The notes below the pieces were generated by a model. It saw only the letters and a list, made by a program, of their open reading frames with translations, was not told the origin of the DNA and did no database searches. A program made the position numbers and the translations under genes. Shown in pieces: positions 1-64,000 of a DNA stretch of 64,000 nt; the first letter of the stretch is position 1, and every line of letters begins with the position of its first letter. This DNA comes from a virus: IMG/VR virus record IMGVR_UViG_3300028800_000064, positions 1 through 64,000 of that record, one strand, 5' to 3'.

Positions 1-129
1 TACCGTTCCGCCTTTGTCTGGCACCAAATTGATGACGATGCTAAGGCTGACGAGTTACGAGATTGGGGAGTCAAACGTATCGCTGAACTCGACTCCGCCC
101 TCGCCCAGCGGGACGGAGGGAAGCCATGA
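1..129 (+). CDS. C-terminal end of a gene cut by the left edge
   Basis: An open frame runs from base 1 to a TGA at 127-129, giving the last 42 residues of a protein that starts before the window. The fragment is charged and probably helical (DDDAKADELRDWG, IAELDSALAQRDG). Its stop overlaps the ATG at 126 as ATGA, the coupling used throughout this operon, which supports it being real. No family is recognisable from so little sequence. Confidence 0.6.
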   Translation, partial: YRSAFVWHQIDDDAKADELRDWGVKRIAELDSALAQRDGGKP

Positions 130-173
130 TCCGCGTGCATTGCGACTGGCCGGGGTGCGGGGAGGGACGATGA
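126..173 (+). CDS. possible 15-residue peptide with a CDWPGC motif
   Basis: An ATG at 126 follows a strong ribosome site (GGAGGG at about 113-118) and opens a 15-codon frame, MIRVHCDWPGCGEGR. It is joined by ATGA overlaps to the gene before and the gene after (stop TGA 171-173, next ATG 170). The CDWPGC core resembles the first half of a zinc finger, so this could be a tiny protein, the stub of a decayed zinc-finger gene, or only a coupling device. Confidence 0.35.
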   Translation: MIRVHCDWPGCGEGR

Positions 174-595
174 GCCGAAGTAATTATACAGATGATTGTT
201 CTGGATGGGATTTAATACGATGGCGCGGGGCCGTCTTAAGTGCAAGTAGGGGTAAGCGTGGACAGAAGTTCTTCATTGATTTACTCGCGGCGCTGGACGC
301 ATTGCCGGAAAAGCGGCTAATAGCCGAAGAATTGGAACAAGATGGAGAAGTCTGTGCGATAGGAAGTCTTGGGTTACAGCGCGGAATCGACATGAAGAAT
401 CTTGATCCTGAAGACCCTGAACAGGTGGCTAAGACTTTCGATATTGCGACGTGCTTAGCGCAAGAGGTCGTCTACGAAAACGACGACGGATATTACCGGG
501 AAACCCCTGAGCAGCGATTCATTCGGATGCACAAATGGGTCGAGGCGCAAATAGCCCCCGCGCACGCCCAGGCGCTCGGGCTGAGGGAGCCATGA
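170..595 (+). CDS. hypothetical acidic protein
   Basis: A 141-residue protein starting at ATG 170, which follows a GGGGAGGG ribosome site. The longer in-frame opening upstream runs through the two preceding frames and is not needed. The protein is soluble and acidic with a run of predicted helices (FFIDLLAALDALPEKRLIAEELEQ). I recognise no family. It belongs to the tight accessory operon at the left of the window and its stop overlaps the next start as ATGA. Confidence 0.7.
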   Translation: MSRSNYTDDCSGWDLIRWRGAVLSASRGKRGQKFFIDLLAALDALPEKRLIAEELEQDGEVCAIGSLGLQRGIDMKNLDPEDPEQVAKTFDIATCLAQEVVYENDDGYYRETPEQRFIRMHKWVEAQIAPAHAQALGLREP

Positions 596-798
596 ACACT
601 GTTCGAGAAATTAGGCAAGACAGTCTGGAACATTTGGTACGGGTCATTGAGCGCATCGTCGTTATAGAGGCCCCTATCCTCATCGGGCGGCTGCGCTCTG
701 CAAATTGGAATATTTACTTTATGCCATCGGAGCGAGAGCGGCTACTTGACGTGCTCGGGCTGAGGGACGGAGCGAAAGGAGATTGCCATGCCAAGTGA
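592..798 (+). CDS. small hypothetical protein
   Basis: A 68-residue protein beginning at ATG 592, which overlaps the upstream stop (ATGA). It is predicted mostly helical (SLEHLVRVIERIVVIEAPILIGRL). Its end overlaps the next gene by 11 bases. No known domain is visible, and its role can only be guessed as an early accessory function from its place in the operon. Confidence 0.6.
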   Translation: MNTVREIRQDSLEHLVRVIERIVVIEAPILIGRLRSANWNIYFMPSERERLLDVLGLRDGAKGDCHAK

Positions 799-967
799 TT
801 TTGGACTCGTATTCGGCAAGGATCTGGACCGCGCCGAAGCACAGCTTCGATTCGAACGATTGGCGGTGGAATTGGCGCACTATCAATGTAAATGGCACAG
901 CGCAAAATCTGAAGAGGCCCGCGAACTCCTGGAGCTGTCCCACCAGTACGGATTCGGGAAGGAGTGA
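788..967 (+). CDS. small hypothetical protein, 59 residues
   Basis: ATG 788 follows the GGAGCGAAAGGAG stretch at about 769-781 and opens a 59-codon frame ending at TGA 965-967, three bases before the next gene. The product is helical and rich in Glu, Arg and Leu (DLDRAEAQLRFERLAVELAHY). No family recognised. Its spacing and ribosome site fit the surrounding operon. Confidence 0.6.
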   Translation: MPSDFGLVFGKDLDRAEAQLRFERLAVELAHYQCKWHSAKSEEARELLELSHQYGFGKE

Positions 968-970
968 CCA

Positions 971-1216
971 ATGAAGACTGCGATCTATATCGAAGATGGC
1001 CGTACTCAGTTTGTGTTGACGCCGGAAAACAAGCTGGACGAAAAGGTGTTGAGTGAACTCCAAAGCATGAACCTCAAGACCTATCGAGGGGAGTTCTATG
1101 GATGCTCAGGTGGATGGACTCGCATGGCGGGGAGGGAAGGTTTTTTACAGGCTACGGAACATGAGCGGAGTCTCATCTTTGTGATCGACCGAGAATCGGA
1201 GAAGGAGCCAACATGA
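971..1216 (+). CDS. hypothetical phage protein
   Basis: An 81-residue protein that starts MKTAIYIEDGRTQFVLTPEN and contains a segment YRGEFYGCSGGWTRM. This beta-rich opening resembles short phage proteins that sit among accessory genes, but I cannot assign a function. It starts three bases after the upstream stop and its own stop overlaps the next ATG (ATGA). Confidence 0.65.
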   Translation: MKTAIYIEDGRTQFVLTPENKLDEKVLSELQSMNLKTYRGEFYGCSGGWTRMAGREGFLQATEHERSLIFVIDRESEKEPT

Positions 1217-1449
1217 CATTGGGCAAGAATCTCCTGTGGGGCTTGGCTGGGATGTTGGCTTTTGCCATTTGGCGTGCGTGGCTGTGGTATCGTCGTGTGC
1301 AGGATGACCTGCTGCTGGCTTCATGGCGGGCACCGAAGATGGAAGCTCCTGATGGCATTTGTATTGGTTGTGGCGGGGTCCTGGAGATCGTAGCGTCCAA
1401 TCCTGATGTGTTGCGGTGCCCCGGATGTGGTGCGGTGTGTTTCGGGTAG
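1213..1449 (+). CDS. membrane-anchored zinc-ribbon protein
   Basis: A 78-residue protein with an N-terminal hydrophobic segment (about residues 6-22, LLWGLAGMLAFAIWRAW) followed by a compact CxxC...CxxC zinc ribbon (CIGC at about residue 50 and CPGC near the C-terminus). It is probably anchored in the inner membrane with the ribbon in the cytoplasm. It ends the first operon. A late-type promoter follows. One of an unusual number of small cysteine-pair proteins in this phage; function unknown. Confidence 0.65.
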   Translation: MTLGKNLLWGLAGMLAFAIWRAWLWYRRVQDDLLLASWRAPKMEAPDGICIGCGGVLEIVASNPDVLRCPGCGAVCFG

Positions 1450-1513
1450 GCGAAGAAAACCGCGAAAAACCATTGACAAACCCGTGACCAAGAACTGAAC
1501 TCTCATTACATTT

Positions 1514-1532
1514 TAGACTTGTCGAGCTATAG
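1514..1532 (+). promoter_or_regulatory. late-promoter motif, copy A
   Basis: TAGACTT at 1514-1520, six bases, then CTATAG at 1527-1532, followed directly by the ribosome site GAGAGGAG and ATG 1548. The upstream stretch CATTACATTTTAGACTT is nearly the same as in copy B before the putative scaffold gene. A weaker sigma-70-like TTGACA also lies at 1473-1478. Confidence 0.6.
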
Positions 1533-1547
1533 AGAGGAGCGATTCAA

Positions 1548-1964
1548 ATGAGCATTCTGGATTCCTTATTTCGGCCTAAGCGCCAACCGGACCCGCAACA
1601 GTTTGTTTCCCCCCAGCTCCGCCAGGTTGTTTGTGGCGTAGCTCCATCCTCAAACCTTTTCATACAGCAGCTAGAAGCTTCGATTCGGCAGCTTCGTTTT
1701 CTGTTGAGCCAAGCCCCGATGCTCACTGCGCCAAAGACCTTGCAAGAGGCGATGGTATCACAAGCGCCCTTTGCTTATATTCACCCCAAGACATTCGCTG
1801 GTTTGAGTCCGGGGAAGTGGATGGGGGCTCTGGATACCTACTGGGGTTCTGTTCCAGGATCGCCCAGCCGCTGGATCATAACTTCGTTGATGCCGGAAGA
1901 CCGGGTGATTTATTCTCCCAACGCTTTGCCGGGCATGGACAAAATACTAGGGACGGCCAAATGA
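1548..1964 (+). CDS. hypothetical protein after a late-type promoter
   Basis: A 138-residue soluble protein (MSILDSLFRPKRQPDPQQF...). It is preceded by the ribosome site GAGAGGAG and by the repeated AGACTT-N6-CTATAG motif, so it probably begins a transcript. Its stop overlaps the next ATG (ATGA). No domain is recognised. It has no signal peptide or membrane segment. Confidence 0.65.
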   Translation: MSILDSLFRPKRQPDPQQFVSPQLRQVVCGVAPSSNLFIQQLEASIRQLRFLLSQAPMLTAPKTLQEAMVSQAPFAYIHPKTFAGLSPGKWMGALDTYWGSVPGSPSRWIITSLMPEDRVIYSPNALPGMDKILGTAK

Positions 1965-2203
1965 AAATTCACACGTACGGCACGGTGACATTGCGTCAGG
2001 ATCAAGGTCCGCTGATCGAGGGCTGGCAAGTCGAACGCGAGCCCAGTGATCCGGAAGACGCTACCAACGAAGAGCTGTTGTTGGGATTCGCCATCCATTG
2101 GGCCAGGGAGCGGTTCACCGCCGCTGTGAACCATGCATCCATGGATGTGTTCCGAGCGATAGCGAATCGAAACGCCGCGAAAAAGCCTGAGACTCTAAAT
2201 TGA
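1961..2203 (+). CDS. hypothetical protein
   Basis: An 80-residue protein whose start is set by the ATGA overlap at 1961 (a longer reading upstream would run through the previous gene). It has a beta-rich start (MKIHTYGTVTLRQDQG) and a helical end (ELLLGFAIHWARERF). No known family. Translationally coupled on both sides: the next gene begins with a TTG that overlaps its stop. Confidence 0.65.
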   Translation: MKIHTYGTVTLRQDQGPLIEGWQVEREPSDPEDATNEELLLGFAIHWARERFTAAVNHASMDVFRAIANRNAAKKPETLN

Positions 2204-2484
2204 AATATATCGTTCGATTGAATCCGCGCGCCTTCAATCCGGTTACGCGGAAGGTGATCGAGTCCCGACTCTGGGAAATCGAACAGTGCGCGGACAAGGA
2301 TAGCGAGAAAGTGATCTGGCATTGCGCGGATGTGAGGATTGACGCGAAGCCGATCCGCGAATTCTATGCGCTTCCCAAACCGGGCGAGACGGCGTGGCAG
2401 CAAGAGTTTTTTGGAATCTGCGTCCGAGGGCAGGATAATGCGATTGAGATTCACACGGGGCGGCACGATGTTTCGGGGCATTGA
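2200..2484 (+). CDS. hypothetical protein with a TTG start
   Basis: A 94-residue protein that appears to begin at TTG 2200 (MKYIVRLNPRAFNPVTRKV...), overlapping the preceding stop as TTGA. No ATG lies near enough to keep the conserved-looking N-terminus. It has a mixed alpha/beta pattern and is probably cytoplasmic. It overlaps the next gene by 17 bases. No family recognised. Confidence 0.6.
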   Translation: MKYIVRLNPRAFNPVTRKVIESRLWEIEQCADKDSEKVIWHCADVRIDAKPIREFYALPKPGETAWQQEFFGICVRGQDNAIEIHTGRHDVSGH

Positions 2485-2764
2485 TTGGAAGCGGGTGGCA
2501 TGTGAAGCGGCAGAAGGCGGAGTTGCATCGACGTTCTTCAACCTGTTCCAAGGGCGTTGCACCTTTGCCGCGATTTGTTTTTCTATCGCCGGTGTCTACG
2601 GCTGGTTGCATGGGAAGGACCTGACCTCCTTTGCTTTGTTCGTCACCTCCGTGCAAGGTTTACTGGTGCTGCATTCGTGGAAAGAGGATGTGGCGGAACA
2701 ACATCAAATTGTGAAGCAGCAGTCGCAGAACCCTCCGGCGGCCCAACCTCCAGAGGAATCCTAA
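2468..2764 (+). CDS. small two-helix membrane protein, holin candidate
   Basis: A 98-residue protein starting at ATG 2468. Two hydrophobic segments lie at about residues 32-48 (CTFAAICFSIAGVYGW) and 54-70 (TSFALFVTSVQGLLVL), separated by a short HGKD turn, and a charged Gln-rich tail follows. This is the shape of a class II holin or another small phage membrane protein. The lysin is far away (near 44 kb), so the holin role is only a possibility. Confidence 0.5.
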   Translation: MFRGIDWKRVACEAAEGGVASTFFNLFQGRCTFAAICFSIAGVYGWLHGKDLTSFALFVTSVQGLLVLHSWKEDVAEQHQIVKQQSQNPPAAQPPEES

Positions 2765-2773
2765 AGAGGTACC

Positions 2774-3412
2774 ATGAGAAACGCATTCATAGTATTTATT
2801 CTAGCTCTGTTATCGGTTTTTGCAATCCCCGCGCACAGTCAACAAAAAGGCGAAGAGCCGACGACGAGCAGCGCGGTGGAAGGACAAACATCGGTCGAGG
2901 TTCCGGCGGCGGAAGTGGCGGAACAAACGAAGCCGTTTTTGGGAACGTGGGACGCCGTGTCCTGCCAATCCAACCCGATCAGTATCCGGTTCTCCATCGC
3001 CCCTGGTGACGAGGATGATCCGCGCCCCCAGTTCACTCTGCTGCAAATTTTCGAGCCGAACTCCGAACCGGCCCTGATGGAACTCAGCGCGACATGGCGC
3101 ACGCACGACTTCACGGAAATCCAGAACGTCGTGGGTCAGGACGGCAAAACCAGGACAGTGATCTATCTTGAGGTGACGAACGGAAGCATCATGCTGACGT
3201 TGGTTCCGGCGATCAAGAACACCCTATTCGGCACCGCGCTACTGGCCAGCCAACCGAATGCGCAGCTGGTTGTCGTCGTGGGGAAGTCCACAGGTAAACT
3301 CGCGGATTTCTACGCCAAGACTGTGGGCGTCTGCACCGACGAGCCAGCCTTCGACCGATTCTTTGGTCTGCCCGTGGACCCGGCGAAAGACGAACACGTT
3401 GCATCGAAGTAA
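2774..3412 (+). CDS. exported protein with a signal peptide
   Basis: A 212-residue protein with a clear Sec signal peptide: basic start, hydrophobic core (FIVFILALLSVFAIPA) and a probable AHS-Q cleavage site near residue 23. The mature part is beta-rich and moderately acidic, with a low-complexity linker after the signal. It should act in the periplasm or outside the cell. Phage-encoded exported proteins can serve superinfection exclusion, but nothing in this sequence shows that. No family recognised. Confidence 0.6.
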   Translation: MRNAFIVFILALLSVFAIPAHSQQKGEEPTTSSAVEGQTSVEVPAAEVAEQTKPFLGTWDAVSCQSNPISIRFSIAPGDEDDPRPQFTLLQIFEPNSEPALMELSATWRTHDFTEIQNVVGQDGKTRTVIYLEVTNGSIMLTLVPAIKNTLFGTALLASQPNAQLVVVVGKSTGKLADFYAKTVGVCTDEPAFDRFFGLPVDPAKDEHVASK

Positions 3413-3421
3413 GGACACCAG

Positions 3422-3748
3422 ATGAAACTCCTGGATAAAAACCAGAGCTGGACGCCACCCGAAGGTTACACCGTTAGCGCGGTCGTAGCGGTGGGATCAT
3501 ATCTTCGGGTGGAGTTCAGAAAACCTCTGCATCGAGCAGGGTATAGAGACGCCCGCAGAGAAGTGAACGTGTTCTTGAACGATCAAGGCCGTGAAGTGGC
3601 GCGCACGGAAGAGAATTACGGCATAAAGGTACCAAAGCTGCCAAACGTACCGGTCGTTGTTGTTGGTTCGCGGTGGCCCAGATTCTGCACCGGATGGTAT
3701 CTTATCCTGTCCGGACTTGAGGAGATAATTCGATGTCTAAAGAGGTAA
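3422..3748 (+). CDS. hypothetical protein
   Basis: A 108-residue, mostly beta-rich basic protein (MKLLDKNQSWTPPEGYTV...). It begins ten bases after the exported-protein gene and overlaps the next gene by 16 bases. No domain is recognised. Confidence 0.6.
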   Translation: MKLLDKNQSWTPPEGYTVSAVVAVGSYLRVEFRKPLHRAGYRDARREVNVFLNDQGREVARTEENYGIKVPKLPNVPVVVVGSRWPRFCTGWYLILSGLEEIIRCLKR

Positions 3749-4032
3749 TCAGCCAGCGCATGAAGCAGACCTGTGAAGGTTGTGGTAAGATCGTCGAGTG
3801 GGAGTTGGTCGGAGCCGATCAAAATCTGCAGACGCTGACCGAAATGCAACAGTGGTTTCAGGTGGGTCGCAAAGCGGTTATCGGTGGTCAGATGGTTCAA
3901 CTCACTGCCGATGCGTGCTCTCCGACGTGCGCTTCGGTGGCGGCTGTGAAGCTGTCGAACCCGCCCGAATCTGAAGAGCAGCCCGATCAGATCGATCTGC
4001 AATCGTTGCGCGCCGCCAACTTGGCGAACTAA
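3733..4032 (+). CDS. small zinc-finger-like protein
   Basis: A 99-residue protein starting at ATG 3733 behind the ribosome site TTGAGGAG. It carries a CEGC pair at about residues 15-18 and a CSPTC pair near residue 63, a spacing that could bind one zinc. The sequence between them is helical. It lies directly upstream of the chaperonin genes and may be co-transcribed with them. Function unknown. Confidence 0.6.
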   Translation: MSKEVISQRMKQTCEGCGKIVEWELVGADQNLQTLTEMQQWFQVGRKAVIGGQMVQLTADACSPTCASVAAVKLSNPPESEEQPDQIDLQSLRAANLAN

Positions 4033-4050
4033 TCTCGGAGCCTGGAGACC

Positions 4051-5646
4051 ATGAGCAAAAATACCACGTACGGGAAAGACGCCCGCACTGCACTGCTGAA
4101 AGGTGTGGATTTTTTAGTGGACGCGGTGGCATTAACGGAAGGTCCTCGCGGACGCAATTGCATCCTGGGGCAGCGAGCTTTGGGCCAAACTCCGAAGTGT
4201 ACGCGCGACGGAGTGACGGTGGCGAACTACGTGAACCCATCGGACCCAACGCAGCAACTCGGGGCCGATCTCATCCGAGAGGCGTGCCAGAAGACTGACA
4301 ACAACGTGGGCGACGGCACCACCTGCACTGCTGTTCTCTCTCGCGCCATGATTCATGCCGGGTTTGATTTGATCGAGAAAGGTGCGAACCCCATGGCCAT
4401 GGAGCGCGGCATCCGCAAGGCCGTGGATATTGTGACCAAGTGTTTGCAAGCCCAGTCTGTCAAAGTCTCCGAAAAGAAAATTTTCCAAGTGGCGACTGTC
4501 TCCGCTCACGGAGATGAGGAGATCGGCAAACTGGTTGCAGAAGCGGTGAATGCTGCGGGCAAAGATGGAATCGTGACGGCAGAGCCTTCGTCCACATCAG
4601 CCACCTATGTTGAGTCGGTCGCCGGTATCGAGCTGCCGAAGTCCAGCTTGATCTCGCCCGTCTTTATGACGCATCCTGAATCCATGGTGGCGGAATTGCA
4701 CGACTGCCGCATTCTTTTGTGGGAGGGTGTGATCGCTACCGCGAAGTCCATTATCCCGCTACTCAAACAGGTGCATGAATTGCAAGGGCAACCGCTGCTG
4801 ATCGTGGCGGGCGGATACGAAGCTGAAGTGCTGGCATGTATCATCAAAAACAAAACGAGTCTGGCTCTGCCGTTGAACGCTGTGCGCATGGAAGCTTATG
4901 GTGAACGCCGCAAGGAAGTGATGCGCGACATCGCGGCGCTGATCGGCGGCAAGGCCTACACCGAAGATATGGGGTTGAAGATCGACAGCGTCAAGATCGA
5001 TCAGTTGGGGAAGGCGCGCAAGGTCATTACGTCAATGTCCAAAACCCAGATCATTGGCGGGAATGGCAATCAAGAGGAACTGGCCGGGCGAGTGAGCTTT
5101 ATTCGCACCGCCATGGATGCAGCGGCCCCCGTAGAGAAAAGCATCTTCAAAGCTCGTCTCTCCGCACTCTTGGGTGGCATCACGATTCTCAAGGTGGGCG
5201 GCGTGACGGTCACGGAGATGGAAGAGAAGAAAGATCGCGTTGTCGATGCCCTATCGGCAGCCAAGGCGGCTGTGGAGTCGGGCGTCGTTGCTGGTGGCGG
5301 CACAGCTCTGTTGCGCGCGTCGGCAGCTATCCACACGCTGCGGCTCCCGGCAGCAGAGCGTGAGGGATTGGCAGTGGTCTATACCGCCTGTCAGGCCGTG
5401 GTCAAACAGATCGCCCAAAACGCCGGGCTCAATGGCGAGATGATCGTCTCTCAGTTGATGGCATCTCCGGACCTGGGGTATAACGCTCTCACGGATGAGT
5501 TCGAAAACCTTGTGGACTCGGGCATCATCGATCCGGTAGCGGTGGTGGAAGAATCTTTGCGCAATGCTTCGGCAGTAGCCTGCAGCATCCTTACCATGGG
5601 CTGCACGGTGTCCGAAATTCTCCAGGAGGCACCAGCCAATGTCTAA
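4051..5646 (+). CDS. groEL: phage chaperonin GroEL
   Basis: A 531-residue GroEL/Hsp60 (bacterial GroEL is about 548). Ring-forming ATPase that folds proteins in the cytoplasm, probably here capsid or tail proteins. Family marks in order: TEGPRGRN near residue 30, the nucleotide-binding GDGTT at about residue 88, the apical domain in the middle, EKKDRVVDALSAAKAAVESG with VAGGGTALL at about 390-420, and the C-terminal equatorial segment with VVEESLRNASAVACSIL. It lacks the GGM-repeat tail of cellular GroEL and ends QEAPANV. It is followed by groES with an 8-base overlap, the reverse of the usual bacterial order. Confidence 0.95.
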   Translation: MSKNTTYGKDARTALLKGVDFLVDAVALTEGPRGRNCILGQRALGQTPKCTRDGVTVANYVNPSDPTQQLGADLIREACQKTDNNVGDGTTCTAVLSRAMIHAGFDLIEKGANPMAMERGIRKAVDIVTKCLQAQSVKVSEKKIFQVATVSAHGDEEIGKLVAEAVNAAGKDGIVTAEPSSTSATYVESVAGIELPKSSLISPVFMTHPESMVAELHDCRILLWEGVIATAKSIIPLLKQVHELQGQPLLIVAGGYEAEVLACIIKNKTSLALPLNAVRMEAYGERRKEVMRDIAALIGGKAYTEDMGLKIDSVKIDQLGKARKVITSMSKTQIIGGNGNQEELAGRVSFIRTAMDAAAPVEKSIFKARLSALLGGITILKVGGVTVTEMEEKKDRVVDALSAAKAAVESGVVAGGGTALLRASAAIHTLRLPAAEREGLAVVYTACQAVVKQIAQNAGLNGEMIVSQLMASPDLGYNALTDEFENLVDSGIIDPVAVVEESLRNASAVACSILTMGCTVSEILQEAPANV

Positions 5647-5917
5647 GACCGTGCTGCAACCAGCAAGCGACCACATCTTGGCGGTCGATAATCCGCGAGA
5701 GACCACTATCGATGGAATTTCCCTGCCCGACAACGTGCGCCAGCAGGAGATGGTGTTTGGTACGGTGGTGTTCATAGGACCTGATGTGGATTCAACCAGC
5801 GTCCGAGACCGGATTTGTTACGGGCCGTACGCTGGGAAGACCGTGGTGATTGACGGGATCGAATTTCGGTTGTTGAAGGAAGAACAGATCGAAGGATACA
5901 TTCGAGAGACAGAATAA
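5639..5917 (+). CDS. groES: phage co-chaperonin GroES
   Basis: A 92-residue co-chaperonin, close to the usual 95-100. It caps the GroEL ring. The Cpn10 pattern is visible: a start like LQPASDHILA, a mobile-loop region with GISLPDN in place of the usual GGIVLP, then GTVVFIGP and a strand near YAGKTVVIDGIEFRLLKEEQI. It overlaps groEL by 8 bases and ends with a TAATG overlap onto the small-terminase-like gene, so chaperonins and packaging genes share one operon. Confidence 0.9.
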   Translation: MSKTVLQPASDHILAVDNPRETTIDGISLPDNVRQQEMVFGTVVFIGPDVDSTSVRDRICYGPYAGKTVVIDGIEFRLLKEEQIEGYIRETE

Positions 5918-6417
5918 TGACTGAGAATCTACGCATGCCGCTGGAGGAGTTACAAAACACTCCGGAGTACCAGAAGCTTACCCAGAAACAACGCCTGTTT
6001 GTCGCTACCTACTGCGAGGGCGGGCGAGTCTCTGGGACGTACGACCCCGTGTGGGCAACAAATACAGCGTATGCGTGCAAGAACCTAGAAGTGGCTCGCA
6101 TCATGTCGTACGCGCTCATGGCCAACATTCGAATCATCGCGGTGCTCAACCGCCACTTCAATACCGCGCCGATTGAAGAATTTCTCTTGCAACTGGACCG
6201 CGCCATCCGCAATAAGAAACTCACCGTAGCTCAGATTCAGGCCCTGCGCCTGAAGTGCGAGATTTTGGGATTCGCGAACCGGCTTCCCGACGTGAATCAT
6301 GTTGGAGTCATTCCTCCGGATGTGGTAGAGGCCGAGCGCGCCGCGCGCCGCGCCAAGCGCAAAAAGGTTGAGAAACCCGCCCAACCCGCTCCCAAGTCTC
6401 AATACGACGAATATTAA
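5917..6417 (+). CDS. terminase small subunit-like protein
   Basis: A 166-residue protein whose N-terminal half has the pattern of small terminase subunits: LTQKQRLFVATYCEGG, then ATNTAYACKNLEVARIMSYA, where this family has its helix-turn-helix, followed by helical multimerisation segments. The C-terminus is basic and Ala/Arg rich (AERAARRAKRKKVEK). It would recognise phage DNA and regulate the large terminase at 9264. The two subunits are separated here by 2.8 kb of other genes, which is unusual but not rare. The function rests on pattern alone. Confidence 0.65.
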   Translation: MTENLRMPLEELQNTPEYQKLTQKQRLFVATYCEGGRVSGTYDPVWATNTAYACKNLEVARIMSYALMANIRIIAVLNRHFNTAPIEEFLLQLDRAIRNKKLTVAQIQALRLKCEILGFANRLPDVNHVGVIPPDVVEAERAARRAKRKKVEKPAQPAPKSQYDEY

Positions 6418-6434
6418 GACTTCGTTTTCCATTG
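6416..6434 (+). promoter_or_regulatory. late-promoter motif, copy E
   Basis: AAGACTT at 6416-6422, six bases, CCATTG at 6429-6434, then TATGGACTCCCTAATG. It overlaps the end of the small-terminase-like gene and stands just ahead of the next start. The trailing TTGTATGGACTC is shared with copy K before the capsid gene. Confidence 0.5.
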
Positions 6435-6447
6435 TATGGACTCCCTA

Positions 6448-6762
6448 ATGATCCCCGGTACGGGGGCACTCGGGCAACCTCGCCTGGGCTCTATCTATGA
6501 TGAGACTGGCACGCCTGCCTCTGGGTATGCCGAAGGAGGACCATATCACTGCGAAGATTGCGTTCACAAGCCTGCAATGGATGTCCCTTTCTGCATTCAT
6601 CCTCGCGTTGTTGGTGATCCTGAATTGCAAGATCGGCTTGTCTCGATTGATGGGCGGCCTGCGGTCAAGATTTGCATGGATCGTGGTTGCTGTCGCTTTG
6701 TGCGCCAGCCAGCTAAGACTGAAGATACGCCAAAGGAAGTTCGCCATGGCGAAGATGAGTAA
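6448..6762 (+). CDS. cysteine-rich hypothetical protein
   Basis: A 104-residue protein. I chose ATG 6448 over the in-frame ATG 6436 because 6436 lies inside the promoter motif and 6448 keeps the same spacing to GGACTC as the portal gene has. It has two cysteine clusters, HCEDCVHKP with FCIHP, and CMDRGCCRF, which together could bind a metal. Similar short Cys/His proteins occur among phage packaging genes. Function unknown. Confidence 0.6.
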   Translation: MIPGTGALGQPRLGSIYDETGTPASGYAEGGPYHCEDCVHKPAMDVPFCIHPRVVGDPELQDRLVSIDGRPAVKICMDRGCCRFVRQPAKTEDTPKEVRHGEDE

Positions 6763-6907
6763 AGACGCCGCGTTCCACGAAGTATTCACCGACAAACCAA
6801 GCACTGTCGATACCAGCAAGTCGGCCAGTGGACAAAGAAAACAGATGATCGCCATCGCGCTTTCGAAGGCGGGATTGTCTAGGCCTGGTAAGAAAGCCGC
6901 AAAATAA
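6746..6907 (+). CDS. small basic phage protein, DUF6496-like
   Basis: A 53-residue protein from ATG 6746, behind AAAGGAAG, overlapping the previous gene by 17 bases. The segment RKQMIAIALSKAGLSRPGKK matches the short phage family (DUF6496-type) that has an R(K/Q)AIAIALSEA core and a basic tail. These proteins are found beside head genes; their role is not known. Confidence 0.6.
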   Translation: MAKMSKDAAFHEVFTDKPSTVDTSKSASGQRKQMIAIALSKAGLSRPGKKAAK

Positions 6908-6931
6908 CTGTCGCGCTAGAATGGAGTTTTT

Positions 6932-7846
6932 ATGATTGTCACAAGTTCACTGATTGTTGGCGAGCGTGGAGCCGGAGCTACCCCTACGCCGGTCACTCCT
7001 GGCGGAACCTCTGGCCAGGTGCAGTTCAACAACGCAGGATCGTTCGGCGGCATCACTGGAGCCACCTCCGACGGTACCAATCTGTCCGTCACAACGGCAT
7101 CCCCGTTGGCCAATTCCCTTGTCGCAGCGTCTACGGCATACGCCGATAGTAACCTGATTGGTCCCGCCCTCGTCAGTTGGCGGGAAGATTTTACGAACGT
7201 CGTTGGTATCACGGCATCCACAACCACAGCAGCTTTGTTGTGTGAAACTGTCTGGTCATGTCGATCCATCGTAGCAAGCGGGAACATTCAAGGGAATGGT
7301 GGAGCTACGTTCGCTAATCCTGGAGTTCTGCAACTACAAACTGGGGCCACATCGGGCAACGGTAACTCGATATTGAAAGCGTTCGGCGCGTCCTCAAACT
7401 TGGGTAATTTAGGCTCGAATGCCGGTTGGCAATTGAATTTCATTTTCAAATTGGCCAGCACATCCACTATTTGCGTTCGAATGGGGCTGACCTCCACCAA
7501 TGAAAACAACGTGGACCCTCCGACAGATGGGTTCTGGGCCGAGTATGACACCGCGAACGCCAACAGCAACACGAGTTTTACATGGCGTACCTCGGTATCA
7601 AGCACTACTGCGTATTCAACTACGAACTCCAAAGTCGCCGACACCAGCTTTCATCATATTCGGATTCGCAGCACCGTGGCCGGTACCATCGGATTCACCA
7701 TTGATGGGGGAACGGAGTTTACAACCACAACAGATGTTTCAACCATCGGCATGATGGTGTTTTTTCAAGTTATTACCCGCGCGAACTCCGCTGCTGAGCT
7801 GGATTTGGATTTCGTCTCCTACGCGGCTGCGACAGGTCGCACCTAA
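6932..7846 (+). CDS. putative virion surface or fibre protein
   Basis: A 304-residue protein rich in Gly, Ser, Thr and Ala. Near its start is GTSGQVQFNNAGSFGGITG, a stretch common in phage tail fibres and collar proteins. The C-terminal two thirds look like a beta-sandwich lectin-like or jelly-roll fold (DFTNVVGITAST, TTDVSTIGMMVFFQVITR). It is therefore likely exposed on the virion, perhaps as a head fibre given its place among packaging genes. No enzymatic motif is seen. Confidence 0.55.
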   Translation: MIVTSSLIVGERGAGATPTPVTPGGTSGQVQFNNAGSFGGITGATSDGTNLSVTTASPLANSLVAASTAYADSNLIGPALVSWREDFTNVVGITASTTTAALLCETVWSCRSIVASGNIQGNGGATFANPGVLQLQTGATSGNGNSILKAFGASSNLGNLGSNAGWQLNFIFKLASTSTICVRMGLTSTNENNVDPPTDGFWAEYDTANANSNTSFTWRTSVSSTTAYSTTNSKVADTSFHHIRIRSTVAGTIGFTIDGGTEFTTTTDVSTIGMMVFFQVITRANSAAELDLDFVSYAAATGRT

Positions 7847-7862
7847 CGATTCGGGCTAAAAC

Positions 7863-7881
7863 AAGACTTGCCCTCGCATAT
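7863..7881 (+). promoter_or_regulatory. late-promoter motif, copy F
   Basis: AAGACTT at 7863-7869, six bases, GCATAT at 7876-7881, then GTAGGAGTTCTTATG. It lies in the 47-base gap before the gene at 7894. The ACAAGACTT opening is the same as in copies G and I. Confidence 0.55.
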
Positions 7882-7893
7882 GTAGGAGTTCTT

Positions 7894-8250
7894 ATGCCTG
7901 ACGGTGATGCTGTTGCTAAAGCTTTGAGTTCCGCGAAATCCACGCTTGCGCATGCAAACGCGGCATTTCCCAGTTCGGCAGCTCCAGCCAGACCGGCGGC
8001 CCCCGCTCCTGCGCCAGCGAAGACGGCAACGCTAGCTGATGAGCTGAAGGCCAAGCAGGACAACGTGAAGCGATATACCTCCGCGCCCGCGATGCACACG
8101 GGCGGCCCAGTACCAGCGGATGGCGTGTATCGGCTCCAAGCTGGCGAACACGTCTTGACCGCTGCAGAAGCGGCGAATGCACGCAAGCATGCAATGATGG
8201 CGGCGGGCATGAAATCTCTAGCGAAGCCTGCTAAAAAGATTCGTAGTTAA
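7894..8250 (+). CDS. putative minor structural protein
   Basis: A 118-residue Ala/Lys-rich protein. The segment GGPVPADGVYRLQAGEHVLT is a pattern often seen in small phage structural proteins, preceded here by an Ala/Pro-rich linker and followed by a basic tail (SLAKPAKKIRS). It sits between a late-type promoter and the large terminase. It may be a minor head protein or accessory factor; this is inferred from context only. Confidence 0.5.
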   Translation: MPDGDAVAKALSSAKSTLAHANAAFPSSAAPARPAAPAPAPAKTATLADELKAKQDNVKRYTSAPAMHTGGPVPADGVYRLQAGEHVLTAAEAANARKHAMMAAGMKSLAKPAKKIRS

Positions 8251-8267
8251 AGTGAAAGGTGAGAACA

Positions 8268-8567
8268 ATGAAATCGAACAGTGGTCGGGAAAAGGCTCCG
8301 TCGCCCAAGTCAGTGATGGTGTTCAAGGGAATCAAGGGCTTGGTTGCATCTGGCGCGGGTACCAAGAAAACAGCTGACACGGCCAAAGTGCGCCCCGAGC
8401 AAAATCAAGGCGCGAAGATTCCGCAGCAACCGATGAAGACCACGCCGAAGCTGGTGGTGTCGAAGCCCTCGGGCGTTGTCAAACCGCACGGCACGGTTAA
8501 CGTGAGTTCCCACATTCGCCCTGAAGGGCCGATCAAGCGCGACTCCGCGCACGTTGCCAAGCCTTAA
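8268..8567 (+). CDS. basic low-complexity protein
   Basis: A 99-residue Lys/Pro/Ser/Val-rich protein starting at ATG 8268 behind AAAGGTGAG (an in-frame GTG at 8259 lies on top of the ribosome site). It is probably disordered and DNA- or capsid-associated by charge. No domain is seen. Confidence 0.55.
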   Translation: MKSNSGREKAPSPKSVMVFKGIKGLVASGAGTKKTADTAKVRPEQNQGAKIPQQPMKTTPKLVVSKPSGVVKPHGTVNVSSHIRPEGPIKRDSAHVAKP

Positions 8568-8591
8568 TTTCGATTTTCAAGGAGTACGACG

Positions 8592-9236
8592 ATGGGCGCA
8601 CCGCGCACCTTAGCTGCAGTTTCCGTAGTGGCTGGAACACCGACGCCGATTTTCACCGGCCCGGTCACTGCCGCGCAAACTTTTTCGATCAAAAACGGCA
8701 TCGCTACGATTGTGCTGGGTAAGGCGAACTTCCCCACAACCGGGTACAACGGTCCCAACGGGTTTCCCGTTCAGAACGGCACCACTGGGTCATCTTTCGA
8801 TATTCACGGCGGCATCAATGGCGGCACCGCAGGCAACGCGGGCGCGGCTGGCGGCCAGCAAGTTACGCTGTGGGGATTCACCACTGCTACGTATTTCAAC
8901 GGCAAAACGATTACCGTGTTGGATTGCGATCCGTCGCGCGGCTCATTCCGATTCTATTTCAACCATGCGGACGTGGGGAGCACTGCTGATACGGGTAACA
9001 CCGCCCCGATTCCGGTAGAGCGGTATCGCGTCGTTCGCCTAGAGTGCGCACAATCAAATGGCACCGACTTCGTCTATGTCGGCGACTTGAATGTTTCCAG
9101 CACCCGATACATTTCGGCACTGTCGTTGACAGGCCAGTTCTCCATTGAAATCGCTTCCGACAACATTCCCGTGGATCGCATCTTCATCGACGGAACCGCC
9201 AACGGGGATAAAGTCCAACCCACACTGATCTACTAA
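8592..9236 (+). CDS. putative virion protein with an FNGK/ADTGN module
   Basis: A 214-residue protein, beta-rich and Gly/Thr-rich. It contains the stretch WGFTTATYFNGKTITV, later FYFNHADVGSTADTGNTAP. The same arrangement (a TxGxT-N-A-FNG strand followed by DxG-TADTG) recurs in the tail genes at 50242 and 54768, so this protein probably shares an adhesin- or Ig-like module with them. Its C-terminus (SLTGQFSIEIASDNIPVDRIFIDG) looks like another strand pair. Likely exposed on the head. Confidence 0.5.
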   Translation: MGAPRTLAAVSVVAGTPTPIFTGPVTAAQTFSIKNGIATIVLGKANFPTTGYNGPNGFPVQNGTTGSSFDIHGGINGGTAGNAGAAGGQQVTLWGFTTATYFNGKTITVLDCDPSRGSFRFYFNHADVGSTADTGNTAPIPVERYRVVRLECAQSNGTDFVYVGDLNVSSTRYISALSLTGQFSIEIASDNIPVDRIFIDGTANGDKVQPTLIY

Positions 9237-9263
9237 TTCTCGTCGGGGAGAGCAGCCCCATCC

Positions 9264-11162
9264 ATGTTTGATATTGATGAAGGTCTCTTAGAAAATTATC
9301 GCAAGTCGATAGACTTCACCAGCTTCCCTCGGGGTTTCGTGAAGTGGTTCGAACTGGCCGATCCAGCCACCCGTGACAAATGGTATCGCGGGCGATTCCT
9401 GTGCCTGAAGTATCATCTCTACCTCAGCGGATACGCGCTCGCCGAAAGAGCTGGCGATCCCAATCTACCAGAAGAGTACGTCCCCATCCTTGGGATGGAC
9501 TTCCAAGACGACCCCCACACCCAGTTGTTCCGCCAGTACGTGCAGAAGCGACCCGGCGAAGGTTTTGTCCTGTCCGATCTGGACATGGTCACCAAGAAAC
9601 GCATGATCCTGTGGCCTCGCGGTCTGTTCAAGACCTCATCGATCATCGTGGATATCACCCAAACGATTTTGAACTATCCAAACGTGCGCATATGCTTTTT
9701 GACAGGTGCGGACCAACTGGCCAAGCGTCAGCTCGCGCGCGTGAAGCGGGTGTTCGAAAAACCATCCAAACGATTCAAGTGGTTATTTCCCGAGTTCTGT
9801 TTGAAGAGTGTTCGCAACAAAAAAATTCAGGATGAGACGGACGCACGGGCATGGTCAGACGAGCCATGCAAGATGGGCAACGCCCATGAGTTCACGGTGC
9901 CCTGCCGCACCAACGACACGTTCGCCGAACCTACGTTTGCCATTTCCACCGCCAAGTCTGTGAAGGCCGGATCGCACTTTGACATCATCTTCATCGACGA
10001 CTTGGTGAACGAGCAAAATTACCGCAGCGTTAAAGCTCTGGAGAAGTGCTTCCAAGACTACATCGACATCTGCCCTTTGCTGGAGCCCACCGGCTTCATT
10101 ATGATGACCGGAACGCGCTATTCCTTCGGGGATACGTACGAACGCATTCAGGAGCTGGCGCGCGAGGAAGAGCGGTTGATCGGGCGCACGATCTGGAAGT
10201 TTTCGATCCGAGACTGCTGGAGCATGGGGTGTTTGAACTGTCCGCACACGGACGTGTACCACAATTTTGATATCAACATCTTGCAACCGCCATGCATGGT
10301 GCCGGGTTGCCAGTGTGTCGGGCACAAAGCAAACGGTTCGAAGGGTGTGTTGTTTCCCCAGACCCGCACTTTTGATGGTCGCTCTATCGGGCACACGTTA
10401 GAGTTTCTGGAAGGCGAAAAAATTCGTCTGGGTCCGGAGTTCTTTGCTAACCAGTATGAGAACCGCCCAATTGCTACCGGCGCGCAAACGTTCACGGAGA
10501 CACTGATCGGTGCTCAAACGTTGCACGACATGAGTCAAATCCCGCCATATGCCCAGTCCTTCACGTTTGTGGTGGGCGATCTGGCGTACGTGGGGCAGGA
10601 AGGACGAGATTTTTCAGTGTTGTATATCTGCCGGATGTTTCAGGGGCAAATTTTCATCTTCGATTGCGTGTTTGGAAACTGGGACTCCGCAGGTATTGCT
10701 GAAAATCTCGTGAACGTGTTGCTCAAACACCGCCCCAACATCATGTTCATCGAAAAATTCAACGGCTGGGAAGCCTACGACACTGTGATTGCGGGCTATG
10801 CCGCCACCAAAGGCGTCCTCAAGGTTCCAATTCAGTGGGAAAAAGGCTCGCAAGCTGCTAACGCGAAGCTGATTCGCATCGGTTCGGTCAAAGGACCGCT
10901 GGCGAACAAGCGACTCTGGCTCTATGCGGCTATGCCAGGATACCAAAGGCTGGTTCAGCAGCTGGTCAAGTGGCCAAAATTGGGGCGGCACGACGACTTT
11001 GCCGACTGCGCGGGCATGGTTGTAGGGGCTCCGACAGGATATCAGCTCGAAAATCCTCCTGTGGTGGCGTCCACAACAAATTGGTTGCGAAAATTCAACG
11101 AATCTGGTACAATGGATGATTCGTATGGGGACAACGGCTGCGGTACCGGCATCGTTTGCTAG
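9264..11162 (+). CDS. terL: terminase large subunit
   Basis: A 632-residue DNA-packaging motor with ATPase and nuclease domains. The ATPase shows a deviant Walker A, WPRGLFKTSS (about residue 117), Walker B IIFIDDLV (about 240) and a coupling motif MMTGTRYSF (about 279). The RNase H-fold nuclease has its acidic residues in VVGDLAYVGQEGRDFS (about 435), MFIEKFNG (about 494) and GRHDDFADCAG (about 573). Between the domains there is a cysteine-rich insert (CLNCPH at about 326 and CMVPGCQC at about 348) that could bind zinc. It acts at the portal vertex with the portal protein encoded next. Confidence 0.93.
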   Translation: MFDIDEGLLENYRKSIDFTSFPRGFVKWFELADPATRDKWYRGRFLCLKYHLYLSGYALAERAGDPNLPEEYVPILGMDFQDDPHTQLFRQYVQKRPGEGFVLSDLDMVTKKRMILWPRGLFKTSSIIVDITQTILNYPNVRICFLTGADQLAKRQLARVKRVFEKPSKRFKWLFPEFCLKSVRNKKIQDETDARAWSDEPCKMGNAHEFTVPCRTNDTFAEPTFAISTAKSVKAGSHFDIIFIDDLVNEQNYRSVKALEKCFQDYIDICPLLEPTGFIMMTGTRYSFGDTYERIQELAREEERLIGRTIWKFSIRDCWSMGCLNCPHTDVYHNFDINILQPPCMVPGCQCVGHKANGSKGVLFPQTRTFDGRSIGHTLEFLEGEKIRLGPEFFANQYENRPIATGAQTFTETLIGAQTLHDMSQIPPYAQSFTFVVGDLAYVGQEGRDFSVLYICRMFQGQIFIFDCVFGNWDSAGIAENLVNVLLKHRPNIMFIEKFNGWEAYDTVIAGYAATKGVLKVPIQWEKGSQAANAKLIRIGSVKGPLANKRLWLYAAMPGYQRLVQQLVKWPKLGRHDDFADCAGMVVGAPTGYQLENPPVVASTTNWLRKFNESGTMDDSYGDNGCGTGIVC

Positions 11163-11178
11163 CTCCCGCCTTCGAAAC

Positions 11179-11197
11179 AAGACTTAATGACCGTATG
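11179..11197 (+). promoter_or_regulatory. late-promoter motif, copy G
   Basis: AAGACTT at 11179-11185, six bases, CGTATG at 11192-11197, then TAGGACTCTTTATG leading into the portal gene. It occupies most of the 46-base gap after the terminase. Confidence 0.55.
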
Positions 11198-11208
11198 TAG
11201 GACTCTTT

Positions 11209-13443
11209 ATGGCTGAAACCACGGAAAAAGACATCAACTCTACCTCCCATTTCACCGACCAGGGGCAGATGCGCATCCAGGAGCTGCCTGGAGCCGTGCC
11301 CTACGGGGAAACTGCGCTTCCTATTCAGGCCACAGAGGTTGCATTCGTGGATCAGGCGCGCTCCGGCCTGTCCATGATGAAGGAAGCCAACCTAAACCGC
11401 GAAGAATCCGAGAATTTCATCGCTACCCGTGGGCTAATTGGTCGCTGGAACATGGCTGAGGTCATGTTGCGCGCATGGGTCGATCCTGTCAAATGGAAAG
11501 GCAGCGATCAATACCGCTCCCACCTGGGCGTACCCCTCGTGGCCGAGCAATTTTACAGTATTCACAGCGTGGTGAACCAGACGCTGTTCGGCGGCTACCA
11601 AGTTTTCAAGCTTGACGCTACGTCTGGCACTGCTTTGGAGTGCGCCGAGGCGCAACAGGCGATTATAAACGTGCAGTTGAAGACCTGCGGCTACAAAGGC
11701 GTGTCTGCGAAGTCAGAGATGCGCGAAATCACCTACGACGGCCTGTTTTATGGTTTTGGTGTGGCTCACTACGGCTGGCAGACGATCAAACAGAACATCA
11801 TCAAGAAAGTTCAGCGCGTTCATTCGCAAACGGTGGTCGTCAACGAAAATATCATCACCATTCCTGGCAAAGAGGATCAGGATATCGACGATGTAGAAGA
11901 CAAAATCGTTGGTGTGATGGAAGTGAACATGCCGAAGTTGGAGCATGTGCCGATTCGCCGGTTTCGATATGCTCCTGATCTGCGCCGGGGCGATCCGCGC
12001 TGCGCCGAATGGTGCGGTCGCATTATTTACGTTACTGGTTACCAGTTGGACGCGCTTCGAAACACCGAAGGGTGGAACATTCCTTCGCGCGAGGACTTGG
12101 TTCGGCTGACGACACCGCAAATGCAAAGTCAGTCTGCTACAAACCCGCTGGAGACGCTGGGATCAAACGCCGGAAACCCAATCTTCCAGCAAACCACAAC
12201 ACCACAGAAGGCATATCCGGAAAATTACACCGAACGGGTCGCGCACGATCCGCTGATGCGGAAATTTGAGCTGTTTGACTATTGGACGGACACCCGGCAC
12301 GCCATTATTCTCGGCAAAGAGTACCCAGTACTGAACGAGACTCACAAATTTCGCCGACCACCGTTTTTGGGCTTCTGTTTCCGGAATGCGCCTGACTCCG
12401 CGCACGGCTACGGCATCGCCTACTGGCTCACGGACTTTCAACGTGTCTGCCAGGGCGTCATCAACGCATTTTTGGATGATATGAACCTGAATTTGATGGG
12501 AACTTACACCGCGCCCGCCGGAACGAACAACAGTGCCCAGGCGCAATGGATTTTCCCTGGCAAAATCTTCAAGAGCGACCCACAAGGGAAGCTTGAACCT
12601 CTCACGCGCAACGCTATTGATGCAAAGGAGCCTTTGGCGGTCATCGCACAGATGAAAGCATGGGCAGCTTCGATCTCGGGCGCGGGGCCGGGTACTTTGG
12701 GCTCCAACCCAGGTGCGGCTGGCGATATGCGCACACCTGCTGGGGTAGAAGCACTCTCCGGCGGCGAGTCCGTGAAGTTGCAAGACCTAGTCGATGTGAT
12801 CTCGGAACAAATCTTCGTTCCGTTCCTGGAATTCTGCATCGAGCAGAACCAAAAACTCAAACCGTCGCAGATCAAGGCGATGTTGTCGCAAGCTCTTGGC
12901 AATGCGTATAAAGCTACGCCGCTCGACATGATAAACGGCACCTATCGAGTTGATATCTCGGCGGGCACTCGGCTCGCGGCGCGAAACGCGCTCGAAAAGT
13001 CCATCGGTGTGCTCACCACCTTCCTGCAGTCTCCGGGCACCGTGGAAAACTTGGCCGTGCAAGCCATGAAGATCGATTACAACGCTATGTTCGAATCGCT
13101 GTTCGATACGTTCGGCAGCCCGTACAAGGAAAAGATTATCGTCCCGATGAACGACTCCGATAAGCAGCGCATGATGGCCAACTCGCAAGCGGCTGCGGCG
13201 CAAGGTAAGTTGGGACTTGTCAAGGCCCAGGGTGAAGTCAAGAAAGATATTGACAACAACCAAGCCGAGAACCGCATGCTGATTGAAACCGGCAAGCACT
13301 CGTTGAAGCAACAAGGGACTGAGGCGGAACACCAAAACGAGTTGGAGTTGCAACAGAAACAGCAAGCGCAAACTCCGCAAGCACAGGGTCTTGATCGGGC
13401 AGAGAAAAGTGCTTTTGCGAACATGGATAAAATAGCTCTCTAA
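11209..13443 (+). CDS. portal protein
   Basis: A 744-residue protein directly after the large terminase. It has the size and layout of podovirus portals: an N-terminal alpha/beta body, a middle part with RRPPFLGFCFRNAPDSAHGYG, the segment TPAGVEALSGGESVKLQDLVDVI typical of the portal stem or crown region, and a long Gln/Glu/Lys-rich helical C-terminus (about residues 640-740). It forms the ring at one capsid vertex through which DNA enters and leaves and to which the tail attaches. Confidence 0.85.
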   Translation: MAETTEKDINSTSHFTDQGQMRIQELPGAVPYGETALPIQATEVAFVDQARSGLSMMKEANLNREESENFIATRGLIGRWNMAEVMLRAWVDPVKWKGSDQYRSHLGVPLVAEQFYSIHSVVNQTLFGGYQVFKLDATSGTALECAEAQQAIINVQLKTCGYKGVSAKSEMREITYDGLFYGFGVAHYGWQTIKQNIIKKVQRVHSQTVVVNENIITIPGKEDQDIDDVEDKIVGVMEVNMPKLEHVPIRRFRYAPDLRRGDPRCAEWCGRIIYVTGYQLDALRNTEGWNIPSREDLVRLTTPQMQSQSATNPLETLGSNAGNPIFQQTTTPQKAYPENYTERVAHDPLMRKFELFDYWTDTRHAIILGKEYPVLNETHKFRRPPFLGFCFRNAPDSAHGYGIAYWLTDFQRVCQGVINAFLDDMNLNLMGTYTAPAGTNNSAQAQWIFPGKIFKSDPQGKLEPLTRNAIDAKEPLAVIAQMKAWAASISGAGPGTLGSNPGAAGDMRTPAGVEALSGGESVKLQDLVDVISEQIFVPFLEFCIEQNQKLKPSQIKAMLSQALGNAYKATPLDMINGTYRVDISAGTRLAARNALEKSIGVLTTFLQSPGTVENLAVQAMKIDYNAMFESLFDTFGSPYKEKIIVPMNDSDKQRMMANSQAAAAQGKLGLVKAQGEVKKDIDNNQAENRMLIETGKHSLKQQGTEAEHQNELELQQKQQAQTPQAQGLDRAEKSAFANMDKIAL

Positions 13444-13461
13444 AAACTTTCGGAGGAACGT

Positions 13462-13884
13462 ATGAGCAGCGTACCGAACCCCGTCACAGAGGCTACTACA
13501 CCCTTTGTGCCGAACACCACTCCCGCTATCGAACGCGCGAATCGGCTTATCAGTCTTCGAACCCATCCGGGATTCCTAGACGTGCTTCGCATATCCCAAG
13601 AACTCGTCCAATCTGCGGCAGACCAGTGCGCGGATTATCCAGGCTGGGACCCGCAGCAGATCGTGGTCCTGAAAGTGCGCATGCAATGCGCCAAGGAGCA
13701 TCACGCTCTTCTCATTGCCCGCATCAACGAGGCTATCTATCAAGGGATCGAGGAGGGCAAAGCTCAGGCTGCCAATCTCCCCTCTCAAACGCCCGAAGAG
13801 GCTGTAGATCGCGGGGACTTCGTGCGCCAGAGGATGCTGCAACAGTTCAACGAAATGGATAACCGCCCCGCTGGCAGCTACTAG
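13462..13884 (+). CDS. small helical head protein
   Basis: A 140-residue, mainly helical protein 18 bases after the portal gene and behind a CGGAGG ribosome site. Its sequence (AIERANRLISLRTHPGFLDVL..., LKVRMQCAKEHHALLIARI) is of the kind often found after portals in podoviruses. It could be an accessory head protein or chaperone. No catalytic motif. Confidence 0.5.
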   Translation: MSSVPNPVTEATTPFVPNTTPAIERANRLISLRTHPGFLDVLRISQELVQSAADQCADYPGWDPQQIVVLKVRMQCAKEHHALLIARINEAIYQGIEEGKAQAANLPSQTPEEAVDRGDFVRQRMLQQFNEMDNRPAGSY

Positions 13885-13889
13885 CTCAG

Positions 13890-13930
13890 TTGCTGAAATC
13901 TTATTACATTTTAGACTTATCCTACCATAG
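13890..13930 (+). promoter_or_regulatory. late-promoter motif, copy B
   Basis: TTGCTG at 13890-13895, then TAGACTT at 13912-13918, six bases, CCATAG at 13925-13930 and a ribosome site TAAGGAG before ATG 13949. The full stretch, from AGTTGCTGAAA to CCATAG, is nearly repeated at 46126-46168 (copy C), so the motif extends about 40 bases. TTGCTG and TAGACT could be read as -35 and -10 with a 16-base spacer. Confidence 0.65.
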
Positions 13931-13948
13931 ATGTAAGGAGAAAAACCG

Positions 13949-15037
13949 ATGAGCACTGATCCGACAGTATTGAACCCCGTAGTTGTGAATGATGACCTGA
14001 CCAAAGCGGTCCAGGGAGCTTTGGACCCGGCGGATATCCGGGCGGCTATTCTGGCAGAAGCGGCCAAACAGACTACAGCGGCTACCACCGCTGCGGCTGC
14101 ACAGACTGCTGCCGAAACACAGGCTGCTGAAGCGGCGGCTGCGGCAGATCGCGCGGCGGTTGCGGCTACTGTGTTCACCTGTACGGAAATCATCGGCGGG
14201 CGTGAGTTCATGTTCTCGGAAGCGAGCCAGGCCGAGCTGGATCGGGCTGTGGCTAACGCCTATCGTGTGGCCTATGCTGTTCAGACCCCGACAGAAGAGC
14301 GCGTCGAAACTCCAGACCCGGTGGCGGTCGCGGAAGCAGAGCGCAGGGCGGCAGAAGAGCGCGCTTCCAATCTGGCGGATTTGGAGTTGAAGTTCAAGCG
14401 CGGCGAAATTTCCACTGCAGACTATATCGAACAGTCCGGAGCCATGGATGAGTTCTTGGCCAAGAAAGGCGTTCCTCTGTCCGCACTGAAAGAGGCCGTC
14501 GATCAAACCCAGAACAGTCAGTTTGAAAAATCCTGGGCTCAGGCGACTGAAGAATTTTTGCGGAGCCCGGCTGGCGCAGATTGGCCAGGGGGAAATCAAA
14601 ATCTCCAGATCATCGGTATGCAGATTCAATCTATGAATTTGCTGGATGCGCCTGACAAAGTCGCGGCCCTCGTGCGGGCGTACAACGCGATGAAAGAATC
14701 GCACATGGTTTTTCCTGCAGAACAAACAGCTCCCGTAGTTACCCCTCCTGCAGCGGCTGCGGTTGTTGCACCAGCGGCTGTTGCTGCTCCGGCAGCGGTA
14801 GCGGCTCCTGCGGCAGCGGCAGCCCCTCGCGTTGCCTCTTCCTCGTCTTCGCTGTTCGGCGCGAGTTCTGGCGTCGGCGCACAAACAACAACTACAACCG
14901 CAGCTGCGGGCAAAGTTGATGTTCCGGCGGATATGACTCCCCTGCAAATTATCGAGGAGTGGAAGAAAGCTCAGGTTGCTGGGGGCAAGGACCCGAACCA
15001 AGCTTTCACCGAAACATTCTCCGCGCGGCGAGCGTAA
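13949..15037 (+). CDS. putative capsid scaffold protein
   Basis: A 362-residue protein between portal and major capsid genes, the usual place of a scaffold. Residues about 30-75 and 90-150 are Ala/Glu/Gln-rich coiled-coil-like helices. A compact helical part follows (KFKRGEISTADYIEQSGAMDE), then a long Ala/Pro/Val linker (about 255-300) and a short helical C-terminus with LQIIEEWKKAQVAGG. Scaffolds typically end in a small helical capsid-binding domain. The role is inferred from position and composition. Confidence 0.65.
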   Translation: MSTDPTVLNPVVVNDDLTKAVQGALDPADIRAAILAEAAKQTTAATTAAAAQTAAETQAAEAAAAADRAAVAATVFTCTEIIGGREFMFSEASQAELDRAVANAYRVAYAVQTPTEERVETPDPVAVAEAERRAAEERASNLADLELKFKRGEISTADYIEQSGAMDEFLAKKGVPLSALKEAVDQTQNSQFEKSWAQATEEFLRSPAGADWPGGNQNLQIIGMQIQSMNLLDAPDKVAALVRAYNAMKESHMVFPAEQTAPVVTPPAAAAVVAPAAVAAPAAVAAPAAAAAPRVASSSSSLFGASSGVGAQTTTTTAAAGKVDVPADMTPLQIIEEWKKAQVAGGKDPNQAFTETFSARRA

Positions 15038-15038
15038 C

Positions 15039-15266
15039 ATGCGGTACGTAGAGCGCATTCCGGAGATCAACGCGGATCAAATCATCAGCGTGTCCGTCAC
15101 AACGATGGGATTTGATTTGGTGCTAACCAACGGATTCATAGTTTCTCTGCCAAATTTTCTGCAGAAACCGCATGTTGGCGATTACTGGGTCACGCGATCC
15201 GATGGTTCTTGCTATGCCGCGTACCAGAAGTCTTTTGAATCGCGATACAAACCGGCTGAAAAATAA
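15039..15266 (+). CDS. small hypothetical head-region protein
   Basis: A 75-residue protein beginning one base after the scaffold stop (ATG 15039). It is beta-rich, with strands such as SVSVTTMGFDLVLTNGFIVSL and GDYWVTRSDGS. This could be a small decoration or accessory protein. Many phages have a short gene of this kind between scaffold and major capsid genes, but I do not recognise the family. Confidence 0.6.
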   Translation: MRYVERIPEINADQIISVSVTTMGFDLVLTNGFIVSLPNFLQKPHVGDYWVTRSDGSCYAAYQKSFESRYKPAEK

Positions 15267-15269
15267 CCC

Positions 15270-15297
15270 TTGACTGTTCGTGAAATTGTGGTATAAT
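15270..15297 (+). promoter_or_regulatory. sigma-70-like promoter for the major capsid gene
   Basis: TTGACT at 15270-15275 and TATAAT at 15292-15297 with a 16-base spacer. This is the closest match to the bacterial consensus in the window. The start point would be near 15304, giving a leader of about 185 bases before the capsid gene. Confidence 0.75.
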
Positions 15298-15410
15298 CTG
15301 TTCCCAGAGTACTCTCAACCTAGCCGAGGATCGGGGGTCCACAGAGGCCCCCACTCAGGCCCTCCTTCGCCACAAAAATCAAGCTTCGCCAATCGTCCAT
15401 CCTGAAGTTT

Positions 15411-15429
15411 TTGACTTACCGCGCTATAT
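15411..15429 (+). promoter_or_regulatory. late-promoter motif, copy K
   Basis: TTGACTT at 15411-15417, six bases, CTATAT at 15424-15429, then TGTATGGACTC. It stands second in tandem behind the sigma-70-like promoter at 15270. The GGACTC at 15435-15440 pairs with GAGTCC at 15450-15455 to form a hairpin in the leader. Confidence 0.5.
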
Positions 15430-15487
15430 TGTATGGACTCTGCAAGTAAGAGTCCCCGAGCCCAATTAGGGCACAAGGACGATTCCA

Positions 15488-16483
15488 ATGATTCTCCCTC
15501 CGGGCGTACAGAGCACCACCCTAGCGGCCTTTCCGCAGATTGCGTACGACCGCACTGCAATTCTTGAGTGGCAGTTTAACACTCCGTTTTTGGAAGAGTT
15601 GTGCGACTTCCGGCCTCTGCCTCGCCGGTCGGGTCGGACGCTCCAGTTCTACGGTCAAACACCGTTCGCTGCCGCGACCTACGACCTGTCTGAAGGCATT
15701 CCTGGGCCGTCTCTGCAGTTGAACCAAGTTTTCAGCGATGCTTTCGCCGATGAATATGGCGACTGGATCGGCATTTCGAACGTCGCCCAGCAAATGTTCC
15801 TCGCGGACATCACGCTGGATGCCAGCCGCAACCTGTCCTATCGGGGCGCTCTCACCAGCAACCTGATCGCGATCAACGGGTTTGAGGCAGCCGCGACAGC
15901 GCAAGCTTCGGCCCGCATCGATTTGCTCGACAACGAGTTCATGCTGTCCAACACGATCCGCAAGTGCGAGTCCCAGTTGATGGGCAACGCAGTTCCGGGC
16001 CGCGACGGTGGACTCTACACATCAGCCATGCACCCTTACGTTGTGTACGACTTCATGTCGGACAACTCCGCTGGGTCCGCAGTTGATGTGCTAAAGCGTA
16101 ACGAAGCTGGTGCGAGCGTGTTGAAGTCGGACATGACTCGCGGATACACAGTCCTTGAATGGGCTGGTGTCCGTATCATCCGCACCCAGACCGTTCCCAC
16201 GTACGCCAACTATCCTTCGGTCGGTAAGACCGGATACGCGACCTACGTTGTTGGTCGCGAGGCCATGATGGCTTCCGAGTTGCTGGGCAATCGCGTTCCG
16301 CGCAACCCCAGCTTCAAGGTGAACGTCAAGACCTTCGGCGACAACGACATTGATCTCAGCAACCCGATGCTCCAGACACGCGCGATTGTTTCGTACGACT
16401 GGTTCCTTGGAGTGGTTGCCCGGCCCAACACCAACAACACCCCTGGCTTCCGCCGGGTTCGTGGTGAAGTCAGCGCGGTCTAA
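15488..16483 (+). CDS. major capsid protein, N4 gp56-like
   Basis: A 331-residue protein with the pattern of the N4 gp56 branch of HK97-fold capsid proteins: an N-terminal arm (LEELCDFRPLPRRSGRTLQFYG), a helical spine (SNLIAINGFEAAATAQASARI), then the A-domain with SQLMGNAVPGRDGGLYTSAMHP, and a C-terminal part with GYATYVVGREAMMASELLGN and IVSYDWFLGVVARP. It assembles into the icosahedral shell. It has the strongest promoter arrangement in the window and is followed by a terminator, as expected for the most abundant virion protein. Confidence 0.85.
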   Translation: MILPPGVQSTTLAAFPQIAYDRTAILEWQFNTPFLEELCDFRPLPRRSGRTLQFYGQTPFAAATYDLSEGIPGPSLQLNQVFSDAFADEYGDWIGISNVAQQMFLADITLDASRNLSYRGALTSNLIAINGFEAAATAQASARIDLLDNEFMLSNTIRKCESQLMGNAVPGRDGGLYTSAMHPYVVYDFMSDNSAGSAVDVLKRNEAGASVLKSDMTRGYTVLEWAGVRIIRTQTVPTYANYPSVGKTGYATYVVGREAMMASELLGNRVPRNPSFKVNVKTFGDNDIDLSNPMLQTRAIVSYDWFLGVVARPNTNNTPGFRRVRGEVSAV

Positions 16484-16506
16484 GTTTTGGCACCACAAAA
16501 TTCTGA

Positions 16507-16534
16507 GGCGGGTTGAAAATCCCGCCACATTTTC
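16507..16534 (+). terminator. rho-independent terminator after the capsid gene
   Basis: GGCGGG at 16507-16512 pairs with CCCGCC at 16521-16526 across an eight-base loop, followed by ACATTTTC. It lies 24 bases after the capsid stop and may only partly stop transcription, since the T run is short. Confidence 0.6.
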
Positions 16535-16556
16535 TTGAATCGACAGGAGAACTACA

Positions 16557-17165
16557 GTGTCTAACGCCTCTACAATTCGTCGGCAGATCGCGGGAACGCA
16601 GCAACTGACAATCGCGCCGTTGATCGGCTCGACTATCACCACAACTGCTACCGCGTTTCAGTTGAACAACAACGGCCTGACTCTGACAGGCGGAGGCGTC
16701 ATTCCTCTGTCCGCAGGTGTTACTGGCTTATACCAGGGAACCGGTCAAGTGATCTGGATTCACGCTGCTGGTCAGTTGACTGGCGGAACGGTGAGTTCCA
16801 CTTCTCTCATCATCAAGCTCTACCAAGTTCCTGCTTCTCTGCTTCCGATTGCGAACACGCTAACGGGCGCGCAGACTTTTACAAGCTGGAACTTGCTGGC
16901 CACTGCGTCAACTGGAACCCTTGGGTCTACCGAGACTGCAGGTTCGTTCCAACTCGATGCGTATGTGCAGCTCGATTCGCAAGGAAACCTGGACGGCGAT
17001 TTCACAGCTCTGGTTTTGAACACCGCCACCACAGATACGCACACCACGCTGACGACTGGTCTGGTTGGTGAAGCCGATCTGAACTTTGTGATCGTGGCCA
17101 CCCTGGGAGGCACCGAAGTTGGTGTGATCCTCACACTGAATGAGTTCGAACTCAGCTTGGTGTAA
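16557..17165 (+). CDS. putative capsid decoration or structural protein, GTG start
   Basis: A 202-residue beta-rich protein with many Thr, Gly and Leu residues, starting at GTG 16557 behind the ribosome site CAGGAG. It begins with a helical or extended arm (ASTIRRQIAGTQQLTIAPLIGS) and ends with alternating strands (LNFVIVATLGGTEVGVILTLNEFELSLV). Its place directly after the major capsid protein suggests a head decoration protein. A strong terminator follows. Confidence 0.55.
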   Translation: MSNASTIRRQIAGTQQLTIAPLIGSTITTTATAFQLNNNGLTLTGGGVIPLSAGVTGLYQGTGQVIWIHAAGQLTGGTVSSTSLIIKLYQVPASLLPIANTLTGAQTFTSWNLLATASTGTLGSTETAGSFQLDAYVQLDSQGNLDGDFTALVLNTATTDTHTTLTTGLVGEADLNFVIVATLGGTEVGVILTLNEFELSLV

Positions 17166-17207
17166 TTGAAAGCTCGATCTAACACTCGGGCGCAAGCCCA
17201 ACACAGT

Positions 17208-17248
17208 CCCTCGGTTGGCCTTGTAAACCAATCGGGGGATTTTTATTT
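17208..17248 (+). terminator. strong rho-independent terminator
   Basis: An 11-base-pair stem (CCCTCGGTTGG at 17208-17218 with CCAATCGGGGG at 17228-17238, two G-T pairs) followed by ATTTTTATTT. A small GGGC-GCAA-GCCC hairpin with a GNRA loop precedes it at 17188-17199. It ends the capsid and decoration transcript. Confidence 0.8.
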
Positions 17249-17264
17249 CCAAGGAGGAAACATC

Positions 17265-17489
17265 ATGTCAGGACTTCTCGTACCGTACGGCTTTCCGACC
17301 ACCCAGGCGGGTGGAACCGAAGGATTGGGTGTGGGTGTTAACACCAAGACTCATAGCACCGTAGCACCCAACGGCGAGAGCAGCACTCCCGCTGCGCTGC
17401 AGACCAAAATTGCGACCGTGCTTGATAATGGCGGCCAGAACGTTTTTGCTTTGTGGAGGCCATCGCTGAACGCTTCCCCATCGATTTAA
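17265..17489 (+). CDS. small Gly/Thr-rich protein
   Basis: A 74-residue protein from ATG 17265, behind a perfect AAGGAGG ribosome site that lies just after the terminator. It is low in charge and rich in Gly, Thr and Ala (GGTEGLGVGVNTKTHS). Probably a minor structural protein. No family recognised. Confidence 0.6.
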   Translation: MSGLLVPYGFPTTQAGGTEGLGVGVNTKTHSTVAPNGESSTPAALQTKIATVLDNGGQNVFALWRPSLNASPSI

Positions 17490-17507
17490 CCAAGGAGGGA
17501 ATTGACT

Positions 17508-17714
17508 ATGGCTAAAATTACACCCGTTGTTCCGGCAGGCACGGCGTCTCTGCCATCGGCTCTCATCACGCCAGGATGGCCTTTGGCGACCGTTGCCGCA
17601 TCGAACCCGATAGCGGGCAGTGCTGGAACGTCTCCGACGCCGAATTCAACCGACGCTTCGCTGCTGTATAGTGCCGAAGTGCAATCCGGCCACACGAGCG
17701 ATAGCGTAGCGTAA
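17508..17714 (+). CDS. small Ala/Pro/Ser-rich protein
   Basis: A 68-residue protein from ATG 17508 behind AAGGAGGG (an in-frame TTG at 17502 lies too near the ribosome site). The sequence is low complexity (VVPAGTASLPSALITPGWPL). It pairs with the preceding gene in spacing and ribosome-site quality. Perhaps a minor structural protein. A structured RNA follows at once. Confidence 0.55.
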   Translation: MAKITPVVPAGTASLPSALITPGWPLATVAASNPIAGSAGTSPTPNSTDASLLYSAEVQSGHTSDSVA

Positions 17715-17718
17715 CGAG

Positions 17719-17802
17719 ATGGGCGTAAGCCCAAAGGGGTATAACCCCACGGATGGCGCGCGGCGGCATGAATAGGCCATAGGAAGCCGGGCCGCCGTGC
17801 AG
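17719..17802 (+). ncRNA. structured non-coding RNA with three hairpins
   Basis: Directly after the stop at 17714 lie three consecutive hairpins: GGGC-GTAA-GCCC (17721-17732, a GNRA tetraloop), GGGG-TATAA-CCCC (17736-17748), and a 10-base-pair stem GCGCGGCGGC (17758-17767) with GCCGCCGTGC (17791-17800) enclosing a 23-base internal part that can fold further. No T run follows, so it is not an ordinary terminator. It may be a processing element for the downstream tRNAs, an mRNA 3'-end stabiliser or an independent RNA. I match it to no known class. Confidence 0.5.
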
Positions 17803-17817
17803 ACCATCAAAACTTGT

Positions 17818-17894
17818 CGCGGAGTGGCGCAGCTTGGTAGCGCGTCGGTCTCATACACCGAAGGTCGTGAGTTCAAATCTCACCTCCGCAACCA
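17818..17894 (+). tRNA. tRNA-Met(CAT), initiator-like
   Basis: A 77-base cloverleaf including an encoded CCA. The acceptor strands are CGCGGAG and CTCCGCA, giving a C1-A72 mismatch, the hallmark of bacterial initiator tRNA. The anticodon loop is CTCATAC, and the T-arm GTGAG-TTCAAAT-CTCAC is intact. Over most of its length it resembles E. coli tRNA-fMet. The anticodon stem ends GGT/ACC, so it lacks one of the three G-C pairs of classical initiators. It would support initiation on phage mRNAs if it is formylated. Confidence 0.85.
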
Positions 17895-17903
17895 AATTTC
17901 TAA

Positions 17904-17978
17904 GCGGGTTTGGCCGAGTGGCAAGGCGGCGGTCTTCCAAACCGCTTTTCGCGAGTTCAAATCTCGCAGCCCGCTCCA
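17904..17978 (+). tRNA. tRNA-Gly(TCC)
   Basis: A 75-base cloverleaf with encoded CCA. Acceptor GCGGGTT pairs with AGCCCGC (one G-T). The discriminator is T, as is usual for bacterial tRNA-Gly. The anticodon stem-loop is GCGGT-CTTCCAA-ACCGC, reading UCC, and the T-arm is GCGAG-TTCAAAT-CTCGC. It starts nine bases after tRNA-Met and would decode GGA and GGG. Confidence 0.9.
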
Positions 17979-17988
17979 AAGTTTTGGC

Positions 17989-18017
17989 TTGACTATTTTT
18001 CGTGAGAGACGTAAACT
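17989..18017 (+). promoter_or_regulatory. sigma-70-like promoter of the first permuted tRNA-like unit
   Basis: TTGACT at 17989-17994 and TAAACT at 18012-18017 with a 17-base spacer. The expected start, about 18024, falls on the first base of the 3' anticodon strand of the unit downstream. This promoter sits inside the tRNA cluster, immediately behind tRNA-Gly. Confidence 0.65.
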
Positions 18018-18023
18018 GAAATT

Positions 18024-18093
18024 AGCTGGTGATGGAGGTTCGAATCCTCTCCCACAACAGCATTTGTGGGTCGTCTAACGGTAGGACACAGCA
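18024..18093 (+). tRNA. candidate circularly permuted tRNA, unit 1
   Basis: The halves are in reverse order. First the 3' half: AGCTG (18024-18028), variable GTGAT, T-arm GGAGG-TTCGAAT-CCTCT (18034-18050), acceptor 3' strand CCCACAA (18051-18057). After a six-base linker CAGCAT comes the 5' half: acceptor TTGTGGG (18064-18070, 7 of 7 pairs with CCCACAA), TC, D-arm GTCT-AACGGTA-GGAC (18073-18087), A, and CAGCA (18089-18093), of which four of five bases pair with AGCTG. No normal-order partner strand exists on either side. The anticodon loop is not encoded between the halves, and no CCA is encoded. It has its own promoter. Confidence 0.55.
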
Positions 18094-18179
18094 ACGGGGA
18101 GATGTGGGTTCGAATCCCATCCGAGCCGGATGTTTTCGGCCCGGTCGTATAACGGATATTGCGCCCTTTGATTTTTTTT
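18094..18179 (+). tRNA. candidate circularly permuted tRNA, unit 2
   Basis: It abuts unit 1. 3' half: ACGGG (18094-18098), variable GAGAT, T-arm GTGGG-TTCGAAT-CCCAT (18104-18120), acceptor CCGAGCC (18121-18127). A ten-base linker follows, then the 5' half: acceptor GGCCCGG (18138-18144, six of seven pairs with CCGAGCC), TC, a D-arm with GTATAACGG, and CCCTT (18164-18168), where four of five bases pair with ACGGG. The T run TTTGATTTTTTTTC at 18167-18180 may end the transcript. The D- and anticodon stems are weaker than in the other units, and an alternative loop CTTTGAT can be drawn at 18166-18172, so this unit may be degenerate. Confidence 0.45.
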
Positions 18180-18180
18180 C

Positions 18181-18209
18181 TTGACCGCCAGCTTGATTGG
18201 TGGTATAGT
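18181..18209 (+). promoter_or_regulatory. sigma-70-like promoter of the third permuted unit
   Basis: TTGACC at 18181-18186 and TATAGT at 18204-18209 with a 17-base spacer. It begins right after the T run that ends unit 2. The start near 18216 lies just before the 3' anticodon strand of unit 3. Confidence 0.7.
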
Positions 18210-18215
18210 GAGTGC

Positions 18216-18331
18216 GTGGGTGGCAACGCGGGTTCGAATCCCGCACGCTTGCGGTTCTTATAATCCGCGCCACTGGGCGGGATTATGAGGGAGCGTTCGT
18301 CTAGCCAGGGAAGGACTCCACCCTGATTTTT
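18216..18331 (+). tRNA. candidate circularly permuted tRNA, unit 3
   Basis: The best-formed unit. 3' half: GGTGG (18219-18223), CAAC, T-arm GCGGG-TTCGAAT-CCCGC (18228-18244), acceptor ACGCTTG (18245-18251). The 38-base linker holds an 11-base-pair hairpin (ATAATCC and CGCC with GGCG and GGATTAT, 18260-18286). 5' half: acceptor GGAGCGT (18290-18296, six of seven pairs with one G-T), D-arm GTCT...GGAC (18299-18316), and CCACC (18318-18322), which pairs perfectly with GGTGG about 100 bases upstream. CTGATTTTTTC follows. If CTGAT is the start of the anticodon loop, the anticodon would be GAT (Ile). No CCA is encoded. Confidence 0.6.
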
Positions 18332-18332
18332 T
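18306..18332 (+). terminator. terminator at the end of permuted unit 3
   Basis: CAGGG (18306-18310) can pair with CCCTG (18321-18325) over a ten-base loop, followed by ATTTTTTC. This stem would compete with the D-arm and anticodon stem of the tRNA fold, so termination and tRNA folding use the same bases. Confidence 0.5.
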
Positions 18333-18355
18333 CTCGATAGAATAAGGAAAGCATC

Positions 18356-18766
18356 ATGCTAAAAACAGACAAACCAGTTTCTGCTACGCCAGGAACAAGC
18401 ACCAGCACTGGCGGAGCCACTGCAACTCGGAACACCGGAGCGGCAACAGGCGGCGCAGTGACTATCACCATCTCCGGATCAAGCAGCACTGGTACTAGCA
18501 CTGAGACTGCCACTACCACGGGAGCTGGCGCAGGAAAAGGTGCATCAAAGAAACCAGGCAAAGACACAGGAAGCAAGCCTGATACGGGCGACAAACGGCC
18601 CCACGTTTACAATATCACCGTGAACTCGACGGGCAAGAGTGGAGATGCGATTGATGGGGATCGCGGCAATCAAACGCATGGTGCCGCCGAAGCGAAAAAA
18701 GCGCAGACGATGCGCAAGGGGCTCAGTGGTTTGAAAAAGGCGAGCCCAAAGAGTTTGCCCGAATAA
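18356..18766 (+). CDS. Ser/Thr/Gly-rich low-complexity protein
   Basis: A 136-residue protein behind AAGGAAAG. Residues 1-60 are almost only Ser, Thr, Gly and Ala, followed by a basic region (KGASKKPGKDTGSKPD) and a helical Lys-rich end. It is probably disordered and may belong to the virion. Its last codons and TAA stop (18764-18766) lie inside the 5' acceptor strand of tRNA-Thr, an unusual overlap of ten bases. Confidence 0.55.
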   Translation: MLKTDKPVSATPGTSTSTGGATATRNTGAATGGAVTITISGSSSTGTSTETATTTGAGAGKGASKKPGKDTGSKPDTGDKRPHVYNITVNSTGKSGDAIDGDRGNQTHGAAEAKKAQTMRKGLSGLKKASPKSLPE

Positions 18767-18831
18767 CTCAGCGGCAGAGTCGCCGATCTGTAATCGGCCA
18801 GTCGGTGGTTCGAATCCATCTTCGGGCTCCA
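18757..18831 (+). tRNA. tRNA-Thr(TGT) with C at position 33
   Basis: A 75-base cloverleaf with encoded CCA. The acceptor GCCCGAA/TTCGGGC is perfect, the D-arm is ACTC...GAGT, the anticodon stem-loop is GCCGA-TCTGTAA-TCGGC, and the T-arm is GGTGG-TTCGAAT-CCATC. The anticodon reads UGU (Thr). Position 33 is C instead of the nearly universal U, and 32 is T. The 5' end overlaps the stop of the upstream gene. Confidence 0.8.
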
Positions 18832-18844
18832 AATCGAGAGAGCA

Positions 18845-19459
18845 ATGCTGAACATGACCCCTTCGCGGGAACGAATCGGATATCTGATACGGCATGGTGA
18901 ACTCAAAAACATGCACGTTTGGGATGGATGGGGCGATTTCGAGCTGAGCGAGGAAGGCAAGTTCCAGGCCGAGAAAGCCGCCCAATGGCTTTCTTTTGAA
19001 CGCCTTGGGCGAGCTATTTCTTCGGATATCCCGCGCACGATTCAAACAGCGCAGTACACTTTGGACACCGGGTGCATCTCCTGTCCCTTTCTATATACCG
19101 ATCCAAACCTCCGTCCGTGGATGGTTGCCGACTACACCGGCCAAGAAAAGACGCCGGAGCGGATCGCGTCGTTTCAAAAGTACATGGATGATCCTGCTCT
19201 GGTGATCCCTGGGGGAGAGAGCCAAGATCAGCTCAACGACCGTATCCAGGTGATTTTTCAGTATCTTGCAACCCCGTACGACGCCAAACCCACGGCCTTT
19301 TTCATCCACAACTCCGTGATAAAATCTCTGCTGCAGAAGATGCACATCAAGCAGGCGGTTGCACCGGGCGGTATCATCGCCATTGACATGGATGAGAAGG
19401 GTGAGATGTACTTCGAAGTCGTCCTTGGGCAAGTCGAGGAAGAACAGGGAGTTAGCTAA
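18845..19459 (+). CDS. histidine phosphatase family protein
   Basis: A 204-residue member of the phosphoglycerate-mutase-like (histidine phosphatase) family. The catalytic RHG appears as LIRHGEL near residue 15, a second arginine in SSDIPRTIQTA near 60, the acid in GGESQDQL near 122, and the second histidine in FFIHNSV near 155. The substrate is not evident; small phosphorylated metabolites or nucleotides are possible. Phage members of this family are uncommon. ATG 18854 is an alternative start. It precedes the polyvalent-protein operon. Confidence 0.75.
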   Translation: MLNMTPSRERIGYLIRHGELKNMHVWDGWGDFELSEEGKFQAEKAAQWLSFERLGRAISSDIPRTIQTAQYTLDTGCISCPFLYTDPNLRPWMVADYTGQEKTPERIASFQKYMDDPALVIPGGESQDQLNDRIQVIFQYLATPYDAKPTAFFIHNSVIKSLLQKMHIKQAVAPGGIIAIDMDEKGEMYFEVVLGQVEEEQGVS

Positions 19460-19460
19460 T

Positions 19461-20021
19461 ATGGCACCCGAGTCTCCGTTTACCGATCCAGCCGCGCCGA
19501 TCCTCTCCGGCGATCCAGTTCTGTCCGACCAGAACCGCGCGGACCTTTGGGACGTATTTTACCAGTCGAAGGATGCTTCCGAAATGGCGGCCCATCTACA
19601 ACCTTTGGCGATCCCAGAAGACACAAAACGCAAGCTTTACTTGGCCAAGCAGACCTCCACTCCGGTTGTAGCTCCGTTGGATAAGGCCACCAGCGCCATC
19701 CAGAAGTTGGCCACAATCGATCCGGAAGTGCTGGATTTGGCGGAAACGCACCCCAACGTGCTCAAAACCTTAGCGGCAGCTCTTAGCACCCCGGAAGGCG
19801 GGGCTGCGGGGGCTTCTGGCGAGGGCTCGGCAGCTTCGAAGGAGAAGGGGTCAAAGACGGGCAAAAGAACGCCTACGGTCACGCCAGACCTTCCCGCCAC
19901 CCCTCCTGGGCATGCTTTGGTGCAGGCTAGTGACAACGGGCTTCACCACATCCCGATTGAAAACATCGACAAGGCACGCGCCATTGATCCAAAACTCCAA
20001 GTTTTGCACGTCCAGGAGTAA
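19461..20021 (+). CDS. hypothetical protein, possible virion component
   Basis: A 186-residue protein starting one base after the phosphatase stop. Its N-terminal half is helical (LSDQNRADLWDVFYQSKDASE..., LAETHPNVLKTLAAAL), then follow an Ala/Gly/Ser/Lys linker and a short folded-looking end with HIPIENIDKARAIDPKLQVL. Three bases separate it from the large polyvalent gene. Such linker-rich proteins often accompany ejected virion proteins. Confidence 0.5.
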   Translation: MAPESPFTDPAAPILSGDPVLSDQNRADLWDVFYQSKDASEMAAHLQPLAIPEDTKRKLYLAKQTSTPVVAPLDKATSAIQKLATIDPEVLDLAETHPNVLKTLAAALSTPEGGAAGASGEGSAASKEKGSKTGKRTPTVTPDLPATPPGHALVQASDNGLHHIPIENIDKARAIDPKLQVLHVQE

Positions 20022-20023
20022 TC

Positions 20024-23000
20024 ATGGCCGACGATCCCAAAGCTGCTGCGCCACAACCTGCTGATAACAACTCCGTTACGGTAGACGGGGCGATTGATAA
20101 CACCGCGCCCGCCGCGCAGCCATCTCTGCCGCACCACGCGCCGTCGCGGAAACCAGCTCAAACAATCGAAAATCCAGCGATCACCAAACCCAAAGCTCCG
20201 GCCATGAATGACCCAATGGGGTTTCCGGAGGGGGTGAGCCGCCACGCGCCGGTCGATACAGCGGTTGTACAACCCGGCCCGAGCGGCTTGGAAGGTCTGA
20301 AAGATCGCGTCGTCGCAGCGGCTACGGCACCCTTTCATCCTATTGATTCGTCCGCTGCAGGAAAAGAGGTATCGCGGGAAGTCGCGGATGAATGGCACAA
20401 GGCGCGCCAAGACCCTAACTTTGTGATGGGCATGGTTGGTCCTGGTGAAATTGGACCGGGCGGCGAAGAGGCGGAAGTGGCCGCCAAAGACGCCGCGAAA
20501 AAAGTTTCCGATCTGTTCGCGGGCACGAAGGGACAATCGCCGAAGGCCGCCAAGAAAGTGGTCGAAGACGCCGGGCTCAAGTATAAGGGTGAACTGACGC
20601 CAGGTTCGAACGTGCATATGTTCGAACACCCGGATCATCCAGGGGAGACTGCGTCTCTGCCGGGACCACTTACCACGGATGCCGTAAAAACCAAAATGGA
20701 CAGCAAGCTGCAGGCGTTCGCTGCGGCCCCTGCACCCATAAAATTTGATGCCGTTGGCGGCAAAGAGGTGCGCCCCAGTCCGAAAGTGGCGCAGGCGGCA
20801 GACGCGGTCACACCCGAGATCAAAGCAGAGGGTCCCGAGTGGGATCGCACACATAGCGCAATCGTGGACGGCAAGAAAGTTGGATCGGTGGGCTACAAGC
20901 TCGATCCGGATGGACGCGCGCAAATTTACGGCTCGCAGGTGGCCCCTGATTTGCGCGGCAAAGGTGTCGGCCAGAAACTGTATCGGGCAGCGATTGATGA
21001 TGCCCGAGACGCGGGTGCATCGCGGATCACCAGCGATTCCACGAATACATCGCCCGATGCTAATCGCGTGTGGGAGAAGCTGCGCGAGAAGGGTCTGCCG
21101 GTTGAGAACATCACGCACCCGAACGGCAAGCCTGGGTACGAGATCGATTTTGAGAATCCGCCGGAACCGACTGCATTTAGTGGTGAAGACGTGGTGTCGC
21201 ATATTCAAAACACGTCCCAGTCACCAATCAGTCGCACCGAAGCTCATCAGCGAGCGGGTCTCGACTCAGGAGGTAGTTATCAGTTGCGGGATGTGCCTAC
21301 CGAGAGTTTGGAAGCCGCAGATGATTATGATCCCGCTTTGGCAAAAAAATATGCAGATCAGAAAGGTCCACTTCCTGCTATTGTTTTAGATGGGGATGGC
21401 CGTATTCGTGATGGAAACCATCGTGTTGCGGCGGCTACTCTGCGAGGAGAACCCACCATTAAGGCGTACGTACCAATAGATTCGTATAAGGCTCCCGCGC
21501 CGGAACACGTTCAAACCCTAGCGGCGCGTGGTCAACTCCCCAACCAAAAAATCAATCTGGGCGAAGCCTATGGCGACACTGGAAAGTATGTAGGCGGGTT
21601 GGAAGATAAAACTTCGAATTACCACCCAGACTTGCAGAAACTTGTTACGCAGTTCGGCACCAGTACGGATGCGTCGAAAGTTCAGAACGGCGCATCGTTT
21701 CTGGCTCCGGACGGGAAGTTCATTCACCTGGGTGCGACTACCCATGATGCCGCTATTGACTGGGCCACGGGCCGGGGTGTGACGAAGGAAGCCCCAGATA
21801 ATCGAGTCGCGTTCCTGAAGGACACTGGCGCGGTACGTCTGCGCGCTACAACCGGAAAAGCCGGAAAGGAACTCGCTATTTCTGTGCCCGCTAAAGGGGT
21901 GACACCAGAACAGGTTGATTCCATTCGCCAGGCCGTGGGCCAGGGTCTCGGGCGAAACGGGAATCTCACTATGGAAGTGGGTGAACCGAGCGGCAAGGCG
22001 GCGCGCAAAGAGTTCGCTAGCCCGCGCGATGTTGAGCCCATGCTGAAAGAGATCGGCGCGCACCCTGAAAAAGAATCTCCTGCGGCTCCAAGCGCCAAAG
22101 GTGGCGGAGTCGCCGCGAACGCTGGTAAACCCGTTGGCGAGGTAGCTCCGAACCCTGAGCTGCAGGCGTCAGCGCAAAAGTACGCCAAGGCGCAAGGTAT
22201 GGAGAAGATCGATCACTCCCCGGTGAAAGTTGATCCCGCGCGGGCAAAGGAAATCGCTCGCATTTACGACGAAGCCGAGCATGCGCCGAACGATCCGAAA
22301 GTCAAAGCTGCGTACGATGCGCTGAAGTCCGAAACGAAAGACCAGTTCCATCAGCTTCGCGATGACCTCGGTCTGAAGTTTGAGCCCCAGGAAGATGATC
22401 CCTATCAGTCTGCCGGGGAGATGATGAACGACATCAAGCAGAACAAGCGGCTGAAGGTTTACACGGGTTCGGGTCCCGGCGCGGATCACCCGCTGTCGGA
22501 AATCGATCCCGAGACCGGCCACAGCTATAACACCCTGTTCCGCTGGGTTCACGATGCGATGGGCCATGCGGCTGGTGGCCATGATTTCAGCGAAGCTGGC
22601 GAAAAGAGTGCCACCGAAGCGCACGCTCAGATGTATAGTGACAAGGCGCGGCCTGCAATGCGCGCGGAGACCGAAGGCCAGACTTCGTGGTTCTTCCACA
22701 ATCCTGAAGTTGAGTCGGGAGCCAAGAAGCCCGGCGACTTCGCAGAGCAGAAAGCTACAACCATACCTGACGAAACTTTGGAACAGAAGTTGAAGAGAGG
22801 CGTATCTCGCGACACTCCAATCAAAACCGAAATTCCGCTTTCAAAAATCTCAGTAAGCGAAAAAGCATACACGGGAGCGTCTCGAAATATTTCGCGCGGA
22901 GCGGGCTCGAAAACATCGGGTCCGGTGCAATTGGTCTATAATCCTGCGAATGGACAGTTTCTTGTTGAGGATGGAATGCATCGCATTGTGCAAGCAAATC

Positions 23001-24763
23001 GCAATAACGATGCAACCATCCAAGCTACAATTCATTCTTCGCCTACAGATACCGCAAATGTTGCCGAAGGCGATAAGATGAATTTGGAGCCCACCCCTTG
23101 GCACGAAACCGTAGCAGACAAAGCTGCCGACGAGGAAGCTGGCGGTATCAATCCGCGCACAGGCAAGTCCGACAGCAAGGGCATCGGGACAGAGATCATG
23201 CCTGAGTTGCGCCAGCCGCTAGATCATGCGCCCACGGCAGACGACTTCAAAAAGTTCTACGAACAGCACCAAGCGATTTTCGATAAGCACCCTGAGCTGC
23301 GCGTGGGCTGGGACAATAACTCCGCAGTTCCTGGTGGACACGAAATAAACGTGGGCGCGGTTGGCAAAGATGCCGCGCGCGTTGCGAAGAAACTCGATCA
23401 GAAGTCTGCGTTCGACATTGCAAAGGGTGAAGTGCTGCCCACCGGCGGTTCTGGGCTCCGCACGGAATTTCCGAACTATCCTATCGAAGAACGGGTCAAG
23501 GACTTGACTGGGCAGCCTCAGTCCGACATCCCAGGCTTCGAGCATTTGTCGAAAGATATGTACGATCATCTGGAGCCTGATGAACGGGAGTATCTGCAGG
23601 GAAACAAAACTCTGCAGCGGAATGTGATGACGCAGTATCACAAGATCGATCCTTCCGTTCCGGAAACTACGAACGCAATGCAAGCGGGAGCTGCGCTGGG
23701 TGGTTGGTGGCAACGCTATATTGACGTGTTCCATAACCTGGGAGATGGCGGAAAACAGGTTGCCAACACCATCGGCCCTTCGCACGCCGAGATTTTGAAA
23801 CAGTGGCACGCGGCTCTCTCGGGGAACAAATCGATTGAGGACGCCAACAATTTGGCGTGGCACTCCTACGCGGACTGGCTCGACGCAGGGAAGCCGACAG
23901 ACCGCAAGTCGATTGATGATATTGTCCGCAAGAACGGCGCGCAGCCCGAAGGCAGTGGCAAAAAAGGCAACGCCGCTATATCAGACACTCTCAACAATCG
24001 CGGGAAGGTGGTATCTGAAGGTGTGGATACCAGCAAGCTCTTAGGTCTGGTCAACAGTCCCGAAATGCGCGGCGAACGTCCATTTACGAACGACGTGTTC
24101 AGCGAAGGAAAGCGCAATCCGCTGATGGGTCTGGATCAGCGCGCTCGCAAGATTCCATCCATGGGTGCCACCGTTGCGGGCAAGGGAAATCTCAATCGGT
24201 TGGTGATTGACGCCCACATACGTGATTTCTATGGCCACAATAGCTCGACATCGGCGGCTCAATATATCGCGGACTCTGCTCATCTTCGCCAAGCTGCCGA
24301 GAAGCTCGGTCTGAAGGGTGGTCAGGGCCAGGAACAGCTGTGGGGCACTGTGTTGGGGCTCAAAACTCTTTTGAAAGAGGGCTTGACACCTGCGGATGCT
24401 GGCGGTACACTAGATGCGGATACAATCAACCGCATCGGAAAAGATTATGCGGAGGTAATTGCAAATGACCCAGAAATCACAGGACCCGGCGGAGTCCTCG
24501 ACCGGCTCAAAGACAAGTACGGGATTGGAAGCGGATCGGCTGGCGTTAGCACAGCGGATCGCCAAGCACCAAGCTCCGGCGCAAGTGGTGGTCAGCAAGC
24601 AGGCAGCCAAGCGGCAGTTGATCCGGCTCTCCTTGGAAAAACTGCTGGACGCATCCGTAGCCAAATCTCAGACATGAAGATCAAAAAGCCCAGTGCTTCG
24701 AAGGGACCCAGCGCGCTCGATCTCATCAATGCGCTGAGTGCGTTGAAAAAGCCCGCCAACTAG
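20024..24763 (+). CDS. large polyvalent protein with GNAT and ParB-like domains
   Basis: A 1579-residue multidomain protein of the large polyvalent kind that phages package and inject. Seen in order: a helical N-terminus with Ala/Pro linkers; a GNAT acetyltransferase domain at about 265-375 with the acyl-CoA motif VAPDLRGKGVGQKLYRAAI; a ParB/sulfiredoxin-like domain at about 385-485 with GRIRDGNHRVAAA; a beta-rich domain at about 520-690; a His-rich helical domain with FRWVHDAMGHAAGGHDFSEA at about 837-880; a second ParB-like domain with VEDGMHRIVQA near 980; KHPELRVGWDNNSAVPGGHE near 1087; and a helical C-terminal half with GGWWQRYIDVFHNL near 1225. It may modify or shield DNA on entry. Confidence 0.7.
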   Translation: MADDPKAAAPQPADNNSVTVDGAIDNTAPAAQPSLPHHAPSRKPAQTIENPAITKPKAPAMNDPMGFPEGVSRHAPVDTAVVQPGPSGLEGLKDRVVAAATAPFHPIDSSAAGKEVSREVADEWHKARQDPNFVMGMVGPGEIGPGGEEAEVAAKDAAKKVSDLFAGTKGQSPKAAKKVVEDAGLKYKGELTPGSNVHMFEHPDHPGETASLPGPLTTDAVKTKMDSKLQAFAAAPAPIKFDAVGGKEVRPSPKVAQAADAVTPEIKAEGPEWDRTHSAIVDGKKVGSVGYKLDPDGRAQIYGSQVAPDLRGKGVGQKLYRAAIDDARDAGASRITSDSTNTSPDANRVWEKLREKGLPVENITHPNGKPGYEIDFENPPEPTAFSGEDVVSHIQNTSQSPISRTEAHQRAGLDSGGSYQLRDVPTESLEAADDYDPALAKKYADQKGPLPAIVLDGDGRIRDGNHRVAAATLRGEPTIKAYVPIDSYKAPAPEHVQTLAARGQLPNQKINLGEAYGDTGKYVGGLEDKTSNYHPDLQKLVTQFGTSTDASKVQNGASFLAPDGKFIHLGATTHDAAIDWATGRGVTKEAPDNRVAFLKDTGAVRLRATTGKAGKELAISVPAKGVTPEQVDSIRQAVGQGLGRNGNLTMEVGEPSGKAARKEFASPRDVEPMLKEIGAHPEKESPAAPSAKGGGVAANAGKPVGEVAPNPELQASAQKYAKAQGMEKIDHSPVKVDPARAKEIARIYDEAEHAPNDPKVKAAYDALKSETKDQFHQLRDDLGLKFEPQEDDPYQSAGEMMNDIKQNKRLKVYTGSGPGADHPLSEIDPETGHSYNTLFRWVHDAMGHAAGGHDFSEAGEKSATEAHAQMYSDKARPAMRAETEGQTSWFFHNPEVESGAKKPGDFAEQKATTIPDETLEQKLKRGVSRDTPIKTEIPLSKISVSEKAYTGASRNISRGAGSKTSGPVQLVYNPANGQFLVEDGMHRIVQANRNNDATIQATIHSSPTDTANVAEGDKMNLEPTPWHETVADKAADEEAGGINPRTGKSDSKGIGTEIMPELRQPLDHAPTADDFKKFYEQHQAIFDKHPELRVGWDNNSAVPGGHEINVGAVGKDAARVAKKLDQKSAFDIAKGEVLPTGGSGLRTEFPNYPIEERVKDLTGQPQSDIPGFEHLSKDMYDHLEPDEREYLQGNKTLQRNVMTQYHKIDPSVPETTNAMQAGAALGGWWQRYIDVFHNLGDGGKQVANTIGPSHAEILKQWHAALSGNKSIEDANNLAWHSYADWLDAGKPTDRKSIDDIVRKNGAQPEGSGKKGNAAISDTLNNRGKVVSEGVDTSKLLGLVNSPEMRGERPFTNDVFSEGKRNPLMGLDQRARKIPSMGATVAGKGNLNRLVIDAHIRDFYGHNSSTSAAQYIADSAHLRQAAEKLGLKGGQGQEQLWGTVLGLKTLLKEGLTPADAGGTLDADTINRIGKDYAEVIANDPEITGPGGVLDRLKDKYGIGSGSAGVSTADRQAPSSGASGGQQAGSQAAVDPALLGKTAGRIRSQISDMKIKKPSASKGPSALDLINALSALKKPAN
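24383..24411 (+). promoter_or_regulatory. sigma-70-like promoter inside the polyvalent gene
   Basis: TTGACA at 24383-24388 and TACACT at 24406-24411 with a 17-base spacer. The start near 24418 would give a leader of about 47 bases ending in the GGAGGT ribosome site of the nested frame at 24465. Confidence 0.55.
24465..24677 (+). CDS. probable gene nested in the polyvalent gene
   Basis: A 70-residue frame in another phase inside the polyvalent gene. ATG 24465 follows a perfect GGAGGT ribosome site at 24451-24456, and a consensus-like promoter lies 60 bases upstream. The product is helical and basic (LEADRLALAQRIAKHQAPAQ, AAKRQLIRLSLEKLLDASVA), as expected of a small DNA-binding or dimeric regulator. 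The host frame here is an Ala/Gly/Ser-rich linker, which tolerates overprinting. Function unknown. Confidence 0.5.
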   Translation: MTQKSQDPAESSTGSKTSTGLEADRLALAQRIAKHQAPAQVVVSKQAAKRQLIRLSLEKLLDASVAKSQT

Positions 24764-24772
24764 GAGGGTACC

Positions 24773-25072
24773 GTGAACGATCACGCAATGGCGTGGGCCG
24801 ACCTTCTGATGCTTCTGATAATTGTTCTGCAAGGTTTTGGTATCATGTATTGGGAGTGGGGCGTCTACCGACTGAATCGCGAGCGGTACGAGGAGCGAGC
24901 AAAATGGCGAAGGGAAAAGCAAGAACAGACGAGGAGAAAAAACGCGACCGCGACAAGCGATATCAGCAAAAGTACCGCATCACCCTCGATACCTATAACA
25001 AAATCGGCGAAGCTCAAGGATGGTGCTGCGGAGCCTGCGGCAGACATGCTTCGGAATTCACTGTCAGCTTGA
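24773..25072 (+). CDS. small membrane protein overlapping the endonuclease gene
   Basis: A 99-residue protein from GTG 24773 behind AGGAGGGT. One transmembrane helix lies at about residues 8-28 (WADLLMLLIIVLQGFGIMYW), followed by a strongly basic helix (RERYEERAKWRREKQEQTRRK) and a low-complexity tail. The last 169 bases lie over the start of the endonuclease gene in another frame. The membrane part precedes the overlap. Function unknown. Confidence 0.6.
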   Translation: MNDHAMAWADLLMLLIIVLQGFGIMYWEWGVYRLNRERYEERAKWRREKQEQTRRKNATATSDISKSTASPSIPITKSAKLKDGAAEPAADMLRNSLSA

Positions 25073-25377
25073 ACGTGGATCACGAACACTTCAAAATCGA
25101 GATGGTGCGCGGGAGCAACGACGCGCTCGGCAAACCCAACGGGTGGATCGCCAGCACAACGATTCGAAATTTTTTCATCGCACGCTGGGGTTCGACCAAA
25201 GCCAAAGCCAGAAAAAATCTGCAAGACGTTGCGCTACCTCTTAGTGTGCGCGGTCTGTTGTGCCCTGGCCGCTACACCGGCTGCAATCGCCTAATGGGTC
25301 GCGTGGATCGAATCGACTGGTTGAAAAAAGTTCTGGTGTACCTCGAAAACCCTCCGGCGCACTCAATTATTTCTTGA
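24904..25377 (+). CDS. recombination endonuclease VII-like protein
   Basis: A 157-residue protein starting at ATG 24904, behind GAGGAG. It fits the endonuclease VII family: a zinc-binding CCGACG near residue 44, the active-site VDHEHF near 59, a second cysteine cluster in VRGLLCPGRYTGCNRLMGR, and a C-terminal helix with YLENPPAH. In T4 the enzyme resolves branched DNA during packaging. The N-terminus is a basic helix (KARTDEEKKRDRDKRYQQKY). An insertion (WIASTTIRNFFIARWGSTKA) splits the usual short spacing between the two halves. Confidence 0.8.
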   Translation: MAKGKARTDEEKKRDRDKRYQQKYRITLDTYNKIGEAQGWCCGACGRHASEFTVSLNVDHEHFKIEMVRGSNDALGKPNGWIASTTIRNFFIARWGSTKAKARKNLQDVALPLSVRGLLCPGRYTGCNRLMGRVDRIDWLKKVLVYLENPPAHSIIS

Positions 25378-25402
25378 CATTTTCTCAATACTAGAGTACT
25401 AT
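25374..25402 (+). promoter_or_regulatory. sigma-70-like promoter
   Basis: TTGACA at 25374-25379 and TACTAT at 25397-25402 with a 17-base spacer. The start near 25409 coincides with the GGAGG ribosome site, so the leader is only about ten bases. Confidence 0.8.
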
Positions 25403-25418
25403 TTCTGTGGAGGACTTC

Positions 25419-26174
25419 ATGACTACCACACCCACAGATGCTACCGTTACCAAAGACATTTCAAACGATCTCACCTGGATCAAAACTCATGCGCTGATTG
25501 CCCTGCTGGCTATCGGGCTGATCGCAGGAAGTATCTTCGGCGGAATCTCGCTGATCGAAGATATCGAGACCAAGCATGACGAAACTGCCGCAGCCGCTGC
25601 ACAAAAAGCTGCGAATGTCAATACCGCCGCGCAAGCCGCGCTCCTGGTCCAGCTGCAGCAAATCCAGGCCGATAACACTACCCGAGATGCCCAGCAGACA
25701 GCTTTGATTGCGTCCTTGGTTACGAAGATGTCCCAACAGCGCGCAGCGACCGTGAAGCAGGTAAAACAGGATGCCACGCTGGACGCGCAGACAGCAGCTA
25801 ACCGACTGGCCGCGCAAACAAAGGCGAACCCGTCCGACGTAACTACGAATAACGACTTAGTCACCATGACGTTACCACTCACTCGCACCGTGGTGGCGGA
25901 TTTGGATTTGCTGACCCAGGCGCAGGCCGATGTTACAAATCTGCAAAGCCAACTGGGCGCGCAACAGATTTTGACTTCCGATGCTAATACAGGACTCTCC
26001 GCAGCAAACCAAGTGATCGCCGCAGACAAACTCGAATTGATCTCTACCATCAAAGCGGACAACGATGCCTGCAACGTGCGAGTGGACCAGCAGGCGGCTA
26101 AAGATCGTAAACGAGGGTTCTGGGTGGCCCTCGGTAGCGCGATTGGCGGTGTGATTCTCGGCAGCAGGCTGTAA
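25419..26174 (+). CDS. membrane protein with a long coiled coil
   Basis: A 251-residue protein from ATG 25419, nine bases after the end of GGAGG-rich leader. It has a transmembrane helix at about residues 25-47 (ALIALLAIGLIAGSIFGGI), a long Ala/Gln/Thr-rich helical region that should form a coiled coil (about 50-225), and a second hydrophobic stretch at the C-terminus (GFWVALGSAIGGVILGSRL). Two anchors around a coiled coil suggest a spanin-like or envelope-associated role, but this is inference from topology. It is the first gene of the replication-region transcript. Confidence 0.55.
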   Translation: MTTTPTDATVTKDISNDLTWIKTHALIALLAIGLIAGSIFGGISLIEDIETKHDETAAAAAQKAANVNTAAQAALLVQLQQIQADNTTRDAQQTALIASLVTKMSQQRAATVKQVKQDATLDAQTAANRLAAQTKANPSDVTTNNDLVTMTLPLTRTVVADLDLLTQAQADVTNLQSQLGAQQILTSDANTGLSAANQVIAADKLELISTIKADNDACNVRVDQQAAKDRKRGFWVALGSAIGGVILGSRL

Positions 26175-26199
26175 CACAAAATCTCATTCAGGAGCCCGC

Positions 26200-26505
26200 A
26201 TGTCATTACCTGCAGGATTCAAAGTGAACGGTCAGAAGAATGCGACGGGTGGGGGTCAACCTGTTCCGCCCCGCGTAAAGCAGATGATGCTGCTGTTGGA
26301 GAACCTGCCAACGGGAGACGTGCTCACCTCGACAGAGCTGGCCACGAGACTGAGTATGTCGGTCGGAGGCCCCGCCCTGCAGCATCCGGCTATCGCGGAC
26401 TACAGGGAAAAAGTAGACAACAAGCTGTTCTGGGGCAGTCGTAAGAGCATCGCGCAGTTGCGCAAACAGTTGACCGAACCCGAGGACTCCGATGACCAAA
26501 ATTAA
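26200..26505 (+). CDS. hypothetical protein, possible winged-helix
   Basis: A 101-residue protein. The segment VKQMMLLLENLPTGDVLTSTELATRLSMSVGGPALQHP has the helix spacing of a small winged-helix or HTH domain. The C-terminus is acidic. It overlaps the phosphoesterase gene by 14 bases, so the two are coupled. A regulatory role is possible but unproven. Confidence 0.5.
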   Translation: MSLPAGFKVNGQKNATGGGQPVPPRVKQMMLLLENLPTGDVLTSTELATRLSMSVGGPALQHPAIADYREKVDNKLFWGSRKSIAQLRKQLTEPEDSDDQN

Positions 26506-27547
26506 GGACGTAGTGAAAAAGAACAAACCGCTTTCCGAAAAAGCGAAAGTGGATGTGGCCCTGCAGGCTTTGCGGGACAAGCGTGAAGGCAAAGAGGTGC
26601 AGATCGCTGCCCTGCGCGAGCGAGTTGTCAAACTCGAATCCGAGCTGGACACGCTGGGTAGTTACCGGCAGCTCACGCCGCAAGCTTCGGAGATTCATCC
26701 CAAATTCTCTTCCGGGACCAGCGAATCCGCTGCCGTTGCGGTGTGGTCTGACCACCACTGCGAAGAGGAAGTGAAGCCGGATCAAGTCAGCGGTAAAAAC
26801 GAGTTCAACCTGGAGGTATATGACCGCCGTTTCTCCCAGTTGGTTCACGGTACCCTGGCATGGTTGAGCATCGAACAAAAAAAGACCAGCATCAAAACAT
26901 TGGTGATCTCTCTGCTGGGCGATTACTTTAGCAATAACATCCACGCCGATCTGGCGGAAGCCAATCTTCTAGCTCCCATGGACGCGGCCTATCACGCCCA
27001 GAGCCATCTCATTGGCGGCATCGACTACATTCTTGCCAACACGCCCGATGACCTGGAGTTGCTGGTGGTGTGCCACAGCGGCAACCATGCGCGGACAACG
27101 AAAGAGCAGCGGATCGCGACCGAAGCCGGGAACTCGCTAGAGCACTATATGTACTATGTGATGCGCGATCACTATGCGAACAACCCCAGGGTCAAATTTC
27201 AAATCGCGACTGGCTATCACTCCTATGTCACGTTCTTCGACAAGTACGTGGTGAGATTTCATCACGGGCATCAGATCAACTACCAGGGCGGCGTCGGCGG
27301 GATCACCATCCCTGTCAACAAAGCTATCGCGCAGTGGAATAAAGCCCGGCCCGCGAACCTAGATGTGTTCGGACATTTTCACACGAAGTTTGACGGAGGA
27401 AATTTCATCTGCAACGGCAGCTTGATCGGATACAACGCCTATGCGGTGTCCATCAAGGCGTCTTTCGAGAAGCCGAGTCAGACGATCTTTCTCGTGAACA
27501 AAAAGTTCATGGAGAAGACGATGACGGCACCTATCTTCCTAGACTAA
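26492..27547 (+). CDS. calcineurin-like metallophosphoesterase
   Basis: A 351-residue enzyme with the metal ligands of the calcineurin-like family in order: WSDHHC near residue 86, LLGDYFS near 142, SGNHART near 196, HHGH near 258 and GHFHTK near 293. It is preceded by an N-terminal coiled coil (about 1-55, KAKVDVALQALRDKREGKEV). Related phage enzymes lie in replication modules and are often of unknown substrate; nucleic acids or cyclic nucleotides are possible. It stands directly upstream of recA. Confidence 0.75.
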   Translation: MTKIKDVVKKNKPLSEKAKVDVALQALRDKREGKEVQIAALRERVVKLESELDTLGSYRQLTPQASEIHPKFSSGTSESAAVAVWSDHHCEEEVKPDQVSGKNEFNLEVYDRRFSQLVHGTLAWLSIEQKKTSIKTLVISLLGDYFSNNIHADLAEANLLAPMDAAYHAQSHLIGGIDYILANTPDDLELLVVCHSGNHARTTKEQRIATEAGNSLEHYMYYVMRDHYANNPRVKFQIATGYHSYVTFFDKYVVRFHHGHQINYQGGVGGITIPVNKAIAQWNKARPANLDVFGHFHTKFDGGNFICNGSLIGYNAYAVSIKASFEKPSQTIFLVNKKFMEKTMTAPIFLD

Positions 27548-27562
27548 TTCGGAGGCCGGTTC

Positions 27563-28579
27563 ATGAGCAGCAGAGAAGAGAACTCCGCCAGTTTGGCGGA
27601 AGTCTTGAGCGGAATTGAAAAGCAGCATGGCAAGGGTTCGGTCATGATGTTGGGCAGCAAAGAGTTCGTGCCCATAGAAGTGATCCCCACAGGTTCTCTG
27701 GCCCTGGATATCGCTCTTGGCGTCGGCGGCCTGCCTCGCGGGCGCGTGATCGAAATCTACGGCCCAGAATCCGGCGGCAAGACAACCCTGGCGCTCCAGG
27801 TCATCGCACAAGCGCAAAAACTGGGCGGCAAAGCCGCAGTGATCGACGCCGAACACGCCCTCGATCCTATCTATGCCCGCAAGCTGGGTGTGGATGTGGA
27901 CCACCTTGTAGTCTCTCAACCCGATAACGGCGAACAAGCTCTGGAGATCGCAGAGTCTTTGGTCGAATCCGGCAAGATGAGCGTCGTTCTCATTGATTCG
28001 GTGGCGGCGCTCGTTCCACGCGCAGAGCTTGAAGGCGACATGGGTGATCCGCAGATGGGCCTGCAGGCGCGGCTCATGTCTCAGGCGCTGCGCAAGCTAA
28101 CCGGCAAGACCAATCGCACGCACACCGTTGTGATTTTCATCAACCAGATTCGCGAAAAGATCGGCGTGATGTTCGGGAGCCCCGAAACCACCACGGGCGG
28201 GCGCGCGTTGAAGTTTTATGCCTCTGTTCGGTTGGATATTCGCAAAACTCAACTCATCAAGGAAGGGGACAGCGTGGTCGGCGCGGAGACTCGGATCAAA
28301 GTTGTAAAAAACAAAGTCGCCAGCCCATTTCGTGAGGCGGAAGTGCGAATTCTCTACGGTCACGGCATCTCGGGCGAGTCCGATCTGTTGAAAGTGGGTG
28401 AGCTGTACCCCGAGAAGATTGCACAAAAGGTTATCGAGCGCAGCGGTACATGGTTTTCGTACAAGGGTGAGCGGTTGGGTCAGGGTTTCGAAAACGCTCG
28501 CTTGTTTCTAGTTAATCATCCAGAAGTGGCAGCCAAGATTGACGCCGAATTGCGGACTCTAATTTTCAAATTGAGGTGA
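27563..28579 (+). CDS. recA: RecA recombinase
   Basis: A 338-residue RecA, near full length (E. coli 353). The Walker A is [10 protein letters not shown] (about residue 68), with Gly where most RecAs have Ser. [18 protein letters not shown], the Walker [13 protein letters not shown] near 140, loop L1 with [21 protein letters not shown]2 with [20 protein letters not shown], and the C-terminal domain are all present. It forms filaments on single-stranded DNA for strand exchange and repair. Phage RecA close to an ERF annealing protein and SSB makes a complete recombination set. Confidence 0.95.
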
Positions 28580-28582
28580 TCG

Positions 28583-28939
28583 ATGTCCGAACCAACGACA
28601 GTGCTTCCTGTTAGTGCTGCAGAACGGAAGAAAATCCCGTTGGCAAGCGGGGTTCTGGATTATTTCCCCAGCGCCTTGATTGCCGTTGCCGAAGTTTCTC
28701 GGGTTGGAAACATCCAGCATAACGGCCCTGACGCCGACATGCACTGGGCTCGCGGGAAGTCCATGGATCAAGCTGATACCATCGTTCGTCACTTTCTGGA
28801 GCGCGGGAAGTTGGACGAAGACGGCGTACGCCACTCCGCGAAGTTAGCGTGGCGAGCGTTGGCCCTGTTGCAATTGGAACTCGAAGCCGAAGGTGCGCCG
28901 ATTGCGCGCGGCGCGCGGTTGCCGGAGGAAAACAAATGA
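28583..28939 (+). CDS. DUF5664 (dATP/dGTP diphosphohydrolase-like) protein
   Basis: A 118-residue protein starting four bases after recA. The segment MHWARGKSMDQADTIVRHFLERG, then DEDGVRHSAKLAWRALALLQLELE, matches the phage family annotated as dATP/dGTP diphosphohydrolase N-terminal domain (DUF5664). The helix with RHSAKLAWRALA carries the conserved His and Arg. If the family name holds, it adjusts deoxynucleotide pools. It overlaps the next gene as ATGA. Confidence 0.7.
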   Translation: MSEPTTVLPVSAAERKKIPLASGVLDYFPSALIAVAEVSRVGNIQHNGPDADMHWARGKSMDQADTIVRHFLERGKLDEDGVRHSAKLAWRALALLQLELEAEGAPIARGARLPEENK

Positions 28940-29400
28940 GAGTCTTGAAGGTATACCTAGCAGCCCCGTATCAAGCGAAGGAAATCATCAAATCCCGCGC
29001 AGCGGAATTGCGCGCTGCGGGGATCGAAGTTACCTCCAGTTGGTTGAACGAGCCACACAAACCAACCACCCAGATGCATGAATTGACGCCTGCGGAACAC
29101 CAAGCCTATGCAGAACAAGATGTGAAAGACGTGTTGGCTGCGGACATTTTGGTCTTCCAGACCGATATCACCAAAACAATCATTCGCGCAGGACGGCATG
29201 TGGAATTCGGGATCGCCCTGGGTATCGGTCTTGTGCGGCCCTTCCCCATTTTCGTAGTAGGCCAAGAACGGGAAAACATCTTTCACCATATGCCGCAGGT
29301 TTCTCATTTCGATAACTGGGAGGCTGTTGCAACTCGGCTCAAATCTCTCGCCGCAGTGGCCACTGTACTCAACGATCCGTTGGGGCTTACCCGCTCCTAA
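28936..29400 (+). CDS. nucleoside 2-deoxyribosyltransferase-like protein
   Basis: A 154-residue protein from ATG 28936 (ATGA overlap). It shows the family's nucleotide-binding start KVYLAAPYQAKEII, a middle DVLAADILVFQTD, the likely catalytic glutamate in GRHVEFGIALG (near residue 88) and a closing part with NIFHHMPQVSHFDNW. It should transfer or remove deoxyribose between bases or hydrolyse deoxynucleotides. With the DUF5664 protein next door it makes a nucleotide-metabolism pair between recA and the DNA polymerase. Confidence 0.75.
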   Translation: MRVLKVYLAAPYQAKEIIKSRAAELRAAGIEVTSSWLNEPHKPTTQMHELTPAEHQAYAEQDVKDVLAADILVFQTDITKTIIRAGRHVEFGIALGIGLVRPFPIFVVGQERENIFHHMPQVSHFDNWEAVATRLKSLAAVATVLNDPLGLTRS

Positions 29401-29402
29401 TC

Positions 29403-31724
29403 GTGGCATACCAGTATCTATTTGTGGACTACGAAGCCTTCTCCCTTGTGGACTTAAAGGAAGTGGGTTTCGATAACTATGTGCATGACCCATCCACGGG
29501 TATTTCCATGCTGGGATGGGCACTCGATCACGAGGATGTAGAAATCTGGCTACCGCACGAGGGTCCCCCGCCCCAGAAGTTGATCGACGCTTTCCGCGAT
29601 CCTAAAATCATCAAGGTGGCTTGGAACGCTCGATTCGAGTGCGATGTCACGAATGTCATCATGGGTCCCCGATACGTGGCGGGCGGCCTGTTCGCGCCCA
29701 TCACCGAATACCGCGACCCCATCGTGCTCGCCCGTAATCTTTCATTGCCCGGCAAACTAGAAGATGTCGGGGCCATTTTGAAGATGCGGGAACAGAAGGA
29801 CCCGCGCGGTGATGAATTGAAAGAGATGTTTTGTATGCCGGTCAGCAAGGGTGGCGAGCTGACCTTGTTTGGGATCGCACCGCCGCTTTTTCGAAACCAC
29901 GTCAGCCATCCGAAAGAGTTTGCGGAGTACATCGCCTATTGCAAACAGGATATACGCACGGAGCGGGATTTGTGGTACCGCATGCTGAAGGTGCCGTTTC
30001 CCGAAGAGCAGTGGCGGGGCTGGCTCCTGGATCAAAAGATCAACTCCTTTGGCATGCCTGGGCGGCGCGATCTGGCCGAGAAGGGCCTGCGGCTGGCTCT
30101 TCGGTTCATCCATGACCAACGCAAGCTTCTAAAAGAGAAAACGGGCCTGGAAAATCCCAACTCCGATCCCCAAATGAAAGAGTGGGTGACGGCGCGCGGG
30201 TATCCGTGGAATTCGCTTCGCGCGCCAACGGTGCAGGCCGAGCTGAAGAAAGAAAACTCGACCCTCACGCCAGAGTGCCGAGAAGCCTTGAAAATTCGGG
30301 CATCCGCGCGCAAGTCTTCCTACACGAAGATCGAAAAATTTCTGAGCTTGCTTTCGCTTGACGACAGGCTAAGACACCAGTTTCGTTACATGGGGGCGGC
30401 GCGCACAGGCCGGTGGGCCAGCGGCGGCGGCGAAGAGTCATCCGTTCAGGTTCAGAACCTGCCGCGCGGCGAGAAAGCGGTCAAGAAAAAACTGATGTTC
30501 GCGCTGGAGCTGCTGGATCGCGAGGATTACGACGGGATTGTTCGGGAATTTACAAATACCGCGAATCCAAAGGACTCGATCACGGTGGTGGAGTTCGTCA
30601 TCACCTTGCTGCGGTCGCTGTTTCAAGCGAAGCCGGGAAAGAAAATCATCGTCGCCGACAAAAACGCCATCGAAAATCGGATGCTGGGGTGGGCTGCAGG
30701 CTGCAACGCCATTCTGGATGTCTTCCGCACCTGCAATGACTGCGGTTATTTCGTGTTCGACCTCGTCGGACAGTTTTTCTGTCCGAAGTGCGGAGGCCAT
30801 AAGAGCCGTTGTCCCTATCTTGCGTTCGGCACGCATTTGTATAGCAAATCGTACGAACAGATGTGGGCGACCTATTCAAAGGGCAACGAAGAGGAGCGGC
30901 AGAACTCGAAACCGCCGGTGCTGGGCGGAGGTTACGGCTTGGGGGGCGGCGAACTATACATCAACGAGTATGGCGACGAGGTGCGCGGCGGTCTATGGGG
31001 ATACGCGCTGACCGTCTGCGGTGTGGATATGCCGAAACAACTGGCCCATGCCGCCGTGGACGTTCTCCGCCACGCCTGGCCGGAAGTTGTCCAGCTCTGG
31101 GTCGATTTGGAAGAGGCGTTCAAACAGGTGCTGAAGCGCGGCGGCATCATCAAAGTTGGAGAAGTCACCTGGAATAAAGAGCAGCACGAGTGGTTGGAGC
31201 ACCCAACCAAAGGCAAGCAGTGTGTTATCACTTTCCGGCGCATCAAAATGGAAGGCGGCGGCTACCTCATCCGCATGGAGCTGCCTTCAGGTCGAGCACT
31301 GCATTATCTCAACGCTACTATCGAGGATGAGCCTAAAACCAGCAAAAAGACGGGAAGACAGTACACCGTTCATACGATCTACTACGACGGTATTGAGCAT
31401 AGTGCTACGCAAGATGCGACGGGCAAGAATATCAAAAAGCGGCTCAAATGGGGTCGGGTTAAGACCTACGGCGGCAAGCTGTGTGAGAACGCAATTCAGG
31501 CGATGTCGCGCGACGATCTGCTGAATAGCATGTTCTTGGCCGACGATATGGGTTTCGATATGTGGGGCCTGTTTCACGACGAGATCGCGGCGGAGGTGGA
31601 CGATTCTCTGTTCGGGCTGCGGCTTGAAGATTTGATCTGGTGTATGAGTCAGGTGCCGGTCTGGGCTCCTGGCCTGTTGCTGGGCGCGGAAGGATACGAA
31701 AGCAGCGTGTACAAGAAAGGGTGA
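29403..31724 (+). CDS. DNA polymerase A family with zinc-ribbon insert
   Basis: A 773-residue replicative polymerase from GTG 29403. N-terminal 3'-5' exonuclease: VDYEAFSLVDL (near residue 7), VAWNARFECD (near 75) and YCKQDIRTERDLW (near 180). Polymerase: ARTGRWASGGG (near 335), motif A VADKNAIENRMLGWAAG (near 417), motif B region VLGGGYGLGGG (near 506) and motif C LFHDEIAAEV (near 724). Between motif A and the fingers lies an extra zinc ribbon, CNDCG and CPKCGGHKSRC (about 443-470), which I do not know from T7-type enzymes. It works with the primase-helicase and SSB encoded downstream. Confidence 0.9.
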   Translation: MAYQYLFVDYEAFSLVDLKEVGFDNYVHDPSTGISMLGWALDHEDVEIWLPHEGPPPQKLIDAFRDPKIIKVAWNARFECDVTNVIMGPRYVAGGLFAPITEYRDPIVLARNLSLPGKLEDVGAILKMREQKDPRGDELKEMFCMPVSKGGELTLFGIAPPLFRNHVSHPKEFAEYIAYCKQDIRTERDLWYRMLKVPFPEEQWRGWLLDQKINSFGMPGRRDLAEKGLRLALRFIHDQRKLLKEKTGLENPNSDPQMKEWVTARGYPWNSLRAPTVQAELKKENSTLTPECREALKIRASARKSSYTKIEKFLSLLSLDDRLRHQFRYMGAARTGRWASGGGEESSVQVQNLPRGEKAVKKKLMFALELLDREDYDGIVREFTNTANPKDSITVVEFVITLLRSLFQAKPGKKIIVADKNAIENRMLGWAAGCNAILDVFRTCNDCGYFVFDLVGQFFCPKCGGHKSRCPYLAFGTHLYSKSYEQMWATYSKGNEEERQNSKPPVLGGGYGLGGGELYINEYGDEVRGGLWGYALTVCGVDMPKQLAHAAVDVLRHAWPEVVQLWVDLEEAFKQVLKRGGIIKVGEVTWNKEQHEWLEHPTKGKQCVITFRRIKMEGGGYLIRMELPSGRALHYLNATIEDEPKTSKKTGRQYTVHTIYYDGIEHSATQDATGKNIKKRLKWGRVKTYGGKLCENAIQAMSRDDLLNSMFLADDMGFDMWGLFHDEIAAEVDDSLFGLRLEDLIWCMSQVPVWAPGLLLGAEGYESSVYKKG

Positions 31725-31727
31725 ACC

Positions 31728-31985
31728 ATGGCATGGTCCCAGGAAGAGAATGAGAAAAGGCGGTTGGAACTGGAACGCCGAGAAGCCGAGGTGGCGGCCC
31801 AAGTGGACGGTCACTATTGTGCCGATTGGGATGAAATGGCGGTCAGTGCCTGGACGCTAGAATATGACTGCTGCATTTGCTACAAAAAATCGCTTTTGGG
31901 CCGGGTTATCAATTGGTTTGTGAAGGCCCGGTATGACTTCTACTACCGTTGGAAAATTCGCCGCCGTCGTGACGAAAACTCTTGA
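31728..31985 (+). CDS. small Cys-containing basic protein
   Basis: An 85-residue protein three bases after the polymerase. An N-terminal charged helix (EENEKRRLELERREAEVA) is followed by CCICYKKSLLG and a strongly basic aromatic end (YDFYYRWKIRRRRDENS). It is perhaps membrane- or nucleic-acid-associated. No family recognised. Confidence 0.55.
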   Translation: MAWSQEENEKRRLELERREAEVAAQVDGHYCADWDEMAVSAWTLEYDCCICYKKSLLGRVINWFVKARYDFYYRWKIRRRRDENS

Positions 31986-32010
31986 CTTAGTACCAGTACT
32001 TTGGTACTAT
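31982..32010 (+). promoter_or_regulatory. sigma-70-like promoter before the ERF gene
   Basis: TTGACT at 31982-31987 and TACTAT at 32005-32010 with a 17-base spacer. The start near 32017 leaves a leader of about ten bases containing AAGGGAG before ATG 32027. The -35 overlaps the end of the preceding gene. Confidence 0.8.
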
Positions 32011-32026
32011 TGCAAAAGGGAGCGAA

Positions 32027-33274
32027 ATGCAACTTCTACCTGAGCTTCGAGAAGCTGTCGCAAGAAATGGCGCAATCTGGGAAGGTGTTCAGGAGAGTCT
32101 TCCTCCAGCTCTTCCGGACGTTTGCTTCATTAACCCAACCACGGGTCACAGACTCTCGGTCCCGTTCAACCCTATTAGTGTTGAACCTCTGCTGTTGGCT
32201 GCACAAATTTCTTACGTGTTGACGCTGGATACTGGCAAGACGCCCGATACCTGTGAACCTAGCAAGGAGAAAACCATGACGTTGCGAGAGAAACTGCACA
32301 AAGTGTACACCGCTGTCGATCTCATCGAAAAGCGCGGCTACAACAAGGCGCAGTCCTACAAGTACATCCGATCCGCCGATGTGACCAATGCGATCCGCAA
32401 GCAACTGATAGAGCTAGGCATCTACGCGGAGATCAACTATGACTTCGTGGGCACTCCATACACCATTGCGCGGGCAAGGGAAAAGGACGCGCCATTCACT
32501 GCCGTCAACGTGCGCTGCACGATTGTGTTTCACGATCTGGAGATGCACGAGACGATCACCAGCAGCGGCCTGGGCACTGGGGCCGATACGGGCGACAAGG
32601 CGGCATACAAGGCCCAGACAGGCGCGTTGAAATACGCCCTAAAGAACGCCTTTCTCGTGCCCGATGAGGCTGATCCCGAGGCGGATGAGTCCGTGGACGA
32701 GGGGTACAATGCCCATCCAGCCGTTCAGGATGAGATTCCAGACTTCCAGGATGCCCGCCACGCGGCTCCACGGGCCAACGCCGCCCCAAAAGCCAAGAGT
32801 GCGCCAGCAGCTCGCCCAGAAGCCCCGCTGCCCCAAGCCAGCCCGTTTCAAGACGTGCCCTTGGGTACCGCAGCACCCTCTACCGCCTCGCAGGATGGCA
32901 CGAGCCCTGCCCCGGCTGCGGAGGCCCCCGAGACGACTTCGGTTGCGCCGACTGCGGTTCGTGAACCTGGGGACGAACCTGCTGATGATCGACTGCCCAC
33001 GGAAGAGGAGATGGCGATCTATCGCAAGGAGTTTACCAAGCTTGCCGACGATCTTTCGACCGAAGGCAAACTGAAATCAGGCAAGTCTCTGCCGATCAAC
33101 CGGAAACTGATGGTGTTCCTACTAAGCGTCACTGGGTCCACCGCCCCCAAAGATATCACCAAAGCCGGGTGGGATAAATTTTTCCAGAAAGTGAACACTA
33201 CGAAAGCCCAAAAGGATTTGGTGTATCTCGCAGAGAAGGTGAACGAAGCCAACGGGATTGAAGCCAAGAAATAA
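32027..33274 (+). CDS. ERF-family single-strand annealing protein
   Basis: A 415-residue protein. Residues about 84-215 form the ERF domain: LREKLHKVYTAVDLIEKRG, then YKYIRSADVTNAIRKQLIELG and the ending ALKYALKNAFLVPDEADPEAD. A disordered Ala/Pro-rich linker (about 225-310) leads to a helical C-terminal domain. It anneals complementary strands in phage recombination. ATG 32027 fits the promoter and ribosome site AAGGGAG. A second in-frame start, ATG 32276, has its own AAGGAG site and begins exactly at the ERF domain, so an 83-residue N-terminal extension may be made or omitted. Confidence 0.8.
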   Translation: MQLLPELREAVARNGAIWEGVQESLPPALPDVCFINPTTGHRLSVPFNPISVEPLLLAAQISYVLTLDTGKTPDTCEPSKEKTMTLREKLHKVYTAVDLIEKRGYNKAQSYKYIRSADVTNAIRKQLIELGIYAEINYDFVGTPYTIARAREKDAPFTAVNVRCTIVFHDLEMHETITSSGLGTGADTGDKAAYKAQTGALKYALKNAFLVPDEADPEADESVDEGYNAHPAVQDEIPDFQDARHAAPRANAAPKAKSAPAARPEAPLPQASPFQDVPLGTAAPSTASQDGTSPAPAAEAPETTSVAPTAVREPGDEPADDRLPTEEEMAIYRKEFTKLADDLSTEGKLKSGKSLPINRKLMVFLLSVTGSTAPKDITKAGWDKFFQKVNTTKAQKDLVYLAEKVNEANGIEAKK

Positions 33275-33283
33275 CCAGGAGGC

Positions 33284-33589
33284 ATGGTCATTATGACACG
33301 CAATGAGGTGTACCAAATCATCGACGTAGAGCGAAACTATCAAAATGATAAGTACCCGGCCAGTGTAGAACTCAGCAGTGGCCAAATGCGGCGGTTTCGC
33401 GATTTGGATGTGACTCCTGGCATTCTGCTGCTGGACGCATATGTTCGCAAAGCACAGGACGCTTGGGTGGAGTCGGCATCCTCCAACTTAAAGGCTTTAC
33501 AGCAGGTTGCCAAGGTGGCAGCTATCGCAGTACGCATTTTGGAACGGGCGGGCGGTAGTGAGGAGTTGTTGACCAAAGGTTTGCGGTAA
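33284..33589 (+). CDS. hypothetical phage replication-region protein
   Basis: A 101-residue protein behind CCAGGAGG. It begins TRNEVYQIIDVERNYQNDKY and ends with a helix LKALQQVAKVAAIAVRILERAGG. This layout occurs in a family of small phage proteins beside recombination genes. I do not know its function. It lies between the ERF and SSB genes. Confidence 0.6.
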   Translation: MVIMTRNEVYQIIDVERNYQNDKYPASVELSSGQMRRFRDLDVTPGILLLDAYVRKAQDAWVESASSNLKALQQVAKVAAIAVRILERAGGSEELLTKGLR

Positions 33590-33632
33590 GATACGACCCG
33601 AAAGGGTAAACTCAAAAACAGGATGGTGTAGC

Positions 33633-34082
33633 ATGTCTTCAGTGAACAAAGCTATTTTGGTGGGCAGGCTCGGCAAGGACCCAGAAGCGCGGTATACACA
33701 GGGCGGCGCAGCTGTCGCCAATTTCAGTCTCGCGACCGACGAATCATACAAGGACGCTTCTGGCGAGAGGCAGAAGAAAACCGAATGGCACAACATCGTC
33801 GTGTGGGGACCCTCTGTCGATAAGTTCGTAGTACCGTATCTGCACAAGGGCGACCTGGTTTACATTGAAGGCAAGCTCCAGACCCGTTCGTGGGATGACA
33901 AGGGAGGAAACAAGCGGTACACCACGGAAATCAACGTCACCGAGATCAAGAGCCTCTCGACCGGCGACAAAAATTCCAGTGGCACCCCTGCCGCGCGGCA
34001 GGGACAGGCCAATACAAAACCCGCAGCTGCCGCTCCCGCCGGGCGCAGCGCAGAAGTATCTGACGAAGACCTTCCGTTCTAA
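33633..34082 (+). CDS. ssb: single-stranded DNA-binding protein
   Basis: A 149-residue SSB. The OB fold starts VNKAILVGRLGKDPEARYT, continues with FSLATDESYKD, KKTEWHNIVVWG and GDLVYIEGKLQTRSW, and is followed by a disordered linker and the acidic tip DEDLPF used to recruit partner proteins. It coats single-stranded DNA during phage replication and recombination. A GTAAGATAC...ACCCGAAAGGGT hairpin lies just upstream. Confidence 0.95.
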   Translation: MSSVNKAILVGRLGKDPEARYTQGGAAVANFSLATDESYKDASGERQKKTEWHNIVVWGPSVDKFVVPYLHKGDLVYIEGKLQTRSWDDKGGNKRYTTEINVTEIKSLSTGDKNSSGTPAARQGQANTKPAAAAPAGRSAEVSDEDLPF

Positions 34083-34097
34083 CAGGAGACACCTAGA

Positions 34098-34268
34098 ATG
34101 GTTGCAAAGATTTTCACCCTTGTCTGGTCTGGACTGTGGCAGGGGTTCGGCGTAGAGTTGTCTTTCCTGGTGCTCTGGGTCTTCTGGCACTTCCTGCACA
34201 GCAGGATGGCGCACAAGTTTGATCCGGAGCATCTCTTTCATCGCATTCACGACTACTTCACCCAGTGA
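34098..34268 (+). CDS. 56-residue membrane protein
   Basis: ATG 34098 follows AACAGGAG and opens a 56-codon frame. One transmembrane helix is evident (VELSFLVLWVFWHFLH, about residues 18-34), preceded by an amphipathic Trp-rich start and followed by a His/Asp-rich tail (DPEHLFHRIHDYF). It ends eight bases before the helicase start. Function unknown. Confidence 0.6.
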   Translation: MVAKIFTLVWSGLWQGFGVELSFLVLWVFWHFLHSRMAHKFDPEHLFHRIHDYFTQ

Positions 34269-34275
34269 GGCTCTT

Positions 34276-35871
34276 GTGGCTGAAATCGAGCTGAACCCAG
34301 ACCAGCAGGCGGTTATCGCCGACTATCGGGGAGCGCGATCCGTCGTGGCAGGGCCGGGTAGTGGAAAAACGGCCACCATGGTACGGCTGATCCGCAAGTT
34401 GCTGGACGCGGGGGTTCCGGCTTCGGAAATTCGAGCCGTCACCTTCTCGAAAGAGATGGCGCAGACGCTGGAGAAGCGCGTCGGGGTGAAAGGTGTGGTG
34501 TCTACTTTTCACAGCTTGGGGTATCTGATCTGTTCCGAGACGGAGCGCAAACCTGTCGAGCCTGAGCTGCGGCATCGGTTGATGTCGAAACTGGTGCGCA
34601 AGTGGAATTTGGAGTACAAAGAGCTGGACAGCTTCATTGCCACCATGCGGCGGCAAAACGTCGGCCCAGATGAGGCAATAGAAGCGAGTGAGACTGGCGA
34701 TCTTCCCCATGCTCTTGCTTATGCTTTCGGCGAGTACGAACAGGTGCGAGCGCAAGAGGGGTGGATGGACTTTGACAGCATGCTTCGCGATTCTGTAGAT
34801 TTGCTGGAGCGCAATTTGCAGGCGCGGGCGCGGTGGCAACCACAATACTTGATTGTAGACGAGGCCCAGGATACGGACGATCTGCAGTGGCGCATGATGC
34901 AACTGATGTCGGAGAAACACGGCAACATCACGGTCGTGGGCGATCCCAACCAAGCGATCTACGGGTTTCGCGGAGCCAAGCCTGACAACATTACCAATTT
35001 TCAACAGTGGTTCCCCTCGGGACGAAAGTTCTATCTCGGGCAGAACTATAGAAGCACGCAAACCATCGTAAACTTCGTGCGCGAGAATGCTCCGGAGGAT
35101 ACGCCGGTTGAGTTGCTGAACCGGATGCGCGCGGCGCGGGAAATCAAAGGATCGCCTATCGGCCTGAAGATGTACTGGTCAGAGGAAGCTGAAGCCGAGT
35201 CGGCGCTCAAACTGGCGCAAAAAGACCCGCTCAATAGTGTCATTCTTGCCCGTACGAATCGCACTGTAGGGTTGCTGGAGCGGCTTTGTAATCGGTACCA
35301 CATTCGATATCATCTGTTGGGGAAGTCTGGTTTTTGGAAGCAAAACGAAATTCGCAAAGCTGTTGAGGCGTTGAAGCAGTATCCGATGATTTCTATAGAC
35401 GCTGGTTTCAATCTCACGCTGCCGGGGATCGAATCGAAATACGCGGTCGAGGACCGCACGGATCGAGACAACGACGCTCTCGAAAATCTCAAGGTTCTGC
35501 GCTTGATTGGAAAAGATTTTCGCATGGCGAAAGAGTTCGTGGTCTACGCCAACAAAATGATCCATCGACGCAATGACCCGCGAGGCGTGTCGATCTCAAC
35601 CGTTCACCAGGCCAAGGGCGGCGAATGGCGTTCGGTATATCTTCTCGGGGCCAGCGCCAAAGGTTTTCCGCATCCAAAGGGCGATCCCAAGGAGGAGAAA
35701 CGCATCTATTTCGTGGCGGTAAGCCGGGCGATAGACACCCTGCGCATTTCGTTTGCAGGAACCCCGTCGTTATACTTGCGACGGTATTTGACGAACGAGA
35801 TCATGGACAAGCTGCGCGATCATGCAACAGAAGTGGACCGGCTACAAGAACAAACACAACTTTTTTCGTGA
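34276..35871 (+). CDS. UvrD/Rep-like superfamily 1 helicase
   Basis: A 531-residue helicase, starting at GTG 34276 behind GTGAGG. The motifs are in order: Q-motif LNPDQQAVIADY, I GPGSGKTATM (near residue 25), II VDEAQDTDD (near 193), III GDPNQAIYGFRG (near 221), IV QNYRSTQTIV (near 255), V STVHQAKGGEW (near 440) and VI FVAVSRAIDTLRI (near 478). It is shorter than UvrD (720) because parts of the 1B/2B subdomains are reduced. It likely unwinds DNA in replication or recombination together with the Cas4-like nuclease encoded next. Confidence 0.9.
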   Translation: MAEIELNPDQQAVIADYRGARSVVAGPGSGKTATMVRLIRKLLDAGVPASEIRAVTFSKEMAQTLEKRVGVKGVVSTFHSLGYLICSETERKPVEPELRHRLMSKLVRKWNLEYKELDSFIATMRRQNVGPDEAIEASETGDLPHALAYAFGEYEQVRAQEGWMDFDSMLRDSVDLLERNLQARARWQPQYLIVDEAQDTDDLQWRMMQLMSEKHGNITVVGDPNQAIYGFRGAKPDNITNFQQWFPSGRKFYLGQNYRSTQTIVNFVRENAPEDTPVELLNRMRAAREIKGSPIGLKMYWSEEAEAESALKLAQKDPLNSVILARTNRTVGLLERLCNRYHIRYHLLGKSGFWKQNEIRKAVEALKQYPMISIDAGFNLTLPGIESKYAVEDRTDRDNDALENLKVLRLIGKDFRMAKEFVVYANKMIHRRNDPRGVSISTVHQAKGGEWRSVYLLGASAKGFPHPKGDPKEEKRIYFVAVSRAIDTLRISFAGTPSLYLRRYLTNEIMDKLRDHATEVDRLQEQTQLFS

Positions 35872-35878
35872 GGTTAAA

Positions 35879-37003
35879 ATGAGCAGCATGAAACCGCATC
35901 TATACATCAACAGCAAGGGCTACTTTGTTACCCGCCACTCATACAGCGGCAGCGATTCGTTTAACTACTGCGCGCGGAAATACTACCTAGAGCGCGTGCA
36001 GGGGTGGTCGGAGAAGGTGGTGCGGTCGGCCACATTCTTCGGCACCGCTTTGGAAAAAGCAGTGACGTTCTGGCACCAGCATCGGCAAGATACTGCCGCC
36101 GCTGTCGCGGAGTTCGTTCGCTTGTGGGCGGAACACAAAGACAAACCATACACCTACTCCAAGACCGATCTCGACTGGGACCGGCTCAACCTGACAGGTC
36201 AGGAGCTGCTGCGGCTGTACACGATCCGCTATCCCACGTTCCCTTACGTGGTCAATAACCCGCTCGATTTTCAGGTGGAGACCAACTTCGAAGTGTTCCC
36301 CGGCACCAAGCTGGCAGGCATCGAATTCACTTCGTACATCGATCTTGTCGCCCAGATGAAAGACAAATTCGAACCGATCATCATCGATATGAAAACGTCG
36401 GGCAAGGATGTACCCGAGTTCACAGTGTTGGACCCGCAGTTGCGAAGTTACTCCTGGGTGAAGAGCTGGCCGAATGTGGCGTTCTTGTGGTTCCGGAAGA
36501 TGGGTCGCACGATCTCCAAGGGGGATACTGTGACGTTCCTGGAGCCGTATGCCGATCTGCAGCCGGGCGATAACGCGATTGTTTTGGCGACAGATGATTT
36601 CGGCATCTGGGTCACGCAAAACCAACGAGTGGTGGATGAGATCGATGCTCAGTTTAAGGGGGAAAGCAAAGCTGTGAAGGCGGCGCGGCAAGCGTACATC
36701 GAAGCCAACTCAAGTCACGCACCTGAGCGGGTCATCACCAAGCAGAGAGTGCAGTTCAAAATGGCGGTCATCACTCCCGAGAGCGCCGAAGATATAGGTC
36801 GGTCGATCAAGAGGGATATCGTCAACATCGTTGGGGCCAACGAAAAGGAATTCTGGCCGATGCAATCGGGTGTTAGGTTCCCGAACGAAAAGTGCCCGAA
36901 CTGCGCGATGCGCGGAATCTGTGCTGGCAAACCGGAGCTGCGGGACACGCTCCTAGTTCGAAAGCAACTGGATGAGTTTGACTTTGGCAAGGAAAGCGAG
37001 TAG
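35879..37003 (+). CDS. Cas4/AddB-like PD-(D/E)XK nuclease with Fe-S cysteines
   Basis: A 374-residue nuclease from ATG 35879 behind GTGAGG. An N-terminal cysteine (SFNYCARKYYLERVQ, near residue 32) and three C-terminal cysteines in EKCPNCAMRGIC (near 337) match the four ligands of a Cas4/AddB iron-sulfur cluster. The catalytic core has the strand PIIIDMKTSG (D..K, near 168). It probably trims DNA ends for recombination alongside the upstream helicase, as AddAB does. No CRISPR array is present, so this is not a CRISPR adaptation gene. Confidence 0.8.
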   Translation: MSSMKPHLYINSKGYFVTRHSYSGSDSFNYCARKYYLERVQGWSEKVVRSATFFGTALEKAVTFWHQHRQDTAAAVAEFVRLWAEHKDKPYTYSKTDLDWDRLNLTGQELLRLYTIRYPTFPYVVNNPLDFQVETNFEVFPGTKLAGIEFTSYIDLVAQMKDKFEPIIIDMKTSGKDVPEFTVLDPQLRSYSWVKSWPNVAFLWFRKMGRTISKGDTVTFLEPYADLQPGDNAIVLATDDFGIWVTQNQRVVDEIDAQFKGESKAVKAARQAYIEANSSHAPERVITKQRVQFKMAVITPESAEDIGRSIKRDIVNIVGANEKEFWPMQSGVRFPNEKCPNCAMRGICAGKPELRDTLLVRKQLDEFDFGKESE

Positions 37004-37006
37004 AAT
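36978..37006 (+). promoter_or_regulatory. sigma-70-like promoter giving a leaderless transcript
   Basis: TTGACT at 36978-36983 and TAGAAT at 37001-37006 with a 17-base spacer. It overlaps the end of the nuclease gene; the stop TAG is part of the -10. Only five bases separate the -10 from ATG 37012, so the start point should be at or inside the ATG. Confidence 0.7.
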
Positions 37007-37011
37007 ACACC

Positions 37012-37395
37012 ATGCCTAAGCGGATCGTGGACGGGGACGCCCTCTGGCTCTCCGAAAAAGTGCGCAGCTTGCCAGAAGAGTTTCGCCTTCACTACGCCAA
37101 TTGGATTCCTTTGGCGCGGGAGAACGGCGTCTTCGAAGCGAGTCCGCAACGCATACAGGCCCAAGTTTACAGTTATCTTAGGCCAAATTTCACTGTAGCA
37201 AGCGTGCAGCGCGTGCTTAACGCACTGGTACGCGCCGGGCTCGTACGGCTGTACGACGCCGACGGCAAAACTTGGGGATATTTTGTCGGAATGGATAAAC
37301 CCGGTAGGTTGCCTGAATTGAGATACATAGAGCGGTATAAGAACCTGCCGCCCAACCCACCCCAATGGGTCATTAACGGGACTGATCCGGAGTAG
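37012..37395 (+). CDS. winged-helix protein, possible replication initiator
   Basis: A 127-residue protein with a winged-helix pattern: WLSEKVRSLPEEFRLHYANWIPLAREN, then VQRVLNALVRAGLVRLYDADGKTWGYFVG. Similar N-terminal domains occur in phage replication proteins that bind origins. It appears leaderless (see promoter at 36978). A perfect palindrome covers its stop codon and tandem TTAGG-like repeats follow, so it may act on an origin right there. The role is inferred. Confidence 0.6.
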   Translation: MPKRIVDGDALWLSEKVRSLPEEFRLHYANWIPLARENGVFEASPQRIQAQVYSYLRPNFTVASVQRVLNALVRAGLVRLYDADGKTWGYFVGMDKPGRLPELRYIERYKNLPPNPPQWVINGTDPE

Positions 37396-37409
37396 TCCGG
37401 ACTACTCCG
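37388..37409 (+). repeat. perfect 22-bp palindrome
   Basis: CGGAGTAGTCC at 37388-37398 is followed at once by its reverse complement, ending at 37409. It includes the TAG stop of the winged-helix gene. No T run follows, and a 22-base palindrome with no loop is poor as a terminator, so it looks like a binding site for a dimer, perhaps the protein just encoded. Confidence 0.75.
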
Positions 37410-37445
37410 TAATACTCGCCGAGGGTTTGGTTTGGTCTGGATAGG

Positions 37446-37472
37446 GATTAGGTTTAGGATTAGGTTTAGGAG
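37446..37472 (+). repeat. tandem GGATTAGGTTTA repeats, possible origin
   Basis: Two copies of the 12-base unit GGATTAGGTTTA stand in tandem, with a third partial GGAGCC following. The stretch is G/T-rich on the plus strand, unlike its surroundings, and lies in the 91-base gap between the winged-helix gene and the gene before the primase-helicase. With the palindrome next to it, this could be a replication origin with short iterons. Confidence 0.5.
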
Positions 37473-37486
37473 CCGGAGGCCCAGAG

Positions 37487-38119
37487 ATGCTCATCAAGAC
37501 ACTTCCCAAAATCGCGGCCAGGGTATTAAAAAATACCTGGGGTGTGCTGCCGCAAATGAAACCACGGCTGGAGCTGGTGGAGGAAGCCTACGGCGCGGCG
37601 GCGGTGGAAAAGGACTTCGAACAATGGTGCGAGGAAGTCAAAGACATCAACCCTCGATTCCCTGTGCCCGAGTACTTGAAGTTGATCGATTCCCGGCTGG
37701 GGTCTGTGCCGAAGGAGGATGAGCGTGATCCTCGGGTCGAGGAGATATCTGCGCTGACGTACAAACTCACGCGCCGCCCTGCGCCCCCGAAAAACGTGCG
37801 AGAGCTGCTGTCCCAATACTCGCTGGAAGAGATTGCGTCCGCGTTGCAGGAATATGTGGAAGGGATCGAAGATCGGGAGTTGGCGTACGCGGCGAGAACT
37901 TTTTTTGTGGACGGCGGGTGTACTGCAGTGATTATTTCGCGGCGACAGCGTGAGGCCGACCGGCAGAAGCAAATTCACAAAGATGCGGAGGAGAAACGTC
38001 TGATCGCAGCTTTGGTGGAGAAAGAGCGGTTGAAAAGCGAGGAAGAGGATCGGCTTCTGGAAGAAAGCGCGAATGAACCGAAGCCCACTGCGGCGCAATT
38101 GTTTGGGGAACCGCTATGA
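37487..38119 (+). CDS. helical protein, possible helicase loader
   Basis: A 210-residue protein behind CCGGAGG. The first half looks compact and helical (LELVEEAYGAAAVEKDFEQW), and the C-terminal third is a long charged coiled coil (RRQREADRQKQIHKDAEEKR). It overlaps the primase-helicase start as ATGA. Its position suggests a loader or partner of that helicase, but no sequence match shows this. Confidence 0.5.
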   Translation: MLIKTLPKIAARVLKNTWGVLPQMKPRLELVEEAYGAAAVEKDFEQWCEEVKDINPRFPVPEYLKLIDSRLGSVPKEDERDPRVEEISALTYKLTRRPAPPKNVRELLSQYSLEEIASALQEYVEGIEDRELAYAARTFFVDGGCTAVIISRRQREADRQKQIHKDAEEKRLIAALVEKERLKSEEEDRLLEESANEPKPTAAQLFGEPL

Positions 38120-40146
38120 CAAAATTTTCAAACGAAGACCTGACTCGTTGGAAAAAAGAAATTAACGCGGGTCCAGTCATCGCTTCGCGGATGACGTTGC
38201 GCCGCGAGAACGCGGAATATGTGGGGTTGTGTCCGTTTCATGAAGAAAAAAATCCCTCGTTCAAAGTGTATAGACTGGACGACGGGTGCTGGGGCTTTAA
38301 GTGTTTCGGTTGCGGAGCCAACGGAAATGTTTTTCAATTCATTCAGAAAAAAGATGGCATTTCCTTCACCGAAGCTGTAGCAAAAGTTTTGGAGCTGGCT
38401 GGTGTGACAGGATGGGAGAGCGGCAAGGTTCAGGTCGATCAAACGTTTGGGAAAATACTGGACAACACGAAAGACCTCGTGACGTTTCCCATCGAGAACT
38501 ATACCCAGTCGGAGAAAGCTTTGCATGAGTCTGCAGCCGGGCAAAAATGGCTGACGGATCGCGGGATCACCATGGACGCGGCGCGCCGACTGCATCTGGG
38601 ATTCATCCAAGATGCGACCATCGTGGCGGGTACGAATCACCCATGGGCCAAACGCGGCTGGATCATGTTTCCAACTTTGTCCGACGACGGTCACACGGTG
38701 ATTTCGGTGAAGTACCGGAGTCTGGTAGGCAAGAAAGAGATGCTGGATCAAAAGTCAGTCTCCGGCATTCTGCGCGCGAAGGATACCGCCACGGTGCTTT
38801 ACAATCTTCGCGAAGTGAATCCGATGGAAGACGTGTGGGTTGTGGAGGGGGAGCCCGATACGCTGGTTATCTCTCAGATGGGTTTTCCTTGCGTGGGATA
38901 CCCGAGCGGCCAATACAATCCCACGGCGGAAGAGCGGGACGTGCTGATGAAGTCCAAGCGCAGGTTTCTAGCGGGAGACACTGACGAAGTAGGCGCAGCG
39001 GCCATGGATAAACTTTGGAAGGAGCTGCGAGAAAACACTTTTCGTATCCACTGGCCGAGTGGGTGCAAAGATGCCAACGACACCTTGTTGAAAGAATGTG
39101 GCGGAGACCTCGCGAAATTCGCAGAGTTGCTGGATCAACTGAAAACGAAAGCTCTTTCGCAACCGATTCCAGATTACTACGACATGATGGAGTCTTTGGA
39201 GGGCTGCGACGACACGAACCCGATGGATAATCCGCGCCGATTACATTGTCGCACGAAGGAAGTGGATGAAATGGCCGTCACGCTTCCTGGCAACGTGGTG
39301 AGCGTGTTTGCCAGCTATACAGGCAGCGGGAAAACGACGTGGTTGTTGGATGAGATTGAGTTATACGAGGCGATGCAGTTCGGTTCGGTTGTGGTGAACT
39401 ATTCGGCGGAGTTGTCGGTGCAGGAGCTGGCTACTCTGGTGGCCGCCAATCTGACCAACACGGATCGGTTGCAGATCGGAAAAGTGCAGTACAAAAAAGC
39501 TGCCGCAAAACTGCAAGCCGCTCATGCGCGTTTCTACGTGGGATATAATCCCGATTTGAATCGCATTGGGATGGTGCTGGACTCGCTGGAGTGGGCGATC
39601 CGGAGACTTGGCGCGAATATCATCGTGCTGGATCACTTGCATTTCTTGTGTCGCGGCGAGAAGGACGATATCAAAGCGCAAGCCGATGCGATGCAGCGGA
39701 TCAAGAACATCACCCGCAAGTACGATGTGATTTTCATCGTGGTGGGGCAGAGCCGGAAACCCGCGCAAGGGAATCGCGGCAAATCTTCGGAACAATGGGA
39801 CGCAAAGGGCAGCGAAACGTTCACCTCAGACGCTACCACTACGTATCACATTCATCGGGCGCGCAAGAGCGACATTGACTGGGAGCATCCAGACACATGG
39901 CCTGCGGATATCTTGGAGAACCGAACCGAAATTCGTCTCGATAAGTGTAGAACCAAGGGGCCTGGAAAAGCAGTGGCGTTGCAGTGGTTTGCTGGCAATG
40001 TCGGAAAGTTTTTGCCTTATACGAATCAGACACCGGATACGCCGCCTGTTCAGCACCCGGCGAATTCCGCAGCTCAAGGCCAGTTCGCGGAGGAGGATTT
40101 CCACTCCGACGAACCGCCAATTGTGAGGGACTTCGATGTCCGTTAA
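38116..40146 (+). CDS. bifunctional primase-helicase, T7 gp4-like
   Basis: A 676-residue protein. CHC2-type zinc finger: CPFHEEKNPSF (near residue 38) and CFGCGANGNVF (near 62). TOPRIM primase: VVEGEPDTLVIS (near 241) and AGDTDEVGAAAM (near 287). RecA/DnaB-type helicase: Walker A YTGSGKTTWLL (near 400), Walker B IIVLDHLHFL (near 502) and VVGQSRKP (near 541). It unwinds DNA at the fork and makes primers for the family A polymerase at 29403, the T7-like arrangement. Confidence 0.93.
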   Translation: MTKFSNEDLTRWKKEINAGPVIASRMTLRRENAEYVGLCPFHEEKNPSFKVYRLDDGCWGFKCFGCGANGNVFQFIQKKDGISFTEAVAKVLELAGVTGWESGKVQVDQTFGKILDNTKDLVTFPIENYTQSEKALHESAAGQKWLTDRGITMDAARRLHLGFIQDATIVAGTNHPWAKRGWIMFPTLSDDGHTVISVKYRSLVGKKEMLDQKSVSGILRAKDTATVLYNLREVNPMEDVWVVEGEPDTLVISQMGFPCVGYPSGQYNPTAEERDVLMKSKRRFLAGDTDEVGAAAMDKLWKELRENTFRIHWPSGCKDANDTLLKECGGDLAKFAELLDQLKTKALSQPIPDYYDMMESLEGCDDTNPMDNPRRLHCRTKEVDEMAVTLPGNVVSVFASYTGSGKTTWLLDEIELYEAMQFGSVVVNYSAELSVQELATLVAANLTNTDRLQIGKVQYKKAAAKLQAAHARFYVGYNPDLNRIGMVLDSLEWAIRRLGANIIVLDHLHFLCRGEKDDIKAQADAMQRIKNITRKYDVIFIVVGQSRKPAQGNRGKSSEQWDAKGSETFTSDATTTYHIHRARKSDIDWEHPDTWPADILENRTEIRLDKCRTKGPGKAVALQWFAGNVGKFLPYTNQTPDTPPVQHPANSAAQGQFAEEDFHSDEPPIVRDFDVR

Positions 40147-40456
40147 AGTCGTGAAGGTGAATCAAAGACGGGATAATTTCACGGTGTATATCGGGAGAGA
40201 GTGGTCGGACGTTTTTCTCCAATCTCCATTTCACAACCCGTTTCATATAGGGCGGGATGGAGATCGGGCGGAAGTGATCCAAAAATTCGTAGCTTACTGG
40301 TATGCGCCTGAACAAGCGCATTTGCGCCGGTATGCGTTGGATCGAATTACCGAAAACGACGTGTTGGGTTGCTGGTGCGCCCCTCTGCCGTGCCACGGAG
40401 AAATTATTGCAGGCTATATCAAGTGGAAACGCCAGGAGACGCGACTATGGTGGTAA
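40136..40456 (+). CDS. DUF4326 family protein
   Basis: A 106-residue protein overlapping the primase-helicase by 11 bases. The family pattern is clear: VYIGREWSDVFLQSPFHNPFHIG, then RAEVIQKFVAYW and the ending LGCWCAPLPCHGEIIAGY with conserved Cys and His. The biochemical function of DUF4326 is unknown. The protein is common in phage replication modules. Confidence 0.85.
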   Translation: MSVKVVKVNQRRDNFTVYIGREWSDVFLQSPFHNPFHIGRDGDRAEVIQKFVAYWYAPEQAHLRRYALDRITENDVLGCWCAPLPCHGEIIAGYIKWKRQETRLWW

Positions 40457-40698
40457 AAGAACCTACAGACCCAGCTTTGCGTTACACCTCGCCGGAGAAT
40501 CGCGGTGTTTGCGGTTTCTGTGGCGCAGAAGAGGGCGGCTACGCCAAACGGGACGAGAGCGGAAACTGGCAAGCGTCCTGTTGGGCTTGCGTGCGGCCAG
40601 CGGCTGCGAGTGCCCCGCAACCTAAACGGCGGTTGATCGGATCGCTGGCGAACAACGCGGTGGTGGTTTCGGACGATGCAGAGCGAGTGGTGCGATAG
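40447..40698 (+). CDS. small zinc-finger protein
   Basis: An 83-residue protein from ATG 40447, overlapping the DUF4326 gene by ten bases. The N-terminal half is a zinc-finger-like module, CGFCGAEEGG with CWAC 24 residues later. The rest is basic and short (PKRRLIGSLANN). Probably binds nucleic acid or protein; function unknown. Confidence 0.65.
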   Translation: MVVKEPTDPALRYTSPENRGVCGFCGAEEGGYAKRDESGNWQASCWACVRPAAASAPQPKRRLIGSLANNAVVVSDDAERVVR

Positions 40699-40706
40699 GA
40701 GAATCC

Positions 40707-41351
40707 ATGTCTACAGACAGTTCTATCCAGCATGCTTGCGGAGACGACGCGCTCCGGCTGGTAACCAAGCAAGCTGCGGAGATGGCCAGTGCGGAGGATC
40801 AATGCGAGCGCGGATACGCCCATCTCGGCTGGCTGTTGCTTGAGGTTTCGGAGATGCAATACTGGAAAGTGCAGTACGACACGTTCCGCGAATATCTGAA
40901 AAGCGTAGCCGAAGTCTCGAAGAAAACCCCCGGTCAGCTGCAGCAATATTTTCTCACTGTCCGTGACCTGAGTGACACGTTTAAGCCCGCCCAGTTGGAG
41001 AGCATGGGGATCACCAAGGCAATTAAGCTGAGGGCGGCTAAAGACTACGCTATCGTGTTGCCAGCCTCTGTGGTGAAGGCAGCCCTTGATCCAGCAGTTA
41101 CGGTGAGAGAACTCAAGAAAGTGATCTCAGAGACTCTCAAGATGCCTGATGAGGAAGGTGACTGGATGGATTTGGAGATGGAGTTTATGGTGACTCCGGA
41201 ACAGCGGGCTCTGTTTGAACAGGCCATCGACGTGGCGATGCACACGGACCCGTTGACGAAGTCAACCATCTCGCGGTCGGCGCAGATGCTGGACGTGATG
41301 ACCAAGTTTGCGCAGGAATTTTTGGGCGCGCATAGTGGAGACGGGCAATGA
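40707..41351 (+). CDS. helical protein of unknown function
   Basis: A 214-residue, nearly all-helical protein (LGWLLLEVSEMQYWKVQYDT, FREYLKSVAEVSKKTPGQLQ). The middle resembles proteins that fold as stacked helices, but I recognise no family. It overlaps the HNH gene by four bases (ATGA). It may be a replication accessory or regulatory protein by location. Confidence 0.55.
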   Translation: MSTDSSIQHACGDDALRLVTKQAAEMASAEDQCERGYAHLGWLLLEVSEMQYWKVQYDTFREYLKSVAEVSKKTPGQLQQYFLTVRDLSDTFKPAQLESMGITKAIKLRAAKDYAIVLPASVVKAALDPAVTVRELKKVISETLKMPDEEGDWMDLEMEFMVTPEQRALFEQAIDVAMHTDPLTKSTISRSAQMLDVMTKFAQEFLGAHSGDGQ

Positions 41352-41704
41352 GAACTCCTGGACGAATGGAATGGGTTGAATTGGCTCCTGGTGAACTGCG
41401 AATCGTTCGAATTTTTCGTAACAAAAAAGACGCCCTTATCGAACAGTATGTGACCCACTGTTTCATTGTCCAAGTGCTATATCGTGAAGCTGTCGGAGCC
41501 ATTCGGTATCAAATTTGGCTGCGGTCTCGCGGCGAATGCGAACTTTGCGCCGCGCCGATCACTGAGGCGTCGGGGCATATGCATGAGAAACAACACCGGG
41601 GCCGAGGCGGAGAAATCTCGCTCGATAATTCTGTTTTCATTTGTCAGAGATGTCACCAGCGCGCACATGCGGATCGAAACCCGCGATGGTCAGAAAAGTC
41701 TTGA
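41348..41704 (+). CDS. HNH endonuclease
   Basis: A 118-residue HNH nuclease. The core begins at CELCAAPITEASGHMHEKQHRG (near residue 60), continues ISLDNSVFICQRCHQRAH and ends with a basic tail. The CxxC/CxxC pair holds the structural zinc. The N-terminal 50 residues are an additional beta-rich domain. It could nick phage DNA for packaging or act as a homing-type nuclease; the free-standing position in an operon favours the former. Its stop lies inside the following TTGACA. Confidence 0.8.
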   Translation: MRTPGRMEWVELAPGELRIVRIFRNKKDALIEQYVTHCFIVQVLYREAVGAIRYQIWLRSRGECELCAAPITEASGHMHEKQHRGRGGEISLDNSVFICQRCHQRAHADRNPRWSEKS

Positions 41705-41732
41705 CAGATTTGAGTTTTTCTGGCAGGATACT
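41701..41732 (+). promoter_or_regulatory. possible sigma-70-like promoter and structured leader
   Basis: TTGACA at 41701-41706 with GATACT at 41727-41732 (20-base spacer, too long by the usual rule). The following leader of about 90 bases holds two hairpins: CCCGA-GACA-TCGGG at about 41748-41761, and CGGG-CGT paired with ACG-CCCG at about 41776-41800, then AGGAGG and ATG 41823. The promoter is doubtful; the leader structure is clear. Confidence 0.45.
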
Positions 41733-41822
41733 GACTGAGAGCAACACCCCGAGACATCGGGTTTCCCTACGGAGGCGGGTCGTTTGAGCAGACGGCCCGC
41801 TCAAATTCTTGCAGGAGGAGTT

Positions 41823-42251
41823 ATGGGACACAATGTCGGAGTAGCCGCAGATCGAGCGGTCAAGAACAGCGAGCGCGTCAAGCCAGTTTCCCAGCGCACA
41901 CCAGAAGAACGGCTGGCGAACATTCGGAATTTGCTAGCGGCAGGCCTGGCGGTGCCGCCTGTCGAGCAAAAGTTTCTGTTGGCGCAATACGATAGTATTC
42001 AGGCAACGCTCGTGCAAAACACGAGAGTGCTTGAATTGGCCCGCGCGACGGTGGAACTTGCCCATGAGGAGATCGAGAGTCTCAAGGCCCAGATTGCGCA
42101 GTTTCGCACGGTGTATGAACAGGAAAACAGCAGCACCACGTTCAAACTGGAGCGAGTGCCGGTAAATGAACTCATTTTGGAGACCTCAGAGGGCCAGTTG
42201 ATTCGGTTTGAGGGCGAGGGTGGCGCGGTTCCGGCGGAGCCGATTGCGTAA
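41823..42251 (+). CDS. coiled-coil hypothetical protein
   Basis: A 142-residue protein from ATG 41823, set by the strong AGGAGG at 41814-41820 (an in-frame TTG at 41784 lies inside the leader hairpin). A central coiled coil is evident (RVLELARATVELAHEEIESLKAQIAQF), followed by a beta-rich acidic end. Unknown function. It overlaps the next gene by a single base (TAATG). Confidence 0.55.
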   Translation: MGHNVGVAADRAVKNSERVKPVSQRTPEERLANIRNLLAAGLAVPPVEQKFLLAQYDSIQATLVQNTRVLELARATVELAHEEIESLKAQIAQFRTVYEQENSSTTFKLERVPVNELILETSEGQLIRFEGEGGAVPAEPIA

Positions 42252-42679
42252 TGACGCGCTTCGAATCATTTTTGCGTCGGTACCTCCAGTTCAAAGAAAT
42301 CGGCTGGACGGAGATCGGCGAGAAGTTCACACGGTATGCTTTGTGCCGCACGCCGTGGTTCAACATCTATCTGCACCAGCTCTACGCGCCGAACTGGCAC
42401 CCAGAGTGCCACGATCACCCCTGGGGTTTCATTGCCATCTTGATTCGGCGCGGGTATTTGGAGCGGGTGGGAGACAAGAATTACCGCCGCAAGGTTGGGT
42501 CGGTTCTGTTTCGCCCGGCCACCTTCACGCACAATGTGATTACGCCGTACGGCACCTCGTGGTCGATCATTTTCACGACACCGAAGAGCCGTGACTGGGG
42601 ATTCAAGCCCTGCGACCACCATTTGTCGCCATTAAATCCAGACACGTATAGGGGAATATACACCCATGCTCCGAGATAA
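42251..42679 (+). CDS. cupin-like phage protein
   Basis: A 142-residue protein with a cupin-type metal site: HPECHDHPWGFIAILIRRG (near residue 52), GSVLFRPATFTHNV (near 83) and a final IIFTTPKSRDWGF. Phage members of this small-cupin group are of unknown function. It is overlapped by 14 bases by the next gene. Confidence 0.65.
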   Translation: MTRFESFLRRYLQFKEIGWTEIGEKFTRYALCRTPWFNIYLHQLYAPNWHPECHDHPWGFIAILIRRGYLERVGDKNYRRKVGSVLFRPATFTHNVITPYGTSWSIIFTTPKSRDWGFKPCDHHLSPLNPDTYRGIYTHAPR

Positions 42680-43067
42680 AGACGGCAACAGGTTGTTTCG
42701 CAAGGTAACTGTACGGATCGTTTATCCGGATTCGATCTTTCCGACAAAGACGCTCATCCAGCACGCGGGCGCGCGGCAGGGTTTTGGTCCCGAAGGGGTC
42801 GATCAGATTTTGAATGGCATTGCGGACCAGCTTGAAACTTTGTATCCGTGGTGGGAGTTCCAGGTTGTTGAACTGACTCCCGAACACCGGACGGCGCGGT
42901 ACGTGTTCACTTTCGCAGGTTACCGCGCAGGTTATGTGCCGCAAGATTTTGGAGCTGCGGTTGCTCCAGGAATTAACCCACAAAGCAGCAGTACGCTCGA
43001 CCTTGGGACGGCGGAAAGTACCACACCGGCAGAGGAAATGACCGAAGCCGGGAACACACTGTCGTAA
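42666..43067 (+). CDS. hypothetical protein
   Basis: A 133-residue protein behind a GGGGA site, with a compact alpha/beta first half (VRIVYPDSIFPTKTLIQH, ILNGIADQLETLYPWWEF) and a disordered Ser/Thr/Ala C-terminus. No family recognised. Confidence 0.55.
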   Translation: MLRDKDGNRLFRKVTVRIVYPDSIFPTKTLIQHAGARQGFGPEGVDQILNGIADQLETLYPWWEFQVVELTPEHRTARYVFTFAGYRAGYVPQDFGAAVAPGINPQSSSTLDLGTAESTTPAEEMTEAGNTLS

Positions 43068-43101
43068 CCGCTGTCCCGAGAGCGAGTGCCTGGAGGAAGA
43101 A

Positions 43102-43269
43102 ATGGCCCACGCGATGTACGAGGTTTGGGAAGACCCGATAGGGGATGACGATAAATCCCCGTGGTGCGCGCAGATGGTGAACTATGCGCCTCGTTTTCCC
43201 ACAAGGAAAGCTGCGGAAGACTACGCGGCGACGATCCGGAGGAATCGCGAGAAGGCCGGGCTCAAGTAA
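43102..43269 (+). CDS. 55-residue hypothetical protein
   Basis: ATG 43102 follows TGGAGG at 43091-43096. The 55-residue product is acidic at first (EVWEDPIGDDDKSPW) and helical and basic at the end (RKAAEDYAATIRRNREKAG). Its stop overlaps the stop of the minus-strand gene at 43262, making a convergent pair. Confidence 0.6.
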   Translation: MAHAMYEVWEDPIGDDDKSPWCAQMVNYAPRFPTRKAAEDYAATIRRNREKAGLK

Positions 43270-43447
43270 GTTTGAATGGCTCGCGCCAGCCGCAGACCAG
43301 AGGCCCGCACTTGCACGCAAGGCAGGTTGTCACGAACGGTTCCCAGCATAAAGTGAAACAACAGGTCCATTCCGCGCCGCAAACGCCGCAGACATGAGGC
43401 TGGCTCCACGATTCTTCAATCTTGTCCGATTTCTTAGGCGCGGCCAT
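43262..43447 (-). CDS. minus-strand zinc-ribbon protein
   Basis: The only minus-strand gene I can support. It encodes 61 residues with cysteine pairs HVCGVCGAEWTCC and TTCLACKCG, consistent with a zinc ribbon, after a charged start MAAPKKSDKIEESW. Reading from the minus strand, TTGACT, 18 bases and TACTAT lie directly upstream, with six bases to ATG, so the message is probably leaderless. It converges on the gene at 43102, overlapping it by eight bases, and is divergent from the gene at 43499. Confidence 0.55.
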   Translation of the reverse strand: MAAPKKSDKIEESWSQPHVCGVCGAEWTCCFTLCWEPFVTTCLACKCGPLVCGWREPFKLT

Positions 43448-43453
43448 GTTGAG

Positions 43454-43483
43454 ATAGTAGCAGAAAAGGCTTGACGAAGTCAA
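43454..43483 (-). promoter_or_regulatory. minus-strand sigma-70-like promoter
   Basis: On the minus strand TTGACT (43483-43478), 18-base spacer, TACTAT (43459-43454), then CTCAAC and ATG. The -35 region is part of the inverted repeat TTGAC-GAA-GTCAA (43471-43483), so a TTGAC box faces each way. Confidence 0.6.
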
Positions 43484-43498
43484 CAGGAGTCTGATACC

Positions 43499-43975
43499 AT
43501 GACAAACATGAGCGACGAGATCAAAGTTGTATACCGAGATGTTGAGATTACGTACGTTGAATACTCCAATACATGGAGTTTCGAACTGCGCGGGCGGGAG
43601 AAAAACGTTCCATCGTTGCAAGCGGCCAAAGAGGAGATTGATAAGCCGGAACCAGAGAAAAAGAAACCTTTCGTCAGGACCGAAGCATATATGTTCATTT
43701 CGGAGTTTTTCGATCCTGAGCGGTTGAACTCTTTTGAGAAGGTTCGCGTCACTTCGATAGCGGATACCGGTGTTGGCGTTCGAAAAAAAATGTGGGTGAT
43801 CCGAGCGAACGGGCGGCGGGAGCAAGTATGCGCGAGCGAATTGTTCATTATAAACCCGTCGAACCTAGAAATCATGCACGAGTATCATGTCGAGGCGAAG
43901 CATATCAACCGCCTGCGTAACGAACAGGACATGCGGCTGAAAAGTCTGACGCGGATTGAGATTCCCAATGAGTGA
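43499..43975 (+). CDS. hypothetical protein
   Basis: A 158-residue protein from ATG 43499, nine bases after AGGAG (ATG 43508 is an alternative). It has a beta-rich start (IKVVYRDVEITYVEY), a charged linker (KPEPEKKKPFVRT) and a basic alpha/beta end. No family recognised. It is followed by the lysin with an ATGA-type overlap. Confidence 0.55.
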   Translation: MTNMSDEIKVVYRDVEITYVEYSNTWSFELRGREKNVPSLQAAKEEIDKPEPEKKKPFVRTEAYMFISEFFDPERLNSFEKVRVTSIADTGVGVRKKMWVIRANGRREQVCASELFIINPSNLEIMHEYHVEAKHINRLRNEQDMRLKSLTRIEIPNE

Positions 43976-44477
43976 GCCATGCACGGCCATTGCGATCACA
44001 CTGGACCCCGCACACGAAGGCGGGTTTCAGGATAACCCGAACGACCGCGCCAATTGGACTGGCGGCCAGGTCGGGGTGGGGCAGCTCGTCGGGACCAAAT
44101 ACGGAATCACCGCTTTGGATATGCCTGGGACCGACATCAAGAATTTGACGGTCGAGCAGGCCACGGCGTACTATTTGGAACACTACTGGAAGCCGCTCTA
44201 CGCTCAGATCGAATCCCAGGCGATTGCGAATAAGCTTTTTGACATGGGCGTGTTGTTCGGGGTGGGCACGGCAGTGAAAAGGCTCCAGGAAGCTCTCGGG
44301 ATTTCCGCCGACGGGGTTTTTGGACAAGGAACCTTGGAAGCGACGAATAGTATCCTCCCTTTTGTTTTGTTGGGGCGATTTAATCAAGAACTGCGTAATC
44401 ACGCGATCTGTGTTGCTGCATCCAACCCATATGATGCCCATGATCTAGCAGGATGGCTGCGAAGAATCGATTCGTAA
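43968..44477 (+). CDS. endolysin, GH108-like muramidase
   Basis: A 169-residue lysin of the glycosyl hydrolase 108 type. The catalytic Glu lies in AHEGGFQDNPNDRANWTGGQVG (near residue 17); VGTKYGITALDMP, LTVEQATAYYLEHYWKPL and the C-terminal peptidoglycan-binding-like segment VKRLQEALGISADGVFGQGT follow. It cuts the glycan strands at the end of infection. ATG 43968, which overlaps the previous stop, is preferred over TTG 43956. No signal peptide, so a holin is needed for release. Confidence 0.85.
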   Translation: MSEPCTAIAITLDPAHEGGFQDNPNDRANWTGGQVGVGQLVGTKYGITALDMPGTDIKNLTVEQATAYYLEHYWKPLYAQIESQAIANKLFDMGVLFGVGTAVKRLQEALGISADGVFGQGTLEATNSILPFVLLGRFNQELRNHAICVAASNPYDAHDLAGWLRRIDS

Positions 44478-44647
44478 AAAGGACTTTTCAAAGCATGCAT
44501 AGAAGGACAAATTTGACCGAGTCGGCGCGGGACAAGGCTCATCGCATCATTGGAGCCAATCAAATAAATACGCCGACATCCAGAATTGAGGGGCCATGGC
44601 TGGGATACCGCGACTCTATACGTTTAAGTGCAAGCACGGGCATTTAA
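44453..44647 (+). CDS. doubtful small basic protein
   Basis: A 64-codon frame from ATG 44453, overlapping the lysin end by 25 bases and the next gene by 52. The predicted product is basic and helical at first (AAKNRFVKRTFQSMHRRTNL), then loses character. The ribosome site is weak. It fills a 118-base gap that would otherwise be empty, but may not be translated. Confidence 0.3.
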   Translation: MAAKNRFVKRTFQSMHRRTNLTESARDKAHRIIGANQINTPTSRIEGPWLGYRDSIRLSASTGI

Positions 44648-44802
44648 TGGATCGCGAGTTTCCCCCAGGAACCTGCGAAGATGACGAAGACGAAACGGTA
44701 TGCGAGGATTGTCTCAAAAATCATGCAGTGCAACCCGCGTACGTTGTGTTCATTCGGTCCAAGCCCAGTGGAGAAAAACTGAATGGCCGCACAAACTCAT
44801 AA
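44596..44802 (+). CDS. small Cys/His zinc-binding protein
   Basis: A 68-residue protein with FKCKHGH and PPGTC at one side and CEDCLKNH at the other, a likely single zinc site. The rest is a short beta segment (AYVVFIRSKPSG). The start at ATG 44596 follows GAGGGG. It overlaps the next gene by 20 bases. Confidence 0.6.
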   Translation: MAGIPRLYTFKCKHGHLMDREFPPGTCEDDEDETVCEDCLKNHAVQPAYVVFIRSKPSGEKLNGRTNS

Positions 44803-45085
44803 GTACTACTGCCACTATTGCCGCCGATATCTGATTGACGGCAGCGTGGCAGCTCTCTCGAAGCGCGTAAACGGGCACAACAACGACATGCACCCGGCAG
44901 ATTACGCAAACTGGACCCCCGAGACTATTTTGTTGTCCGCGCACTACGTTTCCCCCTCGACCGGTGACGAGACTATGGCTCCGATTGTTAAAGCTGCGGA
45001 AGGATGGGGTAGGAAGCCACCTGAGCCGAAGATCACCGATGCAGATCGGGCGTTCCTTGCGAAAGGCGGAGTGCGATGGGATTGA
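44783..45085 (+). CDS. small C2H2-like zinc-finger protein
   Basis: A 100-residue protein starting AAQTHKYYCHYCRRYLIDG, with CHYC followed by a later NGHNNDMHP, similar to a C2H2 finger. The C-terminal half contains helices and Pro-rich spacers. It may bind DNA or RNA. Confidence 0.6.
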   Translation: MAAQTHKYYCHYCRRYLIDGSVAALSKRVNGHNNDMHPADYANWTPETILLSAHYVSPSTGDETMAPIVKAAEGWGRKPPEPKITDADRAFLAKGGVRWD

Positions 45086-45177
45086 AATTGTTCCTGGTGT
45101 GGATCGGAATCGTGTTGGCCGGTGGTCTCGTTGATCGCTGGTGCGCGATTTGGAGGAACTGGGATGACGGCGACTGA
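45076..45177 (+). CDS. 33-residue membrane peptide
   Basis: ATG 45076 follows GGCGGAG and opens a 33-codon frame with one transmembrane helix (LKLFLVWIGIVLAGGLV) and a Trp-rich acidic end (DRWCAIWRNWDDGD). It overlaps the genes on both sides by ten to fourteen bases, as expected in this operon. Confidence 0.5.
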   Translation: MGLKLFLVWIGIVLAGGLVDRWCAIWRNWDDGD

Positions 45178-45358
45178 AGAAAAACTTCTCGAATTGGGAA
45201 ACGCTCTAGCTCGAAGCGTCGGTCACGTCGCGGGGTCTGGCTGCCCAAAAATGTCTCCCGTGATTCCCTGCACTTGCGGCTCTGGAGCGGAACAAGCTCA
45301 GGCCCTGCACGATTGGTGGCATCTTTCGCGGGAGATGCAGGCTAAAAAAATCTCTTGA
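45164..45358 (+). CDS. small hypothetical protein
   Basis: A 64-residue protein from ATG 45164, behind TTGGAGG. It has a helical start (ATEEKLLELGNALARSVGH), two Cys pairs spread over GCPKM and CTCGSG, and a helical end (AQALHDWWHLSREMQAKKIS). Unknown function; possibly metal-binding. It is the last gene of this operon before a new promoter. Confidence 0.55.
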   Translation: MTATEEKLLELGNALARSVGHVAGSGCPKMSPVIPCTCGSGAEQAQALHDWWHLSREMQAKKIS

Positions 45359-45383
45359 CAAAGTTGCCGGGCCGTTGTAAGCT
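45355..45383 (+). promoter_or_regulatory. sigma-70-like promoter before a long leader
   Basis: TTGACA at 45355-45360 and TAAGCT at 45378-45383 with a 17-base spacer. The -10 is weak. The start near 45390 gives a leader of about 135 bases before ATG 45525. Confidence 0.55.
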
Positions 45384-45389
45384 CGCCTT

Positions 45390-45524
45390 GAGAGGTGCCT
45401 TATGCGAAATCGCTAATCTCTGACCTCATAGACAGATGAGACAACCTAAAAGAGAAGCACGACAGCGGGGCCTTGGAGGGGTTAAACCCAATGAAGAGGT
45501 CCCGCTAATAGTTTGGAGCCGAGC
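45390..45524 (+). ncRNA. structured mRNA leader
   Basis: The leader contains a nine-base-pair stem GCGGGGCCT (about 45456-45464) with AGGTCCCGC (about 45497-45505), enclosing GGGGTT-AA-ACCC, and further short pairings upstream. It ends TTTGGAGCC before ATG 45525. It could be an attenuator or ligand-sensing leader or a processed RNA; I match it to no known riboswitch. Confidence 0.45.
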
Positions 45525-46118
45525 ATGACTCACGATCTTTTTTCGCCCGATCACTTCGCGCAGAAAACCTGGGAGCGCGTGCGTAACGCGAAGCCCGCAG
45601 ATTTTGAACCGTGGGAAGAGGCGCGCGAACGCTACATCGCCGAGAAGGTGCAGCCGCTGCTTGCCATGTACAGGCAGGGTGACCATGATTGGTTCCGCGA
45701 TTTCAATCGGCGGCGCGGGCAGTGCATGCATGCCAGCGATTTGATCTTGCGATTGCAGAGGTTGAATCCCAACATCTCAGTGCAGTTTCAAATCAACTTC
45801 CCGGACGACTGGGGCTTGTATGCAGCTTCTCTTGGCCGCGTGCAGTTTCTCACCGGTTTCCCGAAAGGCTGGTTGACCGAATTCTCATACGCCATGGTGG
45901 ATGAGCGCGATCTGCCCACCGAAGAACGCAGGGGGTGGCGCACGGTCCTCATCTACTGCTTGATGAAAGGTGCCATCACCTGGAAGCAGGTGGTTGCAGA
46001 GTTCGGCGAACCGAACGATGCGTGGAACGAGATGCGCTGGCAGGAAGTGACTGCTGACTTCCGGCACGGCGGAGATGAGATTGTGCAGCGGAATATTGCG
46101 AACGTAGTCCAGCTCTGA
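45525..46118 (+). CDS. hypothetical protein
   Basis: A 197-residue soluble protein from ATG 45525 (TTG 45513 is an in-frame alternative but sits on the ribosome site). Helical with many aromatics (FEPWEEARERYIAEKVQPLL, FPDDWGLYAASLGRVQFLTG). I recognise no family. It alone follows the long structured leader, so its expression may be specially controlled. Confidence 0.6.
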   Translation: MTHDLFSPDHFAQKTWERVRNAKPADFEPWEEARERYIAEKVQPLLAMYRQGDHDWFRDFNRRRGQCMHASDLILRLQRLNPNISVQFQINFPDDWGLYAASLGRVQFLTGFPKGWLTEFSYAMVDERDLPTEERRGWRTVLIYCLMKGAITWKQVVAEFGEPNDAWNEMRWQEVTADFRHGGDEIVQRNIANVVQL

Positions 46119-46126
46119 ACCCCCAG

Positions 46127-46168
46127 TTGCTGAAAACTTGTTACAGTTTTTGACTAATCTCCCCATAG
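46127..46168 (+). promoter_or_regulatory. late-promoter motif, copy C
   Basis: TTGCTG at 46127-46132, TTGACTA at 46150-46156, six bases, CCATAG at 46163-46168. Over about 40 bases it matches copy B, including AGTTGCTGAAA, CTT, TTACA and CCATAG. It stands before the gene at 46209. Confidence 0.6.
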
Positions 46169-46208
46169 GTGTAGAGTATTCAGTGTGAGCCTTTTGAGGA
46201 GTAGTCAA

Positions 46209-46709
46209 ATGCCAAATGAGCATGACGCCAACCGTAGTTCTGCCCTTTCGCCGGAAGCTCTGGCGATGATTAACACTGCCACGGCGCAAGCTGTTCAGGC
46301 CGCCGTGAAGAGTGTCTTCGAAAATCTGGGACCCGTCCTCAAGGATATGGCGATCACCCCCGAAAAGTTGCGGGAAGCCAACAAGCCGTACGAGGACCCT
46401 GCCAAGATCGCCCGCGAGATGCGCGAGTCGCTGAAGTCGAAGGCGGATGAAGCCGAAATCCAGAAGATGAATAACGCGCGCAAGGCCGCGTGCCCGCACC
46501 TGGACAAGAACGGTCGCTCTGCCATCTGCTTGGTTCACAATCAGCCGGATCATCAAGCGCGCGGCGTATGCGTGGTTTGCGGCGATTGGATTCACCCGAA
46601 GGAATGGCGCATCGGAGTACCTGATGAGAAGAATCCGCGTGGCCGGGCCTACTTGGTCGAGCCGCACAAAGATTACCGAATAGTTTTGCAGCTGGAGTCC
46701 ATGAACTAA
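46209..46709 (+). CDS. zinc-binding hypothetical protein
   Basis: A 166-residue protein from ATG 46209 behind TGAGGAG. A helical N-terminal half (INTATAQAVQAAVKSVFENLG) is followed by a Cys/His domain: CPHLDKNG, CLVHNQPDHQ and CVVCGDWIHP, enough for one or two zincs. Unknown function; its own late-type promoter suggests late expression. Confidence 0.6.
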   Translation: MPNEHDANRSSALSPEALAMINTATAQAVQAAVKSVFENLGPVLKDMAITPEKLREANKPYEDPAKIAREMRESLKSKADEAEIQKMNNARKAACPHLDKNGRSAICLVHNQPDHQARGVCVVCGDWIHPKEWRIGVPDEKNPRGRAYLVEPHKDYRIVLQLESMN

Positions 46710-46772
46710 GTGTAGTACTTTCTGATCGACGGGGCGCAGTGATTGCCCCGAGCAGTTAAAAAAGGAGCGATC

Positions 46773-47030
46773 ATGCAAAATGATTTGGTTTTCTCTGTAG
46801 TTGAGATCAAAGCCCTGGGGTCCGGTCTCGGTCGTCGTCTCTCTGTCCGTTTAGACGGAGATTGGCTGGACCGCGCCTCATGTAATTCGCAGGGTGCCCC
46901 TCAACCTGCCGCATATACTATTCATGCGGTCTTGCCTTATTCTCCAGAATATGGTACACTTCAAATTGGTCAACGCTTTGGGTTGGTTTCTGTTCCATTT
47001 CCTGAAATCGGAGAGGCAGGTTCGCGATGA
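46773..47030 (+). CDS. small hypothetical protein
   Basis: An 85-residue beta-rich protein from ATG 46773 behind AAAAAAGGAG. The gap before it (46710-46772) holds a hairpin GGGGC...GCCCC but no T run. It ends with an ATGA overlap onto the first glycosyltransferase, so it may work with it. Confidence 0.55.
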   Translation: MQNDLVFSVVEIKALGSGLGRRLSVRLDGDWLDRASCNSQGAPQPAAYTIHAVLPYSPEYGTLQIGQRFGLVSVPFPEIGEAGSR

Positions 47031-47800
47031 GTGCTAAACCGAACGGCATAGTATTGTTAGTCCCTACGAGCGGACGCAACGTCTGCATCGAATGGGCAGC
47101 CGCGATTTCTTCACTGAGCTATCCCGTAGGGATGAACCATTATCTCTACATCAGCAAAGCCGACCCAACCGGTGGTCACACCCGCGCTGAACAGCGCGAG
47201 ATGCTGGCGGATATGGCGTTGAAGATCAACGCTGAATTTATGATGTGGATCGACGATGATACGATCCCCCCGGCGACTGCCGTCCAAGAACTGTGCTACG
47301 TGCTGGCGCAGAATCCGAAAGCCGCGATTTGCGGTGGCATCTACTGCACCAAGGGTCATCCGACCGAACCCATCGTGTTTTTGGAACTGGGCGGAGGACC
47401 ACACTGGCTCTGGACCATGGGCGACATTTTCAAATGCGCCGGTCTTGGGACCGGATGCATGATGGTTCGGACCAGCGTTTTGAAGGAACTTTCCAAGCCG
47501 TGGTTTCAGGACATCGCGAAGGCCACGCTTGGTGAAACCGAAACGCGCAACGGGGAGACGATCAACGTTGCCGCTCGGACGGGCACGGACGATCTATATT
47601 TCTGCAAGAAAGTTGCAGAGGCCGGGTACGACATCATTGCGCATGGCGGCGTCCTGCCGGTTCATGTGGACTACACCAACAACGAAAACGTTCCCTACAA
47701 GCTTCCGAAGAACTCCTACCCCGTAACCAGCTACGCTGAGAAGCTTGCCGCACTCAACGCTACGCTGCCGCCCGACAAACAGAGGATTCTGCTGCCATGA
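47027..47800 (+). CDS. glycosyltransferase, GT-A fold
   Basis: A 257-residue GT2-like enzyme. A Rossmann-like start (IVLLVPTSGRNVCIEWAAAI) leads to the metal/sugar-nucleotide motif MMWIDDDTIPP (near residue 73), then GGIYCTKG and GLGTGCMMVRTSVLKEL, typical for phage and cell-surface GT-A enzymes. It would transfer a sugar to phage DNA, protein or host surface. Coupled to a second glycosyltransferase by an ATGA overlap. Confidence 0.8.
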   Translation: MSAKPNGIVLLVPTSGRNVCIEWAAAISSLSYPVGMNHYLYISKADPTGGHTRAEQREMLADMALKINAEFMMWIDDDTIPPATAVQELCYVLAQNPKAAICGGIYCTKGHPTEPIVFLELGGGPHWLWTMGDIFKCAGLGTGCMMVRTSVLKELSKPWFQDIAKATLGETETRNGETINVAARTGTDDLYFCKKVAEAGYDIIAHGGVLPVHVDYTNNENVPYKLPKNSYPVTSYAEKLAALNATLPPDKQRILLP

Positions 47801-48684
47801 CTGATCTCGTAATCGGATTCGCCGCTAACTACGATTGGCCAGCGTTGGAACCGTTTGCTGTTTCTCTTGCCCGCTCAGGCTACACGGGCAAGAAAGTGTT
47901 GTTTGCGCAGAAGCTTACCGCAGAGGCCTGCGAGCATTTGCAAGAGCTGGGGTTTGAATTGCTGCCCCTGCCGGTTTTGGATTACTCCGACGCGCAACTA
48001 CCGCTTGGGAGTTTTTTTGCTTACGTCGCGCGCTTTCTTCTCATTCATCGATACCTGTACGACCATCCGCAATACCGTTTTGTTGTTACCTGTGACGCCC
48101 GCGATGTGATTTTTCAGTCAGACCCGATGGTCTGGCTGGAGAAGAATATCGGAGACGCGGGGTTGGTCGCTGCGTCCGAATATATCTATCACTGGGCGCA
48201 ACAAGGAAACACGGCCTGGGTGAAAGCTGGCTTCCAGGAAGTTGATTCGTGGATGATGTCGCAGATTGTGTACTGTTCTGGTTTCATTTCTGGCAGGGCA
48301 GAGTACATGAAAGACCTTTGTCTGGCGATCTATCTGATAGGGCGGCATCTGACGGGGAAAATCTGGGGCGCGGACCAGCCTGCTTATAACGCGATTATGC
48401 ACCAAAAGCCCTACGCCGACATAACCTTGGTTCCAACCATCGATCAGGGCTACTGTTTCAATCTTTGTGTTGTGGCCTTCGAAGAGTATCGCCAAAGCTT
48501 GTTGGAATCCCCGCCCCCGCTGGTTTATGGCTCTACCCGAACAGACGGAGTGAACCCGCCAAATATGTGGGATTATGATCTGGCCGATCTGAAACAGTTT
48601 GCGGTGCTGCACCAGTACGACCGTATGCCAGAACTCACCCAGCAGATTCGTTCGGAATATCGACTAGCCACTGTCGCCAAATAA
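47797..48684 (+). CDS. second glycosyltransferase
   Basis: A 295-residue protein. The segment VVTCDARDVIFQSDPMVW (near residue 96) is the DxD-containing motif of a GT-A enzyme, followed by GFISGRAEYMKD and WGADQPAYNAIMH, which agree with nucleotide-sugar transferases of the type that read a stem-like N-terminal strand (DLVIGFAANYDWPALEPF). It is likely to act in sequence with the upstream enzyme, for example by extending a glycan on a virion protein or modified DNA base. The acceptor is unknown. Confidence 0.7.
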   Translation: MTDLVIGFAANYDWPALEPFAVSLARSGYTGKKVLFAQKLTAEACEHLQELGFELLPLPVLDYSDAQLPLGSFFAYVARFLLIHRYLYDHPQYRFVVTCDARDVIFQSDPMVWLEKNIGDAGLVAASEYIYHWAQQGNTAWVKAGFQEVDSWMMSQIVYCSGFISGRAEYMKDLCLAIYLIGRHLTGKIWGADQPAYNAIMHQKPYADITLVPTIDQGYCFNLCVVAFEEYRQSLLESPPPLVYGSTRTDGVNPPNMWDYDLADLKQFAVLHQYDRMPELTQQIRSEYRLATVAK

Positions 48685-48688
48685 GTTT

Positions 48689-48707
48689 TAGACTTGTCCC
48701 TCTATAG
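48689..48707 (+). promoter_or_regulatory. late-promoter motif, copy D
   Basis: TAGACTT at 48689-48695, six bases, CTATAG at 48702-48707, as in copy A. It is followed by a strong hairpin, CTGCAGG (48728-48734) with CCTGCAG (48738-48744), in the leader of the virion gene at 48762. Confidence 0.65.
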
Positions 48708-48761
48708 TAGGTGGTCACTACGACGCCCTGCAGGGTCCCTGCAGATTAAGAGGAAAACATC

Positions 48762-49730
48762 ATGGCACAAATTCTTAGTTCTCGCGGGTACGATTCGTCC
48801 TACCGTGGATCGAATGCCCCTGGCGCGTTTTATCAGATTTTGACTTCCGACTTCGGTGAGCCTGCTCCCGGAGCCCCGACGCTGACGGTGCGCACCGCTT
48901 CCGGAACCATCACTTCCACCACATCCAACATCAAGTTGACTTGGATTACGGCGGAAGGCGTTTCGCTCCCGTCCACCAATACCGGCATTACGGTGAACTC
49001 GGCTGACGGCGGCGTGTCTATCGTCATCCCCACTGCTCCGACTACCGGAGCCCCGGTCATCGGGTACCAGATTTATTCGCAAGGTTCGACCGGCGCGCCT
49101 CTTTTGAATACCGCTGGCATCGTTCCCGCGCCTCAGACGTTCCAAACCACAAGCGGCCCGGTGATTGGGTTCCCGATCACGTCCACCACTGTGTTTCAGA
49201 ACAGCTTTGGTACGGGTGCGGGCGTTCCTCTCGTGGACCAATCGGGTATTCAGCCTGCGCTGCCTTCGGTTTCGGCAGCTTCTGCTTCCGCGAGCGGCAC
49301 CGCCGATTACGATTTCATCGTGCCCAACTCTGGGTCTCAGTGGAAGACGTACAAGTCCGTTGGATACATGAAGCCCTCGGGTGTTGCAGAAACGCCGGGC
49401 CTCTCCATGGTCGCGAACTTGGATTGTCTCGCCCCGCTCTATCCAGGTGCGACCCCAGGCACCAGCACCTACACGCAAGTGTCGGTGACACCAGGGACCT
49501 ACATGGTGATGAATGGAAACCTGTTCATCTCCACATCCGCGACCGCAAACATCGCTGCCACTTTCATCGGCGGCGCAGCGTTCGCAGTCACCAAGGGCAC
49601 GTCTGTAACAGACGGTTCCGTGACATGGCTGTGTCTCGGTAAGGCTGTCCTTGTCCGCGCTCACTTTATCAACAACGGCAGCAACGCACAGACACCTGTG
49701 CAGCAAGAGACCGACATTTTCCAGTTCTAA
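48762..49730 (+). CDS. putative virion protein
   Basis: A 322-residue Ser/Thr/Gly/Ala-rich beta protein, with Ig-like repeats suggested by SNIKLTWITAEGVSLPSTNTG and PVIGYQIYSQGSTGAPLL (fibronectin-type phrasing). The C-terminus has SVTDGSVTWLCLG, also seen in phage structural proteins. Behind a strong late-type promoter and a hairpin leader, it begins the second virion block. Probably a head fibre or tail component. Confidence 0.55.
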   Translation: MAQILSSRGYDSSYRGSNAPGAFYQILTSDFGEPAPGAPTLTVRTASGTITSTTSNIKLTWITAEGVSLPSTNTGITVNSADGGVSIVIPTAPTTGAPVIGYQIYSQGSTGAPLLNTAGIVPAPQTFQTTSGPVIGFPITSTTVFQNSFGTGAGVPLVDQSGIQPALPSVSAASASASGTADYDFIVPNSGSQWKTYKSVGYMKPSGVAETPGLSMVANLDCLAPLYPGATPGTSTYTQVSVTPGTYMVMNGNLFISTSATANIAATFIGGAAFAVTKGTSVTDGSVTWLCLGKAVLVRAHFINNGSNAQTPVQQETDIFQF

Positions 49731-49817
49731 TTTTCCATAGGGGCGTCTGGGTCGCTTCGGCGATCCGGCTCCTGCCAATTTTCGAAAGTAGTCAAATCAC
49801 CGTTTGGAGGCAAGGCA

Positions 49818-50132
49818 ATGAGCACATCACCCGAAGCACCCGTGGCGACACCAGCCGCCCCGGCAGCACCAAAGACTGCGATTCAGATTATCGAGCAAGA
49901 GTTGGCCAATTTCATTCAGCAACACGCACAGGCCATTTCCAAGGTTCACGCAATCGAAGGCGCAATTCAGGGAGCCCAGCATCTGTTGGGCAAGTTGAAG
50001 GCCGAAGCTGCCAAGGCGGAAGCTGCAACGAAAGCTGCAGTGTCTGACTTGGAAAAAGAGGCGGGTCAGGTCGAAAACGACGTGAAGACCGAAGCGAGCA
50101 AGGTCACGGAGTTCGTAAAAAAGGAATTGTAA
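49818..50132 (+). CDS. coiled-coil protein
   Basis: A 104-residue protein behind TTGGAGGC. An Ala/Pro-rich start leads to a long Ala/Lys/Glu helix (AEAAKAEAATKAAVSDLEKE) that should form a coiled coil or amphipathic rod. Function unknown; its place suggests a virion component. The upstream gap (49731-49817) has a CCATAGG that may be a degenerate late motif and a small hairpin TCGCTTCGGCGA. Confidence 0.55.
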   Translation: MSTSPEAPVATPAAPAAPKTAIQIIEQELANFIQQHAQAISKVHAIEGAIQGAQHLLGKLKAEAAKAEAATKAAVSDLEKEAGQVENDVKTEASKVTEFVKKEL

Positions 50133-50178
50133 TTGATCTTCCAGAGATGCCTGCTCACATCACTGGATGCTCCGAACA

Positions 50179-50220
50179 CGCCCTGTTTCTCCTCATAAGA
50201 GGGACAGGGCGTTTCTATTT
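50179..50220 (+). terminator. rho-independent terminator
   Basis: CGCCCTGT (50179-50186) pairs with ACAGGGCG (50204-50211), with an inner CCTC/GAGG extension, followed by TTTCTATTT. It separates the coiled-coil gene from the tail genes. Confidence 0.75.
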
Positions 50221-50241
50221 CCTGAGTAGATCGAGAAGATC

Positions 50242-51654
50242 ATGGCAAATTTCAATCTTGTTCCGAACGTGAATCAGACGACCACCATCCAAGCGATGGC
50301 GGATCAACTGAAAATTCACACGAAGCTCCAGAATTTTTTCAACGTTGGCGGGATCGACGGCCAGCCCATGCTTCGGCTGTGCGACAATGTCCAGCAGATG
50401 CTGTTGACGCGGCGCATGGGTTGGAAGTTCAACCGGGTGAATTTGGGAAGCAACAATCCTGCGGTCAACCCGCACTTTTTCGTGAGCCAGCAAGGCTTTC
50501 AGGACTTTCATCATGCTGGGGCATCGTGTTTCGCGCTCATCAATAGCGTCACGCCAGGCGGTCAACTTCCCGCAGGTGGGGCGGGCGTGGATTTGAACCC
50601 CGGCACGTATCAGAATGGCAACGCGCGCGTCAATTATGGTCCGTTCAATGGCGGCAATTCCTACGGGCCGACTGGGAACTGGCAAACCGCTGGAATCATC
50701 TTTGATCCGGTGGCCAACACTTTCACCGTGCAATTTCTCGATCCTCACCCCTTTCAATCGGCGAACATTGGGTCGTCGCAGATGCTGATCGCCGGTGTGG
50801 TGAATCCCGCGTACAACAGCACGTTCACATACAACCAGCTCACGCAAACCAGCCAGTGGATCAACAGCTACACGCTGATCGCCATCCCAGACAACTTCCA
50901 TATCGTTCTGGCAGGCACGCCAGGGCAGTTCGGCTTTGTCGGAAGCATCTCCGCCAGCGGCAGCATTACAACGATCACGATGCCAAACGCGATGAGCCCC
51001 GGCGACATTATGACGTTCACAGGGATCACCACGAACTCCGCGCTGAACGGCAAGACGGTTACGCTGCTAACGGCTACAGCGTCCTCGATCACTTTCACGA
51101 CTCCGACAGGCGTCACAATTACAAACGGAGCTGACACAGGAACAGTGTATGCAGCCCCATCGGGCGCGCCGGGCATCTGGAACATGGGCTGGGTCGAAGC
51201 CGCCGCGACCGCGGATATCAACAACCCCAGCTTTCCTCTGCCCGTCACGCCTATCAATGCTGTGCATCGGATCGCGCCCGAGTACACATCCACGGGCGAT
51301 GCGTTGAATCTATCTTGTGAGATCGACTACGGTAACGGGGTGGTGAAATTCCGAACTTCGGAGCCAGTCAGCACGTACCCGTATGCGTTTAACGTGGTGT
51401 ACCAGGCCAAGTCGCCGAAGTTCACCAGCGGTCAGAATGTGTTTCAGTGGCCGGATGACCTGTCCTACGTTTTGTTCGAAATGCTGTTGTGGCAGGGCAT
51501 GCGCTTTGCGTACGGAATCACCTCGACCGAAACACAAGCGCAAATGCAAGCGGCGATGATGGCAGTTCAAGCGGCCATGGCGTCCGAGGATCGCGAGGAT
51601 AATATCCAATCTTTGACGCCGAACTTCACGCTGATGGGTGGCCCGACCGGATAA
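50242..51654 (+). CDS. tail adaptor-like protein with an Ig-like insert
   Basis: A 470-residue protein. The helical N-terminus (IQAMADQLKIHTKLQNFFNVG) and the C-terminal part (WPDDLSYVLFEMLLWQGMRFAYG, with QAQMQAAMMAVQAAMASEDRE) have the feel of the head-to-tail adaptor or gatekeeper proteins of short-tailed phages. In the middle (about residues 235-300) lies a beta module with TITMPNAMSPGDIMTFTGIT and LNGKTVTLL...NGADTGTVY that recurs in other structural genes here. The assignment is inferred. Confidence 0.5.
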   Translation: MANFNLVPNVNQTTTIQAMADQLKIHTKLQNFFNVGGIDGQPMLRLCDNVQQMLLTRRMGWKFNRVNLGSNNPAVNPHFFVSQQGFQDFHHAGASCFALINSVTPGGQLPAGGAGVDLNPGTYQNGNARVNYGPFNGGNSYGPTGNWQTAGIIFDPVANTFTVQFLDPHPFQSANIGSSQMLIAGVVNPAYNSTFTYNQLTQTSQWINSYTLIAIPDNFHIVLAGTPGQFGFVGSISASGSITTITMPNAMSPGDIMTFTGITTNSALNGKTVTLLTATASSITFTTPTGVTITNGADTGTVYAAPSGAPGIWNMGWVEAAATADINNPSFPLPVTPINAVHRIAPEYTSTGDALNLSCEIDYGNGVVKFRTSEPVSTYPYAFNVVYQAKSPKFTSGQNVFQWPDDLSYVLFEMLLWQGMRFAYGITSTETQAQMQAAMMAVQAAMASEDREDNIQSLTPNFTLMGGPTG

Positions 51655-51672
51655 AGACTTCGGGCACCTAAG
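51654..51672 (+). promoter_or_regulatory. late-promoter motif, copy H
   Basis: AAGACTT at 51654-51660 (overlapping the stop of the previous gene), six bases, CCTAAG at 51667-51672, then TAGGGATACCCATG leading into the fibre gene. Confidence 0.5.
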
Positions 51673-51683
51673 TAGGGATACCC

Positions 51684-54674
51684 ATGATTACGTTGACAAA
51701 TGGTTTGCCGCAGGGTCCGAACGGTTTAATTGTGCCGAACGGCTCGATCAAGTTTCAACTGAACATCGACGCTACTGTGATCGCCGCGCCGGGCGGTTTC
51801 GTCGCGGCGGATATTCCTGTGGTGTTTCAGTTCAACGCGGCTGGGCAGATTCAACCAAATCCGCCCGCAGCCGCTGCGCAAATTTACAGCAACGCGGAGC
51901 TGAATCCGCAAAACTCGATTGGTCTGGGCACGTACTATTTGGTCACGTTCTACGATCAGAACGGCGCGCAGTTGAATATGTCGCCCATGTGGTGGCAGTT
52001 TTATGAAGCGGCAGGCTCGACGGTGGATATCAGTCAGATCACTCCGGTGTCTACCGTAGGAGGCAACGTGATTTTTTATCCGACACCAAACTTCACGAAC
52101 AACATTGCGTGGAATGATATTCTTCCGGCCACGGGCAACATGGCTTTGAATAATGGGGCGTTCACGACTACGATCACCTCTTCCGGGTTGTTTGACATTG
52201 AGGGGCCGTTTCAGGTAGATGGTCCAGCTACGTTCACGGAGCAGATTACGAATGTAGGAGCTTTGATTATCTCCCCGACCACGATTTCTTTTGCGGCTCC
52301 CACGGTAACTCCGGCAGTCTCCGGCAGTTCGGTGTGGTCTTATCAAGTCGCTGCGTTCCGCTCCAATGTTTTGATTGCTCTCTCCGCTGTGGGTACCACA
52401 TCAGTCGGAACGGCGACGTTGAGTGGTACGGATTTTAATACCGTCACATGGGCGGCAGTTCCAACTGCGGATACCTACGTGGTGCAGATGGTCGCGAGTC
52501 CTGCCCAGAATCCAGAAGGCATTTTCACAGGAGCGGGTATCGTGGCAGTGCTGAGTGCTCCCACGGTCACCTATAATGATGTCTCCGGGTTACCCCACTA
52601 CGGTGCTGGTAATAACGCCTGGTTGTATGGGTCTGAGTCGGGTTTTGTGGGGATCACCACTGGGCTGCACATCGGCCCAGCGTTTACGGCCTTCTCCGGG
52701 GCGTTTCCCTTTACTGCCGACTTGGCGGCGGGTTCTCCGCTTGTTGTGAACTCCATCAGCAGTAATTCCGCGATTGTGGGAAACCTCCAGGTGTCTGGAG
52801 CGCAGTCCGGTTTTCCGAACTACCTGGCGACGGGATATCTTGCGTTAGAGGTCACCGCAGCTAACACGGGGTTATTCACCAGCGCGCTATACGTGGCTTC
52901 CGATTATACGGGTTCGACCGGAACCCAAGAATTTTTGTTTGGTATCATCGCCAGTCCCACGCATTCAGGTTCGGGCGCGCTGACAAACCTCGGCGGCTAT
53001 TATTGCGCCTGCAACCCATATGGGACCGGCGCACTCGACACCATGTTCTGCTTTGAGGCCGACACGCCAGAGCCGCCAGGCGGAACGCTAGCAACAAACA
53101 TCGGCGTCTGGATCAACGATCAGTCGGGCATCGCCACCAGCAACTACGGTTTGAAACTCGACGCGCTCACCAATGTCGGAGCCGGAAATTGGGCTATCTA
53201 CGCCGACAACGGAATAGTAGATTTGGGCGGCAACCTGAGTACTCAAAACAGAACAGCCGCCATTAGCACTGTGAATCGGTCTTCTCCCACGTTCACGTTA
53301 GGCGGCCACTATTGGACGGGCTCCGTATCGGCGGTGGACTCCTGGACGCTGCAGGATTTTCTGTACCTCGGAGCCGTGTATACTTTGTCCGCTGCTTCAA
53401 ACGCAGCCGGGGGTCAGACAACATACACTGGTGTTTTCATCCCGACGCTGCCAGTCGGCACAACGCTGACCATTGCGGGATTTTCGAATGCGGGTAACAA
53501 CGGAAGTTTTACGGTTACGGACAATCGTGGAAATTCGCTGGTGGTTGGAAACTCGGGCGGGGTGTTGGAAAGTCATGTCGCTACGGCCACGGTGACATCA
53601 GGCAGTGGCAGTGCGCTGCTCTTTACGCACGCTGGGTCTTCTAGTCGGACCCAGATTTTGATCCCGAATGCTTTTAGCAACTACCCAGATTTGGCGTTCG
53701 AGGGAGACACTGGATTAGGATTTTCGAATCTGGGGTCTTCTGAACTGCAGCTTTCGTGCGGCCCATCGGCTGCCTTTTTGTGGACGACGAATACGTTCGA
53801 AGTAGGTGTTGGAGATATGTGTTTCGGCCCTGCCGGGGTCGCCATGGTGTCTCTGCACACGGACCCGACAACGACATACGCTTTGTCGGCGGCGTCAAAC
53901 GCATCGGCGGGCAACACGACATACACGGGGGTTTTTTCTCCTGTGGTTCCTGTGGGGGCGAAAGTTAACGTCGGTGGATTTACAAACTTCGGAAACAACG
54001 TAACCTATGGTGTCACAGTCTCCTGCAATAGCACAACCTTAGTTGTGGTCAATCCCAATGGTGTAGCCGAAACCAAAGTGGCCTCGGTCTCGACCAGCAA
54101 CCCGTGCTTTTTTGTGGGGCTGGGCGGATCGGCGGTTTCCGGCTTTACGGCGACTCTGGGGGTTCCGCCACAGGGCTACGATCCTCCCGCTACGGGAACA
54201 TGGACAAGTAGCCAAGCCGGGCGGCTGTGGTTCAACACCGCCACCTCGCAACTGCGATACTGGGACGGCGTAGAAACCGCATCAGTGCCGGGCACGGTCG
54301 CCACATCGCACTTGACCGCGCAAGCCGCTGCGATCTCCGCGACAACCATCTATGCGGTTCCCGCTGCTTTGGGGGGCCTGTATGAAATTTCGTGGTCGGC
54401 GACGGTAACGGTTGTGGATGGCAGCTCATCCACACTCGGTGGTGCCACGGGCTTTCAGGCGAAGTACACAAACGTGAATGACTCTGTAGTGAAAACTACC
54501 AACCCCACAACCGCGACGATTTCAGCCGGAAATACTACGGCAACATCGATTGGCGGGACTGTTGTGGCCTACTGTAAGGGCGGCACGAATCTGCAGTATC
54601 TGTTCGGGTACACGAGCAATACTCCAGGGCAGATGAATTACGATTTGAACATCTACGTGCGGTACCTCGGATAA
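51684..54674 (+). CDS. tail fibre protein
   Basis: A 996-residue beta-rich protein of low charge. N-terminal residues (about 1-130) may form the attachment domain (SIKFQLNIDATVIAAPGGFV, YYLVTFYDQNGAQLNMSPMW). The middle has strand-and-turn patterns common in fibres. Two diverged copies of a domain, LSAASNA-x-TTYTGVF followed by VGxxLxIxGFxNxGNN (about residues 565 and 731), stand in the C-terminal half. The end, near VYAVPAALGGLYEISWSATV and NINYDLNIYVRYLG-like segments, could be a trimerising or receptor-binding tip. Confidence 0.65.
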   Translation: MITLTNGLPQGPNGLIVPNGSIKFQLNIDATVIAAPGGFVAADIPVVFQFNAAGQIQPNPPAAAAQIYSNAELNPQNSIGLGTYYLVTFYDQNGAQLNMSPMWWQFYEAAGSTVDISQITPVSTVGGNVIFYPTPNFTNNIAWNDILPATGNMALNNGAFTTTITSSGLFDIEGPFQVDGPATFTEQITNVGALIISPTTISFAAPTVTPAVSGSSVWSYQVAAFRSNVLIALSAVGTTSVGTATLSGTDFNTVTWAAVPTADTYVVQMVASPAQNPEGIFTGAGIVAVLSAPTVTYNDVSGLPHYGAGNNAWLYGSESGFVGITTGLHIGPAFTAFSGAFPFTADLAAGSPLVVNSISSNSAIVGNLQVSGAQSGFPNYLATGYLALEVTAANTGLFTSALYVASDYTGSTGTQEFLFGIIASPTHSGSGALTNLGGYYCACNPYGTGALDTMFCFEADTPEPPGGTLATNIGVWINDQSGIATSNYGLKLDALTNVGAGNWAIYADNGIVDLGGNLSTQNRTAAISTVNRSSPTFTLGGHYWTGSVSAVDSWTLQDFLYLGAVYTLSAASNAAGGQTTYTGVFIPTLPVGTTLTIAGFSNAGNNGSFTVTDNRGNSLVVGNSGGVLESHVATATVTSGSGSALLFTHAGSSSRTQILIPNAFSNYPDLAFEGDTGLGFSNLGSSELQLSCGPSAAFLWTTNTFEVGVGDMCFGPAGVAMVSLHTDPTTTYALSAASNASAGNTTYTGVFSPVVPVGAKVNVGGFTNFGNNVTYGVTVSCNSTTLVVVNPNGVAETKVASVSTSNPCFFVGLGGSAVSGFTATLGVPPQGYDPPATGTWTSSQAGRLWFNTATSQLRYWDGVETASVPGTVATSHLTAQAAAISATTIYAVPAALGGLYEISWSATVTVVDGSSSTLGGATGFQAKYTNVNDSVVKTTNPTTATISAGNTTATSIGGTVVAYCKGGTNLQYLFGYTSNTPGQMNYDLNIYVRYLG

Positions 54675-54709
54675 GACGAGATGCTGTTGGGCGCAGCGGT
54701 AACTGAAAC

Positions 54710-54728
54710 AAGACTTTCCCTTCCATAA
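54710..54728 (+). promoter_or_regulatory. late-promoter motif, copy I
   Basis: AAGACTT at 54710-54716, six bases, CCATAA at 54723-54728. A hairpin TGAGGGT/ACCCTCA (54730-54745) follows, and AAGACT is matched by AGTCTT at 54753-54758 so that the motif itself can pair with the leader. Confidence 0.55.
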
Positions 54729-54767
54729 GTGAGGGTCTACCCTCAATCACATAGTCTTGGGTGTATC

Positions 54768-57700
54768 ATGGCGCGCCGATTAAGCGCATCCGATCCGATC
54801 TTGTCCATCGATTTCTGGACATCCGGATTTTATACATATCGCTCGCAGCTGTTCGCTCCGTTCAAGGGAATCGGAGTCAACGTAGTGTCTTTCCACGACC
54901 CGGTGATTGCGGGCAGCAACATGGAAGACACCGACAAGCTGGAGTGGCAACGCCGTCCCGGCTTCTCTATATTCTGCCCGATCCCTCTCGCTGACGATGA
55001 AGTTGTCAATCAGTTCTATTCTTATCGGAATTTGAATGGTGTCGTGGTTTCCCTGTTCGACTCGACCACGCGCTTGGCCTCTTTCACGGATACGACGCTA
55101 ACGCCCATTATCACGAAGACCACATCCGAACAGGGTTTCATCAGCGCGGTTGGGAATATGTTTTATTTCTCCGACGGAGCTTCTGCCGATCTATACAAGT
55201 TCGACGGGGCGAACGTCAGTGTCTGGGGGCTGGCTGCGCCGACTGTGACGCCTACAGTTTCAGGCATGGGTTTTTGGCAACCGTTTACCAGCAGCAGCAA
55301 AATCGGGACGATCCTGGACACGAATGGAAGCATCGAAAGCTTGTCCAGCGTCTTCAGTCCGAACGGGACGCAGGAGTCTCCGGGTTCCAGCGACATTATT
55401 TTCATTCCGGGCGGCGGTGGCAACGGCGGCAGCGCGGCGAACTGGGCGGGGGGCGCATTTCCCGGTGCGAAATATACTGAGACGTTCAACGATTGTTTTA
55501 GCCACTACCTGTTTTTGAACAGCTTCAATTTCCATATTCCGGCTGCAGCTACCATCACTGGGATCGAAGTGATTCTGTACAAGTACGCGGACAATGTCGT
55601 CAATCCGGCGAGTTTCGTGCAAGATCGGAACGTGTTCTTGGTGGTTGGCGGAACTCCTGTGGGGTCGGATCGCGCGAAGGTGGGCAACTGGACCGACTCA
55701 GGGCTCGTGCCATATGTGTACGGCGGTAAGACCGATCTGTGGGGGCTGACCCCCAGTCCTGCGGACATCAACGCCAACGGTTTGTCTGGATTCGGCGTGG
55801 TCCTGTCGGCGAATCTTTTTACATCGTCCGCGAACGTGGATGCGGTCGTGGGGGTTTCCTCGCCTGTTGCGCCGGTCGTCACGATTTATTTCACCGTGCC
55901 TTCCGGAACGCCGACGCCTGGATTGTCGGGCGCGACCGAGCCTGTCTGGCCCACCGCTGTGAATGGCGTCGTGACCGATGGCGGAATTGCGTGGAGCAAT
56001 TTCGGTCCTATCGCGACTTGGTTTCCATTTACGAATTATCCCCCGCCGGTTGTGATTTTGGATATCAACGGCAATCTGCAGCTCGGTACTGCCACAACAC
56101 CCGTGGTGTTGGCGTGGGACGCTGGGACGACCTACTCGACCGGGGACCTGGTGAGTTTCGGCGGCTCGTATTGGATTTCTGTCTTCCCCACGGCGAACAT
56201 GGGGGTCGCGCCGAACTCTGTGACCACCGCGACAACCGGAGGAACCACTTCAGCTTACTGGGCTCCAGCATCTTCGCCAGTTCAAACAGGTCCAATCATG
56301 CCCGTGTGGCAAACCACACTTGGTGCGATCACCGATGATGGTGACTATGCGTGGGAGAACATTGGCCAGGGGACGGGTTTGGCTTTCGTGGGCTACTCCT
56401 ATGTCTATGGGTACCGCACAGTCTATGGTCATCTGACTACATCCTCGCAGACGAGCCTGAATACCGGGGCGATCCTGGGGCCGCTGAACGGAAGCATCAC
56501 CGCATTCTCCATTACCGGCGATGTGGTGACGTTTACGGGGAACAATAATTTCGTGGTTGGGAACGTGTTTGAAGTGACGGGATTGACGGTTGGGATATAT
56601 CTGAACAACCAATCGTTCACAGTTCTTTCGGCGGTGCCTTCGGCAACATTCCCGTTAACGCAGGTTCAGGTGACGACCAACGTTGTGACGGTTACTGCCC
56701 TCAACAATCTGATAGCTGGTCAAACAGTGACGTTCAACAATGTGGCCTCTGCGAGTTTTCTCAACGGCGTGACCGCGACGGTGTTGGCATCTGGATTGTC
56801 GGGCACCCAGTTTGAAGTGGACCTGACGAATCCGGATTACGGCCCAACGGCGGATTCAGGAAATGTGGTCATCGTCGGAAGTTGGACTGCGTCCTTTATG
56901 CACGCGGACGTGGGTGCAACCACCGACACGGGCGTTGCGCTGCCGCTGATCGCTACCATCACAGGCATGGGGACGGGCTCGCCGCTCAGCAATTCGGTGG
57001 CCAATATCACAGCTGTGAGCGTGGCCGCAAACATTGTCACGCTCATCGCCAGTAACAACTTTCAACCAGGCATTTGGGTGACGCTGGCAGGATTGACGAA
57101 CGCCACATTCTTGAACGGGATTCAGTTTCAAGTGATCTCCGTAGATAAGCTTGTGGGCACTTTGAACACTCAGTTCCAGGTGTTTCTTGAAAACGCGGAT
57201 TACGTGCAGACTGCGGATACGGGGACCGCGACCTTCAACGCGATTGAGATTTACCGTACCAGCGACGGTGGCGGGGTGTATCTGTTTGATGGCGCGGTGA
57301 CCAATCCCGGCGCGGGCGCAACATGGACCTACAATGATTTTGTGATCGACGCTGATTTGGATGTGCTGTTGGTGGCCCCCCAGGGACACCAGAATGATCC
57401 CCCGCCAGGCGGCGCGGGCTCGACGATCACGCCCGTGGGGACGCTGTCGGTTTATTGGCAGGGTCGCCTGTGGCTGGTTGTGGGGAACTTCGTCTATTTC
57501 GACGCGGGTCCGGACTGCACCAATGGTATCCCCGAGGAATCATGGCCCCCTGGCAACCGTTTCCAGTTCGCAGGCCCTGTGTTCGGTCTGGAGATCACAG
57601 CGGACGGCGTTGGTCTCCTTGTTTACCTGGCCGACAGGGTTGCGGCCATCTTGGGCGGCCCTGAGACAATTTCATTCTATGCGACCAATGCGCTGTCGAA

Positions 57701-59006
57701 TTTCGGCATTTCCAACTTTAACGCGATCTTCCGCGATGGGTCGGTCATCGGGCAGTTTACTACACAGCGTCAGTATTTTGAATTGCTGGAGAAAGAGAAG
57801 CAAGAGATCGGGTCACACATCGCGGACTATTTGACCCAGAATTTCGACGCGGCGTCCACATACGTGACGATGCATCGTGACGGTCTGGACGTGGGTGTCT
57901 TCCTGAGCAACGGTGTGGATCAAGTTCTTCGGTTTGGAAGCAACATCAGTGCGTGGAGTGTTCCAGCCTTCCCCACCTTTGGTGCGGGCGCGCTGCGTTC
58001 GATTGAAACCGCAGTGGGTGTGTACAGCTTGATGTTGGCGACACCGCGTGGCGGAGTGACGGCCACCGTTGGCCCGGTGAATCCAACCTCCGGCACCAGT
58101 GTCGGCGCGGGAACCGCATGGCTGACACCCAACAATATCACGTTGGGCAATCCGGCAGATTATGCTACCGCGACCTTTGCAGGCTCAGGCACATCGGCCA
58201 TTTTGCGCGCGGCGGGCTACCCTGCGGCGCTGAGTGTTCCCACAACGGCAGTGATCCAGGGTGTAACCGTTTCGATTGTCGGAAAGCAAACGACCGCCTC
58301 GAATCTGACTGTGACGATCACGCCGACAAATGCGGTTGCTGGCGCGGAGACTCACACGTTCAGCTTCGGGACGACGAACACTACGGAAACTTTTGGCAGC
58401 TCGACCGATCTATGGGGGATGCCGTGGGGAAGCCCTGTCAGCGGAGTGATTGGTTTTGACATCACAACCGCCAATACCGGGGGCGGCACGCCCGAGGTTT
58501 TTGTGGCCGAAGTCCGCGTTACCGTGACCTATCAAAATCCAGGGAACTATCTGTACGCGCGCGACACCAACTCCTGGGGTGACGCCGGAGTATACGGCGC
58601 GAATAACGGGACGCCGTACGACACTACGAACATCACAGTCGGCAGCATCACGCTATCTCAACCTGGCGGTCTGCTCATCCCACTGCAGCATGTCGTGGGA
58701 TACTTCGACGCGGCAGGTACGCTTGACCATGGCGGTCCCTCGATCCCGAACATCTGGATCATGCCGAACGAGATTTCCGACGACGCGGGCATCGGATTCG
58801 TTTACTTGCCCGAGGTATCGCAGGAGCCCCCTACCGGGCAGAATATGCCGTCCAAGTCTTTGTTGTCCTTGCGGTGGCCGGTGAACATGGTGAACAGCAA
58901 CACAATGTCTCAGTTTATCCATCACCTGCAGGTGAAGATTCAGTTTGAACCTGAGAATGCGCCGAACACGATCAAAGTGTTGGCGTTCAAACAAGATCAG
59001 TCATAA
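54768..59006 (+). CDS. large tail protein
   Basis: A 1412-residue protein from ATG 54768 (a GTG at 54729 is inside the leader). The start (RRLSASDPILSIDFWTSGFYTYRSQLFAPF...) and the phrases RRPGFSIF, FISAVGNMFYFSDGASADLYKFDG look like beta-propeller-type tail stabilisation proteins of P22/T7-like phages. In the middle (about residues 580-850) a module of about 75 residues is repeated at least twice: VTxxALNNLxAGQTVTFNNV, ASFLNGVTATVL, then DYGPTADSGN or DYVQTADTGT. The C-terminal part is again beta-rich (QFIHHLQVKIQFEPENAPNT). It probably forms the tail hub or nozzle. Confidence 0.6.
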   Translation: MARRLSASDPILSIDFWTSGFYTYRSQLFAPFKGIGVNVVSFHDPVIAGSNMEDTDKLEWQRRPGFSIFCPIPLADDEVVNQFYSYRNLNGVVVSLFDSTTRLASFTDTTLTPIITKTTSEQGFISAVGNMFYFSDGASADLYKFDGANVSVWGLAAPTVTPTVSGMGFWQPFTSSSKIGTILDTNGSIESLSSVFSPNGTQESPGSSDIIFIPGGGGNGGSAANWAGGAFPGAKYTETFNDCFSHYLFLNSFNFHIPAAATITGIEVILYKYADNVVNPASFVQDRNVFLVVGGTPVGSDRAKVGNWTDSGLVPYVYGGKTDLWGLTPSPADINANGLSGFGVVLSANLFTSSANVDAVVGVSSPVAPVVTIYFTVPSGTPTPGLSGATEPVWPTAVNGVVTDGGIAWSNFGPIATWFPFTNYPPPVVILDINGNLQLGTATTPVVLAWDAGTTYSTGDLVSFGGSYWISVFPTANMGVAPNSVTTATTGGTTSAYWAPASSPVQTGPIMPVWQTTLGAITDDGDYAWENIGQGTGLAFVGYSYVYGYRTVYGHLTTSSQTSLNTGAILGPLNGSITAFSITGDVVTFTGNNNFVVGNVFEVTGLTVGIYLNNQSFTVLSAVPSATFPLTQVQVTTNVVTVTALNNLIAGQTVTFNNVASASFLNGVTATVLASGLSGTQFEVDLTNPDYGPTADSGNVVIVGSWTASFMHADVGATTDTGVALPLIATITGMGTGSPLSNSVANITAVSVAANIVTLIASNNFQPGIWVTLAGLTNATFLNGIQFQVISVDKLVGTLNTQFQVFLENADYVQTADTGTATFNAIEIYRTSDGGGVYLFDGAVTNPGAGATWTYNDFVIDADLDVLLVAPQGHQNDPPPGGAGSTITPVGTLSVYWQGRLWLVVGNFVYFDAGPDCTNGIPEESWPPGNRFQFAGPVFGLEITADGVGLLVYLADRVAAILGGPETISFYATNALSNFGISNFNAIFRDGSVIGQFTTQRQYFELLEKEKQEIGSHIADYLTQNFDAASTYVTMHRDGLDVGVFLSNGVDQVLRFGSNISAWSVPAFPTFGAGALRSIETAVGVYSLMLATPRGGVTATVGPVNPTSGTSVGAGTAWLTPNNITLGNPADYATATFAGSGTSAILRAAGYPAALSVPTTAVIQGVTVSIVGKQTTASNLTVTITPTNAVAGAETHTFSFGTTNTTETFGSSTDLWGMPWGSPVSGVIGFDITTANTGGGTPEVFVAEVRVTVTYQNPGNYLYARDTNSWGDAGVYGANNGTPYDTTNITVGSITLSQPGGLLIPLQHVVGYFDAAGTLDHGGPSIPNIWIMPNEISDDAGIGFVYLPEVSQEPPTGQNMPSKSLLSLRWPVNMVNSNTMSQFIHHLQVKIQFEPENAPNTIKVLAFKQDQS

Positions 59007-59015
59007 GGCGGTACT

Positions 59016-59495
59016 ATGAAAACACAGGATGATCGGCTTCAACCGCATGCGGGATCGACACCCAGCTCTCAGGTTGTGTGGCCTGCGAATCGGCAGCAAG
59101 CCAACCAGATTCAACAGACCAAGGGTTCAGCGAAGCCCCAGACGTTCGATGTGAAACCAACCACGCAACCCAACCAGTCGGCGGTTGCGCCGCGCACGAC
59201 CCCAGGACCTGTAACCAACATTCGGGTGGTTTCGACGCGCCCGGCCAACGGCCAGAAGACCATTACGGTGCAGTTCAATCATCCGGCAGCAGACCCATAT
59301 TTTGCAGGTGCGAATATCTACCTGCGTCGCGCAGGGAGCCAGCAGCCGGTGCTGGTAGCGGGGGGCGCGCAATCACCCTTGACGTTTACGGTGCCGGTGC
59401 ATACCGCGCCGCACACCATTCACATCACCTCGTTTGGCAACTGGGGGGAGACGGATGTGAAAACGAGCCCGAGTCGGCCCGTCCGGTTGATGTAG
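59016..59495 (+). CDS. fibronectin-III-like virion protein
   Basis: A 159-residue protein. A Gln/Pro/Thr-rich N-terminal linker (about 1-65) precedes one Ig-like or fibronectin type III domain: PGPVTNIRVVSTRPANGQKT, ITVQFNHP, ANIYLRRAG and TIHITSFGNWGETDV. Such domains decorate phage tails and heads and bind carbohydrates weakly. It is nine bases after the large tail gene. Confidence 0.65.
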   Translation: MKTQDDRLQPHAGSTPSSQVVWPANRQQANQIQQTKGSAKPQTFDVKPTTQPNQSAVAPRTTPGPVTNIRVVSTRPANGQKTITVQFNHPAADPYFAGANIYLRRAGSQQPVLVAGGAQSPLTFTVPVHTAPHTIHITSFGNWGETDVKTSPSRPVRLM

Positions 59496-59499
59496 AATT

Positions 59500-59518
59500 A
59501 AGACTTTGGTTTCTTAAT
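59500..59518 (+). promoter_or_regulatory. late-promoter motif, copy J
   Basis: AAGACTT at 59500-59506, six bases, CTTAAT at 59513-59518, then CAGGGAGACC and ATG 59533. The downstream half is the least well conserved of the set. Confidence 0.45.
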
Positions 59519-59532
59519 CAGGGAGACCTTTT

Positions 59533-59979
59533 ATGAGCGGACAGTGGACCTTTCGGCTGGCAGTACCGGAAGACGCGGAAGCATTTGCGCGCTGGGCGGC
59601 TGGTAACCCGCTGATCGATCCAAAGGACTTGCAGACAGGGCTCAAGAAAAACAATCCGACGATCTTGTTTTTCGCAGTAGAAAAAGATGGCGTTGTGCAG
59701 GCGTTCGCGCCGCTGTACTGCCCAATGATCTTGGCTTATCTGGGTTTCAACCCTGAGGCGACAAGCGAAGACAAAAAGCAAGCGATGCAGACGTTGCTGG
59801 ACGGGGTTTCGGCGTTCGCGGTGCAGTTCGGGATTCGCGAGATCATAACGTTGAGCAAGGAAAAATATCCTGTTGCGCAGTGGGCTTTGGCCCATGGGTT
59901 TGAGATTGATCCGCGCCAGCTTTTGAAATTAGACTTGAACAAAATTATGGAATCTGCAGAGGTACCAGCAAATGTGTAG
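59533..59979 (+). CDS. GNAT-like protein in the virion block
   Basis: A 148-residue protein. The start FRLAVPEDAEAFARWAAGNPL resembles the opening strand and helix of GNAT acetyltransferases, as does EIITLSKEKYPVAQWALAHGF at the end. The usual acetyl-CoA loop (RxxGxG/A) is replaced by EATSEDKKQAMQ, so it may not be catalytic. Similar diverged GNAT-like proteins occur with internal virion genes in podoviruses. It overlaps the next gene by eight bases. Confidence 0.55.
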   Translation: MSGQWTFRLAVPEDAEAFARWAAGNPLIDPKDLQTGLKKNNPTILFFAVEKDGVVQAFAPLYCPMILAYLGFNPEATSEDKKQAMQTLLDGVSAFAVQFGIREIITLSKEKYPVAQWALAHGFEIDPRQLLKLDLNKIMESAEVPANV

Positions 59980-60589
59980 TAGTGGCGGTGCTGTTGCACA
60001 TAACGACGAAGCTCTCCAAAACGCAAGCCTTGCTGCGTACAAGGTGATGAATGCGGATTTTGGCACAACCTTCGCCGAACAGCAGCAGGTGCTTGGTCAG
60101 CAGCGCGCCAAGCTGGAGTCTATCGCAGCGAACCCGATGGGATATACGCCTGAACAACTGCATACGGCTACCACTTCGATCAACGATAATACGGCGACAG
60201 CAGCGAAACAAGCGATTGGTGCGGCGGCTTCCTACGCGGCGGCACATGGCGGCGCGGATATAGGTTCGGGTCCCACGGGCCAAATCGCGGGACAGATCGC
60301 ATCAGGGGCGGCACAAAGCAAAGCCCAGCAACTGAGCGCGCTGAGTAACGCGAATCAGGAGATGAAGCAGCAAAATTTCAGGTATGCGATTAGCGGTCTG
60401 ACCAATGTAGGAAGTGAGTACGGCAGCGAAGGCGGAACAGCCCTTAGCGGGGCTTCCAGCGATTCCAGCGGGGTGGTTAACTCAGGGTCGGGAGTCTTGG
60501 CGGCACAGGCCGCAGATCGCGCCAACACAATGGGACTGATTAAGGGGATCGCTGGCCTCGTCACCTCGCCTTTCACGGGCAACGCTTAA
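59972..60589 (+). CDS. putative internal virion protein
   Basis: A 205-residue Ala/Gly/Ser/Gln-rich, mainly helical protein with a Cys near its start (MCSSGGAVAHN). Position and composition match the small internal (ejected) virion proteins that lie after the tail genes in T7-like phages. A glycine-rich C-terminal part ends in a short hydrophobic helix (GLIKGIAGLVTSPF). Confidence 0.5.
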   Translation: MCSSGGAVAHNDEALQNASLAAYKVMNADFGTTFAEQQQVLGQQRAKLESIAANPMGYTPEQLHTATTSINDNTATAAKQAIGAAASYAAAHGGADIGSGPTGQIAGQIASGAAQSKAQQLSALSNANQEMKQQNFRYAISGLTNVGSEYGSEGGTALSGASSDSSGVVNSGSGVLAAQAADRANTMGLIKGIAGLVTSPFTGNA

Positions 60590-60602
60590 ATAAGGATTTC
60601 TC

Positions 60603-61316
60603 ATGTCCGAAAAAGTGAATTTGCAGCGGTCTTATAGCTCGTTGAACGAACGGCTCGCAAAACTGTTTGATGAGTCAGGCGTGCGGCGTTCTTTCACGAT
60701 CCCGTACATTGACGGGCAGAAGACTGATGAACATATCCAAGCGGTTGGGCAGGTGGCCGCGCAAGCTGGCGGATTGACCAATAATTTGGTCACGTCATCT
60801 CATCATTCGACTGGGAAGGGTTGGGGAACCGGAGATGGCCATACGGTTGGTCATCCCAGTGAGAAGCTCCGGGCCACGGTGATCCCCCAGAATGACGAGA
60901 ACGCCAAATCCGCGATTGAGGCGGCGCAGAAGTACCTGACAGACGTGGCAAAACTGGTTGGAGATGATGATCCGACTATCGTGGTTGCCAACCATCAGCT
61001 TGACCTGGTTAAGAAAACTGACGGCTCGGGAATGAATTTGCTGGACTTTGGTGTTATGCTGACTCAAATCATGTCGGCTCCTACGCAAGCGGTGGCGCGG
61101 GCACATTCCGGAACCAAGGATGGGGGGCATTCTCCTCAACTCCGGGCTCCCGGCGCGCAAGCGGCTCAGGAATCGACGGACGAGCCCCAAGGCGAGGCTC
61201 CGGCGGCTGGACAGGCATCAGAGGGTCAGGAAGCGGCTCCGGCAGCCCAGGCGGCTCCTGCAGCTAACGCGACCCCATCTGGCGCAGCTCCTGCGGCAGC
61301 GCAGGCACAAGGATAA
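60603..61316 (+). CDS. hypothetical protein with disordered Ala/Pro tail
   Basis: A 237-residue protein. The first 160 residues are folded-looking and helical (YSSLNERLAKLFDESGVRRSF, AIEAAQKYLTDVAKLVGDDDP). The last 70 are Ala/Gln/Pro/Glu-rich disorder. Probably part of the ejected protein set; no family recognised. Confidence 0.5.
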   Translation: MSEKVNLQRSYSSLNERLAKLFDESGVRRSFTIPYIDGQKTDEHIQAVGQVAAQAGGLTNNLVTSSHHSTGKGWGTGDGHTVGHPSEKLRATVIPQNDENAKSAIEAAQKYLTDVAKLVGDDDPTIVVANHQLDLVKKTDGSGMNLLDFGVMLTQIMSAPTQAVARAHSGTKDGGHSPQLRAPGAQAAQESTDEPQGEAPAAGQASEGQEAAPAAQAAPAANATPSGAAPAAAQAQG

Positions 61317-61321
61317 CGATC

Positions 61322-63103
61322 ATGGACGACACATCCACAACTCCGGTAGCCACCCCCGCGCCCGATGACACGGCAGCGGCTGCCGCGCCTGCGCCCACAG
61401 CTCCGGCTTCTGATCCGGCATCGGTTCAGGCGCAGATTGCTCCTTTTCAGCAGAAGGAACAGGAGGCCTATCAAAAAGCTTCCGATTTGGCTAATCCTCC
61501 TGCCGCGCCAGCACCAGGACCGCATGCTCGGCTTCTTTCCATGGTGAAAGGCTTGGTACAAGGCTTGGCAATCGGGGCCGACGCTTTTGCTACCAGTGAA
61601 GCTACGGGGGGCAAAGAGGGCGGTGTTCAAGAGGTTCTGAAGGTTCGCCAGGAACAACAGCAACAAAAAATTCAGGCGCAGCAAGCCGCCACGGCGCAGC
61701 GCAACCAGCAGATTCAGCAACAGTTGATGGTTGGGGATACCAACCACAAATTGGCGCAGAACATCATTCTGTTGGCCACGTTGCCCAATGAATTGGCCAA
61801 GAGCGATCTCGAAGTGAAGGGCGCGCAGCAAGCGCAGGCGATAACCGGTGCCGATTTCCAAGCGGCGCACGGCGGCATGACGCCCCAGGAGTTCAGTACT
61901 GCTTTGTCCGGAACTGCACCCGCAAACGGCGGGCAAGGCGGTACCGCGAGTTCGTTTTTCACGACCACGGCAACTCAGCAACTGGGCGCAGCTCAGAAGA
62001 TTTTGGGCTCGGACGATCCATACGTGCAGAAACTGCAGACCGTGCTTTCCGATCCGAAGGCAACGCCCAAGGATTTGTGGACGGCCACCAATCAAGTTCA
62101 AAATCAAGTTGGGCTCCAAGAGAAGGCGACCGAAGCGCAGACGAAGCGCGAGGCTGCGGCGTCCAACAGTCCCGTTGGCAAACTCTCCACACCTGAGGCT
62201 CTTGTGGCCCCCGGCGCGGTAGAGGCAATCAACGCGAAAATCAAGGACCCGAGCACGGACCCCAAAGACGTTCCGCGACTGCAAGCTCTGATTCCTCTGG
62301 CGCAGGCTGCGCAGGAACACAAAATTGCGTTGGACCGCCAGCAGAAGCAGATGGAGCAGGATGTGCAGGCGGGTGACCCTGCGGTTATTGGGCAGGAAAT
62401 GGCCTCGGGTCTTGTTGCGCCATCTCAGGTTTTGAGCGCGCGTTCCATGAGTCGTCCATTTTATTCGAAGGTGCTGTCTGCCGCGAATGATGCAAGTATG
62501 AAGGCGACTGGGAAGCCCTTTGATGCCACGCAAGCAGAAGCTCAATACAAGTACGCGCTCAACCCGCAGACTCAGAATACACTCAACATGGTGGATTCAC
62601 TGGAGAAGCCAGGCGGAGTCGCAGACATTCTTTTGGAAAAAGGCAAAGCGTTGCCTACTGTCGGGGTTCCTAAGTTCAACAGCTGGGAGCAAGCCCTGAG
62701 TTACCAAACAGGCGGCAAAGAGGTTCCTGCGTACATGCCTGCAGCGGTGGATTTTGCGGACATGTATTCGAAAATCATGGGCGGCGGCGTCGGTAGCGAT
62801 TCCGCACGGCTCCAAGCTTTGAATCTTGTCCTGGCCGCACAAAACGCACCTCAGCGCGCGGCGTCGGTTGAGACCCTCAAGGATACACTGAAGCAACGCG
62901 GTGGCAGCATGGTGCGGGATAATCCCACGCTGAACGCCATGTATCCCAATTTGACGCAGAAGGTCAAGGCGTCCAATTTTGCGCGTCCTGCTAATGTTTC
63001 GGCGAACGCGAAACTCATGCAAGCTCCTGGGGGCCAGCCTCACTGGATCGAGCCTCAAAATCAAGCCGCCGCGAAGAACGCGGGCGCGGTTGAGATACAA
63101 TAA
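61322..63103 (+). CDS. putative internal virion protein
   Basis: A 593-residue Ala/Gln/Lys-rich helical protein. An Ala/Pro/Thr start is followed by a long Gln-rich coiled coil (about 100-150, with EQQQQKIQAQQAATAQRNQQ), further helices and a compact C-terminal part (WEQALSYQTGGKEVPAYMPA, ADMYSKIMGGGVG). The length, helix content and place after the tail genes suggest an ejection protein. Its stop shares one base with the next start (TAATG). Confidence 0.5.
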   Translation: MDDTSTTPVATPAPDDTAAAAAPAPTAPASDPASVQAQIAPFQQKEQEAYQKASDLANPPAAPAPGPHARLLSMVKGLVQGLAIGADAFATSEATGGKEGGVQEVLKVRQEQQQQKIQAQQAATAQRNQQIQQQLMVGDTNHKLAQNIILLATLPNELAKSDLEVKGAQQAQAITGADFQAAHGGMTPQEFSTALSGTAPANGGQGGTASSFFTTTATQQLGAAQKILGSDDPYVQKLQTVLSDPKATPKDLWTATNQVQNQVGLQEKATEAQTKREAAASNSPVGKLSTPEALVAPGAVEAINAKIKDPSTDPKDVPRLQALIPLAQAAQEHKIALDRQQKQMEQDVQAGDPAVIGQEMASGLVAPSQVLSARSMSRPFYSKVLSAANDASMKATGKPFDATQAEAQYKYALNPQTQNTLNMVDSLEKPGGVADILLEKGKALPTVGVPKFNSWEQALSYQTGGKEVPAYMPAAVDFADMYSKIMGGGVGSDSARLQALNLVLAAQNAPQRAASVETLKDTLKQRGGSMVRDNPTLNAMYPNLTQKVKASNFARPANVSANAKLMQAPGGQPHWIEPQNQAAAKNAGAVEIQ

Positions 63104-64000
63104 TGCCTCAAGACCCTTTAGCGCAACTTGGAGTTCCGGCCACACCTGCAGCGAATGCTGATCCGTTGGCTTCTCTCGGGGTGTCGGCAGCGTCGTCAAG
63201 CGGGTCTTCGCAGACCCCTCCCCCAAGCCAAGGTGTTCTCTCCACACTCGCGGACACGGGTGCGGATGTTGCGGCAGGGGTTGTCAAAGGCGCGGGCGAT
63301 ACGGTTAGCGGTGTCTCTCATCTTCTTAACAAAATTCCTGGTATCGGCGAAACGCTGGCTCCGTCCGCTGGTGTCGGGGCTCTCGATCAACTCGACACTT
63401 CGAAGAATACCGCCCAGTCCGTTGGCAAAGGGATTGAGGGAATCGCGGAGTTTGCTGCCGGGGACGAAGCCCTTGAGGGCGCGGCGAAGGCATCGAAGTT
63501 GGTGGCTCTGGCGCAGAAGTATCCGTTGATCGCCAAGACCCTGGACATGGCGACTGCCCATCCGTGGTTGGCGAAGATCATTACGGAAGGTGCGAAGGGT
63601 GCCACTGTTGGTGGTGCAGAGGGTACCGTCAAAGGTGCTCAGAAAAATCGCCCGGCTTCCGGCGCGGCAATCGGCGCGGCCACCGGTGGTTTGACCGGCG
63701 CAGCTGTTGGCTCCGCAGTAGGCGCGGTCGATGCGCTCAAAAGTATGAAAGTGAATCCATTCCGCGCCATACTAGAAGGAAAAGGTGTGGCACAGGAGCC
63801 TGCGGAAGCCGCGTTGCGTCAAGGCGTGCAGGAAAGCGCGCAAGCTGCGGGAGTCGCGCCAGCCGCGCAAGCAGGGATCGCTGCAAATCCCGTTCTGGCA
63901 GGCAACGAAACAGTTTTGGATGAACCGCTGCAACTTATCGCCAGCAAAGAAAAGAAGGCGTACCAAGCGGTCGATAAAACGGTTGGGTTCGACTTGAAAG
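63103..64000 (+). CDS. large virion-associated protein, cut by the right edge
   Basis: A frame from ATG 63103 stays open to the end of the window (299 codons visible). The N-terminus is low complexity, then there are repeated Gly/Ala helices that look amphipathic or membrane-active (VGKGIEGIAEFAAGDEALEG, GAAIGAATGGLTGAAVGSAV). This fits the largest ejected protein of podoviruses, which often forms a membrane channel and may carry a lytic domain. The rest of the gene lies outside. Confidence 0.6.
   Translation, partial: MPQDPLAQLGVPATPAANADPLASLGVSAASSSGSSQTPPPSQGVLSTLADTGADVAAGVVKGAGDTVSGVSHLLNKIPGIGETLAPSAGVGALDQLDTSKNTAQSVGKGIEGIAEFAAGDEALEGAAKASKLVALAQKYPLIAKTLDMATAHPWLAKIITEGAKGATVGGAEGTVKGAQKNRPASGAAIGAATGGLTGAAVGSAVGAVDALKSMKVNPFRAILEGKGVAQEPAEAALRQGVQESAQAAGVAPAAQAGIAANPVLAGNETVLDEPLQLIASKEKKAYQAVDKTVGFDLK

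What the first reader, a model, noticed from the sequence alone, without database searches (positions are those of the whole stretch)
18024..18331. Three tandem circularly permuted tRNA-like genes
Seen: three units in which a T-arm plus 3' acceptor strand comes before a 5' acceptor strand plus D-arm. The acceptor strands pair across a linker (unit 1: 7/7; unit 2: 6/7; unit 3: 6/7 with one G-T). In unit 3 the anticodon strands CCACC (18318-18322) and GGTGG (18219-18223) pair perfectly although about 100 bases apart; in units 1 and 2 four of five bases pair. None of the strands has a partner in normal order. Known: permuted tRNA genes are described from red and green algae and some archaea; I know of no bacteriophage example. 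Inferred: precursors would be joined at the anticodon end and cut at the linker; alternatively they are tRNA mimics with an open anticodon.
Basis: partly seen in the sequence, partly recalled or inferred. Interest (0 to 1): 0.93.

Follow-up and report, generated by a model that had tools for sequence, protein, structure and literature searches.

The report
Phage-encoded tRNA mimics in permuted order
A phage carries three small RNA genes that fold like a transfer RNA with its two halves swapped and no working anticodon; they look like stripped-down relatives of the bacterial YrlA 'Y RNAs', and following them up showed that permuted tRNA genes, some with real anticodons, are common in phages.

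Summary
At 18024-18331 three units have T-arm and 3' acceptor strand before 5' acceptor strand and D-arm. A permuted-tRNA covariance model trained only on rotated ordinary tRNAs ranks units 1 and 2 first in the window; unit 3 folds by energy alone into the permuted cloverleaf. Cognate acceptor strands pair 7/7, 6/7, 6/7; swapped ones 1-4/7. The reading as precursors of ligated tRNAs is not supported: no canonical anticodon loop can be rebuilt, unit 1 abuts unit 2 without a loop, the RNA ends close as a helix (promoter just before the 3' halves of units 1 and 3, T-tract just after the 5' halves of units 2 and 3), and no RNA ligase was found in the 97-kb record. The closest known kind is the tRNA-mimic module of bacterial YrlA, whose genuine members score 50-56 bits with the same model. 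The window units fail YrlA's gathering score, lack its Rsr-binding stem and have no Ro60 gene in the record: a minimal, YrlA-like, phage-borne variant. A similar unit in another phage lies 3.9 kb from a Ro60/TROVE gene. Separately, about 40 other phage elements are permuted tRNAs with strong covariation, about half with canonical anticodon arms; I found no published description.

The parts
17989..18017 (+). sigma-70-like promoter TTGACT-17-TAAACT, 6 nt upstream of the 3' half of unit 1
   Evidence: 9 of 12 matches; one of only two promoter-like sites found in 17600-18900 (expected 0.9 by shuffling)
18024..18058 (+). unit 1, 3' half: anticodon-stem strand AGCTG, variable GTGAT, T-arm, 3' acceptor strand CCCACAA, discriminator C
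   Evidence: R1 37.7 bits for 18024-18093
18064..18093 (+). unit 1, 5' half: acceptor strand TTGTGGG, TC, D-arm GTCTAACGGTAGGAC, A, CAGCA
   Evidence: folds as permuted cloverleaf
18094..18128 (+). unit 2, 3' half, directly abutting unit 1
   Evidence: R1 34.6 bits for 18094-18168
18138..18168 (+). unit 2, 5' half (weak D-arm, imperfect anticodon stem)
18172..18179 (+). run of 8 T after unit 2: putative end of the unit 1+2 transcript
   Evidence: sequence; termination is inferred
18181..18209 (+). promoter TTGACC-17-TATAGT with TG before the -10, upstream of unit 3; the same promoter type precedes other genes in relatives (e.g. L025 7479-7508)
18218..18252 (+). unit 3, 3' half: GGGTGG, CAAC, T-arm, ACGCTTG, discriminator C
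18253..18289 (+). unit 3 linker, folds as a hairpin that extends the acceptor stem
   Evidence: MFE structure
18290..18323 (+). unit 3, 5' half: GGAGCGT, TC, D-arm, T, CCACCC (6 bp with GGGTGG)
18327..18332 (+). run of 6 T after unit 3: putative terminator, with the closing helix as its stem
   Evidence: function inferred

Best explanation
The three units are phage-encoded tRNA-mimic small RNAs: minimal, YrlA-like modules made as two short transcripts (units 1+2, about 157 nt; unit 3, about 115 nt). RNA polymerase starts just upstream of the 3' half and stops at a T-tract just after the 5' half, so the two RNA ends meet where a tRNA has its anticodon arm and close as a short helix. The rest folds as T-arm, acceptor hairpin and D-arm, which gives a tRNA elbow without an anticodon. 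Shown by computation: sequence anatomy, permuted pairing above chance, fold of units 1 and 3, promoter and T-tract positions, absence of a rebuildable anticodon, similar units in other phages, and that bacterial YrlA RNAs have the same topology. Inferred: transcription, termination, and function. The most likely function is a decoy or scaffold that offers a tRNA elbow or acceptor to tRNA-binding proteins (modification enzymes, RNase P, tRNA nucleases or an exonuclease) but cannot be cut at an anticodon or decode.
For: Permuted pairing is specific and above swap controls. Unit 3 folds exactly into the permuted cloverleaf closed by GGGTGG/CCACCC (z -2.3); unit 1 also folds so. Both promoter-like sites of the region lie 6 and 8 nt before a 3' half. 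The same plan occurs in other phages. L163/L220 has TTGACT..TATAAT, helix GGAGCGGA/TCCATTCC, then TTTTTT (fold z -3.6). L157 has TTGACT..TATAAT. L036 is a relative with a unit at the same place, between tRNA-Gly and tRNA-Thr; its closing helix is GGGAAG/CTTCCC where unit 3 has GGGTGG/CCACCC, i.e. two compensatory pair changes. No canonical anticodon arm can be rebuilt for five such units. Rfam's best full-length non-tRNA family for unit 3 is YrlA, weakly (20.7 bits), and likewise for L163 (30.4 bits) and L157 (22.7 bits). Two tandem bacterial YrlA RNAs (74.4 and 67.6 bits) score 55.9 and 50.3 bits with the permuted-tRNA model. The L157 phage encodes a TROVE/Ro60 protein 3.9 kb from its unit. 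YrlA is described as a 90-150 nt RNA with an end-to-end stem and a tRNA-like D/T/acceptor domain (PMC8394870). Its tRNA-like domain is not cut by the Salmonella anticodon nuclease and was proposed to inhibit it (PMC7790460).
Against: YrlA scores are far below the gathering score of 69, and at a loose threshold weak YrlA hits ring in 13 of 14 control genomes. No TROVE gene was found in the 97-kb record and there is no long basal stem. Unit 2 is degenerate. In L036 the acceptor pairs only 5/7 in register. Only 1 of 59 related contigs found by capsid gene shows such a unit, so conservation is thin. Expression is not shown.
Confidence: 0.58

Rival explanations
1. True circularly permuted tRNA genes: the transcript ends are ligated (by a host or phage RNA ligase), RNase P and 3' processing remove the linker, and a decoding tRNA results.
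For: Order of halves and linker lengths (5, 9 and 37 nt) match algal and archaeal permuted genes (1-74 nt; PMC3978253), as do an upstream promoter and a downstream T-stretch. Other phage elements do have rebuildable anticodons.
Against: No canonical anticodon arm in any unit. No loop sequence between units 1 and 2. Closing helices extend into the loop positions. No ligase match in the record. Pair 1-72 of unit 3 is G-G, and discriminators are C, G and C.
Confidence: 0.13
2. Decaying leftovers of tRNA array rearrangements with no present function.
For: Unit 2 is degenerate; most related phages lack the units; mismatches in acceptor and anticodon stems.
Against: Cognate pairing far above swaps; promoters and T-tracts placed at the same points in unrelated phages; compensatory changes between unit 3 and L036; stable permuted fold of unit 3.
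Confidence: 0.2
3. They are canonical YrlA Y RNAs that bind a Ro60 (Rsr) protein of the host and tether it to a nuclease.
For: Same topology; TROVE gene in the L157 phage.
Against: No Rsr-binding basal stem in the window units, below Rfam gathering score, no TROVE gene in the record; host unknown.
Confidence: 0.09

Closest known systems
YrlA bacterial Y RNA (Rfam RF02553), tRNA-mimic effector module
   Same: T-arm, acceptor hairpin and D-arm in permuted order, closed by a helix of the RNA ends; tandem copies occur (L591: two YrlA in tandem); autonomous small RNA
   Different: Window units lack the long Rsr-binding basal stem and its internal loop, score below the gathering threshold, sit in a phage tRNA cluster, and have no rsr gene in the record
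Circularly permuted tRNA genes of red and green algae and Thermofilum
   Same: 3' half before 5' half, short intervening sequence, upstream promoter and downstream T-stretch
   Different: No rebuildable anticodon; no bulge-helix-bulge motif recognised at the ends (inspection only); bacterial promoter; bacterial virus
Two-piece (permuted) tmRNA
   Same: 3' acceptor/T-arm part precedes 5' acceptor/D-arm part (own knowledge)
   Different: No tag-coding region and no room for one; G3-U70 alanine determinant absent (read from sequence)
Group B permuted phage tRNA elements found here (e.g. L390 2037-2175, L551 7509-7648)
   Same: Permuted tRNA core in phage tRNA clusters
   Different: Enclosed by a covarying 7-bp helix followed by ACAGCAA; many carry canonical anticodon arms; lack the promoter-at-the-end plan

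Membership tests
YrlA / bacterial Y RNA | tRNA-like module of T-arm, acceptor and D-arm in permuted order | tested here: met
   genuine YrlA scores 55.9/50.3 bits with the same model
YrlA / bacterial Y RNA | match to RF02553 at or above gathering score 69 | tested here: not met
   20.7 and 14.7 bits
YrlA / bacterial Y RNA | long basal stem of 5' and 3' ends that binds Rsr/Ro60 | tested here: not met
   closing helix is 4-6 bp only
YrlA / bacterial Y RNA | rsr (TROVE) gene nearby | tested here: inconclusive
   none in the 97-kb record, host unknown; present 3.9 kb from the L157 unit
YrlA / bacterial Y RNA | binding to Rsr and tethering of PNPase | not testable with these tools
   needs biochemistry
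Circularly permuted tRNA genes | 3' half upstream of 5' half with pairing acceptor strands | tested here: met
Circularly permuted tRNA genes | complete anticodon arm after rejoining the halves | tested here: not met
   none of units 1-3 canonical (19 of 37 group B elements are; swap control mean 7.9)
Circularly permuted tRNA genes | bulge-helix-bulge motif and splicing endonuclease/ligase | not tested
   no BHB search was run; no ligase or RtcB match in the record; host machinery unknown
Circularly permuted tRNA genes | charged, functional tRNA in cells | not testable with these tools
   needs RNA from infected cells
Two-piece tmRNA | tag-coding segment upstream of the 3' part | tested here: not met
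   promoter ends 6-8 nt before the 3' half; Rfam evalue search of the region shows no tmRNA

The most novel reading that the evidence does not exclude
Phages carry true circularly permuted tRNA genes. A large group (about 40 elements in the contigs read here) has a covarying enclosing helix, a CAGCAA motif and often a complete anticodon arm that only exists if two fragments are joined within or next to the anticodon stem. Bacterial YrlA RNAs and the window's anticodon-less units would then be reduced members of one continuum of permuted tRNA genes, which implies an undescribed RNA-joining step in bacteria or phages.
Probability: 0.35. Interest if true: 0.93.

Novelty: new variant of a known kind. 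Interest (0 to 1): 0.68.

Why it matters
It extends tRNA mimicry of the YrlA type to small phage RNAs with their own promoter, a plausible counter to host enzymes that act on tRNAs. It also exposes permuted tRNA genes in phages that ARAGORN and Rfam's tRNA model do not call, some in phages closely similar to cultured enterobacterial jumbo phages, so whether bacteria or phages can make a tRNA from swapped halves becomes directly testable.

Tried and rejected
Ordinary tandem tRNAs: rejected, acceptors do not pair in normal order and no normal tRNA is called. R1 hits in normal tandem arrays reach 56 bits (L010), so R1 hits were filtered against ARAGORN calls. A false hit in relatives (L037 13441) was a normal tRNA-Thr. 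Permuted group I intron around the units: none matched in Rfam at gathering level. Units as part of a GOLLD RNA: no match in the window. BLAST of the region against phages gave only ordinary tRNAs. The promoter-plus-T-arm pattern in bacterial genomes gave no convincing permuted unit at the pattern matches themselves. An ACAGCAA at 18088-18094 resembles the group B motif but has no enclosing helix, so it was taken as chance. Key Y RNA papers (Chen 2014; Sim and Wolin 2018) were not held.

Full report
What is there. The window is part of a 97,240-base virus record. Between two ordinary tRNA genes (Met 17818-17894, Gly 17904-17978) and a third (Thr 18757-18831) lie three units in which a T-arm with the 3' acceptor strand comes before the 5' acceptor strand with the D-arm. 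Cognate acceptor strands pair 7/7, 6/7 and 6/7; the six swapped combinations pair 1-4/7. A scanner for permuted tRNAs finds exactly these three in 128 kb of strand sequence, none in 750 kb of shuffled local sequence and one in ten shuffled windows at the same score.

Independent model. I rotated 46 ordinary tRNAs from other loci in silico, aligned them and built covariance model R1. In the window its best hits are unit 1 (37.7 bits) and unit 2 (34.6 bits); the third (32.3 bits) is the junction of the ordinary Met and Gly genes, a caution that tandem tRNAs can score. Unit 3 is missed because of its 37-nt linker, but its transcript folds by energy alone into the permuted cloverleaf with a 6-bp closing helix GGGTGG/CCACCC and a hairpin linker. 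Unit 1 folds likewise; unit 2 does not and is the weakest. When units 1 and 2 are folded as one RNA, the minimum-energy structure is an alternative one.

Transcription signals. The only two promoter-like sites in 17600-18900 are TTGACT-17-TAAACT, ending 6 nt before the 3' half of unit 1, and TTGACC-17-TATAGT, ending 8 nt before that of unit 3 (0.9 expected by shuffling). T-tracts follow the 5' halves of units 2 (8 T) and 3 (6 T). So two transcripts are predicted, each beginning and ending where the anticodon arm of a tRNA would be. Start and stop are inferred, not measured.

Relatives. A search with the capsid gene gave 59 related contigs. Many keep tRNA genes at this place, but only L036 has a comparable unit, between tRNA-Gly and tRNA-Thr, with its own TTGACA-17-TATAAT promoter and a closing helix GGGAAG/CTTCCC where unit 3 has GGGTGG/CCACCC: two compensatory pair changes, but a poorer acceptor. 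A pattern scan of viral contigs (promoter followed at once by a T-arm) found the same plan in unrelated phages: L163/L220 and L157. L163 folds with z -3.6 and its closing helix runs straight into TTTTTT.

Not rejoined tRNAs. I asked whether any joining of the two fragments gives a 5/5 anticodon stem with U33 and a purine at 37. None of units 1-3, L036 or L163 does. Units 1 and 2 have no nucleotides for a loop between them, and in unit 3, L036 and L163 the loop positions are paired. No RNA ligase or RtcB match was found in the record. This speaks for a tRNA mimic rather than a precursor.

Closest known kind. Rfam at relaxed threshold puts unit 3 (20.7 bits), L163 (30.4 bits) and L157 (22.7 bits) nearest YrlA, far below its gathering score of 69; such weak YrlA hits also occur in most control genomes, so this alone proves little. 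Turning it round is stronger: a genuine tandem pair of bacterial YrlA RNAs scores 55.9 and 50.3 bits with R1, so the YrlA module is itself a permuted tRNA. YrlA is described as an RNA of 90-150 nt with an end-to-end stem and a tRNA-like domain (PMC8394870). Its tRNA-like domain was proposed to inhibit an anticodon nuclease (PMC7790460). Jumbo phages with a TROVE protein are known (PMC7824862), and one prophage YrlA has been listed (PMC8190616). The L157 phage carries a 483-aa TROVE protein 3.9 kb from its unit. The window record has none. I therefore place the units as a minimal, YrlA-like variant, not as YrlA members.

A wider phenomenon. Across viral contigs 22 of 396 orphan T-arms have a complete permuted partner set, against 0.95 expected after swapping. 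A further group (B) of about 40 elements has a 7-bp helix enclosing the permuted tRNA and a CAGCAA motif. In a 30-sequence alignment 21 of 22 predicted pairs, including that helix and the permuted acceptor, show changes on both sides. CAGCAA conservation is partly by selection, because the last scan used it, but L357, L320, L286, L405, L144 and L148 were fetched without it. Of 37 tested, 19 give a canonical anticodon arm on joining, against 7.9 when 5' fragments are swapped. L488 lies in a record similar to Erwinia, Serratia and Cronobacter jumbo phages; in the two deposited records I opened, the annotation lists neighbouring ordinary tRNAs but not these elements. Eight literature searches found no report of permuted tRNA genes in phages; the library lacks most subscription papers and preprints.

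Verdict. The window's units are best explained as phage tRNA-mimic RNAs of YrlA-like architecture with unknown partner; function is inferred. The more novel finding, permuted tRNA genes with real anticodons in phages, lies outside the window.

Noticed in passing
L390:2037-2175, L489:1832-1968, L543:5333-5475, L551:7509-7648, L527:299-439 and about 35 more: Group B: circularly permuted tRNAs in phages enclosed by a covarying 7-bp helix plus ACAGCAA, many with canonical anticodon arms (TCT, GAT, GAA, TGT, GTC); the junction varies from about 26/27 to the anticodon loop.
   Followed up: partly
L583 (Cronobacter phage GAP32) 1611-1680, 1945-2020, 2156-2220: The same helix plus CAGCAA element also occurs between genes without any tRNA inside, so it may be a general RNA element into which permuted tRNAs are built.
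   Followed up: no
L591 1383-1459 (- strand): The second of two tandem bacterial YrlA RNAs contains a complete permuted tRNA-Arg(UCU), with anticodon loop CTTCTAA and CCA, on joining.
   Followed up: partly
L147:13832-14347: A permuted tRNA (R1 55.3 bits) lies inside a GOLLD RNA match; tRNAs in the GOLLD linker are mentioned in PMC12286853, but not permuted ones.
   Followed up: no
L586:1465-1559 and 5424-6875: Phage with a YrlA-like unit behind its own promoter and a TROVE/Ro60 protein gene 3.9 kb away.
   Followed up: partly
L160:2400-2560 and L172:4450-4600 (- strand): Permuted tRNAs sharing another conserved upstream element (ACACAACTTAAT..) that pairs with the downstream flank; a third type of surrounding.
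   Followed up: no
L036:11500-11690, L036:11925-12030, L037:13010-13400, L009:9400-9495: Relatives carry other promoter-driven, apparently structured small RNAs at the same place between tRNA genes; no Rfam match for L036 and L037, L009 not scanned.
   Followed up: no
L042:13580-13770: A perfect inverted repeat of about 32 nt (CAATATTGGGGAATTATATAGATGACTCCCTT) with its arms about 120 nt apart, between tRNA genes.
   Followed up: no
window 4051-5646 and 27563-28579: ORFs that look like a GroEL-type chaperonin and RecA, unusual cargo for a phage of about 97 kb (by reading, not tested).
   Followed up: no
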